Assembly (NCBI RefSeq): GCF_000242915.1
Contig: NZ_AFRZ01000001.1
Span: 372,001-436,000, forward strand
Direction of reading: 5' to 3'
Origin: Sulfurimonas gotlandica GD1
GTDB taxonomy: Bacteria; Campylobacterota; Campylobacteria; Campylobacterales; Sulfurimonadaceae
Length of the DNA: 64,000 bases
Under the pieces are notes generated by a model that was not told where the DNA came from, did not search any database, and saw nothing but the letters and a program-made list of their open reading frames with translations. A program made the position numbers and the translations under genes. Positions 1-64,000 of this stretch are shown here, piece by piece (position 1 is the stretch's first letter; each line of letters opens with the position of its first letter).

Positions 1-351
1 GCTTTTAAACAGGTTGAAGTTGATGAAAGAAAAGAGTTAAATGATGAAGATGTTATAAAAATTATTCAAACTCAAGTAAAAAAGAGAAATGACTCTGCAT
101 CTCAGTATAGAGATGCAGGCCGTGATGATTTAATGCAAATAGAACTTTATGAGATTGCTACATATATGCCATATCTTCCTGCTCAACTAAGTGATGATGA
201 ACTATCTTCTGCACTTAAAGATATAATCACAAAAGTTGGCGCTTCAACTATTAAAGATATGGGAAAAGTTATGGGAATCGCTTCAAAAGAGTTATCTGCT
301 AAAGCTGATGGAAAAAGGATAAATGAGTGTGTTAAAGAACTACTTGCATAG
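1..351 (+). CDS. GatB/YqeY domain protein, 3' part only
   Basis: The reading frame is open from the first base of the window, so the N-terminus lies upstream; about 116 residues are visible, close to most of a typical YqeY protein (about 150). The visible part has the YqeY pattern: a helical segment with VKKRNDSASQYRDAGR, then ELYEIATYMPYLPAQLSDDEL, then a small helical domain with the stretch KDMGKVMG that resembles the GatB C-terminal tail domain. YqeY proteins are thought to act in tRNA-dependent amidation or as loose tRNA-binding relatives of GatB, but their function is not settled. It converges with trpC, 11 bases away. Confidence 0.85.
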   Translation, partial: AFKQVEVDERKELNDEDVIKIIQTQVKKRNDSASQYRDAGRDDLMQIELYEIATYMPYLPAQLSDDELSSALKDIITKVGASTIKDMGKVMGIASKELSAKADGKRINECVKELLA

Positions 352-362
352 CAAGTAGTTTC

Positions 363-1148
363 TCAACCAAACTTTAATTTACGTAAAGCTGCTTCTTCAT
401 CGTCTTGACGCATTAAAGATTCGCCAACAAGAAAAGCATCTACTCCAGCTTTACTCAGATCTTCTAACTGCCCGTGCTCATATATACCACTCTCTGCAAC
501 GATAATTTTGCCATTTGGAATCATTGGTATCAATTCATATGAAAGATTCATATTCATCTCAAAAGTTTGTAGGTTCCTATGGTTAATACCTATGATATCA
601 CTTCCAGCATATATTGCTTTAATTAAGTCTGATTTATCGTGAACTTCAACTAATGCTTCCATTCCAAGGTGTCTTGTGTATGCTAAAAGCTCTTTTAACT
701 CTTTCTTGCTAAGGGCAGTTGCTATTAAAAGAATAAAATCAGCCCCATGAACCATAGCTTCTAAAATCTGATATTTTGAAACTATAAAATCTTTTCTTAA
801 AAGTGGAATTCCAACATATCTTCTAATCCCACCAAGATAGTCTAGGGAACCTTGAAAAAAATGAGGTTCTGTAAGTATAGATATAGCACTAGCTCCTCCT
901 CTTTCATATGCTTGAGCAATTGCTAGCGGATCAAAATTTTCACGGATAACACCCTTAGAAGGAGAAGCTTTTTTCACTTCTGCAATTATTCTATACGGAT
1001 CTTCCTCTGTAGCTTTTAAATATGGAAATACATCTCTTGGAACTCTTGCATTAAAAGCCAGTGAGCGACCAAGCCAATCTAGGGAGAACTCTTTTTCTCT
1101 TTTTACTAAATCTTCTTTTGTTTTTTTTATAATATCATCTAAAATCAT
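363..1148 (-). CDS. trpC: indole-3-glycerol-phosphate synthase
   Basis: A 261-residue single-domain TIM barrel that converts carboxyphenylamino-deoxyribulose phosphate to indole-3-glycerol phosphate in tryptophan synthesis. Family motifs are clear: [13 protein letters not shown] near residue 55 (catalytic lysine and the SPS motif), LLRKDFI near 115, IGINHRNL near 188 and VAESGI near 218. The length is usual for a stand-alone TrpC. The start ATG overlaps the stop of the upstream TPR lipoprotein gene (ATGA), so the two are probably translationally coupled. No other trp genes are nearby, so the pathway is dispersed, as is common in Campylobacterota. Confidence 0.96.
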
Positions 1149-2431
1149 TTTTTCTTTTTACCCTTAACCTTTTTATTTTTACATTTTTTTATAGCTTCAA
1201 CATGTATTAAAACTTCTGGATCATCTCCACCATCTAACTTTTTAACTTCAGAAATAATCTTATTGGCCTTGTTGCATTCTCCAAGTCTATAATATCCCCA
1301 AGCAAGTGAGTCAAGATAAAAAGCAGACTTTGGGTCTATTTTCAAAGCTTCTCTAACATAATTCATACCTGCTTTTACATCTATAGAATGATCTATAAGA
1401 AGATAACCAAGATAGTTTAAATAGAGTGGTTTTTTTTCAACGCTTACTACTTTTTTCAACTTCTTAATCACTGAGTTTTGCATCTTCTTGTCGTCTCTAT
1501 TTTTATAACTCTCATACTCAAAAATCGCACTTTGACCTAGATGATTAATATCACCAGTTTCATAGTAAAGTTTAGTTGCCAAGGCAGATGCTTGTTTATA
1601 ATTTTTAGCATTTATATATACTTGAAGCAGAAGTTCATCATCACTTCCACTCTTTTGTAAAAAGCTCATTAGTTTAATATACTCTTTTTGATACGCATAA
1701 ATTTGAACTATTTTTTTTGCTACATCATCACTTTTTTCTAATTCATACATTCTTAGATAAATAGACAAAAGACCATCTACATCATTTTCATTTGAGTAAA
1801 ATCCTATAAGTCTCGTACATATAACTTTAGAACATCCGTGCATTCTTGCATGAGTTTCCAGTTGTGCAATAGCTTCTTTGTTTCTTTGTAAATTTACATA
1901 TAGAATTATTGACATTCTATCTAATATTTTTTCATTATAGTCCCTAGTATAAGCGCTTTCTAAATACTTAAGAGCTGTATCATACTTTTTTTGTTTTACA
2001 TATATTTCACTTACTAAAACATAATCATTTACTTCTTTTGTTCGCTCAACCAAGGCTAAGGATAACACTCTAGCATCTTCATATTTTTGATCTCCAATCA
2101 GAGCAACAACTTTTAGTCGCACTAGTTTAAAATCATCCATTTTACCTTCTGTCACACTATCTACTCTAGAAACTACTTGAGCGTTGTTATGTGCTGCCAA
2201 ATCATCTTGAAGTGATTTATAAAGGTACTCTTTTTTATTTGATTTTTCATAAAGGGCATTAAATAAAACAGAAGCAGAATTATAGTCTTTTAACTCCTCA
2301 GCTCTTAGAGCAAAGAGTATATATGCATCTTCTTCTTCAAAAGCTTTTTCATTTGGTTTTAGAGACCCTGTATTAGAAAAACATCCACTAATCAGTAGTG
2401 CTAAAAACAGAGGTAAAAGTATTTTATACAT
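1145..2431 (-). CDS. TPR-repeat lipoprotein
   Basis: About 428 residues. The N-terminus is a lipoprotein signal peptide: a short charged start, the hydrophobic run [13 protein letters not shown], and then Cys in a LISGC lipobox, so the protein should be lipidated and face the periplasm. The rest is helical with TPR-like repeats, the clearest near residues 340-395 (an [15 protein letters not shown] / [23 protein letters not shown] pattern), and a lysine-rich C-terminus. Two ATGs lie 6 bases apart at 2437 and 2431; the second is better spaced from AGGA and is chosen here. It overlaps the Cys-cluster gene upstream and trpC downstream. The partner protein is unknown; an outer-membrane assembly or envelope scaffold role is only a guess. 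Confidence 0.82.
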
Positions 2432-2801
2432 TCTCATTTCCTATTATTCCAGGGCATTCTTCCCGTAACTCGTCCACTCTTTGCTTATAATAATCCCAAA
2501 AAGGGAATGTTATACATTGAGAAGGACGTGCCGCGTAAACTTTACATCCGTTTATCTCTCTATCATAAAATATGCACTCATGAGAGTCATTATACTTTAT
2601 CTCTTTTATAGAATACTTATAGCCTTTTTTAAAAAGGTACTTATTTACAAAATCTCTAATATCTAGTTCTAATAATTCACTAATATTTTCTATTTCATTC
2701 TTAGTTACATATATATATCCGCTTTCACCTGTGCAGCATCTTCCACCGCAAGTTGAACAAGCAGAACTGTCAAAGGCATAGTTAAAGCCATCTTCTTTCA
2801 T
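2424..2801 (-). CDS. YkgJ-family cysteine-cluster protein
   Basis: About 125 residues. It has the N-terminal CSTCGGRCC motif and later cysteines in HECIFYD, GCKVYAARPSQC and EECPG, the pattern of the YkgJ (zinc- or iron-chelating) family. The reaction is unknown for most members. An ATG at 2801 overlaps the upstream stop as TAATG, which is a coupling signal; an ATG 12 bases further upstream is possible but would overlap more. It lies in a four-gene minus-strand operon (methyltransferase, this gene, TPR lipoprotein, trpC). Confidence 0.85.
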   Translation of the reverse strand: MKEDGFNYAFDSSACSTCGGRCCTGESGYIYVTKNEIENISELLELDIRDFVNKYLFKKGYKYSIKEIKYNDSHECIFYDREINGCKVYAARPSQCITFPFWDYYKQRVDELREECPGIIGNENV

Positions 2802-3496
2802 TACAGATGACATTTAATGCTCTGTGTTGAAGCTTTTTTATATATACGCTTAGCTTCCTCTGAAAACTCACTACCATCAAAACTAATCAATGGTTTGTGT
2901 ACTTTCATAAGTGATGAAGAGCCATTTCTAACATGCAACATAACTAGTGAAGCTCCTCTATCTACTTTTGGATGAACAAACCGTACATCCACTACTCTTA
3001 ATTTAACACGATCAAGTTCAGCACAGATAAGTCCAAACTGAGATGCATCATAACAAAAGATAAAATGAGATCTCGGATTTAACACTCTTGAGACCTTCTT
3101 AAAAAATGCTCTTAAAGGTAAATTGATATTATACCTTGCATTAAATAACATCTCATTTTTACTTACAGATACCTTGTCATAATAAAACGGAGGATTAGAT
3201 ATTATATAGTCGTATTTTATATTTTCATCAAGCTCTACAAAATCATTTTTATGTATTTTATAGTCTATTTTATTAACTCTAGAATTAATGGTAGCATACT
3301 CTACAAATGCCTCTTGTTTTTCAACTGCTTCAAGTTTAACCTTTGGGTTATCACGAGCAACCAAAAGCCCTACAATGCCGCAACCCGCACCAACATCTAG
3401 AACTCTGCCTTTTGGATTAAACGAGTCTATAAAATCATACAAAAAGACTGAATCGCTGTTATAGCAGTAACCTTCTTGTGGCTGATAAAGGAGCAT
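2801..3496 (-). CDS. class I SAM-dependent methyltransferase, TrmN6-like
   Basis: A 231-residue protein with the Rossmann SAM-binding motif VLDVGAGCGIVGLL near residue 36 and the N6-adenine-type catalytic motif NPPFYY near residue 100. Together with the N-terminal QPQEGYCYNSDSVFL, this matches proteins annotated as tRNA1(Val) A37 N6-methyltransferase. A related adenine or glutamine-type methyltransferase cannot be excluded. It is the first gene of its operon and is divergent from kdsB, with about 60 bases between them. Confidence 0.85.
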   Translation of the reverse strand: MLLYQPQEGYCYNSDSVFLYDFIDSFNPKGRVLDVGAGCGIVGLLVARDNPKVKLEAVEKQEAFVEYATINSRVNKIDYKIHKNDFVELDENIKYDYIISNPPFYYDKVSVSKNEMLFNARYNINLPLRAFFKKVSRVLNPRSHFIFCYDASQFGLICAELDRVKLRVVDVRFVHPKVDRGASLVMLHVRNGSSSLMKVHKPLISFDGSEFSEEAKRIYKKASTQSIKCHL

Positions 3497-3522
3497 ATAG
3501 AGTACCTTGAAAATATTTTAGA

Positions 3523-3528
3523 TATAAT
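3523..3528 (+). promoter_or_regulatory. probable -10 box for kdsB
   Basis: A perfect TATAAT lies 27 bases before the kdsB ATG in the short divergent gap. Campylobacterota sigma-70 promoters usually show only a strong -10 box within AT-rich DNA. No clear -35 is visible. Confidence 0.5.
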
Positions 3529-3555
3529 TTTGGTATTATAGCTTAAAGGTTTTAA

Positions 3556-4272
3556 ATGATAATTATTCCAGCACGTTTGGCATCTACAAGATTTCCAAAA
3601 AAAGTTTTGGCTGATATTGGTGGTCTGCCTATGGTTGTTCGAACTGCAAAAAGAGTAGAGCATCTAGATAGAGTTGTTGTAGCAGCAGATGACGAAAGTA
3701 TCATCAAGATATGTAGGGAACATGGCATAGAAGCTATGCTTACATCAACAACTCATAAAAGTGGTACTGATCGTATAAATGAGTGTGCAACTATACTAAA
3801 TGTTAGCGATGAAGAAATCATTATCAATGTTCAGGCAGATGAGCCTTTTATAGAGACTGAAGTCGTTGAATCTCTTATTTTAAAACTAAAATCTCTTCAA
3901 GAAAAAAATGAAAAATTTATAATGGGCAGTTGTTACAACGCCATTAATGCAGAGTCAGCTAAGGATCCAAACCTTGTTAAAGTTGTTTTAGACGATGAAG
4001 ATAATGCAATTTACTTCTCAAGATCACTTATCCCTTATAATCGCAGTGGAAGAGCTACATACTTTGGGCATATTGGAATCTATGGATTTAGTAAAAAAAG
4101 TCTAAAAGAGTTTTGTAATCTAAGCGATGCACCAATTGAGGATATAGAAGGACTAGAACAACTTCGTGCTATTTACCATCAAAAAAAGATAACTATGATA
4201 AAAGTTGCAAGTACAGGTTTTGGGATAGATACACCTGAAGATCTGGCTAGAGCTATAGAGATATTTCTCTAG
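3556..4272 (+). CDS. kdsB: 3-deoxy-manno-octulosonate cytidylyltransferase
   Basis: A 238-residue protein that activates Kdo with CTP to CMP-Kdo for lipopolysaccharide core synthesis. The nucleotide-binding start IIIPARLASTRFPKK, then DDESI, SGTDRINE, NVQADEPFI and the late GIDTPEDL motif are all in family order and at the usual spacing. It is full length. It is transcribed alone, divergent from the methyltransferase operon, and its last bases overlap the convergent small hypothetical gene. Confidence 0.97.
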   Translation: MIIIPARLASTRFPKKVLADIGGLPMVVRTAKRVEHLDRVVVAADDESIIKICREHGIEAMLTSTTHKSGTDRINECATILNVSDEEIIINVQADEPFIETEVVESLILKLKSLQEKNEKFIMGSCYNAINAESAKDPNLVKVVLDDEDNAIYFSRSLIPYNRSGRATYFGHIGIYGFSKKSLKEFCNLSDAPIEDIEGLEQLRAIYHQKKITMIKVASTGFGIDTPEDLARAIEIFL

Positions 4273-4475
4273 GTTCTAGCCTTGATATAGATAGTATAGT
4301 CTCCAAACTGCTCATTCAGAGAAAATTCATGCTTTTGACAAAAGCTTGAGTTCATTTTTTCAATCATCATCTGAGCCTCTTCTTTGGCTTTTTCTTGTGT
4401 TTCAAATTCTAAATTTTCCGCCATCCCACTTTTTAAAAAACATCTGCAGACATTCTCTACTCTGACTTTGTACAT
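4269..4475 (-). CDS. small conserved-looking hypothetical protein
   Basis: 68 residues, not recognised. The composition is protein-like (VRVENVCRCFLKSG, then a charged helix, then FGDYTIYIK), and it ends by overlapping the convergent kdsB stop by four bases. It lies 13 bases downstream of the large response-regulator gene and may be the last cistron of the chemosensory operon. No signal peptide or membrane segment is visible. It has three cysteines, two of them as CRC. Confidence 0.6.
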   Translation of the reverse strand: MYKVRVENVCRCFLKSGMAENLEFETQEKAKEEAQMMIEKMNSSFCQKHEFSLNEQFGDYTIYIKART

Positions 4476-4488
4476 AATCTATTCCTAT

Positions 4489-5805
4489 CTAAAAATCAAA
4501 TATATCATCTAAATCATCTAGAGATTCATTAGTATTATCATTCATCTTAAGCATTCCGCTTATAGTTTCACAATTTACTACAATGGTATCATTCATAAAA
4601 TCTGCACTTGGAGCACCTCTATGAAAAGACATTTGAATCCATGTTGACATATCATTGCTAAAAGCTTTACACATTGCTCCTAAGTCTGAAGAGTTTTCAA
4701 TAAATTCTTTTGAGTGCTCAGACATATCATATGCTAAAGCTGTAAGTGCTTTTGAAATCACATATACTTCGCCATATGTAGATAAAATAGAGCCTAGTTT
4801 TTCTAAATAACCATATATTGCCACCACTTCATCTTCTGTTATATCACCACTGCCAACTACAAGCATCAACGAAGCAAGTTTTGTTGAATACTCTTCTAAA
4901 TCATAAAGATCATCCCCATCAATATAGTCAAAGACAACTAACTCCTGCGATACATATTCTACTGGAGATGCGATTAAATCATCAACATTTTCTATAACAA
5001 CAGGAGTTACAGCAGGCTTCTTATGTAGTTCTATTTCATCTTTTTCATATACTTTAGAAAGTTCAAAAGATATTTTTGTATTATCAATTTTATATTTACA
5101 TTCAAGTTTGTTTTTCTTTAGAATTAATTCTGCAAGATTTTTAGGTAACTTGTCTATTCTTGTTAGAGTAAAGTATTGATATTTATCTGATTCTTCAATA
5201 TAGATGCCACTTTCAATTGATAGTTTTACTTGTAACTCTGCTATACTAAATATAGTACGAACAACATCACTTAAAGATTCATTTTTCTTAGTTGCACTTA
5301 AAAGGAAAAACTCCCAAAACTCTGATAGTGAATCTTCTGATTTTATGATAAAGTTTGTGTGCCTAGAATATATTTCATTTGTAAATATATTCATAGTTCT
5401 TGTATTTATTTTTTCATGCCCTCTGGCTTCTATTAGAGTGATATAGCTTTCTATTCTACTTGTGAAAATATCTGCATTCACAGGTTTAGAAATATAATCT
5501 TCAGCACCAATATTTAATATCTCTTTTTTTCTGTCACTGTCATCAACCGCAGAAACAGCAATAATCATTACCGATAAGTTAGTTTCTCTAATAATTTTAG
5601 TAGCTTCAATACCATCCATATTTGGCATCATGATGTCCATCAAAATAATATCAAAAGCATTGTCTTTAGACTTTTGTACAGCTTCTAATCCATCACTGGC
5701 TTCATCAATAATAAACTTCGTATTATGATCTTCTCCATAATCTTCAAGAAGAAGTTTTAATATCATACGGTTGTTCACATTATCATCAACTATTAATATT
5801 TTCAT
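4489..5805 (-). CDS. response regulator with large helical C-terminal region
   Basis: About 438 residues. Residues 1-125 are a REC domain with VDD at 6-8, the phospho-acceptor Asp near 57 in LMDIMMPNMDG, and the lysine in YISKPVN. The rest matches no output domain I know: a mixed region (about 130-270), then an acidic helical region ending in DDLDDIFDF. The ATG at 5805 overlaps the ParA stop as TAATG. Being last in the chemosensory operon suggests that it is a phosphorylation target of CheA, possibly working with ParA in positioning. The C-terminal acidic/Phe tail resembles that of the CheZ-like protein of the same operon. Confidence 0.85.
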   Translation of the reverse strand: MKILIVDDNVNNRMILKLLLEDYGEDHNTKFIIDEASDGLEAVQKSKDNAFDIILMDIMMPNMDGIEATKIIRETNLSVMIIAVSAVDDSDRKKEILNIGAEDYISKPVNADIFTSRIESYITLIEARGHEKINTRTMNIFTNEIYSRHTNFIIKSEDSLSEFWEFFLLSATKKNESLSDVVRTIFSIAELQVKLSIESGIYIEESDKYQYFTLTRIDKLPKNLAELILKKNKLECKYKIDNTKISFELSKVYEKDEIELHKKPAVTPVVIENVDDLIASPVEYVSQELVVFDYIDGDDLYDLEEYSTKLASLMLVVGSGDITEDEVVAIYGYLEKLGSILSTYGEVYVISKALTALAYDMSEHSKEFIENSSDLGAMCKAFSNDMSTWIQMSFHRGAPSADFMNDTIVVNCETISGMLKMNDNTNESLDDLDDIFDF

Positions 5806-6548
5806 TACGATATCCTCTCTAGCAACTCTTTTACACACTGATTATAATCTTTCATACCTTTAGATCTTTTCTCGTCTAAGACTATTGGTGATCCAGATTC
5901 AAACTGGCGAGCCAATTTTATATCAACACCTATAGGAGAGAGTAGTTTTTCCGCTCCAAAAGATGTTTTTACCTTATCGAGAGATTCTCTATGCTCATTA
6001 ATATGCGGATTATACATAACTGGCAATATAGACACATCAGCAATTTCACGTCCAAGCAGAGATGCACTCTGGTAAACAGCACGCAACATTTGACCAACAG
6101 CTACTACACCTAAATGGTGTGGCACAAAAGGTATGACAACTGCGTCTGCAACTTCTAAAGAATTCTTTAGCAGTGCATCAAACGTTGGTGGGGTATCTAT
6201 CACACAGTAGTCAAAAAATTCAGCAATACTTTCTCTTTTAAAACGGCTTTTTAACACACCTCTTAAATCTGAATACTCATAAACATCAAAAAAAGCTAGA
6301 GCAGGAGAGAGAGTTAGATTATCGTGGACTGTGGGAATAAAAGTCTCACTGAGAGTATGTCCTGTAAAAATAGAGTGTACTCCAAGATCTTCACTAGGTT
6401 CGCATCCAACACCTATGCATGCATGACCTTGCGTGTCAAAATCCAGAAGTAAAACAGATCCATGTTTTGCTAAAGCACTTGCTATATTTACAGCAGTTGT
6501 TGTTTTAGCAGATCCACCTTTACGATTACTAATTACAATGGTTTTCAC
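5805..6548 (-). CDS. ParA-family ATPase of the chemosensory operon
   Basis: About 247 residues. It has the deviant Walker A RKGGSAKTT near residue 10, Walker A' LLLDFDTQGH near 34 and Walker B CVIDTPPT near 115, which is the ParA/MinD/ParC class. Cytoplasmic chemosensory arrays often encode such an ATPase (for example PpfA or ParC) to segregate or place clusters, and the neighbours fit that role. A TTG at 6557 is possible, but its ribosome site (GAAGGA) would be only one base away. The GTG at 6548 has GAAGGA about 10 bases upstream and is chosen. It overlaps the STAS-like gene by about 20 bases. Confidence 0.88.
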   Translation of the reverse strand: MKTIVISNRKGGSAKTTTAVNIASALAKHGSVLLLDFDTQGHACIGVGCEPSEDLGVHSIFTGHTLSETFIPTVHDNLTLSPALAFFDVYEYSDLRGVLKSRFKRESIAEFFDYCVIDTPPTFDALLKNSLEVADAVVIPFVPHHLGVVAVGQMLRAVYQSASLLGREIADVSILPVMYNPHINEHRESLDKVKTSFGAEKLLSPIGVDIKLARQFESGSPIVLDEKRSKGMKDYNQCVKELLERIS

Positions 6549-6798
6549 TAGTGTCAAATCCTTCTAAAACCTGTTGAAAAAGTTTTTTACTATCTCCAAA
6601 TTCATAAGAGACAGCATAGTTTTTCTTATATGCCATGATAAGTTGTAAAACTGCCAAGTGGACATCTTCACATTCACTGAAGTTAAATATTACTTCATCT
6701 CCAGCACAACCTTGTAAAAAATCTCTAAAAGATACTACTTCATCTTCATAAATCACAGATGCGAATGTAGCTCTATTTTCTTCATATGTTATTGCCAT
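6529..6798 (-). CDS. small STAS-like protein
   Basis: 89 residues with a strand-helix pattern (VIYEDEVVSFRDFLQ, then VIFNFSECEDVHLAVLQLIMAYKK, then YEFGDSKKLFQQVLEGF) that resembles a minimal STAS domain such as those near ParA or in anti-anti-sigma proteins. The match is by fold pattern only and is therefore moderate. It sits between cheW and parA, overlapping parA. An adaptor role within the array is inferred. Confidence 0.7.
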   Translation of the reverse strand: MAITYEENRATFASVIYEDEVVSFRDFLQGCAGDEVIFNFSECEDVHLAVLQLIMAYKKNYAVSYEFGDSKKLFQQVLEGFDTSENHCN

Positions 6799-6819
6799 TA
6801 TATACTCCTGATATAAAAT

Positions 6820-7251
6820 CTAACTTGGTAATTTTAAAGTTTTAATAACATTAATTAAAACACCATCTAAATCTAAAACACCTGAGAGTTCTAAAAACTC
6901 ACTTATATTCTGTTTTTCATCACTATTCATAATCTGTGAATCTTTTACATGCGCTATGTCATCAATAGAGTCCACTTTAATAGCGAAGCGCGCAGAACCA
7001 TTTTCATAAAACAGAAGTTTCAGTGAAGAATCTTCAACACTTTTATTTTCATCTTTGTGTGGAGGAAGCCCTATAATTTTGCGAAAGTTTAAAACTTTTA
7101 TCACACTGCCCTCATAAGAGATCATTCCATCTATTAAATCATGAGCATTTGGTATCTCAGTCAATTTAACTATTTGAATAATTCTCTGTATATTTTCAAT
7201 ATTTAAAGCGTAATGACTACTTCCAACATTAAAAACAATTAAATCAATCAT
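6820..7251 (-). CDS. cheW: CheW-like coupling protein
   Basis: 143 residues, one CheW domain. It has the typical start LIVFNVGSSHYALNIENIQRII, then IPNAHDLIDGMISYEGSVIKVLNFRKIIGLP. CheW links receptors to CheA. The gene follows cheA by 13 bases in the same operon. The N-terminal methionine is preceded by GAGGGTTT, a good ribosome site. Confidence 0.9.
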   Translation of the reverse strand: MIDLIVFNVGSSHYALNIENIQRIIQIVKLTEIPNAHDLIDGMISYEGSVIKVLNFRKIIGLPPHKDENKSVEDSSLKLLFYENGSARFAIKVDSIDDIAHVKDSQIMNSDEKQNISEFLELSGVLDLDGVLINVIKTLKLPS

Positions 7252-7264
7252 ACCTAAACCCTCT

Positions 7265-10033
7265 CTATGCTACAGCAATATATTCTTTTAATTTCTGTGA
7301 AATACCTAAAAGACCAATAGGATCAATAGCCATTATAATCTGCCCATTACCAAGTAGTGCAGTACCACTAAATAGAGGATGCTTTTCCAAGATTCCAACT
7401 AGAGGTTTTTGAACTACATCTAACTGTCCTAAAAACTTATTAACTACGACTGCCAAAAGATTGTTTTTAATATTTAGAACAACGATAGAAAGCGGCTCAT
7501 CTTCCACTACCTTTTCATTTAACATTGATTTAATAAACAGAAGTGGAATCACCTCACCTCTTATGTAAACAAATGGCTCATTATGAAGATATTCAATCTC
7601 AGAACGATAAATTTTAACAGTTTCACTTACACTATCCATTGGAAGTCCATAGTGAATATCGTTCATCTGAATATGAAGAAGAGATGTCACGGCCAAAGAC
7701 ATAGGAATAGATAAAGTAATAAGAGTTCCTTGGTTTGGTTTAGTTTTAATTCCGATACTGCCACCAAATCCCTCTATAGACTTTTTAACAACATCCATTC
7801 CAACGCCACGTCCACTAAACTCTGTTATCTCTTCTGCCGTTGACAAACCTGGAAGTAAAACTAACTCAGCCATTTCATCTTCACTCAGCGCATCTATCTG
7901 CTCAGGAGTCATAAGTCCTTTTTCTAGAACTTTACCAGCTACCCTATCTACATTTATGCCAGCACCATCATCTTGTATCTCAATAATAATTTTATCTGAT
8001 TGTGCAAAAGCCTTAAGTGTAACATTACCACTGGAATTTTTACCTTTTTGCTCTCTGACATCTGGCATTTCTACACCATGATCTAGCGAGTTTCTCATAA
8101 TATGAATCATTGGATCAGCCAGCATCTCAATCATGTTTTTATCTAGCTTTGTCTCCCCACCATACATCTCCAACTTAACTTTTTTACCAAGTTTTTTAGA
8201 GATATCACGAACAAGTTTAGGATATCTGTCAAATACATAGGAGATAGGTAGCATTCTCATGCCCATGATTAAATCTTGAAGTTGCTCAGAGAGACGGTTT
8301 ATGAAAATATACTTATCCATAATCTCTCTTTTTATAGTCTCGTGAGTCATTCCAACAACATTATCAGCTAGGTATGGAAGAGAGTTTTTAGCAACAAGCA
8401 ACTCACCTACGACATTCATTAGACTATCTATAGACTCTTGATCTATCTTAACAGTTTTACCAACTACTGTCTTATGAGTTTCAACTTTTTTACTCTCTAC
8501 TTTTTTTATAGATTCAGAGGCAACAAATTCTTGAGTGAATACTTCTTCTGTATCTTCTACTTCATAATCAATTACAGTTTCTATATCCATTTCTTCTGGT
8601 TCTATTTTTTCTGTAGAACTGCCTACTTGTGATTGTAAAAAAACTTTTATCTCATCTTTTGTTTTAAAATCTTCTGGCATCTCAGGCACAAATTTCCTGA
8701 TTTTATCCATCATCATTTTTACGCGTTGTAAATCATCATCACTCTTAATATAATCAACTGCCAATAACTGTTGCTCTGATATATTTTTAATTGTTTTCAC
8801 TATATCTTCAGTTAATTCTATAGTTTTATTAGATTCAGAAAGTTCTAGCACTTCTGATTCTTCTTCTGAAGCTTGTGCTTCAAGTTCAGCCTCAATCTCT
8901 TCTTCAATATTATCTTCTGTTATTGAAACATCTTCTAGAGCGTCTGTTAATTCAATATTTTCATCTGGTGTATATACTTCACCACGATAAAGGTTATTAA
9001 AAAAACTACAAAGCTTTGTTGTGTCATAATCAGCTATCAAGCCGCTAATATCTATAAATCTTTGAAGTTGCGCATATTGAAGTGTATCATTTCCAACTAA
9101 AGCCATTGAACGTTTTACTTCTTCAACAATTGCTGCTAAGTCTAAATCTTCAGCTATATTATTTAGCTCTTTTAACGAGTCTATCTTGTGTCCGCTCTCT
9201 CCGACATTGATAGAAAGAAGGGTTGATATATCTAAAGGTAAAAATTGAAGTTCATCTATAAAGTTAAATAGTGCATCTTCAATCTCTTCAAAAGTAGCTT
9301 TTATAAATGCTGTTAGTTGAACTCTCAGCAGTAAACCATCTTCATCTTCTGTACCGCTTAGTACTGATTTTGCATTATCATCACTCATACAAGAGTAAAC
9401 ACCAAGAACTTTATCACCCAAAAGAGATAGTGTGTAAATTGGATCATTTCCATAAACCATACATGATTCATCTATATCAAAGACAACTGCATAAAAGTTT
9501 TCATTTGCGCAAAACTCTTCATCAAGGTCTGTATTTTTAAAAGCTATTGTTTGTGATGAACATTCACGCAGAGTATTTAAAGGCATATTAACTACTGATG
9601 CAGCATCTTCAACTAGTAAAAAACCTACTTCCCAACTAGCTACTGCCTCAGCATCTTTACCCATCTGCTCACTCAGTGATGTAATGATTTTTTTAAGTGT
9701 ATCTTCATCAGCTTCTACTATGCCTTGTGTCTCTTCAGCAGCTTCAATTAAGTTAAGAACTTCATCAAAAGCGTCAAAAAGTGCTTCTGTCATACCATCA
9801 GCAAACGCTATTCTACCGTCTCTAAGCATGTCCAGCAAATCTTCAGCATGGTGGGTTATATCTCTTACACTATCAAACCCAACTATGCCGCTACCACCTT
9901 TTAAAGTGTGAGCTGCTCGAAATACTGAATTTAAAAGTTCAGGATCAGCACCACCAATATCTTCAATATTTTGCTCTATAAATGCTAAGTTTTCTCTAGC
10001 TTCGTTTAAAAACTGTTCTAATAATGGATCCAT
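7265..10033 (-). CDS. cheA: chemotaxis histidine kinase CheA
   Basis: 922 residues. An N-terminal Hpt (P1) domain carries AAHTLKGGSG with the phospho-His at about residue 42. There follows a long acidic middle (about 130-530), then P3 dimerisation with KIDQESIDSLMNVVGELLVAKN near 545, the HATPase core with RNSLDHGVE, DDGAGI and FSGRGVGMDVV, and a C-terminal CheW-like (P5) domain. There is no receiver domain. At 922 residues it is longer than the usual 650-750, because of the linker, which may include a degenerate extra Hpt or P2-like domain. A GGAGG ribosome site lies upstream of the ATG. It should phosphorylate the operon's CheY, CheB and the large regulator. Confidence 0.97.
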   Translation of the reverse strand: MDPLLEQFLNEARENLAFIEQNIEDIGGADPELLNSVFRAAHTLKGGSGIVGFDSVRDITHHAEDLLDMLRDGRIAFADGMTEALFDAFDEVLNLIEAAEETQGIVEADEDTLKKIITSLSEQMGKDAEAVASWEVGFLLVEDAASVVNMPLNTLRECSSQTIAFKNTDLDEEFCANENFYAVVFDIDESCMVYGNDPIYTLSLLGDKVLGVYSCMSDDNAKSVLSGTEDEDGLLLRVQLTAFIKATFEEIEDALFNFIDELQFLPLDISTLLSINVGESGHKIDSLKELNNIAEDLDLAAIVEEVKRSMALVGNDTLQYAQLQRFIDISGLIADYDTTKLCSFFNNLYRGEVYTPDENIELTDALEDVSITEDNIEEEIEAELEAQASEEESEVLELSESNKTIELTEDIVKTIKNISEQQLLAVDYIKSDDDLQRVKMMMDKIRKFVPEMPEDFKTKDEIKVFLQSQVGSSTEKIEPEEMDIETVIDYEVEDTEEVFTQEFVASESIKKVESKKVETHKTVVGKTVKIDQESIDSLMNVVGELLVAKNSLPYLADNVVGMTHETIKREIMDKYIFINRLSEQLQDLIMGMRMLPISYVFDRYPKLVRDISKKLGKKVKLEMYGGETKLDKNMIEMLADPMIHIMRNSLDHGVEMPDVREQKGKNSSGNVTLKAFAQSDKIIIEIQDDGAGINVDRVAGKVLEKGLMTPEQIDALSEDEMAELVLLPGLSTAEEITEFSGRGVGMDVVKKSIEGFGGSIGIKTKPNQGTLITLSIPMSLAVTSLLHIQMNDIHYGLPMDSVSETVKIYRSEIEYLHNEPFVYIRGEVIPLLFIKSMLNEKVVEDEPLSIVVLNIKNNLLAVVVNKFLGQLDVVQKPLVGILEKHPLFSGTALLGNGQIIMAIDPIGLLGISQKLKEYIAVA

Positions 10034-10043
10034 AACTTCCTCC

Positions 10044-10409
10044 CTAACTCTTAACTAAAATATCTATATATGCCTGAAGCAGATCAGGTTTGATTGGCTT
10101 TGTTTCAAATAGATTTGCACCAACTTTATAAGCGGAAATTTTATCTTCTAGTTTTGCCTGAGTTGTAACCATAATCACCGGAACATTTTTATGATTAGGT
10201 TGCTTACGCAAATCACTTATAAAAGAGTAGCCATCCATTATGGGCATATTAACATCTACTAAATACAGATCTATCTTTGCATCTAGACTCTTCTCTAATG
10301 CTTCCATACCATTTTCTGCTTCTATAATATCAAGTCCTTGAGACTTAATAATAGCTCCATGATAATTTCTTACTGTTTTTGAATCATCCACGACCATAAT
10401 AGTTGGCAT
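10044..10409 (-). CDS. CheY-like single-domain response regulator
   Basis: 121 residues, REC domain only. The acidic pair is DD at 8-9, the acceptor Asp is near 52 (YLVDVNMPIMDG), a Thr is in VMVTTQ and the conserved Lys is in ETKPIKP. It is the second CheY of the operon, between the CheZ-like gene and cheA. Which of the two acts on the motor cannot be told from sequence. Confidence 0.92.
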   Translation of the reverse strand: MPTIMVVDDSKTVRNYHGAIIKSQGLDIIEAENGMEALEKSLDAKIDLYLVDVNMPIMDGYSFISDLRKQPNHKNVPVIMVTTQAKLEDKISAYKVGANLFETKPIKPDLLQAYIDILVKS

Positions 10410-10417
10410 AATATCTC

Positions 10418-10810
10418 CTAAAAAAATTCTATCTCATCAGTTTCATCTTCATGGCCAAGTTTACCAGAAAATGCATCTCGTCTATCTTGTGCAATTTGCA
10501 GAGTTTTTGATAGTTTAACATGTAGTTTTTCAATACTCTCACTTGCTATCTTCTCATCTGAATCATAGGCATTTTCAAAAACATCTATAGCTATTTGAAC
10601 ACTGTCTATAGCCTCAATAGTTGCACTTAACTGCTGAGAAATAATATCTTGATACTGCAATCCTTTTGCAGCACTTTCATCTAACTCTATAGAGTTTTTC
10701 TCAATAAATGCACTAAGCATTAGCATAGAGTCTTGAGACATCTGTATAGTCTCCTCTTCAACCCTCTTTATATGCGAAAGCAGTTCATTTATTGAAGATA
10801 ACATATTCAT
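10418..10810 (-). CDS. candidate CheZ-like phosphatase or CheY partner
   Basis: About 130 residues, almost all helical. The stretch GLQYQDIISQQL near residue 52 resembles the CheZ active-site helix, in which Gln in an FQDLTGQ-type motif is catalytic. The tail DETDEIEFF resembles the acidic, Phe-ended peptide by which CheZ holds CheY. Its position between two cheY genes supports a CheY-related role. A GTG at 10822 overlaps the previous stop, but the ATG at 10810 has TGGAG at good spacing and is chosen. Without a structural comparison the call stays tentative. Confidence 0.7.
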   Translation of the reverse strand: MNMLSSINELLSHIKRVEEETIQMSQDSMLMLSAFIEKNSIELDESAAKGLQYQDIISQQLSATIEAIDSVQIAIDVFENAYDSDEKIASESIEKLHVKLSKTLQIAQDRRDAFSGKLGHEDETDEIEFF

Positions 10811-10821
10811 ATTTTTCTCCA

Positions 10822-11193
10822 CTACGCTAATCTTAATACTCTTGTTATAGCCTGTTTTAACTGTGCTGGGTTAAATGGTTTTACAATCCATCCAGTAAGT
10901 CCTAAAGCTTTGCCTTTTTGTTTGAGTTCTGCTTTTGTCTCCGTTGTTAACATAAGACATGGTGTTCTGCTAGTTGAAGGAACTTTTCTTAAAGCTTCCA
11001 AGAACTCAAACCCATTCATTACAGGCATGTTAAGGTCTGTAATAATCAAATCAGGTGTCATACCTGCCTGAATTTCTGCTAGAGCAACTTGTGCTTCTGT
11101 ATATTGCTTAACTTCTATTGGCATAGAGTTCGTCACCATTCTCGTTGACGCTAAAGCTGTCTCACTATCATCTACAAATATTACTAATGGCAT
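10822..11193 (-). CDS. CheY-like single-domain response regulator
   Basis: 123 residues, REC only. It has VDDSETA at 8-14, acceptor Asp near 53 (IITDLNMPVMNG), Thr in LMLTTET and Lys in WIVKPFNPAQL. This pattern (LTTE, GWIVKPF) is typical of motor- or array-associated CheY proteins. It has a strong GGAGAAAAAA ribosome site. It lies downstream of cheR and upstream of the CheZ-like gene, whose GTG overlaps its stop. Confidence 0.93.
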   Translation of the reverse strand: MPLVIFVDDSETALASTRMVTNSMPIEVKQYTEAQVALAEIQAGMTPDLIITDLNMPVMNGFEFLEALRKVPSTSRTPCLMLTTETKAELKQKGKALGLTGWIVKPFNPAQLKQAITRVLRLA

Positions 11194-11202
11194 TTTTTTC
11201 TC

Positions 11203-12036
11203 CTATTTTTGATAAACTAAAGTATTGTCTATTTTTTTAGCCGTAAAAACAGACACTATCCTACTCATATACTCAGCATGTCCTAAAAGAACATAACCAC
11301 CTGGGTTTAGCATGTCATAAAATGTCATTGCTACCTCTTTTCTAGATGCATCATCAAAATAAATGAGCATATTTCTTGAAAAAATCACATCAAACTTTCC
11401 AAGATTTCTCATCTGAACCTTATCAAATACATTTGCAACTTGAAAATCAACACTACCTTGTAAATCTTCTCCAAGCTCATAACCTAAACTTTTTTTATTA
11501 AACCATTTAGATAAAATACCTTTTGGAATAGCGTGAACAGATCGTTCTGTATATTTGGCTTTTTTAGCTTTTTCTATAACAGTTGAGTCAATATCAATAC
11601 CAACTATCTCAATATCTCTCTCCTCTATAACCTTGCCTTCTTCAACAATATGAAGCACCATAGAATACGGCTCTTCGCCAGTAGAACATGGTGACGATAA
11701 GATTCTAAGAGTTTTAGAAGCCGGTAGAGTCTTGTGAAGCTCTGGTAGAATTTTATTTACTAAAGCTTCAAACTGATCTTTTTCTCTATAAAAATATGTC
11801 TCATTTACTGTAACTCCATTCATCAACGCTTGAAACTCTTCTCCATCTTTATCTTCAAAACGAAGTTTAAAGAAGTACTTTCGAAAACTATCCAGCTCTA
11901 AAGTAGAAGCACGAGAATCTATATACTTAGCAAGCTTTTCATAATGCTTTTCTTCTTCCAAGTAGATGCCACTTTTTCTATAGACAAACTCACTCATCTT
12001 TAAAAAATTCTCTTTAGATAAAAGATATGCCATCAT
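11203..12036 (-). CDS. cheR: MCP glutamate methyltransferase CheR
   Basis: 277 residues. It has the N-terminal helical CheR domain (NETYFYREKDQF near 87) and the SAM-binding domain with SSPCSTGEEPYS near 120, IVGIDIDSTVIEKA and DVIFSRNMLIYFD near 222. It methylates receptor glutamates in adaptation and pairs with the operon's cheB. Two adjacent ATGs are possible; the first overlaps the HEAT gene stop as TAATG. Confidence 0.95.
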   Translation of the reverse strand: MMAYLLSKENFLKMSEFVYRKSGIYLEEEKHYEKLAKYIDSRASTLELDSFRKYFFKLRFEDKDGEEFQALMNGVTVNETYFYREKDQFEALVNKILPELHKTLPASKTLRILSSPCSTGEEPYSMVLHIVEEGKVIEERDIEIVGIDIDSTVIEKAKKAKYTERSVHAIPKGILSKWFNKKSLGYELGEDLQGSVDFQVANVFDKVQMRNLGKFDVIFSRNMLIYFDDASRKEVAMTFYDMLNPGGYVLLGHAEYMSRIVSVFTAKKIDNTLVYQK

Positions 12037-12659
12037 TATCCCTTAATCATCTTTATTGCGCCATCAACTGCAAACTCAACATAAAATTCACCGTTAAACC
12101 TCGACTTTAAAGATTCTAAGAGTTCTATATCTTCTTCTTCTCCTATCTCACCCATATAATCTACTGCTGTCATTGCAACGTTTATATCTTCTTCATCTTC
12201 TAAAAGTTCAACCAACATATCTCTAGACTCTGCAAAATCTACATCACCTAAAACATTAATAGCAAAGATTCTCAAATCCCTGTCATCACCTATAAGAAAT
12301 TTAACTATATAATATTTAATAGCATCTCCAAAATCCCTAAGTATAGATATCCCTAAATTTCTCACATAGGCATTATCAACTTTTAATAGTTCCATAATAG
12401 CTTCTATCGGCGCGATTTCAGGGTCCATGTTTGATATGGCAGCAGCTATCTTAGTTAAAGAATTCTTGTCTAGATTCTCTCTTTTGATGCAAGAAACAAG
12501 ATAATCTCCCGCTCCATCAAACTTCGCGATCTCCTCTATGGCATAATCTCTGTTATCTTGATTTTCACTTGATTCAAAATACGCTACTGCTTCTTCAAGA
12601 GTTGAGAATGTTTGTAAATCTTCAATATCTTGCTTTACATGGTTTTTAATCAAAGCCAT
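12036..12659 (-). CDS. HEAT-repeat protein of the chemosensory operon
   Basis: 207 residues, all helical, acidic, with HEAT-like repeats such as AYVRNLGISILRDFGD, RDLRIFAINVLGDVD and INVAMTAVDYMGEIGEE, and no signal peptide or catalytic motif. HEAT proteins are protein-binding scaffolds. Its place between cheB and cheR suggests an adaptor for the methylation enzymes or the array; this is inference only. Confidence 0.85.
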   Translation of the reverse strand: MALIKNHVKQDIEDLQTFSTLEEAVAYFESSENQDNRDYAIEEIAKFDGAGDYLVSCIKRENLDKNSLTKIAAAISNMDPEIAPIEAIMELLKVDNAYVRNLGISILRDFGDAIKYYIVKFLIGDDRDLRIFAINVLGDVDFAESRDMLVELLEDEEDINVAMTAVDYMGEIGEEEDIELLESLKSRFNGEFYVEFAVDGAIKMIKG

Positions 12660-12672
12660 AAGTTTATCCCCT

Positions 12673-13728
12673 TTACTTTAGTGTAACTATCTTTTTCAAA
12701 ATATTTGGAAAATCCAACTGCTCAGACACACCACCACGTTCATATGCTTCTTTTGGCATTCCATAGACTGTAGCACTCTCTTCACTCTCACCTAGAGTAT
12801 ATGCACCGGCTTTCTTTAGCTCAACCATTGCATCTGCACCGTCATCACCAATCCCAGTTAGAATAACGCCTATTATATCAGGGCCATTAAAAACGCTTAG
12901 TGCACTATGCATCATATCATTAGCACTTGGTTGAAAAAAGTTATTACCCTTATTTTCATCTTCTCTTATGACTACTTTTCCTGATGTTTTTTTAGAAAAA
13001 TTCATGTGAACTCCACCACGAGCCACATAAACATTTCCAGGTAATAACTCCATATTATGAGCACTCTCTATAACATTTAAAACACAAGAACGATCAAGTC
13101 TTGCTGCGAATGTCTTTGTGAATTGCTCTGGCATGTGTTGAACAATACAGACAGGGTGCTTGAAGTTTTGCGGTAAAGAAGAACAAATTTGTTCTATTAG
13201 CCCAGGTCCACCAGTTGAAGACCCTATTAGAACTACCTTTTGGATATCTCTAGAGTCTGTTGTCTGCTCAAGCTTTTTTGCTACTACTTTTCTCTCTCTT
13301 TGAGCAGGTCTTGATAACTGTCTTTGAAGTCTTCTTTTTGGTATTCGGCTAAGAGATTTGACTTTTTGTAAAATTTCTTCACGGTTTTCAATTTTTCCGA
13401 CATTCATAGTTCCAGGTTTTGGAATATAATCTATGGCACCTAAGTCAAGTGCATCCATTGTTATACTGGCATTTTCTGTAGTTAAAGAACTAACCATTAG
13501 TATCGCTGATGGTTGTTTTTTCATTATTTGTCTTACTGCTTCTAATCCATCCATAACTGGCATATTTATATCCATAGTAATTACATCATATTGAGTTTTA
13601 GTCGCCTTATCTACAGCCTCTTGTCCATTTTTGGCAATATCAATCTCATATTCTAATGTTGATATTATCTCGGTTAATTGTTTTCTAACAAGCGCAGAGT
13701 CATCAACTATCAGTACTTTTTTTGCCAC
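12673..13728 (-). CDS. cheB: CheB: receiver plus MCP methylesterase
   Basis: 351 residues. Residues 1-125 are a REC domain with DD at 9-10 and acceptor Asp near 53 (TMDINMPVMDG). A basic linker follows. The methylesterase domain has the catalytic Ser in IGSSTGGPG near 168, His in VQHMPEQF near 195 and Asp in TGIGDDGADAM near 292. Phosphorylation by CheA should activate receptor demethylation or deamidation. It is complete, unlike the stand-alone second CheB at 44691. Confidence 0.97.
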   Translation of the reverse strand: MAKKVLIVDDSALVRKQLTEIISTLEYEIDIAKNGQEAVDKATKTQYDVITMDINMPVMDGLEAVRQIMKKQPSAILMVSSLTTENASITMDALDLGAIDYIPKPGTMNVGKIENREEILQKVKSLSRIPKRRLQRQLSRPAQRERKVVAKKLEQTTDSRDIQKVVLIGSSTGGPGLIEQICSSLPQNFKHPVCIVQHMPEQFTKTFAARLDRSCVLNVIESAHNMELLPGNVYVARGGVHMNFSKKTSGKVVIREDENKGNNFFQPSANDMMHSALSVFNGPDIIGVILTGIGDDGADAMVELKKAGAYTLGESEESATVYGMPKEAYERGGVSEQLDFPNILKKIVTLK

Positions 13729-13736
13729 TATTTCTC

Positions 13737-15095
13737 CTAATTTGAAACTATCTTTTGTATATCCATAGATAGTATTAATCTCTTCCCACCATCTAAATGA
13801 AGAACATTACTAAAAAGCTCATCATCATGAGTTCTTAATTCATCTATCTTGATATCCATAATATCACTAATACTATCAACTATAAAACCTATTTTAGAAT
13901 CGTTAATTTCACAAACTATGATTTTTGAATCTTCATTTATTTTTGTCTCAATTGACAACTTTTTAAATAGAGAGACAATAGTAACAATCTGCCCTCTAAT
14001 ATTAATAACACCATCTACACTATCATCGCTGTATGCAACTTTGGTTGAATCAACAATATCAATTATTTCTGCTACAAACTCAACATTAAAAGCGTATTCT
14101 TTATCTGCAAGCTTGAAAACTATAACTTCGAGTGCTGTTAAAGAGCTATCTTCAGCCTTAATTTTGTTTTTTTCTTTAGAGTCAATATATCTACTGTTTT
14201 TAGAAAAAATCTCTTCCAACACTTCTTTATTAAAAAAAGATATTAAAGAGTTATTATCATGAATAACACCAGATATTTTATTATCTTCAAAACTATCCCT
14301 CATGTATTCGATATCCCTATCAGGAAAACTTTTTATATCTATAATATCATCAACTAGAAGTCCAATTGTTTCATCACCACATGAAGTTATTAAAATGCGA
14401 TTTTTCTCATTCTTATCACTGTTAAACCCATAATAAGAACGCAGGTCTATTACTGCAATAAGCTCTTCTCTTAAAGTAATAAGACCCAGTAGATCTTTAG
14501 AACTTCCAGCTATATCTGTATAATTTACATCTGAGAGTATTATCTCTCTTAAATAGTCTATATTTAAAGCAAACCTCTCATTTGACATTGCAAAAATCAA
14601 AAATTTTGTAGAGTTTTCTTCTTTAGTGTCAAAAAGTTTTACTTTTCCACTATGCACTTCTTTGGATTTTATTTCAACTTTAGAAATATTAGAGATTAGA
14701 GTTTCCAAAGATATGATTTGAACTAAATAGTCTTTGTACTTATATATAGCTATTATAGGATCATTAGCATTATCTATATACTCAATATTAGCTTCTTCTA
14801 TATCTACAGTATTGTAAACTTCACTAACTAGGAGTGCATTTGATGAAAGATCACCGTTAAGACTTAAAAGCCTACTATTTTGAGCTTTTAAATCTACTTC
14901 TGGCAGGTCTAATAAGAGATTAACGTCAACTATGCTTACTATATTTCCACCTACACCACAAAGTCCTCTAGTACCGTATGGTCTTAAAGGTAGGTCCATA
15001 AGTAATGGAACTCTAGAAATCTGATTTATATCTTCAGTTGAAATACCATAATTCTCTTGAGAATTTTTAATAATTAGAATCTCTTGGATCTGCAT
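13737..15095 (-). CDS. triple CheW-domain protein
   Basis: 452 residues that divide into three CheW-like units of about 140-150 residues. Each starts with a strand and shows a G(V/L)I.L/R(E/G) pattern: GLCGVGGNIVSIVDVNLLLDLP near 45, LLGLITLREELIAVIDLRSYYG near 205 and VDGVINIRGQIVTIVSLFKKL near 365. No kinase or receiver domain is present. CheW repeats of this kind could bridge several receptors or kinases. It lies between the two-tip MCP and cheB, so it is probably the main scaffold of this array. It is probably an internal triplication that has diverged greatly. Confidence 0.85.
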   Translation of the reverse strand: MQIQEILIIKNSQENYGISTEDINQISRVPLLMDLPLRPYGTRGLCGVGGNIVSIVDVNLLLDLPEVDLKAQNSRLLSLNGDLSSNALLVSEVYNTVDIEEANIEYIDNANDPIIAIYKYKDYLVQIISLETLISNISKVEIKSKEVHSGKVKLFDTKEENSTKFLIFAMSNERFALNIDYLREIILSDVNYTDIAGSSKDLLGLITLREELIAVIDLRSYYGFNSDKNEKNRILITSCGDETIGLLVDDIIDIKSFPDRDIEYMRDSFEDNKISGVIHDNNSLISFFNKEVLEEIFSKNSRYIDSKEKNKIKAEDSSLTALEVIVFKLADKEYAFNVEFVAEIIDIVDSTKVAYSDDSVDGVINIRGQIVTIVSLFKKLSIETKINEDSKIIVCEINDSKIGFIVDSISDIMDIKIDELRTHDDELFSNVLHLDGGKRLILSMDIQKIVSN

Positions 15096-15101
15096 CTTAA
15101 G

Positions 15102-17000
15102 TTACCCCTGTTGAAGCTCATCCGCCATTACAGCCAACTCTTCTACACCTTCACCTATGTGTGAAACTGTCTCAATTATCAGTTCACTTGCTTTACGAGA
15201 TTCCATAGCATTTCTAGCACTAAGTTCTACTGCTTTTTGAATCTCACTAATACCAATAACAACCTGATTCATACCTTCTAAGTTTTGATCATTTATAGCT
15301 TTTAGACCAGTATATCTATCTAGCAGATCTACAAGCATATCTGTAATCTTAACAATATCATTAATTAATATATCAATAAGAGATTGCTCATTACCTTGAG
15401 ATGCTAAAAGATTATTCCAATCTGTTCTTACAGTATCTATCTCAGAGTTCATTGATTCTACGATATCATTAATCTTATCTGTATTTGACTCTGAGTCCTT
15501 TGCTAAGTTTCTAATATCTGAACTAACAACTGCAAAACCTTTTCCAAAGTCACCAGCACGTGCTGCTTCTATTGAACCGCTAATTGCAAGCATGTTTAAC
15601 TGAACAATAGAATTTGAAATATTTCCAACTGTTTTATCAACATTTCTTGTATCTTTTACGATTACACTCAGTTCAGCAGCTGCGCTGTTTCCCTGACTTA
15701 TAGAGTCACTAAATGCACCTCTAATCTCGCTCACGGTATTTTTAACACTATTAAAAGATACTTTTAATAAATCAAAATTTCTTCTTGCAATTTCAATTAA
15801 TTTATCAATATCTTTAGCCGCATCTATACCTGCTTCAATCAGTTCTTTATTTCTGAGAGCACTTTTATTTGTAGTATGTGAAGATGATTCTATCTGGTTT
15901 AGTGCAGTAGTTACATCTTCAAGAGCATTTTGAATATCTTCCATTGAACCGCCAATTGTATCGGCACTCATTGCAATATCTTCAGCTGATTTCATTGTGT
16001 CAGTAGAATACTTTAACTCTTCTGCTAAATTTGAAAGTTCTTTGATGTCATCTTCTGTTTGAGCAAGAGCTTCTGATTGAATATCTATACCGTTTAGAGT
16101 CTTTTCTACAGATAGAGCAATTTCACTAGAAGCTGTTGCTATCTCTTGTGAGCCATCATTGATTTTAGCCACAAAGTCACCAAGTCTTTGAGTGTAAGTG
16201 TTTACACTTCTAGCAGCTTCAACAGAGTAGACAGCTATCTTTGTCAGCTCTTCCATTTTTGCACTAAGCATATTGCCTTTAGAGCCATTGTCCGAGATAG
16301 TTGTAGTTGTTTTACCAATACTCTGAATTATATTATCTATACTTCCTTGGATTTTTGTAACAAGTTCTGAAATAAACTCAGCATTCTTTTCACTCTCACC
16401 AGCTAACGCACGAGTCTCATCAGCAACAACTGCAAAACCTTTACCATGCTCTTTAGCACGAGATGCTTCAATAGCAGCATTTAGTGCAAGAAGGTTTGTT
16501 TGATCTGCAATTTTTGCAATAAATCCAACAGCATCTCCAATATTTTGAGATGATATTTTCAACTCTTCACTCTTAGTTGATGATTCTTGAGCCACTTGAA
16601 CAGCTCTTGCCATTCGTCCGACAGAATCATTAACTTTTCCTACAGATGCCATAATATTTTCACCTGTAGATAGTGTAGATGAAATTACAGTATTAATTGT
16701 TAAGTTCATTCTGCTGATATTAGTATCTATAGCTTTAACATTTGCTAGTGCTTGCTCACTTGCACCACTATTTTCTTCAGCAGCAGTAGCAATCTGTTCC
16801 ATAGAAGATTTCAACTCTTCAATAGCACTTACGCTCTCTTGTGCATTTTCTAAAATAGTCATGGACACACCAGCTATGCTCTCACTGATTTGTTGTTGTT
16901 TAGCTAGAGTTCTTTGTCGTCTTTTATCTCCACCGCCGACACCTTGTGCTACTACTGCAGCTGAAGATGAATCTGAAGTGTGTTTTCTCATTAATGCCAT
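15102..17000 (-). CDS. cytoplasmic MCP with two signalling tips
   Basis: 632 residues, without a signal peptide, transmembrane segment or sensor domain, so it is a soluble receptor. Two MCP hairpin-tip segments occur in tandem: the first near 164-200 ([19 protein letters not shown]) and the second near 465-500 ([20 protein letters not shown]), each within long coiled coils. Tip 1 is close to canonical; tip 2 is divergent, with ISGS in place of LNAA. The gene is preceded by a separate PAS gene, so sensing may come from that partner, as in Campylobacter CetA/CetB, although CetA has a membrane anchor. The N-terminus is short and rich in Ser, Gly and Arg. Confidence 0.9.
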
Positions 17001-17018
17001 TATAAATTCCTTTGGATT

Positions 17019-17447
17019 CTAATCTAGAGTTGCGTAAAGCACTTCTGCTTTTTTAATTTCTTCACGAGATGGTTTAACTCGGATAGAAACATATTTAGTT
17101 TTTCCATTTTTATCTACTGATCGAAGAACTGTTGCATATACCCAATAGTATCCGCCGCCTTTTCTTGCATTCTTTACATAGCCTGTCCAAAAACCTTTAG
17201 ATTGAACATCATCCCAAAGAGATTTAAAAGCAGCTCTTGGCATATCTTGATGACGAACTACATTATGAGGCTGACCAATCAACTCATCTCTGTGTAAATT
17301 TGCTATCTTTAAAAAAGAGTCACTAGCATATTCAACTATACCCTTTTCATCTGTTTCACTTAAAAGATATAAATCGTTATATAAAACTTCACCATCTTCT
17401 AAAAATGTTAGACCATCTGTGCTTACTTCACTGTTGTTTTTTGACAC
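17019..17447 (-). CDS. stand-alone PAS sensor, CetB/Aer-like
   Basis: 142 residues, one PAS domain at about 20-125. The pattern IGQPHNVVRHQDMPRAAF followed by LWDDVQSKGFWTGYVKN and GGGYYWVYATV is that of the Aer-type FAD PAS and of Campylobacter CetB. No output domain or membrane segment is present. It probably senses redox state and signals to the soluble MCP encoded 19 bases downstream. The start is GTG with GGGAGG upstream. As first gene of the chemosensory operon it probably sets expression of the rest. FAD binding is inferred. Confidence 0.9.
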   Translation of the reverse strand: MSKNNSEVSTDGLTFLEDGEVLYNDLYLLSETDEKGIVEYASDSFLKIANLHRDELIGQPHNVVRHQDMPRAAFKSLWDDVQSKGFWTGYVKNARKGGGYYWVYATVLRSVDKNGKTKYVSIRVKPSREEIKKAEVLYATLD

Positions 17448-17617
17448 ACTAAACCTCCCAAAAAATCTTTTGTGGCATAGCTTACAATGTAGGTACTGAA
17501 ATTAAATTTAAAGAAATGAGATTTTGTTAATATATGCAACTTTAATAAGGTTGTGGGTTAATTACGAGGTTTTATTATTAGATTATTTTATAATTGTATG
17601 AGTTGGTGGATTGATTT

Positions 17618-17637
17618 AAAACCCTCACAAAAGAGGG
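17618..17637 (-). terminator. rho-independent terminator after rpsO
   Basis: Read on the minus strand it is CCCTC, a six-base loop, GAGGG and then TTTTAAAT. It lies about 25 bases past the rpsO stop and in the gap before the chemosensory operon, which it should insulate. Confidence 0.75.
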
Positions 17638-17661
17638 AATTAAGTTGTAGAATTAAAAAAA

Positions 17662-17937
17662 TTAGATGTTATCTCTAATACCTAAATCTTGTACTAGTTT
17701 AAGATAAGCATCTTTATCTTTTCTTTTAAAGTACTTCATTAAACGACGACGTTGACCAACTAATTTAAGTAGACCTAGTCTTGAAGCGTGATCTTTTTTG
17801 AATATTTTTAAGTGCTCTGTTAACTCTGCAATTCTTGTTGTTAAAAGTGCGATTTGAACTTCACTTGAACCTGTATCACTCTCTGAGCGACCGTATTTTG
17901 TTACAATTTCTTGTTTTTTAGCCGAATCTAAAGCCAT
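17662..17937 (-). CDS. rpsO: 30S ribosomal protein S15
   Basis: 91 residues with the family pattern: [24 protein letters not shown] near 21, [22 protein letters not shown] near 49 and a C-terminal Y(L)xLVQDLGIR. It binds 16S rRNA in the small subunit. There is an AGGAGG ribosome site. It is monocistronic here, with its own terminator downstream. Confidence 0.98.
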
Positions 17938-18013
17938 AATAGCCTCCTGATGGGTATAATAATCTAACGTTTATACTAAAGTTGTATAAAGTTGAAATGG
18001 GATTATAGCAAAA

Positions 18014-20353
18014 CTATATTAAAAATGGTTTAGGTTCACTAAAATAGTACCCTTGAGACTTTTCTATTCCCAACTCTTTTACTTTTTGAAAAATCTCTTC
18101 ACTCTCAACAAATTCTGCAATTACTTGAATGCCCATCTTTTTAGCAAAATCTACTATTACAGTTGTAATAATCTCTGAGTTTTTATTATCTAAAATTTCT
18201 TTGATTATTGAACCGTCTATCTTGATAAAATCTGCTTCTAGTCTCATTAGATACTCAAAGTTAGAATAACCTGTTCCAAAGTCGTCTATCGCTACTCTAC
18301 AACCTAATTCTTTTACACTTTTAATAAATCTCTGTATCTCATCAAAATTCTCAATACTTTCAGACTCAACAATCTCAAATATAACCCTGTGAGATATGTT
18401 ATAAATATTTAACATCTCTAAGATATAAGCATTTATCTCTTTATCTAGAATATCGTCTATACTGATATTTACAGAAAATTCAAAATCATTTTCTCTAAAG
18501 TTTTCAAAACTTTTTTGAATTACAATTTTAGTAAGTTGTTTATATAGTTTTGCTTTTTTTGCAATCTCTAAAAAGAAGTATGGTGTTATTACTTTATCAT
18601 CTGAATCTATTAATCTTATGAGTGATTCATATTTATTGATTTCCCCAGTAGCGTTATCTACGATTGGCTGAAAGAAAAGAACTATTTTATCATTTTTAAT
18701 AGCTTCTTTTATTTTTTTCGTCCAGAGCATATTGTTCTCATACTCTTTATCCAAATTCATAGCTTTATCATATACAAGAAGGTCTTTTGCATCTCTTCTT
18801 GCTATTTTAAGAGCCATGTCTGCTGTGATAAGTAGTTGATCTTTCTCTTCTAGAGAGATACTTATTGTTGCGTTTAACTCTACAGTCTCATCTTTTACTT
18901 CATAGACGTGTGCGTTTATAAACTTCGCAATTGATTGCGCTTTTTGCACAACAGTGTGTGCTGGCATATCTATAGTAAGAATTGCAAACTCATCACCACT
19001 TACTCTAAATAGTCTCAACTCTTCATATAGGCTACAGCTTTGGAGTAGCTTAGAAGAAAACTCAACTAAAATAGCATCACCGAGTTCATGTCCATAGAAA
19101 TCATTGATCTGAGAAAAACTATCTATATTTACAAGGATTAAAAATATATTTTCTCCATAGTCTATCTCTTCTTTTAAGGCATTTCTATTGCCAAGTTTTG
19201 TAAGTGAATCTGTGTTAGCAAAAGTTTTTAATTCATTTTTTTGATAGATTAATTGAGTTATATCATGTCTAATTGATATATACTCAGTAATATCGCCCTT
19301 AGCATTTATGATTGGTGTAATTGTTGCATCTACCCAATATGTTGAACCGTCTTTTTTAACATTTCTTATTCGTCCCTGCCATGTCTCTCTACTAACAATT
19401 GTTGACCATAATTTTGTGTACATAGCTTTAGAAAAAGATTTATCTCTTAAAATATTGTGATTTTCCCCAATAACATCTTCACGAGAGTATCCTGTAATCT
19501 TGCAAAAGTTATCATTTACATATGTAATATTTCCATTTAAATCTGTCTTAGATACTATAAGATTGCTATCTATAGCGTCTTTATAACTCTCCAAAAATGA
19601 TAAAGAGTTTTTTAACTCATGTGTTCTTTCATCAAGTTCTGTTTCTAATTTTGCTTGTAATTTTGAAAAAAATCGAACCAGATAAAATGCAATTAAAGAA
19701 ATAACAATCATAAGTCCCAAATCATATAAAACTGACCCTAAGAACTGTCTGTTTATTATGTTGTCTACATGAAAAGTTGGAACTTTAATACTTAATATAC
19801 CTCTTATATCACCTATTTTATAGTCATATGCTTTATCATATTTCTGAGATATAAACTTTGGAGCTTTTGATTTCTCTCCATGACATTTAAGACATTTTTT
19901 TTCTATTTTAAGAGGAGTAGCATACTGATAAAATTTATTTTCTTTACTAATGTATTCTTTTGCATCTGAATTTTTCTTAAAATACTCTATAGCTTTTAAT
20001 TCATACTCATCAGCTTGATTTTTAGGATTTCTTGCTCTATCACTAACTGTTTGCATTGTAATTTGAAGTCTATTTTGCTCTGAGAATTCTTTAGAGATTT
20101 TAGCAGCGGAAAATGCCGGTAAGCCAGCAAGTGTTTTTTCATCTAGTGGGATTATTTTGTTTAAGTAAAGATCTTGATAGTAGTTTCTATGAGTCATATA
20201 TAGGGAATCAACTAGCTTTGACTGTTCAGATACAAATAGCTCAACACTCTTTTTGTTCTCATAATAGTTCAAAGATATTCTGACAATAGCTATGATAAAA
20301 AACATAATAGGGACTATTATGATTAATTTTTTTGAAATAACTTTATATGACAT
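18014..20353 (-). CDS. Membrane sensor with CxxCH heme motif, PAS, GGDEF and EAL
   Basis: About 779 residues. There is an N-terminal membrane helix, then a periplasmic region of about 170 residues with a heme-type CLKCH motif near residue 153 (the DUF3365/Tll0287 sensor type), a second membrane helix near 210, a PAS domain (GYSREDVIGENHNILRD) and GGDEF with RVSGDEF, so an SGDEF signature. The EAL domain has YESLIRL and DDFGTGYSNF. It can plausibly make or break down c-di-GMP in response to redox or a bound ligand. A TTG start 15 bases upstream would put the start codon against the TATAAT; the ATG at 20353 is preferred. Confidence 0.88.
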   Translation of the reverse strand: MSYKVISKKLIIIVPIMFFIIAIVRISLNYYENKKSVELFVSEQSKLVDSLYMTHRNYYQDLYLNKIIPLDEKTLAGLPAFSAAKISKEFSEQNRLQITMQTVSDRARNPKNQADEYELKAIEYFKKNSDAKEYISKENKFYQYATPLKIEKKCLKCHGEKSKAPKFISQKYDKAYDYKIGDIRGILSIKVPTFHVDNIINRQFLGSVLYDLGLMIVISLIAFYLVRFFSKLQAKLETELDERTHELKNSLSFLESYKDAIDSNLIVSKTDLNGNITYVNDNFCKITGYSREDVIGENHNILRDKSFSKAMYTKLWSTIVSRETWQGRIRNVKKDGSTYWVDATITPIINAKGDITEYISIRHDITQLIYQKNELKTFANTDSLTKLGNRNALKEEIDYGENIFLILVNIDSFSQINDFYGHELGDAILVEFSSKLLQSCSLYEELRLFRVSGDEFAILTIDMPAHTVVQKAQSIAKFINAHVYEVKDETVELNATISISLEEKDQLLITADMALKIARRDAKDLLVYDKAMNLDKEYENNMLWTKKIKEAIKNDKIVLFFQPIVDNATGEINKYESLIRLIDSDDKVITPYFFLEIAKKAKLYKQLTKIVIQKSFENFRENDFEFSVNISIDDILDKEINAYILEMLNIYNISHRVIFEIVESESIENFDEIQRFIKSVKELGCRVAIDDFGTGYSNFEYLMRLEADFIKIDGSIIKEILDNKNSEIITTVIVDFAKKMGIQVIAEFVESEEIFQKVKELGIEKSQGYYFSEPKPFLI

Positions 20354-20359
20354 GACGCT

Positions 20360-20365
20360 ATTATA
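20360..20365 (-). promoter_or_regulatory. probable -10 box, possible leaderless start
   Basis: TATAAT on the minus strand ends 7 bases before the ATG at 20353 of the heme-motif GGDEF/EAL gene. A transcript starting at the usual distance would begin at or next to the ATG. No ribosome site is visible there. Confidence 0.4.
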
Positions 20366-20415
20366 CAACTTTTATTTTAATTTCAAACTTCAATTAAAAA
20401 TTTATCTTCTTTAGA

Positions 20416-20421
20416 TATAAT
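20416..20421 (+). promoter_or_regulatory. probable -10 box for the Rrf2-flhA operon
   Basis: A TATAAT lies 38 bases before the Rrf2-gene ATG, within AT-rich DNA. The gap is shared with the divergent GGDEF/EAL gene. Confidence 0.45.
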
Positions 20422-20458
20422 CTCTTCTAATTTAAATCTTAAATAAAAAGTAAATATT

Positions 20459-20860
20459 ATGCTAATAACTCGTGCCAGTGAATACGCAATACTCTCTCTT
20501 ATTGTTTTATCAAAAGCTACTTCACCTATGGACAGCGAAACTTTATCTAATCAACTATCCATACCTAAAAGTTTTTTAGCAAAGATTTTACAATCCTTAG
20601 CAAAAAAAGGAATCTTAAAATCTTTTAAGGGTGTAAATGGTGGGTTTACCTTACTAAAAGATCCAAAAGATATAAGCATGCTCAGCGTAATGAGTGCAGT
20701 AGAAGGAAAAGCACCCGCTGTATTTGACTGCTCTCCATCTCAAAAAGATTGTCCTAGTGATCGAGCTGAACTTTGCTCTATTTGGCCATTTTTAAACAAA
20801 CTACAAGGCAAAATAGATGACTTTTTAGCAGAATTGTCTCTTGATGATATTTTAGAGTAG
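20459..20860 (+). CDS. Rrf2-family transcription regulator
   Basis: 133 residues. The winged-helix start RASEYAILSLIVLSK, the recognition helix SIPKSFLAKILQSLAKKGILKS and the wing GVNGGFTL fit Rrf2. The three late cysteines (FDCSPSQKDCPSDRAELCSIW) are spaced as in Fe-S cluster members such as IscR, NsrR or RirA, so it may sense NO, oxygen or iron. Its stop is four bases before the flhA TTG, so the two are probably co-transcribed. Confidence 0.92.
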   Translation: MLITRASEYAILSLIVLSKATSPMDSETLSNQLSIPKSFLAKILQSLAKKGILKSFKGVNGGFTLLKDPKDISMLSVMSAVEGKAPAVFDCSPSQKDCPSDRAELCSIWPFLNKLQGKIDDFLAELSLDDILE

Positions 20861-20864
20861 CAGT

Positions 20865-23033
20865 TTGGCAAGAAAACTTACTACCAGACAACAAATCGGT
20901 ACAACATTAAACTTTCTTCTTGGGCAAAAAGATTTAAGTGTCGTCATATTTGTAATGGCTATTTTAGCTATTATTATTGTTCCTCTTCCTTCAGGTCTGC
21001 TAGATGTGCTGCTTACAGTTTCAATGGCTTTAGCAGTCTTAATTTTACTTATATCGCTTTATGTGCCAAAACCAACCGATCTAACCACTTTTCCTACACT
21101 CATTCTTATTCTTACATTGTTTAGGCTCTCTCTAAACATAGCAACTACTAGGATGATTTTAAGTCATGGCCACGAAGGCAGTACTGCAGTAAGTAGCATC
21201 ATTACCAGCTTTGGAGACTTTGTTGTAGGTGGTAATTTTGTTATCGGTATCATAGTCTTCTCTATCCTTGTTCTTATTAACTTTATGGTTATTACAAAAG
21301 GTTCTACGAGGGTTGCAGAGGTTGCTGCTCGTTTTACACTAGACTCAATGCCTGGTAAGCAGATGGCTGTAGATGCTGACCTTAATGCTGGCCTTATTGA
21401 CGATGCACAGGCTAAACAACGGCGTGCTGAAATCCTTCAAGATGCAAACTTTTACGGAGCTATGGACGGTTCGTCTAAATTTGTAAAAGGTGATGCTGTA
21501 GCAGGTATTGTTATTACACTTATAAATATTATTGGCGGATTCCTTATCGGAGTATTTCAACATGGCATGACAGTTGGAGACAGTGCTTCTACTTTTACAC
21601 TACTAACTATCGGTGATGGTCTAGTTGGTCAAATTCCAGCTCTTATTATCTCTACTGCAACCGGTATCATGATAACTCGTTCTTCTGGAGATGGAGACAA
21701 CTTTGCAGAAGGTACGATTAACCAGATGATGGGTAATGCAAAGATTATGATGATAGTTGGTTTTATCATGATTTTATTTGCTTTAGTGCCAGGACTTCCA
21801 ACGGCTTCTATGGGCTTTGTAGGAATAATGTTTGCACTTCTTGGTTGGTCTGTTTACAAATATGAAAAGGGTGAACTAACTATCCTTGATATAGATAATA
21901 TTTTATCTCCAAAAGCTAGAGAGCAACAGCAGAAAGAACAGGCAGCTGCTAAACCTAAAAAAACAAATGAAGAGATAGCAAAAGAAGAGGAAACTGCGCT
22001 AGAAGATATACTCAAAGTAGAGATGCTCGAACTTACTCTTGGTTATCAACTTATTCGACTTGCAGACAGCTCACAGGGTGGTGATTTACTAGAACGTATC
22101 CGCTCAATGAGACGCAAAATAGCATCTGACTTTGGTTTTTTAATGCCTCAAGTTCGTATACGTGACAACTTGCATCTGCAACCTGAGCAGTATCAGATTT
22201 TACTAAAGGGAATCTCTATTGGTGAGGGGCTAATCAAACCAGACAAATTCTTAGCAATGGATAGCGGAATGGCTACTGGTGAGATAAATGGAGAGAAAAC
22301 TAAAGAGCCTGCTTTTGGTCTAGATGCTATGTGGATACTTCCTGAACAAAAAGAAGATGCAATCATCAACGGATACACCGTTGTTGACCCTGCTACTGTT
22401 ATCTCTACTCACATGAGTGAGTTGGTTAAGAGAAATGCAGAAGATCTACTTACTCGTCAAGAGGTTCAAACTCTAATTGAAAAAATCAAAACTGACTTCC
22501 CTGTAATTGTTGATGATGTTCAAAAAGTTGCTTCCATTGGTCTAATTCAGCGCATACTAAAAGGTCTCTTACACGAGAAGATTCCTCTAAAAGATATGCT
22601 TACTATTTTAGAAACTATCGCAGATATTGCAGAGTTCACTAAAAATGTTGATATTATTACAGAACAGGTTCGCTCAAAACTTTCTCGTATCATTACACAG
22701 ATGTATTCAGGCGAAGATGGTGTAATAAGACTACTTACATTTGATACATTATCAGAACAACTTATGCTAGAAAAATCACAAGAAAAAGACGGTGTTAGAA
22801 ATCTTCTCTTAAGTGTAGGAGAGATAAATCAACTAATCCAAGCAACAAGTAAAAAAGCTCATGAGCTACTGCAAAAAGGTGTATCTCCTGTTGTTATAAT
22901 AGTAGACCCTCAACTTCGCCGTGGTGTAGCAGAGATTTTTGAAAGGTTTTCTTTAGATGTTGTAACACTATCACACGCAGAGATTGATTCAAGTGCAACT
23001 TTTGAAGTTATGGGTTCAATCTCAATAGAATAA
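20865..23033 (+). CDS. flhA: flagellar export protein FlhA
   Basis: 722 residues. The N-terminal half has several membrane helices and the conserved FHIPEP-type loop (SMALAVLILLISLYV, TFPTLILILTLFRLSLNIATTR, RFTLDSMPGKQMAVDADLNAG). The C-terminal cytoplasmic half matches the export-gate docking domain. The start is a TTG at 20865, because an in-frame stop lies 12 bases upstream and no ATG comes early enough. It is part of the type III flagellar export gate, so the chemosensory genes probably act on a flagellum. Confidence 0.97.
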   Translation: MARKLTTRQQIGTTLNFLLGQKDLSVVIFVMAILAIIIVPLPSGLLDVLLTVSMALAVLILLISLYVPKPTDLTTFPTLILILTLFRLSLNIATTRMILSHGHEGSTAVSSIITSFGDFVVGGNFVIGIIVFSILVLINFMVITKGSTRVAEVAARFTLDSMPGKQMAVDADLNAGLIDDAQAKQRRAEILQDANFYGAMDGSSKFVKGDAVAGIVITLINIIGGFLIGVFQHGMTVGDSASTFTLLTIGDGLVGQIPALIISTATGIMITRSSGDGDNFAEGTINQMMGNAKIMMIVGFIMILFALVPGLPTASMGFVGIMFALLGWSVYKYEKGELTILDIDNILSPKAREQQQKEQAAAKPKKTNEEIAKEEETALEDILKVEMLELTLGYQLIRLADSSQGGDLLERIRSMRRKIASDFGFLMPQVRIRDNLHLQPEQYQILLKGISIGEGLIKPDKFLAMDSGMATGEINGEKTKEPAFGLDAMWILPEQKEDAIINGYTVVDPATVISTHMSELVKRNAEDLLTRQEVQTLIEKIKTDFPVIVDDVQKVASIGLIQRILKGLLHEKIPLKDMLTILETIADIAEFTKNVDIITEQVRSKLSRIITQMYSGEDGVIRLLTFDTLSEQLMLEKSQEKDGVRNLLLSVGEINQLIQATSKKAHELLQKGVSPVVIIVDPQLRRGVAEIFERFSLDVVTLSHAEIDSSATFEVMGSISIE

Positions 23034-23064
23034 GAAATAAAGTATAATAAACTCAAGGAATATA

Positions 23065-24147
23065 ATGAAAAATAAAATAATCTACCATTTATCACATATT
23101 GACTTAGATGGCTATAGCTGTCAGTTAGTTATGAGATATACTCCATATAAAATATTTAATTATAATGCTAACTATGGAGCAGAAGTTAAACAGAAATTAG
23201 AATTAATATTAGAGAATATAAACAAAAGTAACTCTAGTGCTACTATTTTAATTACTGACTTGAATCTTACATTTGATGAATCAAGATGGCTTAACAATGA
23301 AGTTAAGATGATGAATGAAAATAAAAAAGATATAACTCTGACTCTTTTAGATCATCATGGAAGCGGTGAAGACAGTGCAAATAAATATGAGTGGTACTTC
23401 CTTGACACCTCTAGATGTGCTACTAAAATAACTTATGACTATGCACTAGAGCATTTTGAACTTGATGAGCCTACTTGGATGAACAAATTTGTAAATGTTG
23501 TTAATGCAGTTGATTTATGGAAACAAGATGAAGTAGAAAACTTTGAGTATGGAAAAGTTTGTATGCGACTTGTGACTGAGACAAGAGAACTTAACAAAGT
23601 TATGTTTGCAGATGTTGATAACAACTACAAAATCTCACTGCTATTAGAAGCTACAAAATATATTAACGAAGAGAATGCTCCAATAGTTCTAGATGAAAAA
23701 ATTCACCTTATTAAAAAAGAATTCTTTCGAGAAGATAAAAATGACACTCTCGATAATTTAGCTACTAAATATATTGTAAAACTATTAGGTGATGCAAGAG
23801 ATGAAAAGACTATCTACTACAAAGGCTATAGAGGCTTTTTAAGTTATGGTGTTGGAAACACTTCTATAATCGGCAATGGTTTTTTACTTGCCTATCCAGA
23901 GTATGATTTCATCGTTGATGTAAGTTACCGTGGGACTATGAGCCTCAGAGCCAACAACAAAGTAAGTGTTTCTCAAATCTCAAAAGAGTGGTCAAATGGT
24001 GGTGGACATCCAAATTCTGCCGGTGGAAGAATCATAGGCTTTAAAGAACAATATCGTTATGATAAAGTTAAAAAACAGATAGAGAAAATCATCAATGAGA
24101 AAGAATCTGTTGCCGGTGATTTAGAGTATAAAAAAGAAGAATACTAA
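23065..24147 (+). CDS. DHH-family phosphoesterase
   Basis: 360 residues. N-terminal HIDLDGYS and, near residue 94, LLDHHGSG are the metal-binding DHH motifs, and late GGGHPNSAGG is the DHHA1-type substrate motif. Relatives are oligoribonucleases, nano-RNases or c-di-nucleotide phosphodiesterases; the substrate here is not decidable. It has an AAGGA ribosome site and follows flhA by 31 bases. Confidence 0.85.
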   Translation: MKNKIIYHLSHIDLDGYSCQLVMRYTPYKIFNYNANYGAEVKQKLELILENINKSNSSATILITDLNLTFDESRWLNNEVKMMNENKKDITLTLLDHHGSGEDSANKYEWYFLDTSRCATKITYDYALEHFELDEPTWMNKFVNVVNAVDLWKQDEVENFEYGKVCMRLVTETRELNKVMFADVDNNYKISLLLEATKYINEENAPIVLDEKIHLIKKEFFREDKNDTLDNLATKYIVKLLGDARDEKTIYYKGYRGFLSYGVGNTSIIGNGFLLAYPEYDFIVDVSYRGTMSLRANNKVSVSQISKEWSNGGGHPNSAGGRIIGFKEQYRYDKVKKQIEKIINEKESVAGDLEYKKEEY

Positions 24148-24171
24148 CAAGATAAATATACCTCTGACCTC

Positions 24172-24243
24172 TGCTTCGCTCAGAAGCAAGCTTTAGTAGC
24201 CCGAGCGGCTGAAGCGATCATATATGGACTTGTTCATATATGA
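24172..24243. terminator. hairpins in a convergent gap, probably bidirectional termination
   Basis: The gap between the DHH gene and amiC holds a 6-bp stem (24172-24188), a small AGCC/GGCT stem (24198-24210) and a 9-bp stem made of two CATATATG palindromes (24218-24243, 8-base loop). A run of U is weak on both sides, so the terminator role is moderate. Confidence 0.5.
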
Positions 24244-24252
24244 ATTAAATAA

Positions 24253-25653
24253 TCAATTCTTAGCGAAATATCTCTCAATACCATTTGCCAAACCCAAAGC
24301 CATAGTTTTTCTATATTTATCATCTACTAATCTTTTTGCTTCTTCTGGGTGAGAAATAAAACCAACTTCCACTAAAACTGCTGGCATCTGAGCACCTACA
24401 AGAACCCAAAAAGGACCTTCTCGAACTCCACCGTCTCTTACTCTATAGTTTTTATTTACCGAACCCAACATTCCTCTTTGCAAATCTATAGCAAGTTTGT
24501 TTGAAGCAACTATCTTATGGCTATTTAAAAAATTTAAAAAAGTGTCTTTACCATACCTGTTCATATCACTTAAATCTGCTGAATTTTCTTTAGCAGCAAC
24601 TTTTTCTGCACGTTCCGAACGAGATGGAGATAAAAAATAACACTCGACACCTTGAGCCTTATTTGCATTTTTTCTACCTACCGCATTTGCATGAATACTC
24701 ACAAATATATCTGCTTTTTTAATATTAGCGTATTCTGTTCTATTACTAAGCTTTACAAACTTATCTCTGTCTCTAGTCATATAAACTTTATAGCCTCTCG
24801 ATTTTAAAATATTTTTTAACTCTTGCGCTATTTTAAATACTACAACTTTTTCTCTATAGTTTCTATAACCCACTGCCCCTGGATCTTTTCCACCATGTCC
24901 CGCATCTATAACAATTGTTTTATTTCTATCAGCTCTTAATGGTATTGTTGATTTAACTATTGTCTTAAAAGCTTTTGAATACTTATCACTTGATTTTGAG
25001 AGCATATGCACAACTAACTGATTAGAATCTTTTTTAAAACTTATCTCTACTTTTTGAGAGTTCTCTACTACAAGCCTAAGAGTATTCGTATTATATTGAG
25101 CTAATTCAATTCTATCTATATCGTTTTTTCTAAGAGTTTGAGACTCCGTAAGCATAGAAGCTTGAATATCAAATATATATCTGTATCTTTCATTTTTAGA
25201 GTCATAAAGTGTAAAGTAGTTGATTTGATTGCTTCTTAATTTATTGTCAAATTTCAAAATAAGCTTATCATCTTTCCATCTAACTGATTTTAGTTTATGT
25301 GAAGATTGTAGTTTAATATTTTTGGCTTGAGAAGATGTTTTCATTGGTTTTGGTACTGGGGTTTGATAAGAAGTTTTTGGTTTTATTTTTGATAGTTCAT
25401 CTGAGTATTGGGAGACATCTATATGAAGTTTATTTCCACTCTTAACAATACCCTTTAAAGAATTAATCCTAAGCTTACTGTCTTCAGACATAATAGCACG
25501 CAGATATAGATTTTTATAGTCATTATACGCGCGAAAATGATTCGACTTAGAGGTACTTTTCATAAAGCCATCGGCTCGTTTTAAAATCTCACTATCACTT
25601 TGTGCATAAATAGAGATAGCAAGAATAAGAAGCAGACTAAGAAGACGGACCAT
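24253..25653 (-). CDS. amiC: N-acetylmuramoyl-L-alanine amidase (AmiC-type)
   Basis: 466 residues. There is a signal peptide (LLSLLLILAISIYAQ), an AMIN-like domain around 110-220, and an Amidase_3 catalytic domain from about 245 with zinc-binding IDAGHGGKDPGAVG, SIHANAV and a late VEVGFISHPEE. It cleaves peptide side chains from peptidoglycan in the periplasm, mainly in cell separation. It is the last gene of the pyrH-to-amiC block, 8 bases after the flavoprotein gene. Confidence 0.94.
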   Translation of the reverse strand: MVRLLSLLLILAISIYAQSDSEILKRADGFMKSTSKSNHFRAYNDYKNLYLRAIMSEDSKLRINSLKGIVKSGNKLHIDVSQYSDELSKIKPKTSYQTPVPKPMKTSSQAKNIKLQSSHKLKSVRWKDDKLILKFDNKLRSNQINYFTLYDSKNERYRYIFDIQASMLTESQTLRKNDIDRIELAQYNTNTLRLVVENSQKVEISFKKDSNQLVVHMLSKSSDKYSKAFKTIVKSTIPLRADRNKTIVIDAGHGGKDPGAVGYRNYREKVVVFKIAQELKNILKSRGYKVYMTRDRDKFVKLSNRTEYANIKKADIFVSIHANAVGRKNANKAQGVECYFLSPSRSERAEKVAAKENSADLSDMNRYGKDTFLNFLNSHKIVASNKLAIDLQRGMLGSVNKNYRVRDGGVREGPFWVLVGAQMPAVLVEVGFISHPEEAKRLVDDKYRKTMALGLANGIERYFAKN

Positions 25654-25660
25654 TCTGTCT

Positions 25661-26752
25661 CTATTCGCCTTGTGTAAGTTTCTCTATCAACTCTTTAACT
25701 GAGATAATCTCATTTAACCTGTAACCATTCGTTCCTGAGAAAAATAGGCCTGTCTCAGTATTTCCTAAAAATGCATCACTAAGTCTATCAGCTATACAAA
25801 AGCCAACTTCTTTCGCTTCTTCACCACGATTACATGGAGCTACACAGTTTGAAATACATTTAATAGCTGGGCCTTCTCTTTTTTCAATTAAGTGAGTAAG
25901 ATTAGTAACCACACCTTGAGCTGGATATCCAACAGGAGAAGCCATAAGTTTTATATCTTCTTTTTTAGCATTTAGTAGAACATTTTTAAGGTTTATATGC
26001 GCGTCACATTCATGTGTACCGATAAAACGAGTTCCCATTTGAACACCAGATGCACCAAGAGATAGCATCTCTTCTATGTCATTTTTATCCCAAACACCAC
26101 CAGCTGCGATTACAGGAATATTGCCCCAAGTTGCCGCTTCTTCTACTACTGGACCTACAATGTTTTCTAATTGGTTCTCAGGTAGTTTACACTGCTCGTA
26201 CGTAAAACCTTGATGTCCACCACTTTTAGGGCCTTCAACTATTACAGCATCTGGAATTCTGTTGTATCTCTTTTGCCATCTTTTACAGATAATTTTAAGA
26301 GCTTTTGCAGATGAAACAATAGGAACAAGCGCTACATCAGGAAAACCTTCAGTAAATTCTGGCATATTTGTCGGAAGTCCAGCACCTGTGATAATAATAT
26401 TTGCACCTGCTTCACAGGCATCTTTTACAACACGACCATAATCATTCATAGCGTATAAGATATTTGCAGCTAATGGTTTGTCACCACATATTTTTCTAGC
26501 ATTTGCAAATATTTTGTGTAGAGCTTGGGGTGAGTAAAAGTTTGCTTCACTTAGAGGTCTGTCTGCAACTAATTTCTTTGAGTATGTCTTATCTTCATAG
26601 TAACCGGTACCTACGGCACTTATAACACCTAATCCACCCTCTTTCGATACATTGCCAGCTAATTGATCCCAACTGATACCAACACCCATACCACCTTGAA
26701 CTATAGGCTTTTCTACTACATATTTTCCAATTTTTAATGACTCAAAACTCAT
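25661..26752 (-). CDS. FMN oxidoreductase of the nitronate monooxygenase family
   Basis: 363 residues, a TIM barrel with the family start KPIVQGGMGVGIS, ITGAGLPTNMPEF, SGGHQGF near 180 and the FMN phosphate site VIAAGGVW / GVQMGTRFIG near 220-245. It has a cysteine group CISNCVAPC near 295 typical of longer members. True activity (nitronate oxidation, enoyl reduction or quinone reduction) is not set by sequence. It abuts tyrS by one base. Confidence 0.88.
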   Translation of the reverse strand: MSFESLKIGKYVVEKPIVQGGMGVGISWDQLAGNVSKEGGLGVISAVGTGYYEDKTYSKKLVADRPLSEANFYSPQALHKIFANARKICGDKPLAANILYAMNDYGRVVKDACEAGANIIITGAGLPTNMPEFTEGFPDVALVPIVSSAKALKIICKRWQKRYNRIPDAVIVEGPKSGGHQGFTYEQCKLPENQLENIVGPVVEEAATWGNIPVIAAGGVWDKNDIEEMLSLGASGVQMGTRFIGTHECDAHINLKNVLLNAKKEDIKLMASPVGYPAQGVVTNLTHLIEKREGPAIKCISNCVAPCNRGEEAKEVGFCIADRLSDAFLGNTETGLFFSGTNGYRLNEIISVKELIEKLTQGE

Positions 26753-27952
26753 CTAATTAACCTTTAATTTTGCAAACTTTCTTTTTCCAACTTGAAGTAT
26801 ATACTCCCCCGTCGAAAGTTGTAACTGTATATCCGAGATTTTTTCTTGGTTTATTTTAACAGCACCTTGCTTAATATCTCTTCTTGCCTGTGAAGTAGAT
26901 GGCTCAATGTTACAATCTACTAAGGCTTGAGCAATCCAAATCTCTCCATCGCAACTAAATTCTTCTATTTCTGTTGGAATTTGACTTTTAGCATGTACTT
27001 TTTCAAACTCTTCTTTTGCATTTTGGGCAAGCTCATCATTGTGAAATCTAGCAGTAATTTCAATTGCTAAATTTTCTTTTACTTTTTTAGGGTGAAGAGA
27101 TCCATCTTCTACACCACTTTTAATAGTTGCGATTTCTTCTAAAGATTTTGTACTTAGGAGTTCGTAAAATCTCCACATTAAATCATCTGAAATACTAAGG
27201 ACTTTTCCAAACATATCATTTGGCTCATCAGTTACACCAATGTAATTATTCAAAGACTTACTCATCTTTTGAACACCATCAAGACCCTCTAAAATAGGCA
27301 TCATTAAAACTGCTTGTTGTTTTTTTACATCGTAAGTTTTTTGAAGCTGTCTTCCCATAAGAAGATTGAACTTTTGGTCAGTTCCACCAATTTCTACATC
27401 ACTCTTAAGATGAACACTGTCATAACCTTGAAGCAGTGGATACATAAATTCACTAACTGCAATAGGAGTATTTGACGTGAATCTTTTTGAAAAATCATCA
27501 CGTTCTAGCATTCTTGCAACAGTGAGAGTAGAAGCTAATTCTAGCATACCAGCAGCACCAAGTGGTTCTAACCAATCCTTGTTGTAAACTATCTCTGTTT
27601 TACTCTCATCTAAAATTTTAAAAGCTTGTGTTGTATAACTTACAATATTTTTTTCAATATCTTCTTGGCTTAAAACTTTACGAGTTGCACTTTTACCAGT
27701 TGGATCACCAATAGTTGCTGTAAAATTACCTATAAGAAACTGTACTCTAGCTCCATATTTTTGAAATGTTGCAAGCTTTTGTAAAAGTACCGTATGACCC
27801 AGGTGTAAATCTGGTGCAGTTGGATCAAAACCAGCCTTTACAGTATATGTTTTTCCCTCTTCAAAATACGCTTTTAATAACTTTTCAATTCTTTCATTAT
27901 CAATTATTTCAGCACTGCCTCTATCTATTTCTCTTAAAGCTTCTTGTAACAT
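26753..27952 (-). CDS. tyrS: tyrosyl-tRNA synthetase
   Basis: 399 residues. It has the class I HIGH-type motif as HLGH near residue 50, KMSKS near 226 and a C-terminal S4-like RNA-binding domain (ARRDIKQGAVKINQEKI). The length is usual. It charges tRNA-Tyr. It lies between spoT and the flavoprotein gene on the minus strand. Confidence 0.97.
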   Translation of the reverse strand: MLQEALREIDRGSAEIIDNERIEKLLKAYFEEGKTYTVKAGFDPTAPDLHLGHTVLLQKLATFQKYGARVQFLIGNFTATIGDPTGKSATRKVLSQEDIEKNIVSYTTQAFKILDESKTEIVYNKDWLEPLGAAGMLELASTLTVARMLERDDFSKRFTSNTPIAVSEFMYPLLQGYDSVHLKSDVEIGGTDQKFNLLMGRQLQKTYDVKKQQAVLMMPILEGLDGVQKMSKSLNNYIGVTDEPNDMFGKVLSISDDLMWRFYELLSTKSLEEIATIKSGVEDGSLHPKKVKENLAIEITARFHNDELAQNAKEEFEKVHAKSQIPTEIEEFSCDGEIWIAQALVDCNIEPSTSQARRDIKQGAVKINQEKISDIQLQLSTGEYILQVGKRKFAKLKVN

Positions 27953-27979
27953 ATATCTTTTCCTAATTTTTTTTAATTT

Positions 27980-30130
27980 CTATCGATATGCATCATCAGT
28001 TCGTATGAGATGTATAACTTTTATTTTTTGCTCCATTTTAGTGCGAAGCAAGTTAATATCTGAATCTTTAGATTCAAATCCAAGCTCACAAAAGCGTGAT
28101 GATTCACTTTTGTTCTTTCCTAGTTCTATAGAGTTTATATCTATATTTAGTTTTACTAAAAAGTTTAAAAAATCTGCCAAAGTTCCTTTTCCACTATGAA
28201 GAGAAACTATTACATTATAGTTGTAAACATTTTGCTTTTCCCATCTAACAAAAAGCATAGGCTCGTTTGCATCTAGTTTTTTACTAGCAGTTTTACACAT
28301 TTTATGGTGAATATGTGCTTTGCCTTTTTCTAAAAACGCAACTATTTCATCACCTGATTTTGGATGACAGCAGTAATCAAAAACAATATCACTAACATTT
28401 AAAGTACTATATATTTCTAGGCCTCTTATGCTATATGGCTTTAACTTAAATCTATGACGAGACAAAAATCTCTTAAATCTAGAGTTCTGGCTTATCTCTA
28501 TTGTATACCTATGGATTACATCACGTAAATGTTCTATATCAGAAGGTATAGATGCTACCTTTTCACAATTGTGTTTATCAAACCAGTCTACAACTCTAGA
28601 GTGGTTTAAATTCATCGCAGTAGCTACAATGTTTACACTGGATCTGGAATCTATGTCTCTGACTCTAGCGTTACAATTTAATCTCATATTTGTTTTTGCT
28701 TTAGATGTCTTTACAGCATCTATCCAAGAACATCGTGTAACAATCGTATCTGCAACATTGATCTTAACAATATCGCCATTGTGAAGCTCACTTAAAAGTG
28801 GAGTTTTCACTTTGTTTACGAGTGCGGATTTTGCTGTATTACCAACTGCTGTATGAACAATGTAAGCAAAATCCAGAACAACTGCACCACGAGGAAGAGT
28901 AAAAGCCTCTCCTCTTGGAGAAAAAACAACTATATCTTCAGAGTAAAGATCATTTTTAATAAGAGCATAAAAATCTTCTACAGATTCATTTTGATAGCCC
29001 AAGTTATGTAACCAATCAAGCTTAATGTTGTTTCCGCCACTTTTGTATTTCCAGTGTGCAGCAACCCCTAGTTCTGCAGTTTTATGCATATCAAAAGTTC
29101 TGATTTGTACTTCAAATATTGCTGTATGATAAAAAACTGTAGTATGAATAGTCTGATATCCGTTATCTTTTGCAACTGCTATGTAATCTTTAAATCTTGA
29201 AGAGAGTGGCTGGAAATGTAAATGAATCAGACCTAAGATATTGTAACATTTTACAGGATCAGTAGTTAATATTCTTATGGCTAAAAGGTCTAAAACCTCA
29301 TCTATAGAAACACCTTTTCTCTGCATCTTTAAGTAGATAGAATAGCGGTGCTTTACACGTGAGAGTATCTCAAAATCATCTTCACAAAAACCATTTTTAG
29401 ATAAAAGTTTATGAATTGACTCTTTAAACTCTTCTAACTTCATCTCTATTGCATGGTAGTTTGTATCAAGATAGTTATCTATGTGATGTTTCTCTTCTTT
29501 AAAAAGATATGAAAAGCTCAAATCTTCTAATATGTTTTTCAAAAAAGAGATACCTAAACGGTGGGCAATAGGAGCATAAACAACAAGCGTTTCTTCAGCT
29601 ATTCTTATCTGTTTATGATCAGGAAGAGCATCAAGAGTAAGCATGTTATGAAGTCTGTCACAAAGTTTTACAACTAAAACTCTTACATCTTCAATACTTG
29701 CAAGTAGCATTTTTCTAAATGATAATGCTGATACAACAAGTCTTTCATTAGAGCTTGAAGGAATTAATTCTATATCCCTGATACTGTCAATTTTTGTCAA
29801 TCCCGCAACTAAATGAGAGACATCTAAACCAAAAAGTTCCGTAATTTTTTCAATAGAAACATCTGTATCTTCTACGACATCATGGAGAAGTGCAGCAATA
29901 GCCATAGATTCATCATTTGTAATAGATGACACTATACTTGCTACTAAAATCGGATGGATTATATAGGGTTGGCCACTCTTTCTAAACTGCTCTATATGTG
30001 CTGTTTTAGAATATTCAAGTGCTTCGCGAAGCTTATCACTTGGAGTGATCTGCGAAAAGAGGTACTCTTGTGCTGAGTCAACATCATGTATATGTTTAAC
30101 TTTCTCGATATCTACTTGACGAAGACTCAA
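27980..30130 (-). CDS. spoT: RelA/SpoT-type (p)ppGpp synthetase/hydrolase
   Basis: 716 residues. An HD hydrolase domain carries AALLHDVVEDTD near 84 and LCDRLHNMLTL. The synthetase domain has YQTIHTTVFY and EVQIRTFDMH near 330-350. TGS (VVFSPRGEAFTLPRGAVVLDFAY) and a C-terminal ACT-like domain follow. It is probably the only long Rel enzyme in this organism, as in other Campylobacterota. It follows rpoZ by 6 bases. Confidence 0.96.
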   Translation of the reverse strand: MSLRQVDIEKVKHIHDVDSAQEYLFSQITPSDKLREALEYSKTAHIEQFRKSGQPYIIHPILVASIVSSITNDESMAIAALLHDVVEDTDVSIEKITELFGLDVSHLVAGLTKIDSIRDIELIPSSSNERLVVSALSFRKMLLASIEDVRVLVVKLCDRLHNMLTLDALPDHKQIRIAEETLVVYAPIAHRLGISFLKNILEDLSFSYLFKEEKHHIDNYLDTNYHAIEMKLEEFKESIHKLLSKNGFCEDDFEILSRVKHRYSIYLKMQRKGVSIDEVLDLLAIRILTTDPVKCYNILGLIHLHFQPLSSRFKDYIAVAKDNGYQTIHTTVFYHTAIFEVQIRTFDMHKTAELGVAAHWKYKSGGNNIKLDWLHNLGYQNESVEDFYALIKNDLYSEDIVVFSPRGEAFTLPRGAVVLDFAYIVHTAVGNTAKSALVNKVKTPLLSELHNGDIVKINVADTIVTRCSWIDAVKTSKAKTNMRLNCNARVRDIDSRSSVNIVATAMNLNHSRVVDWFDKHNCEKVASIPSDIEHLRDVIHRYTIEISQNSRFKRFLSRHRFKLKPYSIRGLEIYSTLNVSDIVFDYCCHPKSGDEIVAFLEKGKAHIHHKMCKTASKKLDANEPMLFVRWEKQNVYNYNVIVSLHSGKGTLADFLNFLVKLNIDINSIELGKNKSESSRFCELGFESKDSDINLLRTKMEQKIKVIHLIRTDDAYR

Positions 30131-30136
30131 CTTAAC

Positions 30137-30358
30137 TTACTTCTCTAAATCTGCAAAACCCTTAATTTTTATAAGGCCTTGTGCAATCTCCATTAAAGCT
30201 AAATCTGCCGCTTTAATGCTTTTTGGATCAATATTTAACTTGCTAGTTGCACCATTTAAAAGTTCATCACTTCTTTTTGCTACTGCTAATGCCAACTGAT
30301 AACGATCCATATTCGGGTTTTCATCTAAAACTTTTGCTGTTAATTCTTCAACTTTCAT
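30137..30358 (-). CDS. rpoZ: RNA polymerase omega subunit
   Basis: 73 residues with the omega pattern MDRYQLALAVAKRSDELL and late KSIKAADLALMEIAQGLI. It assists assembly of RNA polymerase and, in other bacteria, the ppGpp response, which fits its place beside spoT. Confidence 0.94.
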   Translation of the reverse strand: MKVEELTAKVLDENPNMDRYQLALAVAKRSDELLNGATSKLNIDPKSIKAADLALMEIAQGLIKIKGFADLEK

Positions 30359-30381
30359 TACTTATATCCTTAATTTTATTA

Positions 30382-31101
<720 letters not shown>

Positions 31102-31182
31102 TTATATCTAAATCCGCGAATTATATTCAAAACTGTCTTTGATATTGCTTTGAGAAAATTCATCTATTTAATAATTACTAAT

Positions 31183-32451
31183 TTATACCACCATATTCTC
31201 AAATTTTTTGTCTATTTCTTTAAGTAATTCATCTATTTTACTGTTAAAACCTGCGTCTATGCTTGTTTGAATCGGTATATAAAACATACTGCTTTTTTCT
31301 AGTTTTGTATTACTGTCATCTTGGGCGATCGAAATATACCCTATTTTTCTGATGGCTGATTCGACTATGTCTTTTTTATCTTTTCCTCTAATAAATACAA
31401 ATTTATTATGTCCATAATATGCTGCAAATACTCCATTTTCATCGAAGACGTTTTTCTCATTTTTTAATACTTTTGCAATATTTTCATCAACATGATTTCT
31501 TACTTCTCTGCCATGCCATTTTGTCATTTTCTCTATATTTTCAATTCTTAGTAAATCTATTATCAACGTTCTTGAATTACTCAGACGATACTCTATTTCT
31601 GCAGTCATGGCGTAAATATTTGGCAGACCTGTCTTTACATTTATATTGATTAGTTCTTCTTCTTCAGTTATATCGGTAAAAGAGATTATATATCTGTTCT
31701 CATTAGGAACTTTTTTATGTTTTAGAAGATATACCTTTTCTACAAGGTTTATTTTCATTATAACCTTGTGCAGTTCATCTTTTTGGGCTTCTAAAAGCTC
31801 AATTAATTCAATATTACTATTTACATCTACATAGCCCTTATGTGATTCAAACAACGATGAAATATTGTGTATCTCTTGATAAAGTAGTTCTTGACTCTCA
31901 TATCCTGCCATACTTAAAAACTGCTCATTAACCTGCGTAACTACCCCATTATCTATCACTACAATTCCATGCTCAATCATGTCAACTATAGTTTTTGTTT
32001 GTAACATGTTTTTTAATATCTCTTCTTGAAGAAGTTGATTTTGCTTCTTGTTATATATATATTCACTTATCTTATATAAAACAAGTAAAAACTTTTTATT
32101 ATTAAATGGTTTTAAAACAAATTTATCAACTCCATTATCTATAAGTTCCATGAGATAATCTGGCTCGTTATATGCAGAAGTGATGATAACTTTTTGCTCT
32201 TCATTTATCTCTTTAATGGCATGAACCATCTCTATACCATTCATCTTTGGCATATTAATATCGCTGATGACAATATCATAATGACCTGTTTTATAGAGCT
32301 GTAGCCCCTCTTCACCATTATCAGCTAAAACTATAGTTGGAAAAAAACGGCCTAAAAAATCATGTATCTCATGTTGAATAGCTTTATCGTCTTCAACATA
32401 CAAAACTCTTATATCTGCTGCATACTCTTTTAGTTTACTTATAGTAATCAT
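31183..32451 (-). CDS. response regulator with PAS and degenerate GGDEF
   Basis: 422 residues. REC at about 12-130 has VEDD and acceptor Asp in ISDINMPKMNG. A PAS-like domain (TIVDMIEHGIVVIDNGVV) follows at about 150-260. A last domain at about 270-420 has the GGDEF fold pattern but YYGHNKFVF in place of the motif, so it is very probably not a cyclase. It is divergent from the three-PAS kinase, and its REC domain closely resembles that of the regulator at 35498. It has a GGAGG ribosome site. Confidence 0.87.
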   Translation of the reverse strand: MITISKLKEYAADIRVLYVEDDKAIQHEIHDFLGRFFPTIVLADNGEEGLQLYKTGHYDIVISDINMPKMNGIEMVHAIKEINEEQKVIITSAYNEPDYLMELIDNGVDKFVLKPFNNKKFLLVLYKISEYIYNKKQNQLLQEEILKNMLQTKTIVDMIEHGIVVIDNGVVTQVNEQFLSMAGYESQELLYQEIHNISSLFESHKGYVDVNSNIELIELLEAQKDELHKVIMKINLVEKVYLLKHKKVPNENRYIISFTDITEEEELININVKTGLPNIYAMTAEIEYRLSNSRTLIIDLLRIENIEKMTKWHGREVRNHVDENIAKVLKNEKNVFDENGVFAAYYGHNKFVFIRGKDKKDIVESAIRKIGYISIAQDDSNTKLEKSSMFYIPIQTSIDAGFNSKIDELLKEIDKKFENMVV

Positions 32452-32583
32452 TTTTCCTCCTATAAAATCTTTATATGCATCTTAGCATAATGAAATTTGT
32501 ACGTATATTATGTTATCATTTATAACATTTTACATTAAAATAATAATATTTGCTTATCTAGGTTACTAAGGAGGAGAATCTAC

Positions 32584-35508
32584 ATGAAAAAACTCGATAC
32601 ATCATCCCTTCGCAAAAGTGTTACCTTCTCCATAGTTATTACTATGTTTATTCTTATAGTTGTAATAGTAGCAATAACAAATTTTATTTATGAGGACAGG
32701 GATAAAGATTACGAAAGAAAGCACTCCCTTCAAGTTCATAGAAGTATAGATCAAACTATACACCATTATGTTAAAGAGTACGTATACATAAATAAACGTA
32801 TTATTCAGACAACTAAACTGGCAACACTTTTAGAAAAAAAAGATCGTGAATCAATTTACAAACTTTTAAAACCTAAGTGGGATTTAATGCGTGAAGAAGA
32901 GAGTGCTCTTAAAACCATGCATATTCATCTTAAAGACGGTCACTCTTTTTTAAGAATGCACATGCCAAACATCTACGGTGATGAACTCACTCATATAAGA
33001 CCTATAATAAAAGAGATTCATACTTCACATAAAGAGATATCTGGTTTTGAAACAGGTACACACAACTCACTCTATAGAATTATTACACCTATATTTGATA
33101 ACAAAAACGAATACATAGGTGCTTTAGAAATTGGTTTAAGCCTTAACTTCATAATAAATGAGTTAAAAGATATCAATGGTGTTGATGGACTTGTATTCAT
33201 TAAAAATGACAAATTATCCCTTCCTAAAAACATTAAGAATAAACTGTTAAATGGGTATGAGATACAATCTACTCCACATGGAAATCTCGACTTGATATAT
33301 AAATCACTAAAAACTTTAGATTTTAAAAGACAAGATGTAACTGTATCAACTGCAAATAATGACTATAAAGTGCATATTTTCTCATTAAATGATTTTGAAA
33401 ATAAACCAAAAATAAAAATTCTAATTTTTCACGATATTCTCAAATCTTTTACAGATGAAGATTACTTGTTGATTATTCAACTGTCGTTTATTTTAATATC
33501 ACTTGCTATTTTGGTATGGTTTATTTACACCAGAATTAAATCATATGAAAATCGTGTAACAGAGATTTACAGAAAACAAATTTTAAAGATTCACGAGAGT
33601 CAGCATCTACTTGCGAAATCACAAAAGATTACTCATATAGGAAGTTGGAAACTAAATATAGCCTCAAATAAACTAATCTGGTCAGATGAGATTTATAATA
33701 TCTTTGAGATAGATCCTAAAAAATTCGGTGCTACCTATGAAGATTTTTTAAATGCTATCCATCCGGATGACCGAAAGGCTGTAAACTCAAAATATTTAGA
33801 ATCTTTGGAAAACAAAACACCCTATTCTCTTGAGCATCGCCTTCTAATGAAAGACGGGCGAATAAAATTTGTAAAAGAGAGATGTGAGACTACCTTTGAT
33901 GAACTAGGTAATGCTTTAGTGTCTATTGGAACTATAGAAGACATTACTAAACAAAAAGAGCTTCAAAACGAGATAGAGTTTAACCGCGACTACCTTCAAA
34001 ACATTATAGATGCCCTTCCTAATATCGTTATCGTGACAGACGGTGAAAAGATAAAAAGAGCTAACCGTACTATGCTTAACTTTACAGGATATGAGACACT
34101 CGACGAGTTCAAAAAGGATCATGACTGCATCTGTGATTATTTCATAAAAGAAGAAAACACTCTTATGCCTTTTGTTGATGAGCTTACTTGGCTTGCTTAT
34201 ATCTTTGCAAATCCAAACCAAACACATGAAGCTTCAATGATGCGCGATGGAAAAATTCATCGCTTTATTGTTCAGGCAAAAGACTTACCCGTAAATGACT
34301 CGACTTATGAAAAAAACATTAGTGTTGTTACTTTTGCTGATGTAACGGAGATTGAAGTTATCAGGAACAAACTAAACAATAGCAATAAAGTTCTTTTGGA
34401 AAATGAAGAAAAACTAAGAGCCATAACAGACTCTGCTCTGGATGCAATTATAATGCTAGATAATGATGGTAAGTTTATATTTTGGAATCCTAAAGCTAAA
34501 GCAATACTTGGCTATGAAGAAGATGAACTCTTAGGAAAAGATTTCCACAAAATTGTTGCTCCAAAAGCCTTTCATGAAGCAGCTAAAAAAGGATATGCAA
34601 AATTTGCAAAAACTGGAGAGGGGGATGCCCTTGGCAAGATTTTGGAACTCTCAGCTATTAAAAAAGGCGGTCATGAGTTTCCTGTCTCACTTCTACTAAA
34701 TGGTGTTCAAATAGATGGGAAGTGGCACGGAGTAGGATTTATGCGTGACCTCTCTGAGACAAAAAAAATGCAGAACGAGATCAAACAAAAAGATGAGATA
34801 ATGCTAGCTCAGTCACGCCAAGCAGCAATGGGTGATATGATTAGTATGATAGCTCATCAGTGGCGTCAACCAATAACAGCCATAAGCATGGGAGCACAAA
34901 ACATGCAGCTTGATATTGAGCTAGAAGACGTTGATTATGAGAGGTTTAACGACAAACTTTCCAAGATAGTGGAGCAAACATCTTTCTTATCAAAAACTAT
35001 AGATGACTTTAGAAATTTTTTAAAACCTAACAAAAAAGCAGACATTTGTATGCTTTCAAAATTAGTAGAAGGCACTCTTGGACTTATTGGGAAAAGTCTA
35101 GAAAACAATAATATAACTCTTAATAAATCATTCAAAAATGATATTGAGTTTATTACTTACTATAGTGAAGTCATACAGGTACTGCTTAATATTATAAACA
35201 ATTCAAAAGATATCATACTTTTAAAAAATATGAGTAATGGGACTATAGATATAAGAACAGACGCAGATGAAGAAAATGTTTATATAGAGATTTGCGACAA
35301 TGCGGGTGGCATTGCCCAAGACGTACTGCCTAGGATATTTGAACCATATTACACGACAAAAGATGAAAAAGGCGGTACAGGGCTGGGTCTTTATATGTCA
35401 CAGATGATTGTAGAAAAGCATCTAAAAGGTACAATAGTTGCAGAAAATATTAATGGCGGAGCCTGTTTCAAACTATCTCTTCCAATAAAGAGCAACGATG
35501 GAAAGTAA
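32584..35508 (+). CDS. membrane sensor histidine kinase with three PAS domains
   Basis: 974 residues. TM1 is near 15-36, a periplasmic Cache-like sensor fills about 37-300 (FLRMHMPNIYGDELTHIRP and ETGTHNSLYRIITPIF), and TM2 is near 303-323. Three PAS domains follow at about 350-460, 470-595 and 610-730. The His kinase has MIAHQWRQPITAI with the phospho-His near 758, and an ATPase with FEPYYTTKDEKGGTGLGLY. There is an AAGGAGG ribosome site. The downstream regulator overlaps it by 11 bases, so it is very likely its partner; the divergent regulator is the other candidate. Confidence 0.93.
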   Translation: MKKLDTSSLRKSVTFSIVITMFILIVVIVAITNFIYEDRDKDYERKHSLQVHRSIDQTIHHYVKEYVYINKRIIQTTKLATLLEKKDRESIYKLLKPKWDLMREEESALKTMHIHLKDGHSFLRMHMPNIYGDELTHIRPIIKEIHTSHKEISGFETGTHNSLYRIITPIFDNKNEYIGALEIGLSLNFIINELKDINGVDGLVFIKNDKLSLPKNIKNKLLNGYEIQSTPHGNLDLIYKSLKTLDFKRQDVTVSTANNDYKVHIFSLNDFENKPKIKILIFHDILKSFTDEDYLLIIQLSFILISLAILVWFIYTRIKSYENRVTEIYRKQILKIHESQHLLAKSQKITHIGSWKLNIASNKLIWSDEIYNIFEIDPKKFGATYEDFLNAIHPDDRKAVNSKYLESLENKTPYSLEHRLLMKDGRIKFVKERCETTFDELGNALVSIGTIEDITKQKELQNEIEFNRDYLQNIIDALPNIVIVTDGEKIKRANRTMLNFTGYETLDEFKKDHDCICDYFIKEENTLMPFVDELTWLAYIFANPNQTHEASMMRDGKIHRFIVQAKDLPVNDSTYEKNISVVTFADVTEIEVIRNKLNNSNKVLLENEEKLRAITDSALDAIIMLDNDGKFIFWNPKAKAILGYEEDELLGKDFHKIVAPKAFHEAAKKGYAKFAKTGEGDALGKILELSAIKKGGHEFPVSLLLNGVQIDGKWHGVGFMRDLSETKKMQNEIKQKDEIMLAQSRQAAMGDMISMIAHQWRQPITAISMGAQNMQLDIELEDVDYERFNDKLSKIVEQTSFLSKTIDDFRNFLKPNKKADICMLSKLVEGTLGLIGKSLENNNITLNKSFKNDIEFITYYSEVIQVLLNIINNSKDIILLKNMSNGTIDIRTDADEENVYIEICDNAGGIAQDVLPRIFEPYYTTKDEKGGTGLGLYMSQMIVEKHLKGTIVAENINGGACFKLSLPIKSNDGK

Positions 35509-37231
35509 AATGGTTGATTTAAAAAAGCTTAAAGATTATACAAAGGATATGAGAGTTCTTTATGTAGAAGACGACTTAACAGTTCAAACAGAAATGTCCG
35601 AATTTTTAAAGAGATTCTTTCCTACGGTAGTTTTGGCAAACAATGGAAAAGAAGGCTTAGAAGCTTATAAAGAAGGTAACTATGATCTAATCATCAGTGA
35701 CATAAACATGCCTGTTATGAACGGTATAGAGATGTCTAAGACTATCTTAGGAGAGGATCAAAACCAATCAATAGTAATCATCTCTGCTTATAATGATTCA
35801 GAATACCTTTTGGATTTGATTAACTTAGGAATAGAATATTTTGTACTAAAACCAGTTGGTTTGAAGCAATTGACAAAAATAATATACAGAGTTGCCCAAG
35901 CTCACAATAATAAAAAACTTGCTCATCTCTATCATGAATCTATCAAAAAACAAAATATTGAACTAGAGAAGAGTCTTGAAGAAAAGAGCCAAATAATAAA
36001 TACTCAAATATATAGAGACTCTCTTACAGGCTTAGATAACCTATGTGCTTTTATGTACAACACAAACAATCATAAGCATCTAGAGTTTACCGTACTTATG
36101 CTCCTAGATGTAGACAACCTCCAACACATCAATGACCTTTATGGAACTAAAACCGGAAATCAGGTTCTAATCAGCTTTTCAAAACTCATAAAAGAGTTTT
36201 CAGAAGAATATTATTATGAGCTTTACCATACATCAGGTGACCAGTTCGTCCTTCTAGATCAGGTGGCTTATATAGATACTGAAAAGTATGAGATAGAGTT
36301 TGATATTTTACTAAACAGGATTAAAGAGTTCACATTTTTCATAGATGATTTTAAAAAAGAGATTAGCGTCAATGCAACTATTGGTATGTCTCTAGGATTG
36401 GAACATCCCCTAAAACATGCTGATATGGCTCTAAAAAATGCAAAAGACAACAACAAGACCTACGCTGTATACAACACTCTAATTGATACGACAAAAGAGA
36501 TGCAAGAAAAAATGGAGTGGAGACACAAGATAACAGATGCACTTGAAAACAATCGAATTGTTCCTGTATACCAGCCAATAGTTGACAGAGATGCAAATGT
36601 TATAAAATACGAATCTCTAATGCGGATTTTAGAGATAGTAGACAATCAAGAAATACTGATATCACCTGATAAGTTTTTGAAGATATCATTAGAGACAAAA
36701 CAATACAGTCTCATCTCTGCAATGATGATTTACAAAGTACTTGATTTTTTGCAAACAAATGAGCATACTATCTCTATTAATCTGACCTATTCCGACATTA
36801 CAAACAAAAGCTTTATGGAGAGCCTTTATAAAAGGATCTCAAAAGAAAACTTAGGGAATAGACTTATAGTTGAGATTACTGAAAATGAAAGTGTACAAGA
36901 CTATAAACTTCTAAAAAAAAGTATTGAAAGATTTCGTAGTCTAGGCGTTAAAATCGCCATTGATGACTTTGGAAGCGGCTATTCTAACTTTAGTCAGATT
37001 TTAGAGATTCACCCTGAGTATATAAAAATAGACGGAACTCTAATTGAAAATATAGACATTGATTCACACGCTTTTATCTTAACAAAAGCGATAGTTACAT
37101 TTTTTAATGAACTTGGGATAAAGGTGATAGCAGAATATGTACACAGTGAAAAGATTCACGAAATACTGCAGGAGTTTAATATAGATGAATTTCAAGGCTA
37201 CTATTTCTCTGAACCACTCAGAGAAATATAA
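35498..37231 (+). CDS. response regulator with degenerate GGDEF and EAL
   Basis: 577 residues. REC at about 15-135 has VEDD and acceptor Asp in ISDINMPVMNG. A coiled linker, a GGDEF-fold domain with TSGDQF in place of the motif, and an EAL domain from about 345 with YESLMRI, DDFGSGYSNF and EFQGYYFSEP follow. The EAL motif is replaced by ESL, but other metal-site blocks remain, so phosphodiesterase activity is possible. It overlaps the kinase gene, so the pair is probably one two-component system controlling c-di-GMP. A second ATG (MVDLKKL) is 12 bases further in. Confidence 0.9.
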   Translation: MESKMVDLKKLKDYTKDMRVLYVEDDLTVQTEMSEFLKRFFPTVVLANNGKEGLEAYKEGNYDLIISDINMPVMNGIEMSKTILGEDQNQSIVIISAYNDSEYLLDLINLGIEYFVLKPVGLKQLTKIIYRVAQAHNNKKLAHLYHESIKKQNIELEKSLEEKSQIINTQIYRDSLTGLDNLCAFMYNTNNHKHLEFTVLMLLDVDNLQHINDLYGTKTGNQVLISFSKLIKEFSEEYYYELYHTSGDQFVLLDQVAYIDTEKYEIEFDILLNRIKEFTFFIDDFKKEISVNATIGMSLGLEHPLKHADMALKNAKDNNKTYAVYNTLIDTTKEMQEKMEWRHKITDALENNRIVPVYQPIVDRDANVIKYESLMRILEIVDNQEILISPDKFLKISLETKQYSLISAMMIYKVLDFLQTNEHTISINLTYSDITNKSFMESLYKRISKENLGNRLIVEITENESVQDYKLLKKSIERFRSLGVKIAIDDFGSGYSNFSQILEIHPEYIKIDGTLIENIDIDSHAFILTKAIVTFFNELGIKVIAEYVHSEKIHEILQEFNIDEFQGYYFSEPLREI

Positions 37232-37237
37232 TTTCCT

Positions 37238-39151
37238 TTAACTCTCATATATTGAGATAAATGAAGATATCTCAGAAAAAACAACTGCTCTGTTTTGCTC
37301 TTTTTCATCTAAGATCTTTTCTAGCATCAAAGCTATATTCTCATCCATATTCTCAACCAGTGTTCTTATATTTTCAAGTTTTTCATTTTTAAGAACATTT
37401 GTAAATCTATCATAAGCCGAATATGCTTCTCTTTTTGTAAGAGCATAAAAAAGTCTACGACCTATCTCAAATAGTTCAAACTCTTCATTTTTACCGGTAT
37501 ATGTCTTATCGTTAAAACCAAAATCTATATCTATTCCTTTATCTCTTAGATAAGCTCCTAACTTCATCATAAAACCGATAGATGCAGGAGTATATTGTTT
37601 TAAGACTCTAGTGTGAAACTGCTCAAAATTTTCATCTGCTTTCTTGTGTTTTTTATACTCTAGCATCAAAGTCTCAACATAGAAGTGTGCGTACTTCAAA
37701 GGAGTAGATTTAAGCACTGTATATCCTTCTACTCCCTCACTCACAAGCTGTCCGCCTAAAGATATGTTCACACCGCCGACAGCTTCACCATCTACCTTTG
37801 TTTTACATCCTTCAAATCCTATATCTCCAAGACCATGGATGCCACAACCTTTAACACAGGCAGACCAGTACATTCTAACTCTACCTTTTTCAAGAGGTAC
37901 TTTCTCATCCAAATATGTAGCCATATTGATAGCATCATTTTTATTCTCAATTACACCAAATGGACAGTGCTGGGTTCCTGCACAAGCTATAAGGTGGTTA
38001 AAGTATGGAGAATTTACACTTTTGTATTTTTCAAAGAACTCTTCGCTCAGTAGAGTATTAACATCTTTGACACCTAAGATATATAGACTCTGTTCCATAT
38101 CAAAACGTATCTCTTTATTTCCGTAAGTCTCACTAAGGTTCGCAACCTCTATCATTCCACTACCTGTAAAAACACCTGAAGGCACGACAACATGAACTGC
38201 AAAAGAGCCATCACGAAGTTGAACTTTCCCCTGATCTGGATCATTGAAATCCATCTTTGTCATAGTCTCACCGGCTCTTGCAAAATCAATTCCAGCATTT
38301 TCACGGATAGCACTTGATATCTCGTCCATTCCCACTACATCTATAAGAAAGTGAAGTCTGTTTTTGTTTCTGTTATCTCTAAAACCAAATCTTTTAAATA
38401 AATCAGTAATTGACTCAAAAGCTTTAACTACCTCATCCTCATTTGCTAAAAATATATCTGCACTCTTTGCAATCTTACCGACCTTTCCGCCAAGGTACAT
38501 GTTATAACCGTAACAACCATCCTTTTGAGCCAGTACAAAACAGCAGTCATGTCCAAAAACATTACATCTGTTTGATAGTGAACCAGTTATAGAAGTATTG
38601 AACTTTCTAGGTAGAGTTGATATCCACTCAGGAGAATATAGAAAAGTCTTTTGAAGTTTTAAAAGCAGCTCATAAGATGGCAGAACATTGTCAAACCCTA
38701 GAGCATCCAGTGGATCTGTCATGATATTTCTAAAGTTATCAACTCCTGTCTGGTAAGAATCAATTCCAACATTTTTAAGTCTTTGAAGTATTGTTGGGAT
38801 ATCTTTAATGTCCAGATATCTAAGCTCACATTGGCTTCTTGTAGTAAGGTCTATATAGTCTTGTCCGTAAGCAAGCGCACACTCACCAATCTCTCTTGCT
38901 TGAGTTGAGTTTAAATATCCTCCGGGAATACGAAGCTTTATCATAAACATCTGGGGTGTAGCTGGTCTGTCATAGATGCCAAAACACTTTAAAAAGTATT
39001 TTTTGTCTTCATCTGGAATAGAATCATAACCATTTTTTGCATACTCCCCAAGCTTGTCAAAAGCATCTTGAGGATTTTTAAGTTCTTTAACTTCTTCAAT
39101 TTTATTTAGTTTTTTACTTCTAGCTTCATAAGCTTTTTGAAGAGAATCCAT
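37238..39151 (-). CDS. nirA: siroheme nitrite (or sulfite) reductase, assimilatory
   Basis: 637 residues. It has the siroheme/4Fe-4S cysteine pairs CAGTQHC near 389 and CVKGC near 431. Ferredoxin-type half-domain repeats and PGGYLNSTQAREIGE near 75 fit NirA/sulfite reductase hemoprotein. The typical protein has about 510-570 residues; the last 90 or so residues here (YDRFTNVLKNEKLENI onward) look like a helical extension. It reduces nitrite to ammonium by six electrons. Its neighbour is nitrate reductase, which favours nitrite over sulfite. Confidence 0.88.
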   Translation of the reverse strand: MDSLQKAYEARSKKLNKIEEVKELKNPQDAFDKLGEYAKNGYDSIPDEDKKYFLKCFGIYDRPATPQMFMIKLRIPGGYLNSTQAREIGECALAYGQDYIDLTTRSQCELRYLDIKDIPTILQRLKNVGIDSYQTGVDNFRNIMTDPLDALGFDNVLPSYELLLKLQKTFLYSPEWISTLPRKFNTSITGSLSNRCNVFGHDCCFVLAQKDGCYGYNMYLGGKVGKIAKSADIFLANEDEVVKAFESITDLFKRFGFRDNRNKNRLHFLIDVVGMDEISSAIRENAGIDFARAGETMTKMDFNDPDQGKVQLRDGSFAVHVVVPSGVFTGSGMIEVANLSETYGNKEIRFDMEQSLYILGVKDVNTLLSEEFFEKYKSVNSPYFNHLIACAGTQHCPFGVIENKNDAINMATYLDEKVPLEKGRVRMYWSACVKGCGIHGLGDIGFEGCKTKVDGEAVGGVNISLGGQLVSEGVEGYTVLKSTPLKYAHFYVETLMLEYKKHKKADENFEQFHTRVLKQYTPASIGFMMKLGAYLRDKGIDIDFGFNDKTYTGKNEEFELFEIGRRLFYALTKREAYSAYDRFTNVLKNEKLENIRTLVENMDENIALMLEKILDEKEQNRAVVFSEISSFISIYES

Positions 39152-39228
39152 ATTAAAGCTCCAATATTATTTATATACATAATATTAGCTACTTATTAAA
39201 CACTACTATACAGTTTTATGATTAGTTT

Positions 39229-41517
39229 TTATACAACTCTTTCTTTTTCTTTGATTGAAATACCTTCATAAGCACTCTTCACATGTTCTATCTCACCTAC
39301 TATTTCTCTCTCTTGAAACTCCAGTCCCTGAGGAACTTTTTTAGAGTGCAGTTGTATGGCTGTCTGCTTAAAGTTTGGCTCGCCAGACTTTGGACAGAAG
39401 CTCTCATTTGTCAGAGCATTTACGAGTTGAGTATTAAAGTGAAAAGGAACAAATACATTACCGGATGCTACACTGTTTGTTACTCTAACTACAACACCTT
39501 CTACTCTCCCTCTGGCACTTGAGAGTGAAATTCTATCTCCGCTTTTTACTTCTAATTTTCTTGCATCTTTGGGATTGACATCTACCCATGCTTCAGGAGC
39601 AAGATTATCAAGTATCTCAATTGAGCGTGTTTTTGTACGAGTATGCCACTGCTCAACCGTGCGGCCTGTATTTAAGATAAGAGGGAATTCACTACAAATA
39701 GGTTCAGCCATAGGAAACCAATCTGCGCATATTAGATTTGCTTTTTTATCAGGAGTTCTAAATGGTATGTCACTAGAGTAGAGTCTCTTAGTACCTAGTG
39801 GTCTATCTTCATTACAAGGCCACTGAATACCACCATGCTCTTCCATCAACTCATAAGTCATACCAGAGTAGTCACAGAGCTGTCCGCGAGTAATCTCTTT
39901 AAACTCATTAAACGCGTCTAGAGGTTTTTTCCAGTGATTAAAGAGAAGCTCATGAACACCGTGAAAATATTTTGAAAAATCAACTATGATATCAAAATCA
40001 CTTTTTGTATTACCCAAAGGTTCTACTGCTTTGTTTGCACGGTTACATCTACGCTCTGAGTTTGTATATGTTCCCTCTTTTTCTCCCCATGTAGCAGCTG
40101 CGAAAACGACATCTGCTATCTCTGCAGTATCTGACATAAAGGCATCTTGGACTACAAGCAAGTCGAGTTTTGCAAGAGTTTTACGAAGTTTTTCTTGATT
40201 TACAAAACTCACAAGCGGATTAGTAGCGACTACCCAGAGTGCTTTTATCTCACCTCTGTCTATGGCGTCTATTATCTCTGCATATTTATATCCACGCTCT
40301 AATGGAACAATCTCCACTGGTACATTTACTATAGCTGCGTACTCTTTTAGAGCTGCTTTATCACCAAAGTTTCTATATCCAGGGAGTGAAGATGTAAAAC
40401 CGCTCTCTCTTGTCCCCATAGCATTACACTGTCCTGTAATGGAAAAAGGCCCAGCACCCTCTTTTCCTATCTGAGCTGTCAGTAGATGCAGGTTTACTAT
40501 TGCACTAACCGTATCCGTTCCCATAAAAGACTGGTTAACACCCATAGTCCAAGCTGTTAAAACTGAATCTCCAGATGCAAACTGACGAGCTAATTCATAA
40601 AGAGTCTTAACATCTATACCCGTGATATTTACCACCTCTTGCGGAGGATAGTTTTGAAGATGTTTTTTTAGCTCTTTATAGCCATTTGTATTTGCTTTTA
40701 TATAAGCTTCATCTTCCCAACCCTGCTCCATAATGATATAAGCCAGACCATTGAAAAGTGCCAAGTCAGTTCTTGGTTTTAGAGGTACAAATATATCAGC
40801 CATTTGAGCAGTTTTAGAGCTCCGTGGATCTATCACTATTATCTTAGGATGATTTTTGTTTTTAGCTATATGAAGTTTGAGTATAGGATGATTATCTGAG
40901 ATATTTGCGCCGACAAGTATGATAGTATTTGCTTTTTCAAAATCTTCATAAGAGCCTACCGGACCATCAGAACCTAAAGACTGTTTATACCCCATAACGG
41001 CAGATGACATGCACAGAGTTGTATTTCCGTCATAGTTGTTAGTTTTTAAGCCAAGTTGAACAAACTTACCAAGAGTGTAGAACTCTTCTGTTAGAAGTTG
41101 TCCCGTAGAGATAACACCAACAGCTTTTTCTCCATGCTCTTTTGCGATGCGTTTAAATTCATCTGCAACTTTTTTATACGAATCTTCCCATGAAGCATAA
41201 ACAAGCTCTCCGTTCTTTTTGATAAGCGGAGTTGTGACTCTCTCAGGAGAGTTAATAAGCTGGTGCTCACTCAAACCCTTTGGACAGAGTGTACCTTTAT
41301 TTACAAAGTGTTTTGGGTTGCCTTTAGTATATACAGCTCTGCCATCTTTTACACCGATGTAAAGGCCACATCCCACTCCACAGTAACCACAAGTTGAAAA
41401 GACCCACTTATCTGGTTTTTTCTCATCACTAATCATTCCAAAGAGAGGATCATTTGAGAGTTTATATTTCTCTGCTTTTATATCAAAACCTAAAAAATCT
41501 TTTAATTTATTTATCAT
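39229..41517 (-). CDS. nasA: assimilatory nitrate reductase catalytic subunit
   Basis: 762 residues, a molybdopterin oxidoreductase. The N-terminal 4Fe-4S group is CGYCGVGCGLYIGV with a further Cys in GTLCPKGL near 78. Core motifs include GNTTLCMSSAVMGYKQSLG near 164, MGVNQSFMGTD and TGRTVEQWHTRTKTRS near 610. No twin-arginine signal is present, so the enzyme is cytoplasmic, unlike NapA. It reduces nitrate to nitrite. It lies upstream of nirA with about 80 bases between. Confidence 0.9.
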   Translation of the reverse strand: MINKLKDFLGFDIKAEKYKLSNDPLFGMISDEKKPDKWVFSTCGYCGVGCGLYIGVKDGRAVYTKGNPKHFVNKGTLCPKGLSEHQLINSPERVTTPLIKKNGELVYASWEDSYKKVADEFKRIAKEHGEKAVGVISTGQLLTEEFYTLGKFVQLGLKTNNYDGNTTLCMSSAVMGYKQSLGSDGPVGSYEDFEKANTIILVGANISDNHPILKLHIAKNKNHPKIIVIDPRSSKTAQMADIFVPLKPRTDLALFNGLAYIIMEQGWEDEAYIKANTNGYKELKKHLQNYPPQEVVNITGIDVKTLYELARQFASGDSVLTAWTMGVNQSFMGTDTVSAIVNLHLLTAQIGKEGAGPFSITGQCNAMGTRESGFTSSLPGYRNFGDKAALKEYAAIVNVPVEIVPLERGYKYAEIIDAIDRGEIKALWVVATNPLVSFVNQEKLRKTLAKLDLLVVQDAFMSDTAEIADVVFAAATWGEKEGTYTNSERRCNRANKAVEPLGNTKSDFDIIVDFSKYFHGVHELLFNHWKKPLDAFNEFKEITRGQLCDYSGMTYELMEEHGGIQWPCNEDRPLGTKRLYSSDIPFRTPDKKANLICADWFPMAEPICSEFPLILNTGRTVEQWHTRTKTRSIEILDNLAPEAWVDVNPKDARKLEVKSGDRISLSSARGRVEGVVVRVTNSVASGNVFVPFHFNTQLVNALTNESFCPKSGEPNFKQTAIQLHSKKVPQGLEFQEREIVGEIEHVKSAYEGISIKEKERVV

Positions 41518-41540
41518 ATTGACTCTTTATATTTAATTGC

Positions 41541-41546
41541 TATAAT
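41541..41546 (+). promoter_or_regulatory. possible -10 box for the Sel1-like gene
   Basis: TTGCTATAAT, with an extended -10 feature, lies in the divergent gap between nasA and the Sel1-like gene, about 66 bases before its TTG start. Confidence 0.35.
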
Positions 41547-41611
41547 TTTAGCGCAAATAACAGATATGGGAACTTTTAATAGCCCATTTATTAATCAATT
41601 AGGAGTTTACA

Positions 41612-42085
41612 TTGAGAAAAATTATTTATATACTTAGTATTATGCTTTTTACAACTGCTCATGCTTATAATATGGAAGACTTTGAGTTTTACACAGAGGC
41701 CTGTAAAAGAAATGATTATGTAAGCTGTTCTCATTTAGCCATCATATATGAAGAAAATATCATCGTCAAACAAGATATGAAAAAAGCATTTAATCTTTAC
41801 TCAAAAGCTTGTGGAGGGGACTATGCCTTTGCCTGTCATAATGTAGCTGTAACTTACTCAAAAAGTAACAATCAGGCACTTAAAGATATAGCTCTAAAGT
41901 TTTATGATAAGGCTTGTGATGGTGGTTATACTGAATCATGTATACATCTTGGACGACTTCATAGAGATTCTCATACACTAAATAGGGACTATAAAAAAGC
42001 TAAAGAGTATTTTGCAAAAGCTTGTGAGGGAAACAATCGTCTAGGTTGTAAAGAAGAAAGGATTCTTGAAGAGTCTGGATATTAA
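41612..42085 (+). CDS. secreted Sel1-repeat (TPR-like) protein
   Basis: 157 residues. There is a signal peptide (KIIYILSIMLFTTAHAYN), then repeats of the ACxxNDYVSCSHLAIIYE / AFACHNVAVTYS / YTESCIHLGRLH type, with Cys pairs one repeat apart, as in the cysteine-rich Hcp proteins of Helicobacter. The start is TTG, with AGGAG 6 bases upstream. It should be exported and possibly disulfide-linked. It lies alone between nitrate genes of the opposite strand, so a link to nitrate is not shown. Confidence 0.85.
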   Translation: MRKIIYILSIMLFTTAHAYNMEDFEFYTEACKRNDYVSCSHLAIIYEENIIVKQDMKKAFNLYSKACGGDYAFACHNVAVTYSKSNNQALKDIALKFYDKACDGGYTESCIHLGRLHRDSHTLNRDYKKAKEYFAKACEGNNRLGCKEERILEESGY

Positions 42086-42095
42086 CTTATATACA

Positions 42096-42178
42096 CATTA
42101 TAATGAGCTAAGCCCATTATAATGGCATGGACTTTAGTCCCTACAACCCCCTAAAGCTTCAAAAAACAAGTTTTTTGA
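42096..42178. terminator. two hairpins in a convergent gap
   Basis: Two copies of the palindrome CATTATAATG (42096-42105 and 42115-42124) could pair across a 9-base loop. Further on, TCAAAAAA / TTTTTTGA (42159-42178, 4-base loop) gives a stem with a natural U-run on either strand. The gap separates the Sel1-like gene and the DmsBC fusion, and termination in both directions is likely. Confidence 0.6.
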
Positions 42179-42203
42179 GAAAAACATGCATTATCTATAC
42201 CTA

Positions 42204-43772
42204 TTATCTTTGTTTTCCTACGAAAAATCCTCCTGCCATTCCAAGAGGAACTACAGTCGAATAAAATAAAAATCTGTCACTTATCTCACTCGCAAAAATC
42301 AGCACCAGAGAGAGAGTCAGAGAAACAGAAGCGACTCCAAATGCTGATGTACTTAAAAGTACTATACTAAACAGAGGAAGAAGTACGCCTCCAAGTGCTA
42401 TTGAGATAAAACGAAATAGTCTTATATTTTTAAAGTTCTCTTCATATAATCTAAGAGTTCTTTTTAACTGATACTCATTTGTACCTTCACTGCTAAGTGT
42501 TCTAGCATCTTCATAAGTGAAAAACAATTGAGCAAGTGCTCCAAGCATCCCAAGAGCTACTAATGGAATAGCAGCTTCAAGCATTCCAAGAACTACGGCA
42601 ACAAGACTAAGCATAATAGGACCTATATATGTCACTCCAAAGAACTTCATATTTGTAGTTATCCTATCCCAAGCCGGTCTTGCTTTAATGCGGTAAATCA
42701 TACTTTGAGCGTAGATGCCATAGATTCCGGCTATTAGAGTTATTAGTTCAATTAGTAGTATTAGAATTTGCGGCATCTCTAAAAAGTAGAGAACAACAAC
42801 AACATTCATCAAACCGGTAAAGACTCCAAGAGCTAATGCTTCACGGGATAACCATGATGTCTTTATATTTTTCATCGCAGTAAGTGCTAAAAATGGACGA
42901 CCTAGATGCAGCGCTGAGAGCGGAAGACCAATAGCTGCTGGAAGCATAACTAAGAGTGCCATCATCCAGTTAACCTTTTCAAAGCCAAGCAGACTCATAA
43001 TATCACCCAAAAATAAAACTGCAAAACCACCAAGTGAAATTTGAGTAAGCACTGTCATAAATACAAGTGGAAGCTCAGAATGTGCAGGTTTTAAAATATG
43101 CTCATCTACCTCTTTCATCGAGTCTGGCAATTTTTTTGGAAGTGTATATCTTGTTGTAGAGTTTGTTATTCTTGCATCAGGTAAGAAAGGCATATTCCCT
43201 TCTTTATCTATATCTTTTTCCAACCACTTTTGAATATTTACAACTTCTATCTCTATAGCTCCAGATGGACAAGCTTGAACACAAGCAGGAGTCTGACCAA
43301 CATCGAGTCTCTCATGACACATGTGACACTTTGTAACTATCTTTCTCTCTTCATGGTAAGTTGGAACCTCATAAGGACAGTTCCAAGTACAGTACTGACA
43401 ACCTATACAAGTATCATCATCATGGACTACGATTCCGGTTTCTGATATTTTTATGTAAGAATTTGTCGGACACCCTTTTAAACACTCAGGGTCGATGCAG
43501 TGGTTACAGCTCATAGAGTTAAAGAGCTGAGTAAAGGCTGGAAACTCTCCGCCTTCCATCTCGCCGACTCTTCTCCACTTTATATCAGCTGGATTATTAT
43601 TTTGTTCATTACATGCGACTTCACAACAGTGACAGCCTACACATGCAGTTGCATCGAAGTGAAACCTGTACTGTTCACCCTCTTGCAATTTTGGTATATT
43701 TATAGAGTAATTACCACACTGCATTCCGGTGTCAGCTTTGTAATCTATGAAACTCTCTAAAGGTGTTTGCAT
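42204..43772 (-). CDS. DmsB-DmsC fusion: four-cluster ferredoxin joined to membrane anchor
   Basis: 522 residues. The first 220 are a four-cluster Fe-S subunit: CVGCHCCEVAC near 42, CNHCIDPECLKGC near 90, CIGCQYCTWNC near 121 and CHMCHERLDVGQTPACVQAC near 149. The rest, from about 235, is a membrane anchor with about eight helices and the DmsC-like start (HSELPLVFMTVLTQISLGGF, then ALHLGRPFLALTAMKN). Normally these are two genes, DmsB and DmsC. No signal peptide precedes the Fe-S part, so clusters face the cytoplasm. It may pass quinol electrons to the cytoplasmic NasA. No catalytic DmsA is present nearby. Confidence 0.88.
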   Translation of the reverse strand: MQTPLESFIDYKADTGMQCGNYSINIPKLQEGEQYRFHFDATACVGCHCCEVACNEQNNNPADIKWRRVGEMEGGEFPAFTQLFNSMSCNHCIDPECLKGCPTNSYIKISETGIVVHDDDTCIGCQYCTWNCPYEVPTYHEERKIVTKCHMCHERLDVGQTPACVQACPSGAIEIEVVNIQKWLEKDIDKEGNMPFLPDARITNSTTRYTLPKKLPDSMKEVDEHILKPAHSELPLVFMTVLTQISLGGFAVLFLGDIMSLLGFEKVNWMMALLVMLPAAIGLPLSALHLGRPFLALTAMKNIKTSWLSREALALGVFTGLMNVVVVLYFLEMPQILILLIELITLIAGIYGIYAQSMIYRIKARPAWDRITTNMKFFGVTYIGPIMLSLVAVVLGMLEAAIPLVALGMLGALAQLFFTYEDARTLSSEGTNEYQLKRTLRLYEENFKNIRLFRFISIALGGVLLPLFSIVLLSTSAFGVASVSLTLSLVLIFASEISDRFLFYSTVVPLGMAGGFFVGKQR

Positions 43773-43908
43773 ATTTTAATCTCCATATACTTTGTAATTG
43801 CGATAATTATACATTAATAAAACACTATCTCTATATGCTGTAATGGTTAAAATTTGCACATGCCATTTTTTATAATTGATTAGAATTCAATCTCAATAAA
43901 TATATTTT

Positions 43909-44691
43909 TTACAACTGATCTGCATGTCCAAAAAATATCTCTTGATGGGAATTTTTTCTCATACTCTCTAAAATATTCTTTGCTTTTATCTTTGTTGGAG
44001 CATCAAAATATATAAACATATTTCTTGAGAAGATAAAATCAAATTTACCAAGATTTAAAAATGACGGATCAAACAGATTTGCAAGTTCAAAAGTCACAAG
44101 AGATTTTACACTGTTTTTTAGAGCATATTGCTCACCGTGCTTATCAAAGTATTTGTCGAGTATCTCAGCAGACAAATTTCTTATATTTCTCTCTTTATAG
44201 ATAGCCTCTCCTGCTCTGTCTAATGCATCTGAGTTAATATCTATACCTACAATTTTAAACTTACTAGGAATTACTCCAGCTTCAAGCAGTGCTATTGCTA
44301 TACTATATGGTTCTTCACCTGTAGCAGACGGAGCACACAAAATATCTACATTTCCCACGCAAGCTTTTACAAGTTCTACAAGTTGGGCTACCTGTCTAAA
44401 TTCTCTGTAAAAAAACGTTTCATTAGTTGTTAAGTAGTCAATAAGTTCCTGCTTTATCTTAGCATCTGAATCAACAATCGACAGTAGTTTTTCAAATGAG
44501 ATAATCTCTCTTTGCCTACAAAAGGTCATTACTTTATTTGTTAAAATGTTTATCTGCTTATCAAAAGTAACGCCAGTTTCATTTTTAAAATACTCAGCTA
44601 TTTTTGTAACATCACTATAGTCTGTAAGCTCTACAACTTTAACTTCCTCTTTTTCAACAATCGGTTTTTTTTTCTTAAAAAAACTAAACAT
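43909..44691 (-). CDS. second CheR methyltransferase
   Basis: About 260 residues. It has TTNETFFYREFRQVAQL near 98, CAPSATGEEPYSIA near 127, IVGIDINSDALDRAG and FDFIFSRNMFIYFD near 226. A short basic N-terminus (FFKKKKP) precedes the helical domain. The ATG overlaps the CheB stop as TAATG. It forms a trio with CheB and MCP, and is distinct from the CheR at 11203. Confidence 0.92.
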   Translation of the reverse strand: MFSFFKKKKPIVEKEEVKVVELTDYSDVTKIAEYFKNETGVTFDKQINILTNKVMTFCRQREIISFEKLLSIVDSDAKIKQELIDYLTTNETFFYREFRQVAQLVELVKACVGNVDILCAPSATGEEPYSIAIALLEAGVIPSKFKIVGIDINSDALDRAGEAIYKERNIRNLSAEILDKYFDKHGEQYALKNSVKSLVTFELANLFDPSFLNLGKFDFIFSRNMFIYFDAPTKIKAKNILESMRKNSHQEIFFGHADQL

Positions 44692-45287
44692 TATGTGCAA
44701 AACTCCTTTATTGATTCTACTATCTCACTTATATCTAATACTTTAATATTTTGTACTTCTTTTCTTGCACGACTTGGCATCCCATCAACTATAGCACTAC
44801 CCTCACTCTCCGTAATACAAGAAGAGCCATTTAGCCCAAGTGTTTTACAAGCCTCTACCCCATCATGGCCTATTCCAGTCAAAATCACACTAAGAATCTC
44901 TACCTCTTTAGCAAACACAACAAAAGAATTAAACAGAATATTAATATCTGGATTAAAAGCATTTACGGGAGAGTCTTTTTTAGAAAAGATAAATCCTGAA
45001 GAGTTTTTACTAACAGTAGTTGCTCCGCAACATACATACACATTTGCATTTTCTAAATAGGTATTATCCTGTGCAACTGAGATTGGATTCAAATGATTTT
45101 CTTGTAGTCGTTTAGCAAAGCTGGCCATAAAACCTACTACCATATGCTGAGCAATTACTATACTAGTGTTTTTTAGCTCAGGAAGAGCATTTATGATTTT
45201 TTCAATCTGTCCCGGCCCTCCTGTAGAGGCACCGATTAGGACGATTTTACTAGGTATTGAATGTTTCAAGTTTTGCATGTAACTCAT
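44691..45287 (-). CDS. stand-alone CheB methylesterase domain
   Basis: 198 residues without a receiver domain. The catalytic Ser is in IGASTGGPG near 19, His in IAQHMVVGF near 47 and Asp in [10 protein letters not shown] near 142. Without a receiver it cannot be switched by phosphorylation in the usual way. The start overlaps the MCP gene by 38 bases; an ATG 9 bases further in is also possible. A weak ribosome site suggests coupling. Confidence 0.9.
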
Positions 45288-47295
45288 CTGTCATAGAGTT
45301 TAAGTGATCAGCTGCAGCAGCTATCTCTTCTACGTTACGAGCATTTACTAAAGAGATATCATTAATCTGTGTTATTTGATTAACTATAGACTCAACATCG
45401 TTTCCAGTTTTTTCAAAATCAGTTACAGTTCTATCACTAGCACTTACTGCTTCATCAACTATTTGAACACTGATATTGATTTTTTCTTCAACTTTGATAG
45501 CCATATCTGATAACTTCTGAATATCTTCAGAATTACTGCTCATCTGACCGCTTACATCTCCTATTGACTGAACTATTACGTTGATTGTAGCATTAATCTC
45601 TGTTAGAGATTTTTGTGTTCTCTCTGCTAGTTTTCTAACCTCATCAGCAACAACAGCAAAACCGCGACCATGTTCACCTGCGCGTGCAGCTTCAATAGCA
45701 GCATTTAGTGCAAGTAAATTTGTCTGCTCGGCAATATCAGAGATAACTTCAAGAACAACTTTAACTTCATTGGCGTCATGAGAAAGAGCATTCATTCTCT
45801 CTGCAAGTTCTACTTCAAGCTCTGCACTTCTTTGCACTTGTGCTGTTAGAGATATTACATCATCACGGGCTTCATTAAGATTCTGATTTGCTTTGATGAT
45901 ATCTTCTTTACTCTCTTGCGCATCTGTTATAGCATTATTAATTTCATTTTTAATATGTATTGCTTTTTGTGTAGCTGCTTCAACAACAGATACAGACTTT
46001 TCAACATTTTCTCCAACACCTAAAGCTGTAGTAGATAGCTCATGAGATATTGAAGCATTTTCCGAAGAGCTCTGTTTTGAAGTATCAATCAACTCTTTAA
46101 GAGAAGTCATCAGTCCATTAAAACTTATCGCAATTTGTGAAAGCTCTAGTGGTGCATTTTCATCTACCTTAAGAGTTAAGTTTTTATTATCACCTATGGT
46201 TAAAAGGGTCTCTTTAAACTTATTAATTGGTTTGATAATACTAGCATTTACTGCAATTATAGAGATTGATATCATAATAAGAAGAATAATCACCGACCAC
46301 ATTATGATACTGTTTCTAATGCTGTTTGGTACTATAAGAACTTCTGCTTCATCAATCTCTGAGATAATAGCCCATTTAAAATCTTCACCTATATGTATAG
46401 TTGAAAATGAAGATAAAACAGGATTACCATTGTAATCAATTACTATCTTAGTCTCTGTACTCCCTGCTAGTGCTTCACGAGAAGCTTCAGTATCAACAGA
46501 ACCAGTTGAAGGGTTTGCAAATGAAGCTTTTAGTGAGTGCCCTGTTGGGTCTAGAAAACTATCACTTCTCATAAGCTTATCTGGACCAACTAGATAATCC
46601 TCTTGAGAATCACCATAGCCACCTCTATACTGCATAATCTTATTTATTGAAGAATCACTGATTTGAAATACTAAAACAGCTTTTATTTCTCCACCAACTT
46701 TTACAGGAGTTGATAAGAACATTGCCGGAGCACCATTACTTGGTGCATATGGTTTCATATCCACAAATGTAGGACTATTATTTTTAACAGCTAGTCTATA
46801 TGCCTCACCCAATCCACTATTTTTCAATGAACCGTGAGTAAGGTTGGCGCCATAATCAGACTCTTTCGCAGCCGTATACATTACATGCCCATGTTCTGCA
46901 CCAATTATAAAAATATCGTAGTAGCCATACTCTTTCATATACTCTTGAAAAAAGACCTCATGTTTTTCTTTTTTTTCTTTTGCCAACGGATTATGTACTG
47001 GATAATCTTCAGTAGCCCCAACTTCTAATTCATTGTAAACATCTCTTAAATCAGTAACCATTGAATAAAGATTCTGAGAATGGGAAAGAACATTTATATC
47101 ACCTATTCTCTCTGCGAAAAAGCTTTCTATCTGATTTTTCTTCATATCTCTTACAGTCGTCAACTGAGAGTAGCTATTTTTCATCAAAGCATCTTTACTT
47201 TTAGTAACAGATATATCAGTTGTAATGAAAGCTAATATTATTAGCGATAACGCTGTCGATAAGATAATTTGCATTCTTATTGATAGTCTATTCAT
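45250..47295 (-). CDS. membrane chemoreceptor with Cache sensor (MCP)
   Basis: 681 residues. TM1 is near 8-28, a dCache-like periplasmic sensor fills about 30-325 ([21 protein letters not shown], then [19 protein letters not shown]), TM2 is near 327-347, then HAMP. The signalling tip is [20 protein letters not shown] near 540. It is a single-tip, classic transmembrane MCP. The ligand is unknown. The position among nitrate genes suggests nitrate, nitrite or related redox signals, but this is inference. It lies first in an mcp-cheB-cheR transcript. Confidence 0.93.
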
Positions 47296-47501
47296 TGAAG
47301 AGCCCTTTTCCTTAAAATTTTCAATATTGTAGCAAATTTTTACTATAAATTTTTAAGATATATTCGCTAATAATTATTTTCACATTTAAATAAAAGTGAA
47401 TTATGCTATATAAAAAATCTGCATATATATCAGTCAATATATCTTTCTTAAATTGATTAATATTTAATCATAAAAGAGATTATTTTACTCTCATATTCCA
47501 T

Positions 47502-47507
47502 TATAAT
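47502..47507 (+). promoter_or_regulatory. probable -10 box for narK
   Basis: TATAAT occurs 30 bases before the narK ATG; a second TATAAT follows at 47515-47520 but is too close to the ribosome site to be the likely -10. About 240 bases separate narK from the divergent MCP gene, and I see nothing else definite there. Confidence 0.45.
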
Positions 47508-47536
47508 TTTGCCATATAATTTGTTTAGGAGACAAT

Positions 47537-48817
47537 ATGGCAGGATTTAAAGACTTAAAAGGACAAGGACACGCACCGACGTTGTTCATGGCTTTTTTAT
47601 ACTTCGATATGAGTTTTATGGTATGGACTATGTTAGGGCCACTTTCTACAGAGATATCAGAGGCATTAGCCGCTGCTGGCCATATGATGAGTGCTGGGGA
47701 GAAAGCTACACTACTTTCACTTCCTATTCTTTCAGGTGCAATTTTGAGAATCGTACTTGGTTTTGGTGTTGATAAGCTAGGTGCCAAAATGACAGCAATG
47801 ATGGCGCAAACTGTTGTTATAGTTGCACTATTAACTGCATTTTTTATGGGTGATGGAATAACTTACAATGCTCTACTTTTAGTTGCTCTTGGTCTTGGTT
47901 TTGCAGGGGCTTCTTTTGCGGTTGCACTTCCACAAGCTGGTCAATGGTATCCGCCTAAACTTCAAGGTGTTGTTCTTGGAATTGCAGGGGCTGGTAACAT
48001 CGGTGTTGTAATTGACTTCCTATTTGCTCCAAAAATCGCTGAGATTTGGGGATGGGCTTCTGTATTTGGGGTTGGTGCTGTTATGGCAATAGTTACTCTT
48101 ATAGCTTATGCTTTTTTAGCTAAAGATGCTCCGGCAGATGTTTATACTGCTCGTCCTAAAAAACTTAAAGATTATGGGAAATTACTTAAAGATAGAGATA
48201 CATGGTGGTTTTCACTATTTTATGCAATCAGTTTTGGTGGATTCGTTGGTTTTGCAGGATATATGAAAGTTTACCTTATGAACACTTACCAAGCTGATAT
48301 GAGTGCCTTTGGTTTAGATATTTTAGATGAGTCAAATGTAAAAGTTGTTGCCGGTTACTTTGGTGCTCTGTGTATCTTTGCAGGTGCAGTTCTTCGTCCT
48401 GTTGGTGGAGCAGTTGCTGACCACTTAGGTGGAATAAAATCACTTTACATCTTCTTTGGAACGGTAGCTCTTTTAGCAATACTAAACGCAACAATGACTC
48501 TACCTTTTGGCGTTGCAATTTTTGTACTCTTTTTAATCATGGCTAACCTTGGTATGGCAAACGGTGCAGTTTTCCAACTAGTACCTCAAAGATTTGGTAA
48601 AGACATAGGAATTATGACTGGACTTGTTGGTGCAGCTGGGGGTATCGGTGGTACTCTTCTTATCAAAACACTTGGATGGTCAAAGGGAACTTTTGATGGT
48701 TACTCAGCAGGTTTTATGATATTTGCGGCTCTTGTTTTAGTTGCACTTGCAGGGATAAGCTTAGTAAAAACTAGATGGAGAACTACTTGGGGTGTTGCAG
48801 CAGGCGGTAGAATCTAA
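47537..48817 (+). CDS. narK: nitrate/nitrite transporter, NarK family (MFS)
   Basis: 426 residues with about 12 membrane helices. The NNP signature GAGNIGVVIDF near 150 and the second glycine-rich GLVGAAGGIGG near 360 are both seen, as is the conserved Arg in LRIVLGFGVDKLGAK. It probably brings nitrate into the cytoplasm for NasA. GGAG precedes the ATG. A hairpin lies just after the stop. Confidence 0.93.
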   Translation: MAGFKDLKGQGHAPTLFMAFLYFDMSFMVWTMLGPLSTEISEALAAAGHMMSAGEKATLLSLPILSGAILRIVLGFGVDKLGAKMTAMMAQTVVIVALLTAFFMGDGITYNALLLVALGLGFAGASFAVALPQAGQWYPPKLQGVVLGIAGAGNIGVVIDFLFAPKIAEIWGWASVFGVGAVMAIVTLIAYAFLAKDAPADVYTARPKKLKDYGKLLKDRDTWWFSLFYAISFGGFVGFAGYMKVYLMNTYQADMSAFGLDILDESNVKVVAGYFGALCIFAGAVLRPVGGAVADHLGGIKSLYIFFGTVALLAILNATMTLPFGVAIFVLFLIMANLGMANGAVFQLVPQRFGKDIGIMTGLVGAAGGIGGTLLIKTLGWSKGTFDGYSAGFMIFAALVLVALAGISLVKTRWRTTWGVAAGGRI

Positions 48818-48827
48818 CCATATACTA

Positions 48828-48856
48828 TTTAGATGATGATCTCTTCATCATCTAAA
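48828..48856 (+). terminator. hairpin after narK
   Basis: TTTAGATGATGA, a five-base loop and TCATCATCTAAA, followed by CTTTCTTC. The same stem core occurs after the FKBP gene at 60436. It is terminator-like, although the U-tract is interrupted. Confidence 0.6.
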
Positions 48857-48980
48857 CTTTCTTCAATTACAAATATTTTTAATAATTTATAATATAAACT
48901 AATTCTGTTATTTTCTTAAACTAACTCAATGACAATTTTGGTACAATACAGCATAAATCTACACATGTGCAAGGTATACT

Positions 48981-51215
48981 TTGAAGTTAATATTTTCTTA
49001 TCTATTTTTTACAATGACATTATTAGCCCAGACAAACCAAGGATTAGGACTTTTTGAAGACTTAAATCTACTTCTTCTTACACTATTCATTATCATCATA
49101 CTTTTTATATATAGAAATAGAGAACTTAAAAAAATCGATAAAAAAAATATAGAAGAACTACATGAACGTATAGAACTTGCTTTACTTGGTAGTAATGATG
49201 GTTTATGGGATTGGAATATTACTGATGACTCAATCTATTTTTCTCCTCGTTGGAAAGAGATGCTTGGATTTAAAGATGATGAACTTCCAAATGAAATGCC
49301 ATCATGGCAAGATCGCGTTCATCCGGAAGACCTTCAAAGTGCACTTGATGAAATAGAAAAAAATATAAATGGCGAAACAGATTACTATGAAAATATTCAT
49401 CGTATAAGACATAAAAATGGAGATTGGATATGGACTCTAGATAGAGGAAAAGTACAACTCGACGAGAATGGCAAAGCTGTTCGTATGATTGGTACGCATA
49501 GAGATATAACAAACATACAGGAGATGCAGCTAAAATACTCTCAACAAGTTCAGATTATAGAGCAGATTCACGATTCTGTTATTTCTACTGATTTGAATGG
49601 ATATATCACTAGTTGGAATAAAGGTTCTCAAATACTTCTAGAATATACAGAAGAAGAGATGCTTACAAAACATGTTTCATCACTATTTTTAGAAGAAGAC
49701 CATAAAGCTTTGCAGGAGGGTACTCAAGAGCTGATTAAACATGGGGAATACCATGCTGATAAACGTTTAGTAAAAAAATCTGGCGACATAATTTTTGTAT
49801 CCTTGTCACTCTCTATTTTAAAAGATGAAAAAGGAAATCCAACTGCACTGGTAGGATATTGTCAAGATATTACTAAAAGAAAAGAAGCTGAAGAAAAGTT
49901 GTATGAGCAAAAAAATATTCTGCACTATCAAGCACATCATGATGAGTTAACACAACTTCCAAACCGTACTTTTTTTAACGAAAGACTCGAACAAGCTATA
50001 GAAAAAGCTAAGCGTAATAAAACACTTATAGCACTATTTTATATTGATTTAGACCACTTTAAACAGATAAATGATTCTCTTGGTCATGAAGTAGGAGATA
50101 TAGTACTAAAAATAACTGCTGAACGTCTAAAGAATAAGATACGTAAGGAAGACACACTATCTCGTTTGGGTGGTGATGAGTTTACTCTAATCATAGAAGA
50201 GCTTAATATTGCAAAAGATGTTTCTCTCTTAGCACAAAAAATCATTGAAGATTTAGAAAAGCCTATCTATATAGATACTCATACTCTTTATATCTCAAGC
50301 AGTATAGGTATCAGTATATATCCTGATGATGACACAGATGCTAAGAACCTTTTAAAATATGCAGACTCTGCAATGTATAAAGCAAAAGAAGAAGGAAGAA
50401 ATAACTTTCAATTTTACTCTAGTGAGATGACAGAGTTAGCCTTTGAGCATGTAGCTATGGAAGCTAGTCTTCGCCAAGCTTTACAAAATGAAGAGTTTGT
50501 TGTTTATTACCAACCTCAGATGGATGGACGCACGGATAGACTTGTAGGGATGGAAGCACTTGTAAGATGGAATCATCCAACATTAGGTTTAGTACAACCA
50601 TACAAGTTCATACCTATTGCAGAGAAAAATGGGCTCATTGTGCAGATAGACCAATGGGTAATGAAATCTGCTATGACACAGTTTGTGGCATGGTATAAAG
50701 ATGGACTAAACCCTGGTGTTTTAGCCATGAATCTAGCTGTTAAACAACTCCAGAAAAAAGACTTCATAGATACTATGAGTAATCTACTTAAAAGTACTCA
50801 ATGCAAGCCAGAGTGGATTGAGCTTGAAGTAACAGAGAGTCAGATTATGACAAACCCACAAGAGGCTATTAAAATACTAAAGCAGATAAGTGAGATGGGA
50901 ATCGAACTGGCTGTTGATGATTTTGGAACTGGGTACTCTTCACTCTCATATCTCAAACGACTCCCAATTGATAAGCTCAAAATTGACCGTACCTTTATAC
51001 AAGACCTTCCTGATGATGAAGAGGATGTAGGTATAACAAAATCTGTAATAGCCCTCTCAAAGAGTTTAAATCTTAAAGTTATAGCTGAAGGTGTTGAGAC
51101 TGATGAACAAAAGAATTTCCTTGTTGAAAATGGATGCCAAAATATTCAAGGTTATCTTTACTCAAAACCAATTACGGCAAATGAGATGAAAGAAAGATTT
51201 TTAAAGAATTCGTAA
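48981..51215 (+). CDS. PAS-PAS-GGDEF-EAL c-di-GMP enzyme
   Basis: 744 residues. A short signal/anchor start and a membrane helix near 29-45 are followed by PAS at about 60-180 (NDGLWDWNITDDSIYF), PAS at about 190-300 (DSVISTDLNGYITSWNKG), GGDEF with intact RLGGDEF near 394 and EAL with intact MEALVRW near 522 and DDFGTGYSSL. This is the only protein in the window with both motifs fully canonical. Start is TTG with AAGG 8 bases upstream; an ATG 33 bases in is the alternative. It follows narK but has a hairpin between them. Confidence 0.92.
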   Translation: MKLIFSYLFFTMTLLAQTNQGLGLFEDLNLLLLTLFIIIILFIYRNRELKKIDKKNIEELHERIELALLGSNDGLWDWNITDDSIYFSPRWKEMLGFKDDELPNEMPSWQDRVHPEDLQSALDEIEKNINGETDYYENIHRIRHKNGDWIWTLDRGKVQLDENGKAVRMIGTHRDITNIQEMQLKYSQQVQIIEQIHDSVISTDLNGYITSWNKGSQILLEYTEEEMLTKHVSSLFLEEDHKALQEGTQELIKHGEYHADKRLVKKSGDIIFVSLSLSILKDEKGNPTALVGYCQDITKRKEAEEKLYEQKNILHYQAHHDELTQLPNRTFFNERLEQAIEKAKRNKTLIALFYIDLDHFKQINDSLGHEVGDIVLKITAERLKNKIRKEDTLSRLGGDEFTLIIEELNIAKDVSLLAQKIIEDLEKPIYIDTHTLYISSSIGISIYPDDDTDAKNLLKYADSAMYKAKEEGRNNFQFYSSEMTELAFEHVAMEASLRQALQNEEFVVYYQPQMDGRTDRLVGMEALVRWNHPTLGLVQPYKFIPIAEKNGLIVQIDQWVMKSAMTQFVAWYKDGLNPGVLAMNLAVKQLQKKDFIDTMSNLLKSTQCKPEWIELEVTESQIMTNPQEAIKILKQISEMGIELAVDDFGTGYSSLSYLKRLPIDKLKIDRTFIQDLPDDEEDVGITKSVIALSKSLNLKVIAEGVETDEQKNFLVENGCQNIQGYLYSKPITANEMKERFLKNS

Positions 51216-51217
51216 GC

Positions 51218-51223
51218 TATAAT
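51218..51223 (+). promoter_or_regulatory. probable -10 box for the deacetylase gene
   Basis: GCTATAAT lies just after the GGDEF/EAL stop and 39 bases before the deacetylase ATG. Confidence 0.4.
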
Positions 51224-51262
51224 AAAACATAAAATATTAAAAAGTATTAAAATGGAGTATTT

Positions 51263-52285
51263 ATGAATTCTGCAAAAATCATATATCTATTACTATTTTT
51301 CCTTATTTCTCCAATATTTGCCAACAGTGCAGTAGTCTTTATGTACCACCGCTTTGGTGAATCAAAGTACCCTTCTACAAACATCACTATAGAACAATTT
51401 GGGTATCAATTGGACTACCTTGAGAAAAATCATTACAATGTCTGGCATCTATCTAAAATAGTTGAACATATTAAAAACAAAAAATCACTTCCTCCAAAAA
51501 CGGTTGCTTTGACTATTGATGATGCCTACATTAGCACTTTCACAAAAGCATATCCGATGCTAAAGAGTAAACACTTTCCATTTACTGTCGTTGTTAGTAC
51601 AAATCAAGTAGAAAGTAAGTCAGAAAGTTACATGTCATGGGATCAACTACGAACTATGAAGGCTGATGGGGCTGAGTTTGCAAACCACTCCAAAAGTCAT
51701 GATTTCGTACTTGCTCAAAATAACGAAACAGATGAAGTGTGGAAAAAACGAATTACTTATGAGATACAAAAAGCTCAAGATAAAATCCACGAAGAGCTTG
51801 GAGCAGAGGTAAATGAAAACCCGCGCCTTTTTTCATACCCATTTGGAGAGTATGATTTAAAGACTGCCCAGCTCATAAAAGAGCTTGGCTACATCGGAAT
51901 CACTCAAACTTCAGGACCGCTTGGAGAAAACTGTGATTTAAGAACTGTGACAAGATTTCCTATGGCAGAAGCCTTTGCAAGCCCTAACAGCTTCATAAGC
52001 AAACTAAACACTCTGCCGATGCCAATAGAGTCAATTTCACAAAAAGAGCCTGTTTTTCAAGGAAAAAATCCGCCAAAACTCCGAATAATATTAAAAAAAC
52101 CACTTGAAAATATAAACTGTTTTTTATCAAACGGTGATGCAATAGATTTCAAATGGGTGTCTCAAACAGAGATTGAGGTTAGTGCGAATGAACCTATTAA
52201 ACCACCAAGAGAGAAGTACACTTGTACTGCACCAGCACAAGACGGAAAATGGTACTGGTACAGTCATCTGTGGATAGTTAAGTAG
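51263..52285 (+). CDS. secreted polysaccharide deacetylase-family protein
   Basis: 340 residues. There is a signal peptide (IIYLLLFFLISPIFANS), then a NodB-type domain with VVFMYHRFG, the catalytic Asp pair in ALTIDDAY near 93, metal-binding HSKSH near 146 and SYPFGEYD near 195. It may remove N-acetyl groups from a cell-surface sugar polymer. The late 90 residues are a beta-like tail with cysteines. A c-di-GMP enzyme gene is upstream, so matrix control is possible. Confidence 0.88.
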   Translation: MNSAKIIYLLLFFLISPIFANSAVVFMYHRFGESKYPSTNITIEQFGYQLDYLEKNHYNVWHLSKIVEHIKNKKSLPPKTVALTIDDAYISTFTKAYPMLKSKHFPFTVVVSTNQVESKSESYMSWDQLRTMKADGAEFANHSKSHDFVLAQNNETDEVWKKRITYEIQKAQDKIHEELGAEVNENPRLFSYPFGEYDLKTAQLIKELGYIGITQTSGPLGENCDLRTVTRFPMAEAFASPNSFISKLNTLPMPIESISQKEPVFQGKNPPKLRIILKKPLENINCFLSNGDAIDFKWVSQTEIEVSANEPIKPPREKYTCTAPAQDGKWYWYSHLWIVK

Positions 52286-53485
52286 TTAGCCTATCTTTCT
52301 TATAAACATAACTTTTAGATAATTACCCTCTTGAAACTTGTTATGAACTCTAAAATCTTTTGGCAGTGAAAATGTCTGCTCAACTTTGTATCTTCCGTTT
52401 AACTCTTTAAACGCTCTCTTTACAAAGTCACTAAAGGTCATCATACTAAAGTTTGCAGAGTTTGTAGATGCAACTATAACTCCGCCTTTGTTAGTTATTT
52501 GGATAGCTTCTTTAAGAAGATTGACATAGTCTTTTGAAGCACTGAATGTATGTTTTTTTGAACGAGCAAAACTTGGTGGATCAAGAACTACCATGTCAAA
52601 CAAGAGCTTTTTTCTTACCGCAAATTTGAAGTAATTAAATACATCTTCTACTATTATCTCTTGTTTATCTGCATCTATATTATTTACGCTAAATTGTTCT
52701 CTTGTTTTAGGAAGGCTTCTTTTTGCTAAGTCTACACTTGTAGTTTTTTTAGCACCGCCTAGTGCTGCGAAGATTGAGAATGCACCTGTGTAAGAGAAAG
52801 TGTTTAGAACAGTTTTGCCTTTTGCATACTTATCACGGATAGTTTTTCTAACATCTTTTTGGTCTAAAAAGACTCCAACCATTGCTCCATCATCTAGGTA
52901 TATTGCAAAGTTTGCACCATTTTCTTTTACAATTATCGGTGCATCTGCTCTCTCTCCACAAACAAAATCATCCGCGTCATCAAGATACTTACCTTTGCCG
53001 TCAAATCTCTTTTTCTGATAGATACCTCTGTAGTTTACTGAAGATTTCAGTGCATCTAAGATTGCAACTTTAAGCTCATATATACCGATGCTGTACCAGG
53101 TAATCATATAAAAACCATCAAAGTAGTCTATGGTTAAACCGCCGACTCCGTCGCCTTCACCGTTAAAAACTCTAAATGCCGTAGTCTCTTCGTCGGAATA
53201 AAAATCTTCTCTATATTCAACAGCCGTTTTGATTTTTTTTGCAAAGTAATCTGCATCTATCTTTTCATCTTCTTTTGCTGTGAGTACCCAGCCATATCCT
53301 TTGTTCTGGATGCCGTAGTAGCCCTTGGCAATAAAGTTGTTTTTAGGATCTGTAAGCTTTACAATCGTACCTTCTTGACTCACTTTCGTCCAATCAACAA
53401 TAGACTCTTTTGAGATTAACGGATAGCCATTTTTATAATTTGAAACAAATTCTTCTTTTACACTTAGGTTTATCTCTTTATTCAT
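52286..53485 (-). CDS. class I rRNA methyltransferase, RlmI-like
   Basis: About 399 residues. An N-terminal PUA-like start is seen (GTIVKLTDPKNNFIAKGYYG), then VFNGEGDGVGGLTIDYF near 109, VLNTFSYTGAFSIFAA near 232 (SAM motif) and LDPPSFARSK near 304 with no upstream Cys pair change. It is related to m5C1962 23S methyltransferase RlmI/YccW. The chosen ATG has GGGAG 5 bases upstream; an ATG 12 bases earlier lies inside that site. The stop is immediately next to the convergent deacetylase stop. Confidence 0.9.
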   Translation of the reverse strand: MNKEINLSVKEEFVSNYKNGYPLISKESIVDWTKVSQEGTIVKLTDPKNNFIAKGYYGIQNKGYGWVLTAKEDEKIDADYFAKKIKTAVEYREDFYSDEETTAFRVFNGEGDGVGGLTIDYFDGFYMITWYSIGIYELKVAILDALKSSVNYRGIYQKKRFDGKGKYLDDADDFVCGERADAPIIVKENGANFAIYLDDGAMVGVFLDQKDVRKTIRDKYAKGKTVLNTFSYTGAFSIFAALGGAKKTTSVDLAKRSLPKTREQFSVNNIDADKQEIIVEDVFNYFKFAVRKKLLFDMVVLDPPSFARSKKHTFSASKDYVNLLKEAIQITNKGGVIVASTNSANFSMMTFSDFVKRAFKELNGRYKVEQTFSLPKDFRVHNKFQEGNYLKVMFIRKIG

Positions 53486-53501
53486 ATTAACTCCCATTAT
53501 C

Positions 53502-54425
53502 CTAGAAAATACTCAGTCCGGTTTTGTCTGTAAAGAGTTCCAAAGCTTTAGTTCCTACAAGAGAGTTTCCTTGAGCGTTTAAGCCAGGTGACCAAACAGA
53601 TAAACCCATAACATTTGGAACAACAGCCACTATACCTCCACCGACTCCACTTTTCCCAGGTAAGCCTACATTAAAAGCAAAATCTCCAGATGCATCGTAG
53701 TGACCACAGGTAAGCATAACTGCATTTATTCGCCTAGATTGTGATGGAGTTAAATAAGTGACGCCTAAAATAGGATCAACTCCATCATTTGCCAAGTAAA
53801 GCATAGCTCTTGAGAGCATTTTTGTACTCATCTCTAGTGAGCAGTGTTTGAAGTAAGTTCCAACCACATCTTCAACTCTATTATCAAGATTGTTAAAACT
53901 TTTCATCAGGTTTGCCAGTGCTAAGTTTCTATATCCATGTTCCATCTCAGAAGCCGCAACTATTTCGTTTGAGCAGATTGATTCATCATCAGAAATAGCT
54001 CTTATGAACCCCAAAACTTCTTCATAAGCAGTTTTACAAGTTCCATAGTGATTTATAAGTGCATCTGTCACATTAATAGCACCTGCATTTATAAATGGAT
54101 TTCTAGGTTTACCATGTTCATACTCAAGCTGAACAAGAGAATTAAATGGATTTCCTGATGGTTCATGTCCAATGCGCTTGTAAAGATCAGTATTGTAAAA
54201 CTTAAGTGCCAAGGTAAAGCTAAAAACCTTAGAGATACTCTGAATAGAAAAGAGTGTATCTGCTTGACCTACGCTAAACTGTGTTCCATCAAAAAGTGTC
54301 AGAGACATGGCAAACTGATTTTGATTGATTCCAGCTAAAGCAGGAATATAATCAGCAACTTTCCCATCCTTTAGTAAAGGAGAAACTTCATCTGCAATTT
54401 CATTTATGATTGATTGATAATCCAT
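53502..54425 (-). CDS. glsA: glutaminase
   Basis: 307 residues, serine-dependent glutaminase of the beta-lactamase-like fold. SIQSISKVFSFTLAL near 81 holds the nucleophile SxxK, and NPFINAGAINVTDAL near 111, YRNLALANLMKSFNN and GKSGVGGGIVAVVPN near 259 fit the family. It yields glutamate and ammonia. It follows ycaO by 8 bases. Confidence 0.95.
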   Translation of the reverse strand: MDYQSIINEIADEVSPLLKDGKVADYIPALAGINQNQFAMSLTLFDGTQFSVGQADTLFSIQSISKVFSFTLALKFYNTDLYKRIGHEPSGNPFNSLVQLEYEHGKPRNPFINAGAINVTDALINHYGTCKTAYEEVLGFIRAISDDESICSNEIVAASEMEHGYRNLALANLMKSFNNLDNRVEDVVGTYFKHCSLEMSTKMLSRAMLYLANDGVDPILGVTYLTPSQSRRINAVMLTCGHYDASGDFAFNVGLPGKSGVGGGIVAVVPNVMGLSVWSPGLNAQGNSLVGTKALELFTDKTGLSIF

Positions 54426-54433
54426 AAGAAAAC

Positions 54434-56041
54434 CTATTTTTTATTTTCTAGTCGGTCATACATAGCCAACATGTTTTGATAATCCGCATGAAGAGTAGTA
54501 TCTATCAAAAAGTCGTCACCGTCTAAGATTTTCAGTGCTTTTAAAACTTTTTCTTCTGTAAAGATATTATACAGTGCATCTTCATATTCAGAAAATTCTA
54601 ACTCCATCTCTTCCATCCTTGCTATCTCAACAATTATATGACCTAACTTATTTGTCCCATATTCCAGTATTTCCAAAGCATCTTCTGTCTCACCAAGAAG
54701 CAGGTGTATTTGTGCTTTAAAATCAAGCATATTAAAGTTATTCTCAAATATAACACCGATATATTTTTCCATATTTAAAGTATCTTCTAGCTGTTCAATG
54801 CTCATTAAAATATCTTGCGGGTCATAGTCTTTGAAGTTTAAAACCATATCACGAATTAGCTTTCCGTTATTTTTGTTGTTATATATCAAATCATCTATAG
54901 GATAGACTTCAGAAATACCGGGAACAATCATCTGACAAGAGTAAAATCCAAGATAGTTATACTCTCGTAAGTAACTCTCTTTTCCCATATCTTTTAGTAT
55001 CTCCATAAGATAATCATACTCTTGCTCGCTTGTTGTCCCATCATATAAAAATGGCGAGTACTCAAAGCTTTTGCGAGAACTTAAAAAGCCAAATCCTAGC
55101 TTTCCGTTTGAGTCAACAAAGTGAGATTCAAGATTGAAACTGTCAGCTACTAAACTCATATCAAAAGTCGGCACTTCAAAAGAGTCTAAGTTTTCCAAAG
55201 AACGTCCCTGCATTAGCTCAGTCATAGTTCTCTCTAAAGAGACTTCCAAGATAGGATGCGCTCCAAAAGAGACAAAAAGAGTAGAGTTGTTAGGGTTTAT
55301 AAGTGAGATGGCAGTAACTGGAAACTTCCCGCCAAGAGATGCATCTAGAACTTCTACAATGTAACCTAACTCTCTAAGAGCTAGAACATCTTTATGAACT
55401 CTAGGAAAACTCTCCACAAGTTCATCTGGAAAGTTTGGAAGAGCGTATCCATTTTTAATAATCTCTATCTTTGCATAACGTTCAAAAATCTCACTAAGTG
55501 ACTGCACCTGAGCTTCTAGAGGTGTGTTTCCTGTTGCTAAACCGTTACTTACATAGAGGTTACTCAATATGTTAAGTGGTATATATATTTTTTCAGATGT
55601 TGAGTGTTTTATAAATGGTAGTGCTACAATTTTATCCTCATAATCACTGTTGAAATCTACTAAATCATCATCGCTAAGTTCTTTGCTCGGATTATATACT
55701 TCGCGTAGTTCATCGTTTAGATAATCTCCCCCAAACTCAAATGCAACTTCATCTGGATAATATTTTCTGCTTGGAAGATGAAAATCTATAAAAAAGTTAT
55801 TTGTCTGAAGACGCTCTATATATTCACCCAAAGCACTCGCCACAGATGCATCCGAGACTATGCCTTTTCCGTTTGAGTAGATGTGTCTTGGTGCTTCTAC
55901 TGAAGTAAGATTAACTGAGTAACAGTTCTCTAATGGATGCTTTTGCTGTGAGAAAGTCATCTCGCATCCAGCATCTGCTAAAACAGCTTGCATCTTCGCT
56001 ATAGACTCTTCTAGTGGAGCATTTTTTGATAATAGATTCAT
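54434..56041 (-). CDS. ycaO: YcaO-domain protein, E. coli YcaO type
   Basis: 535 residues. The YcaO core has GKGIVSDASVASALGEYIERLQTN near 79, ALATGNTPLEAQVQSLSEIFERYAKI near 168, ISLINPNN and YNYLGFYSCQMIVPGISEVYP near 365. The C-terminus from about 430 is helical and TPR-like, as in the E. coli type that supports RimO in methylthiolation of S12. No RiPP precursor or partner genes are adjacent. It is divergent from the helicase gene, and the two coding regions are about 110 bases apart. Confidence 0.9.
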   Translation of the reverse strand: MNLLSKNAPLEESIAKMQAVLADAGCEMTFSQQKHPLENCYSVNLTSVEAPRHIYSNGKGIVSDASVASALGEYIERLQTNNFFIDFHLPSRKYYPDEVAFEFGGDYLNDELREVYNPSKELSDDDLVDFNSDYEDKIVALPFIKHSTSEKIYIPLNILSNLYVSNGLATGNTPLEAQVQSLSEIFERYAKIEIIKNGYALPNFPDELVESFPRVHKDVLALRELGYIVEVLDASLGGKFPVTAISLINPNNSTLFVSFGAHPILEVSLERTMTELMQGRSLENLDSFEVPTFDMSLVADSFNLESHFVDSNGKLGFGFLSSRKSFEYSPFLYDGTTSEQEYDYLMEILKDMGKESYLREYNYLGFYSCQMIVPGISEVYPIDDLIYNNKNNGKLIRDMVLNFKDYDPQDILMSIEQLEDTLNMEKYIGVIFENNFNMLDFKAQIHLLLGETEDALEILEYGTNKLGHIIVEIARMEEMELEFSEYEDALYNIFTEEKVLKALKILDGDDFLIDTTLHADYQNMLAMYDRLENKK

Positions 56042-56148
56042 TCGTTATCGCTTTGTATTTTGATTATCGGAGTATATCTAAAAGATATCAAACTGCCCTA
56101 AAGCCCAAACATACTAAAATACGTAAAACTATTTTAGGAACTCCTCAG

Positions 56149-57387
56149 ATGTCATTTTCTTCACTTAAACTCTCTTCTCAAATAAACAAAGCATTAGTTA
56201 AACACAACTTTAAAGAGCCGACTCCTATTCAAGAAAAAGTGATTCCTCTTGTTCTGGATGGTCGTGATGTTATGGCTAAAGCGAAGACTGGAAGCGGAAA
56301 GAGTGCTAGTTATATTCTTCCTATTTTAGAGCTTCTGCAAAAGAGACGAGGTGAAGGTAAGGCAAAAATCAAAGTGCTTGTTTTAACTCCGACAAGAGAG
56401 TTGACTCTTCAGGTTGCACAGGCATTTGAGAACTTTGGTGAGTTTATGCAAACAAAGCCAAAAGTTGTAAGTGTTATTGGTGGAGAGGGCATCGGAGATC
56501 AGCTTTACGCTATCCAGCAAGGTTGTGACATCTTAGTGGCAACATCAGGAAGGTTTTTAGATGTTCTAAGCAAAAAGCAGATGAACCTCTCGCATCTAGA
56601 GTTTTTAGTTCTCGATGAAGCAGATAAGATGTTAAACCTTGGCTTTGCAGAAGAACTTGACCTAGTACTAGAAGCCATACCAGAGAAACGTCAAAACCTT
56701 CTCTTCTCTGCAACTTATCCTGAGAAGATTTTAAACATAGCTTCAAGAATCACACAAGACTCTGTTGAAGTAAGCATCGATGAAGATGTACCGACAGTAG
56801 ATACAATCATTCAAAGAGTCATAGAAGTAAACCGTGACAATCGTGGACCACTACTTAGACATCTTATAAAGAGTGAGAAACTAAAACATATTCTTGTCTT
56901 TATGGCAAATAAACGTGCAACTGACAACATTGCTGAGAAGTTTAGAAAGTATGGTTTTACAGCAGAGTCTTTTCACGGTGATTTACATCAAGAAGACAGA
57001 ACATATACACTAAATGAATTTAGAGATAAAAAAATAAATATTCTTTTTGCAACTGACATAGCTGCGAGAGGATTAGATATAGAGAACATCGAGTGTGTCA
57101 TAAACTTTGACCTGCCCCGCTCTCCTACAGACTACATCCACCGAATCGGACGTACTGCAAGAGCCGGAAAGTCAGGACTGGCTATCTCATTTATCTCTTT
57201 TGAAGATCAGGCACACTTCTCTGTGATTGAAAAAAAATGTAAAGTAAAAATAGAAAAAGAGCAGATAGAAGGCTTTGAACTTATAGGTGAAGCACCTAAA
57301 GTAGAAAAAGGCCCTGCTCCCGTTAAAGGTAAGGGCAAAAGTAAAAAAGATAAGGCTAGAGAGAAGGCACTAAGAGAATCGAAGTAA
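56149..57387 (+). CDS. DEAD-box RNA helicase
   Basis: About 412 residues from the ATG MSFSSLKLSSQ, which has AGGA upstream. The Q motif (FKEPTPIQEKVI), Walker A AKTGSGKS, PTRELT, TSGR, DEAD in VLDEADKML, SAT, then in the second domain ARGLDIE and HRIGRTARAG are all in order. A basic C-terminal tail follows. It probably acts in ribosome assembly or RNA turnover. An in-frame ATG at 56014 would add 45 residues lying inside the divergent ycaO start region, so I reject it. Confidence 0.94.
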   Translation: MSFSSLKLSSQINKALVKHNFKEPTPIQEKVIPLVLDGRDVMAKAKTGSGKSASYILPILELLQKRRGEGKAKIKVLVLTPTRELTLQVAQAFENFGEFMQTKPKVVSVIGGEGIGDQLYAIQQGCDILVATSGRFLDVLSKKQMNLSHLEFLVLDEADKMLNLGFAEELDLVLEAIPEKRQNLLFSATYPEKILNIASRITQDSVEVSIDEDVPTVDTIIQRVIEVNRDNRGPLLRHLIKSEKLKHILVFMANKRATDNIAEKFRKYGFTAESFHGDLHQEDRTYTLNEFRDKKINILFATDIAARGLDIENIECVINFDLPRSPTDYIHRIGRTARAGKSGLAISFISFEDQAHFSVIEKKCKVKIEKEQIEGFELIGEAPKVEKGPAPVKGKGKSKKDKAREKALRESK

Positions 57388-57447
57388 GATAAAATGATGT
57401 TTTTATACATACTAAATATTTAAGTAATTTTAGAGATATATCTACGT

Positions 57448-57453
57448 TATAAT
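57448..57453 (+). promoter_or_regulatory. probable -10 box for the GAF/PAS/GGDEF/EAL gene
   Basis: GTTATAAT lies 33 bases before the ATG at 57486 in the gap after the helicase gene. Confidence 0.45.
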
Positions 57454-57485
57454 TATTTCATGCATAGTAAAGACAATTAAGGTAG

Positions 57486-59597
57486 ATGATGGATTTTATA
57501 GCAGCTTACGATATAGGAATCAACAAGCCGGAAGTAACAGAAGATGTACTTAAAGTATGGCAGGAGATGGTTAACTCACTCTCTGTTATGGCTGAAGTTC
57601 CAGCTTCTTTGGTTATGCATGTACTACCTGAGAAGATTGAAGTGGCACGTACGTCAAATGCACAAAATAATCCTTACGGACTTGGTGCATCTGAGAATCT
57701 TGGATGTGGTCTCTACTGTGAAACAGTTATGCGCAAAAAGCAATACCTTCATGTACCAAACTCACTAGAAGATGAAGCTTGGAAAAACAATCCTGATATT
57801 CCACTTGGAATGATAAGCTACTACGGTCTGCCTTTATTATGGCCTGACAAAACTGTTTATGGAACTATATGCATCCTTGATTCTAAAGATTTATATCCAC
57901 CACAACATATCAAACAATTGATGGGTATATACCGCCAAGCCATTGAAAATGATCTAAAAATTTTAGAACAGGCTAAGGAGCTTATAGAGGCTAATAAACG
58001 TAATGCAAATAGTAAACTACGCATATCTGCAAAAGTATTGGAAAAAACTTCAGATGGAGTTGTAGTTACAGACAAAGAGCAAAAAATTATATTTATTAAT
58101 AGCGGCTTTACAAAAACAACAGGATACTCAGAGAGTGAAGTAATAGGTAAAAACCCTAAAATTTTAAACTCCGGCAAGCATGATGAAAAATTTTTCGCAT
58201 CCATGTGGGACTCTTTAAACTCTACCGGACAATGGCAGGGTGAGATATGGAATAAGCATAAAAGTGGAAGAATTTATCCAGAACTCCTAAATATATGTCA
58301 AATAATCAATGAAGATGGAAATCTTGAGTACTATGCCGGAATATTCTCAGATTTGACAACGCAAGAAGAGACTAAACAGCGTCTATATGAACTTGCATAC
58401 TATGATGATCTTACCTCACTGCCTAACCGCAGCTTACTAAATAAAGATATGAAAATTCAACCAGAAGCCTATGTAGCAATTTTAAATATCAGAGGATTTA
58501 CACATATTAATGATGTGTTTGGTTTCGATGCTGGAAACTTTATTCTGAGAGAACTAAGTAACCGCTTCTCAGAAAAACTGATGGGAAATGGGTTTTCTAT
58601 CTATAGAGTAGGAAGTGATGAAGTTGTAATACTAAATAATATTCTTACATCTAAGGATAAGTTTAGAGAGTTTATTGCAGCTGTTATAAAACAGATGGAC
58701 AATGAGATATTTCACTATCCTAAAGATGAAGTGGACATATCTGTGACTATATATGCCGGCATCTGCTTTGATAAAGAGAGAAGGCTTGAAAAAGCAGATA
58801 TGGCTCTGCATCAGGCACAAATAGAGCATAAAGACTATGTAGTTTACTCTAAAGATGAAGATACTAAAAATATTCAAGAAAAAAATATAGAGATCATAAA
58901 CAAAATCAAAAATGCCATTCAAAATGATGATGTCATTGCTTATTATCAGCCTATTGTTGATCTGAATGCCAGCATAATTAAATACGAGGCACTTGTTCGT
59001 CTTAGAGACGGTGATGATATACTGACTCCATACTTCTTTTTAGATATTGCAAAAAAGACAAAATACTATCATCAAATCACACATAGAGTTATTACTAAGA
59101 CTTTTGAGCTATTTAGAGACAGAGAAGAGTCATTTTCCATAAATCTTACAGCAGAAGATATTTTAAACACAGAAGTTGTCTCTTTTATAAAAAGTGAACT
59201 TTTAAACTTCTCAAACATTGAGAGAGTAATTTTTGAAATTGTAGAGTCTGAAGATATATACAATATTATTGAAATCGAAGAGTTTATAATAGAGATGAAA
59301 AAAATGGGTGTAAAAATTGCCATTGATGATTTTGGTACCGGATACTCAAACTTTTCATACATGATGAAACTAGAACCAGACTACATCAAGATAGATGGTT
59401 CAATGATAAAAAATATAGACAAAGACGACAATGCGAGAAGAATTGTAAAGACTATCGTTACATTTGCAAAAGAACTTAGTATCAATACAATAGCTGAGTT
59501 TGTACACTCAAAAGAAGTATTTGATATTTGTAAAGAACTTGGTGTTAATGAATTTCAGGGCTATTACTTTAGTGAACCATTGGAGAAATTAGACTAA
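57486..59597 (+). CDS. GAF-PAS-GGDEF-EAL protein
   Basis: 703 residues, soluble. GAF is at about 20-165 (SLGCGLYCETV region, VYGTICILDSK), PAS at about 175-300 (KTSDGVVVTDKEQKIIFIN) and a GGDEF-fold domain with VGSDEV in place of the motif. EAL from about 450 has YEALVRLRDG, then IDDFGTGYSNF and FQGYYFSEP. The cyclase half is probably inactive and the phosphodiesterase half may be active. Two ATGs in a row start the gene, with AAGG just upstream. It is closely similar in its GGDEF/EAL part to the regulator at 35498 and to the heme-motif protein at 18014. Confidence 0.9.
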   Translation: MMDFIAAYDIGINKPEVTEDVLKVWQEMVNSLSVMAEVPASLVMHVLPEKIEVARTSNAQNNPYGLGASENLGCGLYCETVMRKKQYLHVPNSLEDEAWKNNPDIPLGMISYYGLPLLWPDKTVYGTICILDSKDLYPPQHIKQLMGIYRQAIENDLKILEQAKELIEANKRNANSKLRISAKVLEKTSDGVVVTDKEQKIIFINSGFTKTTGYSESEVIGKNPKILNSGKHDEKFFASMWDSLNSTGQWQGEIWNKHKSGRIYPELLNICQIINEDGNLEYYAGIFSDLTTQEETKQRLYELAYYDDLTSLPNRSLLNKDMKIQPEAYVAILNIRGFTHINDVFGFDAGNFILRELSNRFSEKLMGNGFSIYRVGSDEVVILNNILTSKDKFREFIAAVIKQMDNEIFHYPKDEVDISVTIYAGICFDKERRLEKADMALHQAQIEHKDYVVYSKDEDTKNIQEKNIEIINKIKNAIQNDDVIAYYQPIVDLNASIIKYEALVRLRDGDDILTPYFFLDIAKKTKYYHQITHRVITKTFELFRDREESFSINLTAEDILNTEVVSFIKSELLNFSNIERVIFEIVESEDIYNIIEIEEFIIEMKKMGVKIAIDDFGTGYSNFSYMMKLEPDYIKIDGSMIKNIDKDDNARRIVKTIVTFAKELSINTIAEFVHSKEVFDICKELGVNEFQGYYFSEPLEKLD

Positions 59598-59687
59598 TTA
59601 GACATCACTTATGTTTACATTCTACATGAAAACCCTATCATTTTTCAAAGACATATAAAAATGCTGGGTTTTGCCAAAATCTATTGC

Positions 59688-59693
59688 TATAAT
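59688..59693 (+). promoter_or_regulatory. -10 box for the FKBP gene
   Basis: TTGCTATAAT has both a -10 hexamer and an extended TGn, 39 bases before the FKBP ATG. This is one of the clearest promoters in the window. Confidence 0.55.
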
Positions 59694-59732
59694 TTTTGAT
59701 AAATAAATTTTCATAAATACAAAGGGATATAA

Positions 59733-60422
59733 ATGTTAAAACTACTACCTGCTGTTGTCGGTTGTTTAGGACTGATGGTTACATCAAGTGTGTTGGGAAG
59801 CACACTTAATACTCAAGAAGAAAAAGCTAGTTATACTATAGGTATTCAACTTGGACAACAACTCCTCATTTCTAAAGAAGACATCAATCTTGATGCTATC
59901 AAGCTTGGAATGAAAGATATGTTTTCTGGTACAAAACCCAGACTAAGCAATGACGAAATGCGTGTTGCAATGGTAAACTATCAAAAAAGCAAACAAGTAA
60001 GAGAACTCTCTATGATGAAAAAGTTCTCAAATCATAACCAAAAAGAGGGCTTGGCTTTTCTAAACGCAAATAAAACTAAACCTGGTGTTAAAACTCTAGC
60101 AAGCGGTCTTCAGTATAAAGTGCTTAAATCTGGAACTGGAAAAGTTTCTCCAAAGTCCACAGATAAAGTAGTTACTCACTATCATGGAACACTTATAGAC
60201 GGAACTGTATTTGACAGCTCTTACGATCGCGGTGAAGCAGTAAGCTTTCCAGTAAATGCAGTTATAAAAGGCTGGACAGAGGCTCTACAAAAGATGAAAG
60301 TAGGAGATAAATGGCAACTTGTCATTCCATCTGCTCTAGCATACGGTGAGCAAGGTGCTCCTCCAAGTATAGGTCCGGATGCAACACTTATATTTGATGT
60401 AGAACTATTAAAAATAAACTAA
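59733..60422 (+). CDS. periplasmic FKBP-type peptidyl-prolyl isomerase, FkpA/Mip-like
   Basis: 229 residues. There is a signal peptide (LLPAVVGCLGLMVTSSVLGS), then an N-terminal dimerisation region with EEKASYTIGIQLGQQL near 30 and a helical linker. The FKBP domain is at about 130-229 with VVTHYHGTLIDGTVFDSSYDRG and IPSALAYGEQG. It folds proteins in the periplasm. A hairpin lies 14 bases after the stop. It is probably monocistronic. Confidence 0.94.
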   Translation: MLKLLPAVVGCLGLMVTSSVLGSTLNTQEEKASYTIGIQLGQQLLISKEDINLDAIKLGMKDMFSGTKPRLSNDEMRVAMVNYQKSKQVRELSMMKKFSNHNQKEGLAFLNANKTKPGVKTLASGLQYKVLKSGTGKVSPKSTDKVVTHYHGTLIDGTVFDSSYDRGEAVSFPVNAVIKGWTEALQKMKVGDKWQLVIPSALAYGEQGAPPSIGPDATLIFDVELLKIN

Positions 60423-60435
60423 TATCACTCTTCAA

Positions 60436-60465
60436 GCTTAGATGATGAATTTTCATCATCTAAGC
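60436..60465 (+). terminator. hairpin after the FKBP gene
   Basis: A perfect 13-bp stem (GCTTAGATGATGA and its complement) with a 4-base loop. A U-run after the stem is poor. The stem core TTAGATGATGA also occurs after narK. Confidence 0.6.
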
Positions 60466-60593
60466 CTTCTATCTAAATAATCAACTCTAAATTAATACTT
60501 TAAGAACACCTCAAAAACCATTAGTATACTTCACACGCAATAAATTGTATAATTATTAATCAATTAACTGTATACATTCCTCACTAGTTATCT

Positions 60594-60599
60594 TATAAT
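60594..60599 (+). promoter_or_regulatory. probable -10 box for the nrtA operon
   Basis: TCTTATAAT lies 34 bases before the nrtA ATG. AAGGAG follows as the ribosome site. About 210 bases lie between the FKBP gene and nrtA; apart from the hairpin and this box I see nothing definite. Confidence 0.45.
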
Positions 60600-60632
60600 T
60601 TTCCTATAACAAATTACTTTAAGGAGAATTAC

Positions 60633-62105
60633 ATGCTAAAGAAAATAATAGGTTTAGGATTAGGATTGTCATTAGTTGCCGCTTCATTGTTGGCAGCAGA
60701 ACTTGAGAAGAAAAAGTTAACTATAGGTTTTATAGCACTTACTGACTGTGCACCAATCGTAATTGCTGAAGAAAAAGGCTTTTTTAAGAAGTATGGTTTA
60801 GATGTTCATGTTGTTAAAGAGGGTGGCGGATGGCCTGGAATCCAGCAAAAGGTAATAAGCGGAGAGTATGACTTTTCACACGCTCTTGCAGGTATGCCAA
60901 TCGCTGCAACGCTTGGCATCAACGGCAACGCTAATCTTCAAGCTGTACTTTCTCTTGATTTTAACGGTAATGGTATTACATTTGGAAATAACATCATTAA
61001 AGAGATGAAAAAATACGGAATGGATGAGACTAAACGTCCTCTTGGTTCTGAATCACTCAAAAAGTATATAGATGCAAAACATAAAGCTGAAGGTTCTTCG
61101 TATCAGCCTTTATCTTTTGGTATGGTTCACCCGGTTTCAACTCACAACTACGAGTTAAGATACTGGATGGCAAGTTCTGGAATAGTTCCTGATCGTGATA
61201 CGACTATCAAACCTTTTCCTCCACCGACAATGCCTTCAAACTTGATTGCAGGAAACATTGAGGGTTACTGTGTTGGTGAGCCTTGGAATGAGAGAATTGT
61301 TCTAAAGAAAAAAGGTTCTACTCTTGTAACTAACTACGATATCTGGAACAACAACCCTGAGAAAGTTCTACAGACTCGTGCTGACTTTATAGAGAAAAAT
61401 CCAGAGACTACAAAAGCTGTAATGAAAGCAATTTTAGAAGCTCAGATGTGGCTGGATGCTTCATGGGAAAACCGCAAAGAAGCGGCAATAATCATGAGTA
61501 AACCAAACTATGTAAAAGCTCCTGTATCTGTGTTAGAAAAATCAATGACTGGTACATTTCAGTACTCGAACTATTTTCTCTCTACCAGCTTTACCCATCT
61601 CTTCTCTCTGTTCATCTGATAAGTTTATTATCATTTCAATTTTATCAGCTAGGTTTTTACTATCTTTAACTTCACACAAATATCCATTTACTCCATCATC
61701 CACAACTTCTTTGCATCCAATCCTTACTACTCACACGGTATGTGGTTCATTACTCAGATGTATAGATGGGGTCAAATCGACAAAGCTGTTGATATGAAAG
61801 CTGTTATAGAGTCTGTTTACCGCCCTGACCTATTTGCCCAAGTTGCCAAAGAAGTTGGTTATAGCCTTCCTCCAAGTGCTTGGAAAAAAGATGGTGTAGA
61901 TAAGTACAACATGTTCATGGATGGAAAAGTTTGGGATCCTAACAAGGCTGTTGAGTACATCTTCTCTACAGGTATTGATGAGTCAAAAGTATCTAAAGAA
62001 GAATTGCTTAAAGTTAATAAATGGACTGTAAAAACTGAACAACCAAACTATGTATGTCCTTATGGTCCAGCTGGATGTGCTGATCCAAAGTATGTAACTA
62101 AATAG
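60633..62105 (+). pseudogene. nrtA: nitrate/cyanate-type ABC binding protein, interrupted
   Basis: The first 313 residues (60633 to about 61571) give a signal peptide (IGLGLGLSLVAASLLAA) and a CmpA/NrtA-type domain (GFIALTDCAPIVIAEEKGFF, then GGGWPGIQQKVISGEYDFS). After SMTGTFQYSN the frame enters foreign sequence and stops at 61617. The rest of the protein resumes near 61722 (YYSHGMWFITQMYRWGQIDK) and runs to 62105 in the same phase, with an ATG at 61740. The intervening segment holds three in-frame stops and reads on the other strand as part of a glycosyltransferase. Some native residues at the joint are probably lost. Binding of nitrate is uncertain; cyanate, bicarbonate or taurine-like ligands are alternatives. 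It is broken in this sequence unless the joint is an assembly error. Confidence 0.85.
61569..61721 (-). pseudogene. glycosyltransferase (GT4-type) C-terminal fragment inside nrtA
   Basis: Read on the minus strand this 153-base stretch is open for 51 codons. It shows GCKEVVDDGVNGYL, then LADKIEMIINL and EEMGKAGREKI, which is the typical end of a family-4 glycosyltransferase (E-D-G-x-N-G plus the LS-x-E-x-R..MG..GR pattern). There is no start codon, catalytic N-terminus or stop. The ends fall near 61571 on the left and near 61718 on the right. It lies antisense inside nrtA. Confidence 0.75.
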
Positions 62106-62115
62106 TTTTAAGTAT

Positions 62116-62140
62116 ACAAAGGCTTTGCCTTTGTGTATTT
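62116..62140 (+). terminator. rho-independent-like hairpin after nrtA
   Basis: ACAAAGGC, a 3-base loop and GCCTTTGT, followed by GTATTTTGT. It starts 11 bases after the nrtA stop. It may end part of the transcript before the permease gene. Confidence 0.65.
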
Positions 62141-62153
62141 TGTAGTAGTTGAT

Positions 62154-62242
62154 ATCTTTAAGTGCCTAGAGCTAGATGCAAGAATCTTCCTTCATGTGGT
62201 CTCCTGATTTCTCTAGGTACTTTGCCAAAGGCACTTAAAGAT
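62154..62242 (+). other. 89-base element with perfect 13-bp terminal inverted repeats, possible structured leader
   Basis: ATCTTTAAGTGCC at 62154-62166 is exactly complementary to GGCACTTAAAGAT at 62230-62242. A second pairing, CCTAGAG (62165-62171) with CTCTAGG (62211-62217), lies inside and shares two bases with the first stem. TGCC-AAA-GGCA near 62223-62233 can form a third hairpin that competes with the main stem. It lies 34 bases before the permease ATG. It may be a folded RNA leader (attenuator or riboswitch-like) or a miniature element. No known riboswitch class was recognised. Confidence 0.45.
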
Positions 62243-62275
62243 GTAAATTACATTACAAACATTGAAGGAAGAATA

Positions 62276-63091
62276 ATGAATAAAGAAACAGTTAAAAAAA
62301 TTGTACTGCCTCTATTGGTCTTACTATTTGTAATCCAATTCTGGTCTGGGTTAGCACATGTTGTAGCAGATTTTCCAACACCAAGTGATACTTATGTAGC
62401 AGCTTTTGGTGGAGTGAATGCAGACGGAGATGAAATAACTGGTGTTTTAGCAGATCCATTTTATGTAAACAATCAAGATGACAAAGGTATATTTTGGCAG
62501 ATAATAGCATCACTTAAGAGAGTTTTTGCAGGATTTGTTTTAGCGATTCTCGTCGGTGTTCCTATCGGTCTGTTTGTAGGGATGAGTAAGAGTGCTCAGT
62601 ATGCACTAAACCCTTTCATACAGATATTTAAACCTGTTTCACCCCTAGCATGGCTACCACTGCTTCTATTTATATTTCAAGATATAAATATGACAGCTAT
62701 TTCGACTATTTTTATAACATCTATTTGGCCTATTATCATAAATACGGCTCTTGGTGTTAAGAGTGTAAGTGAAGACTATATGAATGTTGCAAAAGTTCTT
62801 AGGTTCTCTCCATTAGAGAAGATCGTTCAAATTATACTGCCTGTTTCGGTTCCATATATCTTTACGGGGATGAGACTATCTCTTGGTATCGCATGGTTAG
62901 TTATTGTAGCAGCTGAGATGTTAACAGGTGGTATAGGTATCGGTTTTTGGATTTGGGATGAATATAACAACCTCAACTATCACAACATCATCATCGGTAT
63001 TATCGTAGTCGGTCTTATTGGTTACTTTTTAGACTTGATTATGGGAAGACTTGCAGATTATTTTGATTATACAAAGAAAGGTAGAGCGTAA
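62276..63091 (+). CDS. nrtB: ABC transporter permease, nitrate/cyanate type
   Basis: 271 residues from the ATG with GAAGGAAG upstream. A 5' extension at 62162 would cross the inverted-repeat element and has no ribosome site. It has about six or seven membrane helices and the permease EAA-type loop near 185-205 (FSPLEKIVQIILPVSVPYIF). Sequence such as KPVSPLAWLPLLLF fits the NrtB/TauC/SsuC family. It should form the channel with the ATPase encoded next, which overlaps it by one base. Its binding protein is broken in this sequence. Confidence 0.92.
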   Translation: MNKETVKKIVLPLLVLLFVIQFWSGLAHVVADFPTPSDTYVAAFGGVNADGDEITGVLADPFYVNNQDDKGIFWQIIASLKRVFAGFVLAILVGVPIGLFVGMSKSAQYALNPFIQIFKPVSPLAWLPLLLFIFQDINMTAISTIFITSIWPIIINTALGVKSVSEDYMNVAKVLRFSPLEKIVQIILPVSVPYIFTGMRLSLGIAWLVIVAAEMLTGGIGIGFWIWDEYNNLNYHNIIIGIIVVGLIGYFLDLIMGRLADYFDYTKKGRA

Positions 63092-63882
63092 TGAGTAAAT
63101 TTTTAAGCCTAGAAAATATTGAAAAAAGATTTCCGATTCCGGGAAAAGATGACTACGTAGCTGTAACAGATGTAAATCTTGAAATTAAAGAGAATGAAAT
63201 CATCTCTATCATCGGACATAGTGGATGTGGTAAGAGTACTCTTTTAAACATGATCTCAGGTCTGGATGCACAGACTGAAGGACATATTCTTTTAGAAAAC
63301 AAACATGTAGATGGTCCGGGACCAGAGCGTGCAGTTGTTTTTCAAAACCACTCACTTCTACCTTGGCTTAGTGTTTATCAGAACATTGAGATGGCTGTAA
63401 AAAAGGTTATGCCTGAGCTGAGTTCGGCAGAGCTTAGAGAGAGAGTTGAAAAGTTTGTATCTATGGTAAATCTAGACCATGCAAAAGACAAACTGCCAAA
63501 CGAGATAAGTGGTGGTATGAAACAGCGTGTCGGTATTGCCAGAGCACTCTCTATAAAGCCTAAAGTTCTTCTGATGGATGAACCTTTTGGAGCGCTAGAC
63601 TCTCTTACTCGTGCAAATCTGCAAGAGCATCTGATGAGAATCCAGCAAAATGTTAAAAACACTGTAATCATAATTACACACGATATTGATGAAGCTGTAC
63701 TTCTTAGTGACAGAGTTATTATGATGACAAATGGTCCGGATGCAACTATCGGAGAGATATTAGAAGTAAATCTTAAACGTCCAAGAAACAGAGTTGAACT
63801 ACAGAGTGATCCGGAGTATATCAGATGCCGTGAAGCGATACTAAGCTTCTTGTATGAAAAATTTGCAAAAGATGATGAATAA
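63091..63882 (+). CDS. nrtD: ABC transporter ATP-binding protein, nitrate/cyanate type
   Basis: 263 residues. Walker A GHSGCGKST near 42, Q-loop VVFQNHSLLPWL near 81, signature SGGMKQRVGIARAL near 144, Walker B VLLMDEPFGALD near 164 and the switch His in IITHDIDEA are all present. The start overlaps the permease stop as TAATG. It is single-domain, like NrtD, without the NrtA-like tail of NrtC. Confidence 0.94.
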   Translation: MSKFLSLENIEKRFPIPGKDDYVAVTDVNLEIKENEIISIIGHSGCGKSTLLNMISGLDAQTEGHILLENKHVDGPGPERAVVFQNHSLLPWLSVYQNIEMAVKKVMPELSSAELRERVEKFVSMVNLDHAKDKLPNEISGGMKQRVGIARALSIKPKVLLMDEPFGALDSLTRANLQEHLMRIQQNVKNTVIIITHDIDEAVLLSDRVIMMTNGPDATIGEILEVNLKRPRNRVELQSDPEYIRCREAILSFLYEKFAKDDE

Positions 63883-63907
63883 AAAATTATAAAAAAGGAA
63901 AATACCA

Positions 63908-64000
63908 ATGCAAGAATTCATGACAACTTATAAAGAGAATGTTCTTGATATTGAAAACTTTCTCATTGAGACAGTTTTCAATCTTGGTAACGTAGAATAT
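63908..64000 (+). CDS. unknown protein, 5' part
   Basis: An ATG with AAAAGGAAAA upstream starts a frame open to the window end: MQEFMTTYKENVLDIENFLI and on through NLGNVEY. It is 25 bases downstream of the ABC ATPase gene, so it is probably in the same operon. Only 31 residues are visible and no family was recognised. Confidence 0.5.
   Translation, partial: MQEFMTTYKENVLDIENFLIETVFNLGNVEY

Follow-up and report, generated by a model that had tools for sequence, protein, structure and literature searches.

The gene cluster and its receptor

The 64,000-nucleotide stretch of the Sulfurimonas gotlandica GD1 genome analyzed here (the window) contains a chemosensory gene cluster on the minus strand, in which a dosM-like gene (15102..17000), beginning with ATG, encodes a soluble chemoreceptor of 632 aa with two signaling tips. 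MCPsignal is the only Pfam domain of this product above cut-off (171.6 bits; two distinct stretches reach E ≤ 0.001), and no HAMP match was found; a six-frame search of the genome likewise assigns this frame two separate MCPsignal matches above cut-off (103.0 and 66.4 bits). A hydropathy scan detected no stretch reaching the threshold for a membrane helix. Pfam matches to spectrin, WXG100 and other coiled-coil families were weak, fell below cut-off and were set aside.

The first tip (residues 161-195; 16416..16520, minus strand) is canonical in sequence, and the second (residues 461-495; 15516..15620, minus strand) bears a GS signature; their tip glutamates, E178 and E478, lie exactly 300 residues apart. 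The first-pass annotation had described two tip segments about 300 residues apart in one chain with no membrane helix, and had proposed a domain search; the two MCPsignal matches and the hydropathy agree with it, and the two-tip observation on this frame is confirmed. Furthermore, when tip 2 was searched alone as a 103-aa piece, 13 distinct solved sequences were matched (E 1.7e-11 to 2.2e-9), all of them named chemoreceptors, and in the three alignments printed the turn is crossed without gaps.

Directly downstream of dosM lies the gene for CheW3 (13737..15095), a chain of 452 aa in which three CheW domains are recovered as three separate matches within one frame. The genes that follow, also on the minus strand, encode proteins recognized by profile matches: CheB with a receiver domain (12673..13728), a HEAT-repeat protein (12036..12659), CheR (11203..12036), two CheY-like single receivers (10822..11193 and 10044..10409), CheA of 922 aa with Hpt, dimerization, ATPase and CheW-like domains (7265..10033), and a single-domain CheW (6820..7251). 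Between the two receivers is a 134-aa protein of no recognized family (10418..10822, minus strand), with no match above cut-off, for which tblastn found a match in 41 of the 45 Campylobacterota loci holding both CheR and a CheA of the window type; it contains a stretch, LQYQDIISQQL, that we take to resemble a CheZ-type phosphatase motif. The cluster ends with a ParA/MipZ-type ATPase (5805..6557, minus strand), and a 449-aa receiver-domain protein (4489..5838, minus strand) overlaps the end of parA; both were likewise assigned by profile match.

A DosM with tandem signaling domains, together with a triple CheW, is the signature of the F9 class, and 98% of DosM homologues carry no sensory domain (PMC9321776). 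The window holds a full F9 set, with cheA, cheY, cheB and cheR alongside dosM and the triple CheW, and the window protein was placed in the DosM family because of its triple-CheW neighbor and the F9-type cluster. On these grounds of sequence and gene content it is identified as DosM, the double-signaling-domain receptor of an F9-class system. A two-tip receptor is uncommon, as the first-pass annotation had held in calling it unusual, but the kind is already known. Its original description is reportedly that of Briegel et al. in 2016.

The cluster also occurs on plasmids. A CheW3-like match is present in 28 plasmid records, of which 10 were fetched; eight of these have DosM, and a two-tip receptor is absent from the two further stretches. 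The order dosM-cheW3-cheB-HEAT-cheR-cheY-cheA is common to six of the eight clusters, so that the HEAT gene occupies the same place as in the window, and parA also stands beside two of the plasmid clusters. The clusters of A. vitis and Rhizobium plasmids have neither the HEAT gene nor a CheY between cheR and cheA. Of 120 genomes of the genus, 44 have DosM (E ≤ 1e-60) and 44 have CheW3, with 43 having both.

The S. gotlandica GD1 genome (2,952,682 bases, a single contig) holds 26 receptor genes by MCPsignal, and its CheW-like matches include three frames of CheA length (929, 803 and 697 aa). Elsewhere in the window (43909-47295, minus strand), a membrane chemoreceptor gene is followed by genes for a 198-aa CheB methylesterase with no receiver match and for a CheR; an auxiliary CheB lacking the receiver is a marker of the F3 class (PMC9321776).

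Two tips that differ by rule

The comparison of tips covers 64 complete two-tip frames, namely the window, 55 Campylobacterota loci and 8 plasmid loci (63 are distinct, L075 and L076 being identical). The frames were chosen by a tip-shaped motif, a procedure by which relatives with a decayed tip would be missed, and three broken or cut ones (L083, L084, L085) were excluded. A count of homologues with the same layout had been suggested in the first-pass annotation. The closest named relatives by DosM are Sulfurimonas isolates, with identity up to 95%. Two dosM copies, that of L083 and that of one surveyed genome (G107:C25), are each divided between two reading frames, which may reflect a broken gene or a sequencing error.

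Tip 1 reads ALNAA in all 64 frames, and tip 2 reads AISGS in 56, AVNGS in four and AVSGS in four; a GS tip is absent from the 25 other chemoreceptors of the S. gotlandica GD1 genome. The distance from tip to tip is 300 residues in every one of the 64, with 0 gap columns between the tips. The same spacing of 300 is found in two divergent clusters with CheA (L116, L117) and in a further close cluster that may duplicate one of the 64 (L126). In seven genomes, nine divergent DosM copies whose fetched stretches show no CheA have spacings of 300 (L108), 299 (five copies), 295, 294 and 293, and their tip 2 is NGS or NGA; these spacings count as one observation, because the stretches are short and the copies may belong to a single lineage. 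One of them, L108, comes from a genome of the same genus (G022) and holds a DosM 32% identical to that of the window together with CheW3, CheB and CheR, no CheA being seen in the stretch, a set that resembles the published partial F9 sets.

In an alignment of 19 representatives, mean entropy in the three 10-residue blocks surrounding tip 2 is 0.41, 0.29 and 0.42 bits, and in the matching blocks of tip 1 it is 0.0, 0.5 and 0.15 bits; values in the arms are mostly 1 to 2.3 bits and fall as low as 0.5 in a few conserved blocks. Tip 2 is conserved nearly as well as tip 1 and is therefore under constraint. Likewise, the invariant spacing in the 64 frames, together with the absence of a GS tip from the other 25 receptors, argues against chance. 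The first-pass annotation had correctly read ISGS in place of LNAA at tip 2, but its description of this as divergence does not hold, as all 64 relatives examined carry the GS signature: to judge from these alignments, the residues of tip 2 represent no decay, and the two tips differ by rule.

The PAS gene upstream of dosM

Directly upstream of dosM, a short gene (17019..17447, minus strand) encodes a 142-aa PAS-only protein of Aer/CetB-like type, whose best solved match is the PAS domain of Escherichia coli Aer (8dik, E 9.9e-28). The residues of Aer that contact FAD include T27, H53, R57, M69, W70, N85 and R115 (PMC9668731). Among the contacts checked in the window protein, H53, R57, W70, N85 and R115 are identical and M69 is replaced by Leu. 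The positions were mapped through the 8dik alignment, with an assumed Aer numbering. In the orthologues, W70, N85 and R115 have identical equivalents in 56 of 56, H53 and R57 in 55 of 56 (one copy does not cover them), and Leu stands for M69 in all 56. To judge by this match, the gene product is an Aer-type PAS-only protein with putative FAD-contact residues.

The PAS gene immediately precedes dosM in 56 of the 58 Campylobacterota loci of Sulfurimonas type, the two misses (L078, L085) being contig ends; the gap between the two genes, taken by alignment and with the stop codon included, is 7-25 bases in 54 of the 56 and 85-86 in the other two. The PAS type (E ≤ 1e-58) occurs in 41 of the 120 genomes of the genus, all 41 within the 44 that have DosM; the three DosM genomes without it are G001 and G119, with dosM at a contig edge, and G022, with its divergent DosM. 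A survey of 397 genomes across the phylum gave DosM in 16 (E ≤ 1e-45, the best three candidates per genome being scored) and the PAS type in eight, each of which has a DosM that is 76% identical or more. Moreover, PAS and dosM stay paired in two loci (L043, L050) where the remaining cluster is rearranged, with HEAT-cheR-cheY-cheY-cheA-cheW-cheW-parA upstream of PAS-dosM-cheW3-cheB. No PAS gene adjoins dosM in the eight plasmid loci or in the divergent Campylobacterota copies. Sections 6 and 8 and further passages of PMC9321776 make no mention of the PAS-dosM pair or of the GS signature.

What these counts point to is an association between PAS and DosM, not contact, because linkage alone can produce the co-occurrence of neighbors. 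The strongest competing explanation bears on the PAS protein, which could be an operon passenger serving other chemoreceptors, with the DosM arrays fed by separate soluble receptors. We give this explanation close to an even chance. PAS-containing soluble receptors have indeed been suggested as the partners in Vibrio cholerae (PMC7534058), and the PAS query has 38 further matches in the S. gotlandica GD1 genome, where at least two PAS-only genes adjoin membrane receptors; the plasmid clusters and divergent Campylobacterota relatives, where dosM has no PAS gene beside it, point in the same direction. Weighed against it are the near-constant pairing in the 56 of 58 loci, the presence of DosM in 41 of 41 genus genomes with the PAS type, and the integrity of the pair in the two rearranged loci. 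As DosM carries no sensor, the upstream PAS protein would be the best candidate input here, and a flavin PAS as the likeliest source of the signal of the DosM array in the Sulfurimonas lineage is a reading that we advance tentatively, at somewhat less than even confidence, from sequence comparison.

Two of the other PAS-only proteins of the genome, which share about 58-60% identity with the protein linked to dosM, were inspected in their context. One (L111, G000:C1:2142000-2148500) adjoins a 372-aa membrane receptor, like CetB/CetA, and the other (L110, G000:C1:1181000-1186000) has no receptor in the stretch fetched. A different candidate, a 296-aa protein (G000:C1:1131613-1132500) and the genome's only bare soluble single-tip receptor, was rejected as a general partner of DosM: it occurs in 10 of the 120 genomes, seven of them with DosM. 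The four other soluble single-tip receptors of the genome carry a CZB domain.

A different neighbor in other families

In two other Campylobacterota families (L116 from G248, L117 from G486), dosM is followed by a gene for a protein of 260-264 aa (5838-6629 in L116, 11032-11811 in L117) and not by that for the triple CheW. The start of these proteins matches the first half of CheW and is followed by a match to the CZB zinc-binding domain, above cut-off in L116 (36.2 bits) and under it in L117 (22.8 bits), and a further weak stretch is all that is recovered of the later part of CheW; the two proteins share 40% identity over 250 residues. It appears from these matches that CZB is inserted inside the CheW fold, and CZB and PAS are among the domains known to be fused to CheW (PMC10653840). 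Judged by the signature of DosM plus CheW3, these clusters are not F9. Their CheW-CZB protein is a candidate for a second kind of sensor beside a sensor-less DosM.

Structure models and the reading of tip 2

AlphaFold2 was run on single chains, with shallow alignments whose rows are 73-96% identical to the window DosM. The full-length model (30 rows; pLDDT 86.6, pTM 0.58) has helices at 25-181, 187-331 and 335-631, that is, a hairpin at tip 1, a helix break at 332-334 close to the midpoint between the tips (328), and no break at tip 2. The second half modeled alone (50 rows; pLDDT 90, pTM 0.48) is one straight helix. In the full-length model, the half that carries tip 1 extends over 307 residues (25-331), which a simple count converts to about 44 heptads (44H is the DosM heptad type); a comparison of heptad register between the DosM arms and the 25 single-tip receptors, in which partners of the same length were sought, gave no clear optimum. 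A structure search with the full-length model returned eight matches at E ≤ 0.001, the first four being chemoreceptor models or structures and the others long helical proteins, and therefore adds nothing for tip 2.

The models thus weigh against a reading with two hairpins, and a hairpin at tip 2 is putative. The first-pass annotation had named a model with one hairpin as evidence against its reading, and AlphaFold2 gave exactly that. We rank the models below the sequence evidence because each is a single-chain prediction on a shallow alignment (pTM 0.58 and 0.48), and receptors of this type work as dimers.

A second explanation follows the models more closely: tip 1 alone would signal, and the second half would be an anchoring coiled coil, tip-like in sequence but binding neither CheA nor CheW. 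Besides the missing turn, the replacement of the LNAA core by GS fits this view. So does the exact methylation consensus, which all 64 frames have in the half of tip 1 but only 13 of 64 in the half of tip 2 (that of the window lacks it), but this argument is weak, the control being poor: just two of the 25 single-tip receptors of the genome match, and the consensus was rejected as a marker of an adapting half, so that nothing here rests on it. An anchor is hard to reconcile with a tip 2 nearly as conserved as tip 1 in the 19 representatives, with the 13 solved chemoreceptor sequences that match it, and with the V. cholerae DosM, reported as a rod with a signaling domain at each end (PMC7534058). 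We regard it as improbable.

That DosM instead folds back at its midpoint, bringing both tips side by side into one baseplate, is very improbable, as the break at 332-334 near position 328 that would favor it is set against the extended rod, with one signaling domain per end, of the V. cholerae relative (PMC7534058), and against the N-terminal helix (from 25) and the C-terminal helix (to 631), each of which reaches 153 residues from its own tip, so that in a rod they would meet midway.

Proposed mechanism

The explanation that we prefer is that of a DosM of the F9 class acting as a two-ended rod, which would pin two CheA/CheW3 lattices together at a distance set by a fixed ruler, with the upstream PAS protein as the likeliest input; taken as a whole, we hold it to be very probable, but the PAS step alone to be somewhat less than an even chance. 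Each half of the protein would fold into a long hairpin of helices, about 150 residues per arm, and the halves, joined back to back, would form a dimeric rod with a signaling tip at each end and the chain ends near the middle. Tip 1 and tip 2 would each plug into a CheA/CheW3 lattice, giving a flat, membrane-free sandwich of the sort reported in V. cholerae, whose thickness the constant 300 residues would measure out. The suggestion of the first-pass annotation that two tips could bind two CheA/CheW units or span between arrays gains support here, the V. cholerae DosM being integrated into both baseplates (PMC7534058). Having no sensor of its own, the rod would have to receive its signal from elsewhere, and the flavin PAS may sense the redox or energy state through FAD, as Aer does, and report it to the array.

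Several points speak against this explanation. At the textbook rise, 300 residues of straight helix correspond to about 45 nm from tip to tip. The published height of the F9 array of V. cholerae is 35 nm (PMC7534058), short of such an estimate. Tip 2 is a straight helix in both AlphaFold2 models, the genome survey yielded no partner receptor for DosM, and dosM outside the Sulfurimonas lineage has no adjoining PAS gene. Furthermore, CetA, the partner of CetB, has membrane helices and a HAMP domain and DosM has neither; the docking of a PAS protein on DosM would therefore need another site.

Going one step further, DosM could be conceived as a blind, two-ended scaffold that borrows sensors encoded by its neighbors, lineage by lineage. 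In Sulfurimonas, a CetB-like flavoprotein would dock onto the HAMP-less rod, probably near its middle, and a redox event would reach two opposing CheA lattices through the chemically different LNAA and GS tips; in the two other Campylobacterota families, the CheW-CZB adaptor itself would sense. We put this forward as a speculative extension, possible but rather doubtful as a whole.

Significance

Deletion of the F9 CheA of V. cholerae gave no detectable phenotype under standard conditions, and the partner receptors of this system are only suggested (PMC7534058). The conserved PAS-dosM pair would offer one concrete and testable input for F9 arrays, namely redox, in environmental bacteria, and the 300-residue spacing with its unlike tips leads to measurable predictions on the thickness of the array and the equivalence of its two layers. 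The mechanism of DosM is already known; what is added here is the constant GS signature of tip 2, the fixed spacing of 300 residues and the lineage-specific PAS neighbor.

Comparison with known systems

The closest parallel is the F9 system of V. cholerae (cluster I), whose DosM (VC1403) is an extended rod with a signaling domain at each end and seems to be indispensable for a cytoplasmic array of two layers (PMC7534058). As in the window, the cluster includes CheA and places a soluble receptor with two signaling domains next to a triple CheW, the two DosM proteins being likened through the published description and gene context. Two genes set the window cluster apart from that of V. cholerae, an Aer-type PAS gene preceding dosM and a single-domain CheW gene following cheA.

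Within the phylum, the F9 sets named in sections 6 and 8 and further passages of PMC9321776 are only the partial ones of Nitratiruptor and Nautilia, in which the cluster lacks cheA and cheY. They share with the window dosM, cheW3 and cheB/cheR, but the window cluster holds both cheA and cheY. The nine divergent DosM copies, with tips 293-300 residues apart, look like these partial sets.

For the PAS gene, the resemblance is to the bipartite energy-taxis receptors CetA/CetB of Campylobacter jejuni and Magnetospirillum, where a PAS-only sensor gene likewise adjoins a receptor with no sensor domain; CetB2 of Magnetospirillum senses redox via FAD (PMC12442639). CetA, however, has membrane helices, accompanied in C. 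jejuni by HAMP (PMC2628428), and DosM has neither of them, but two tips.
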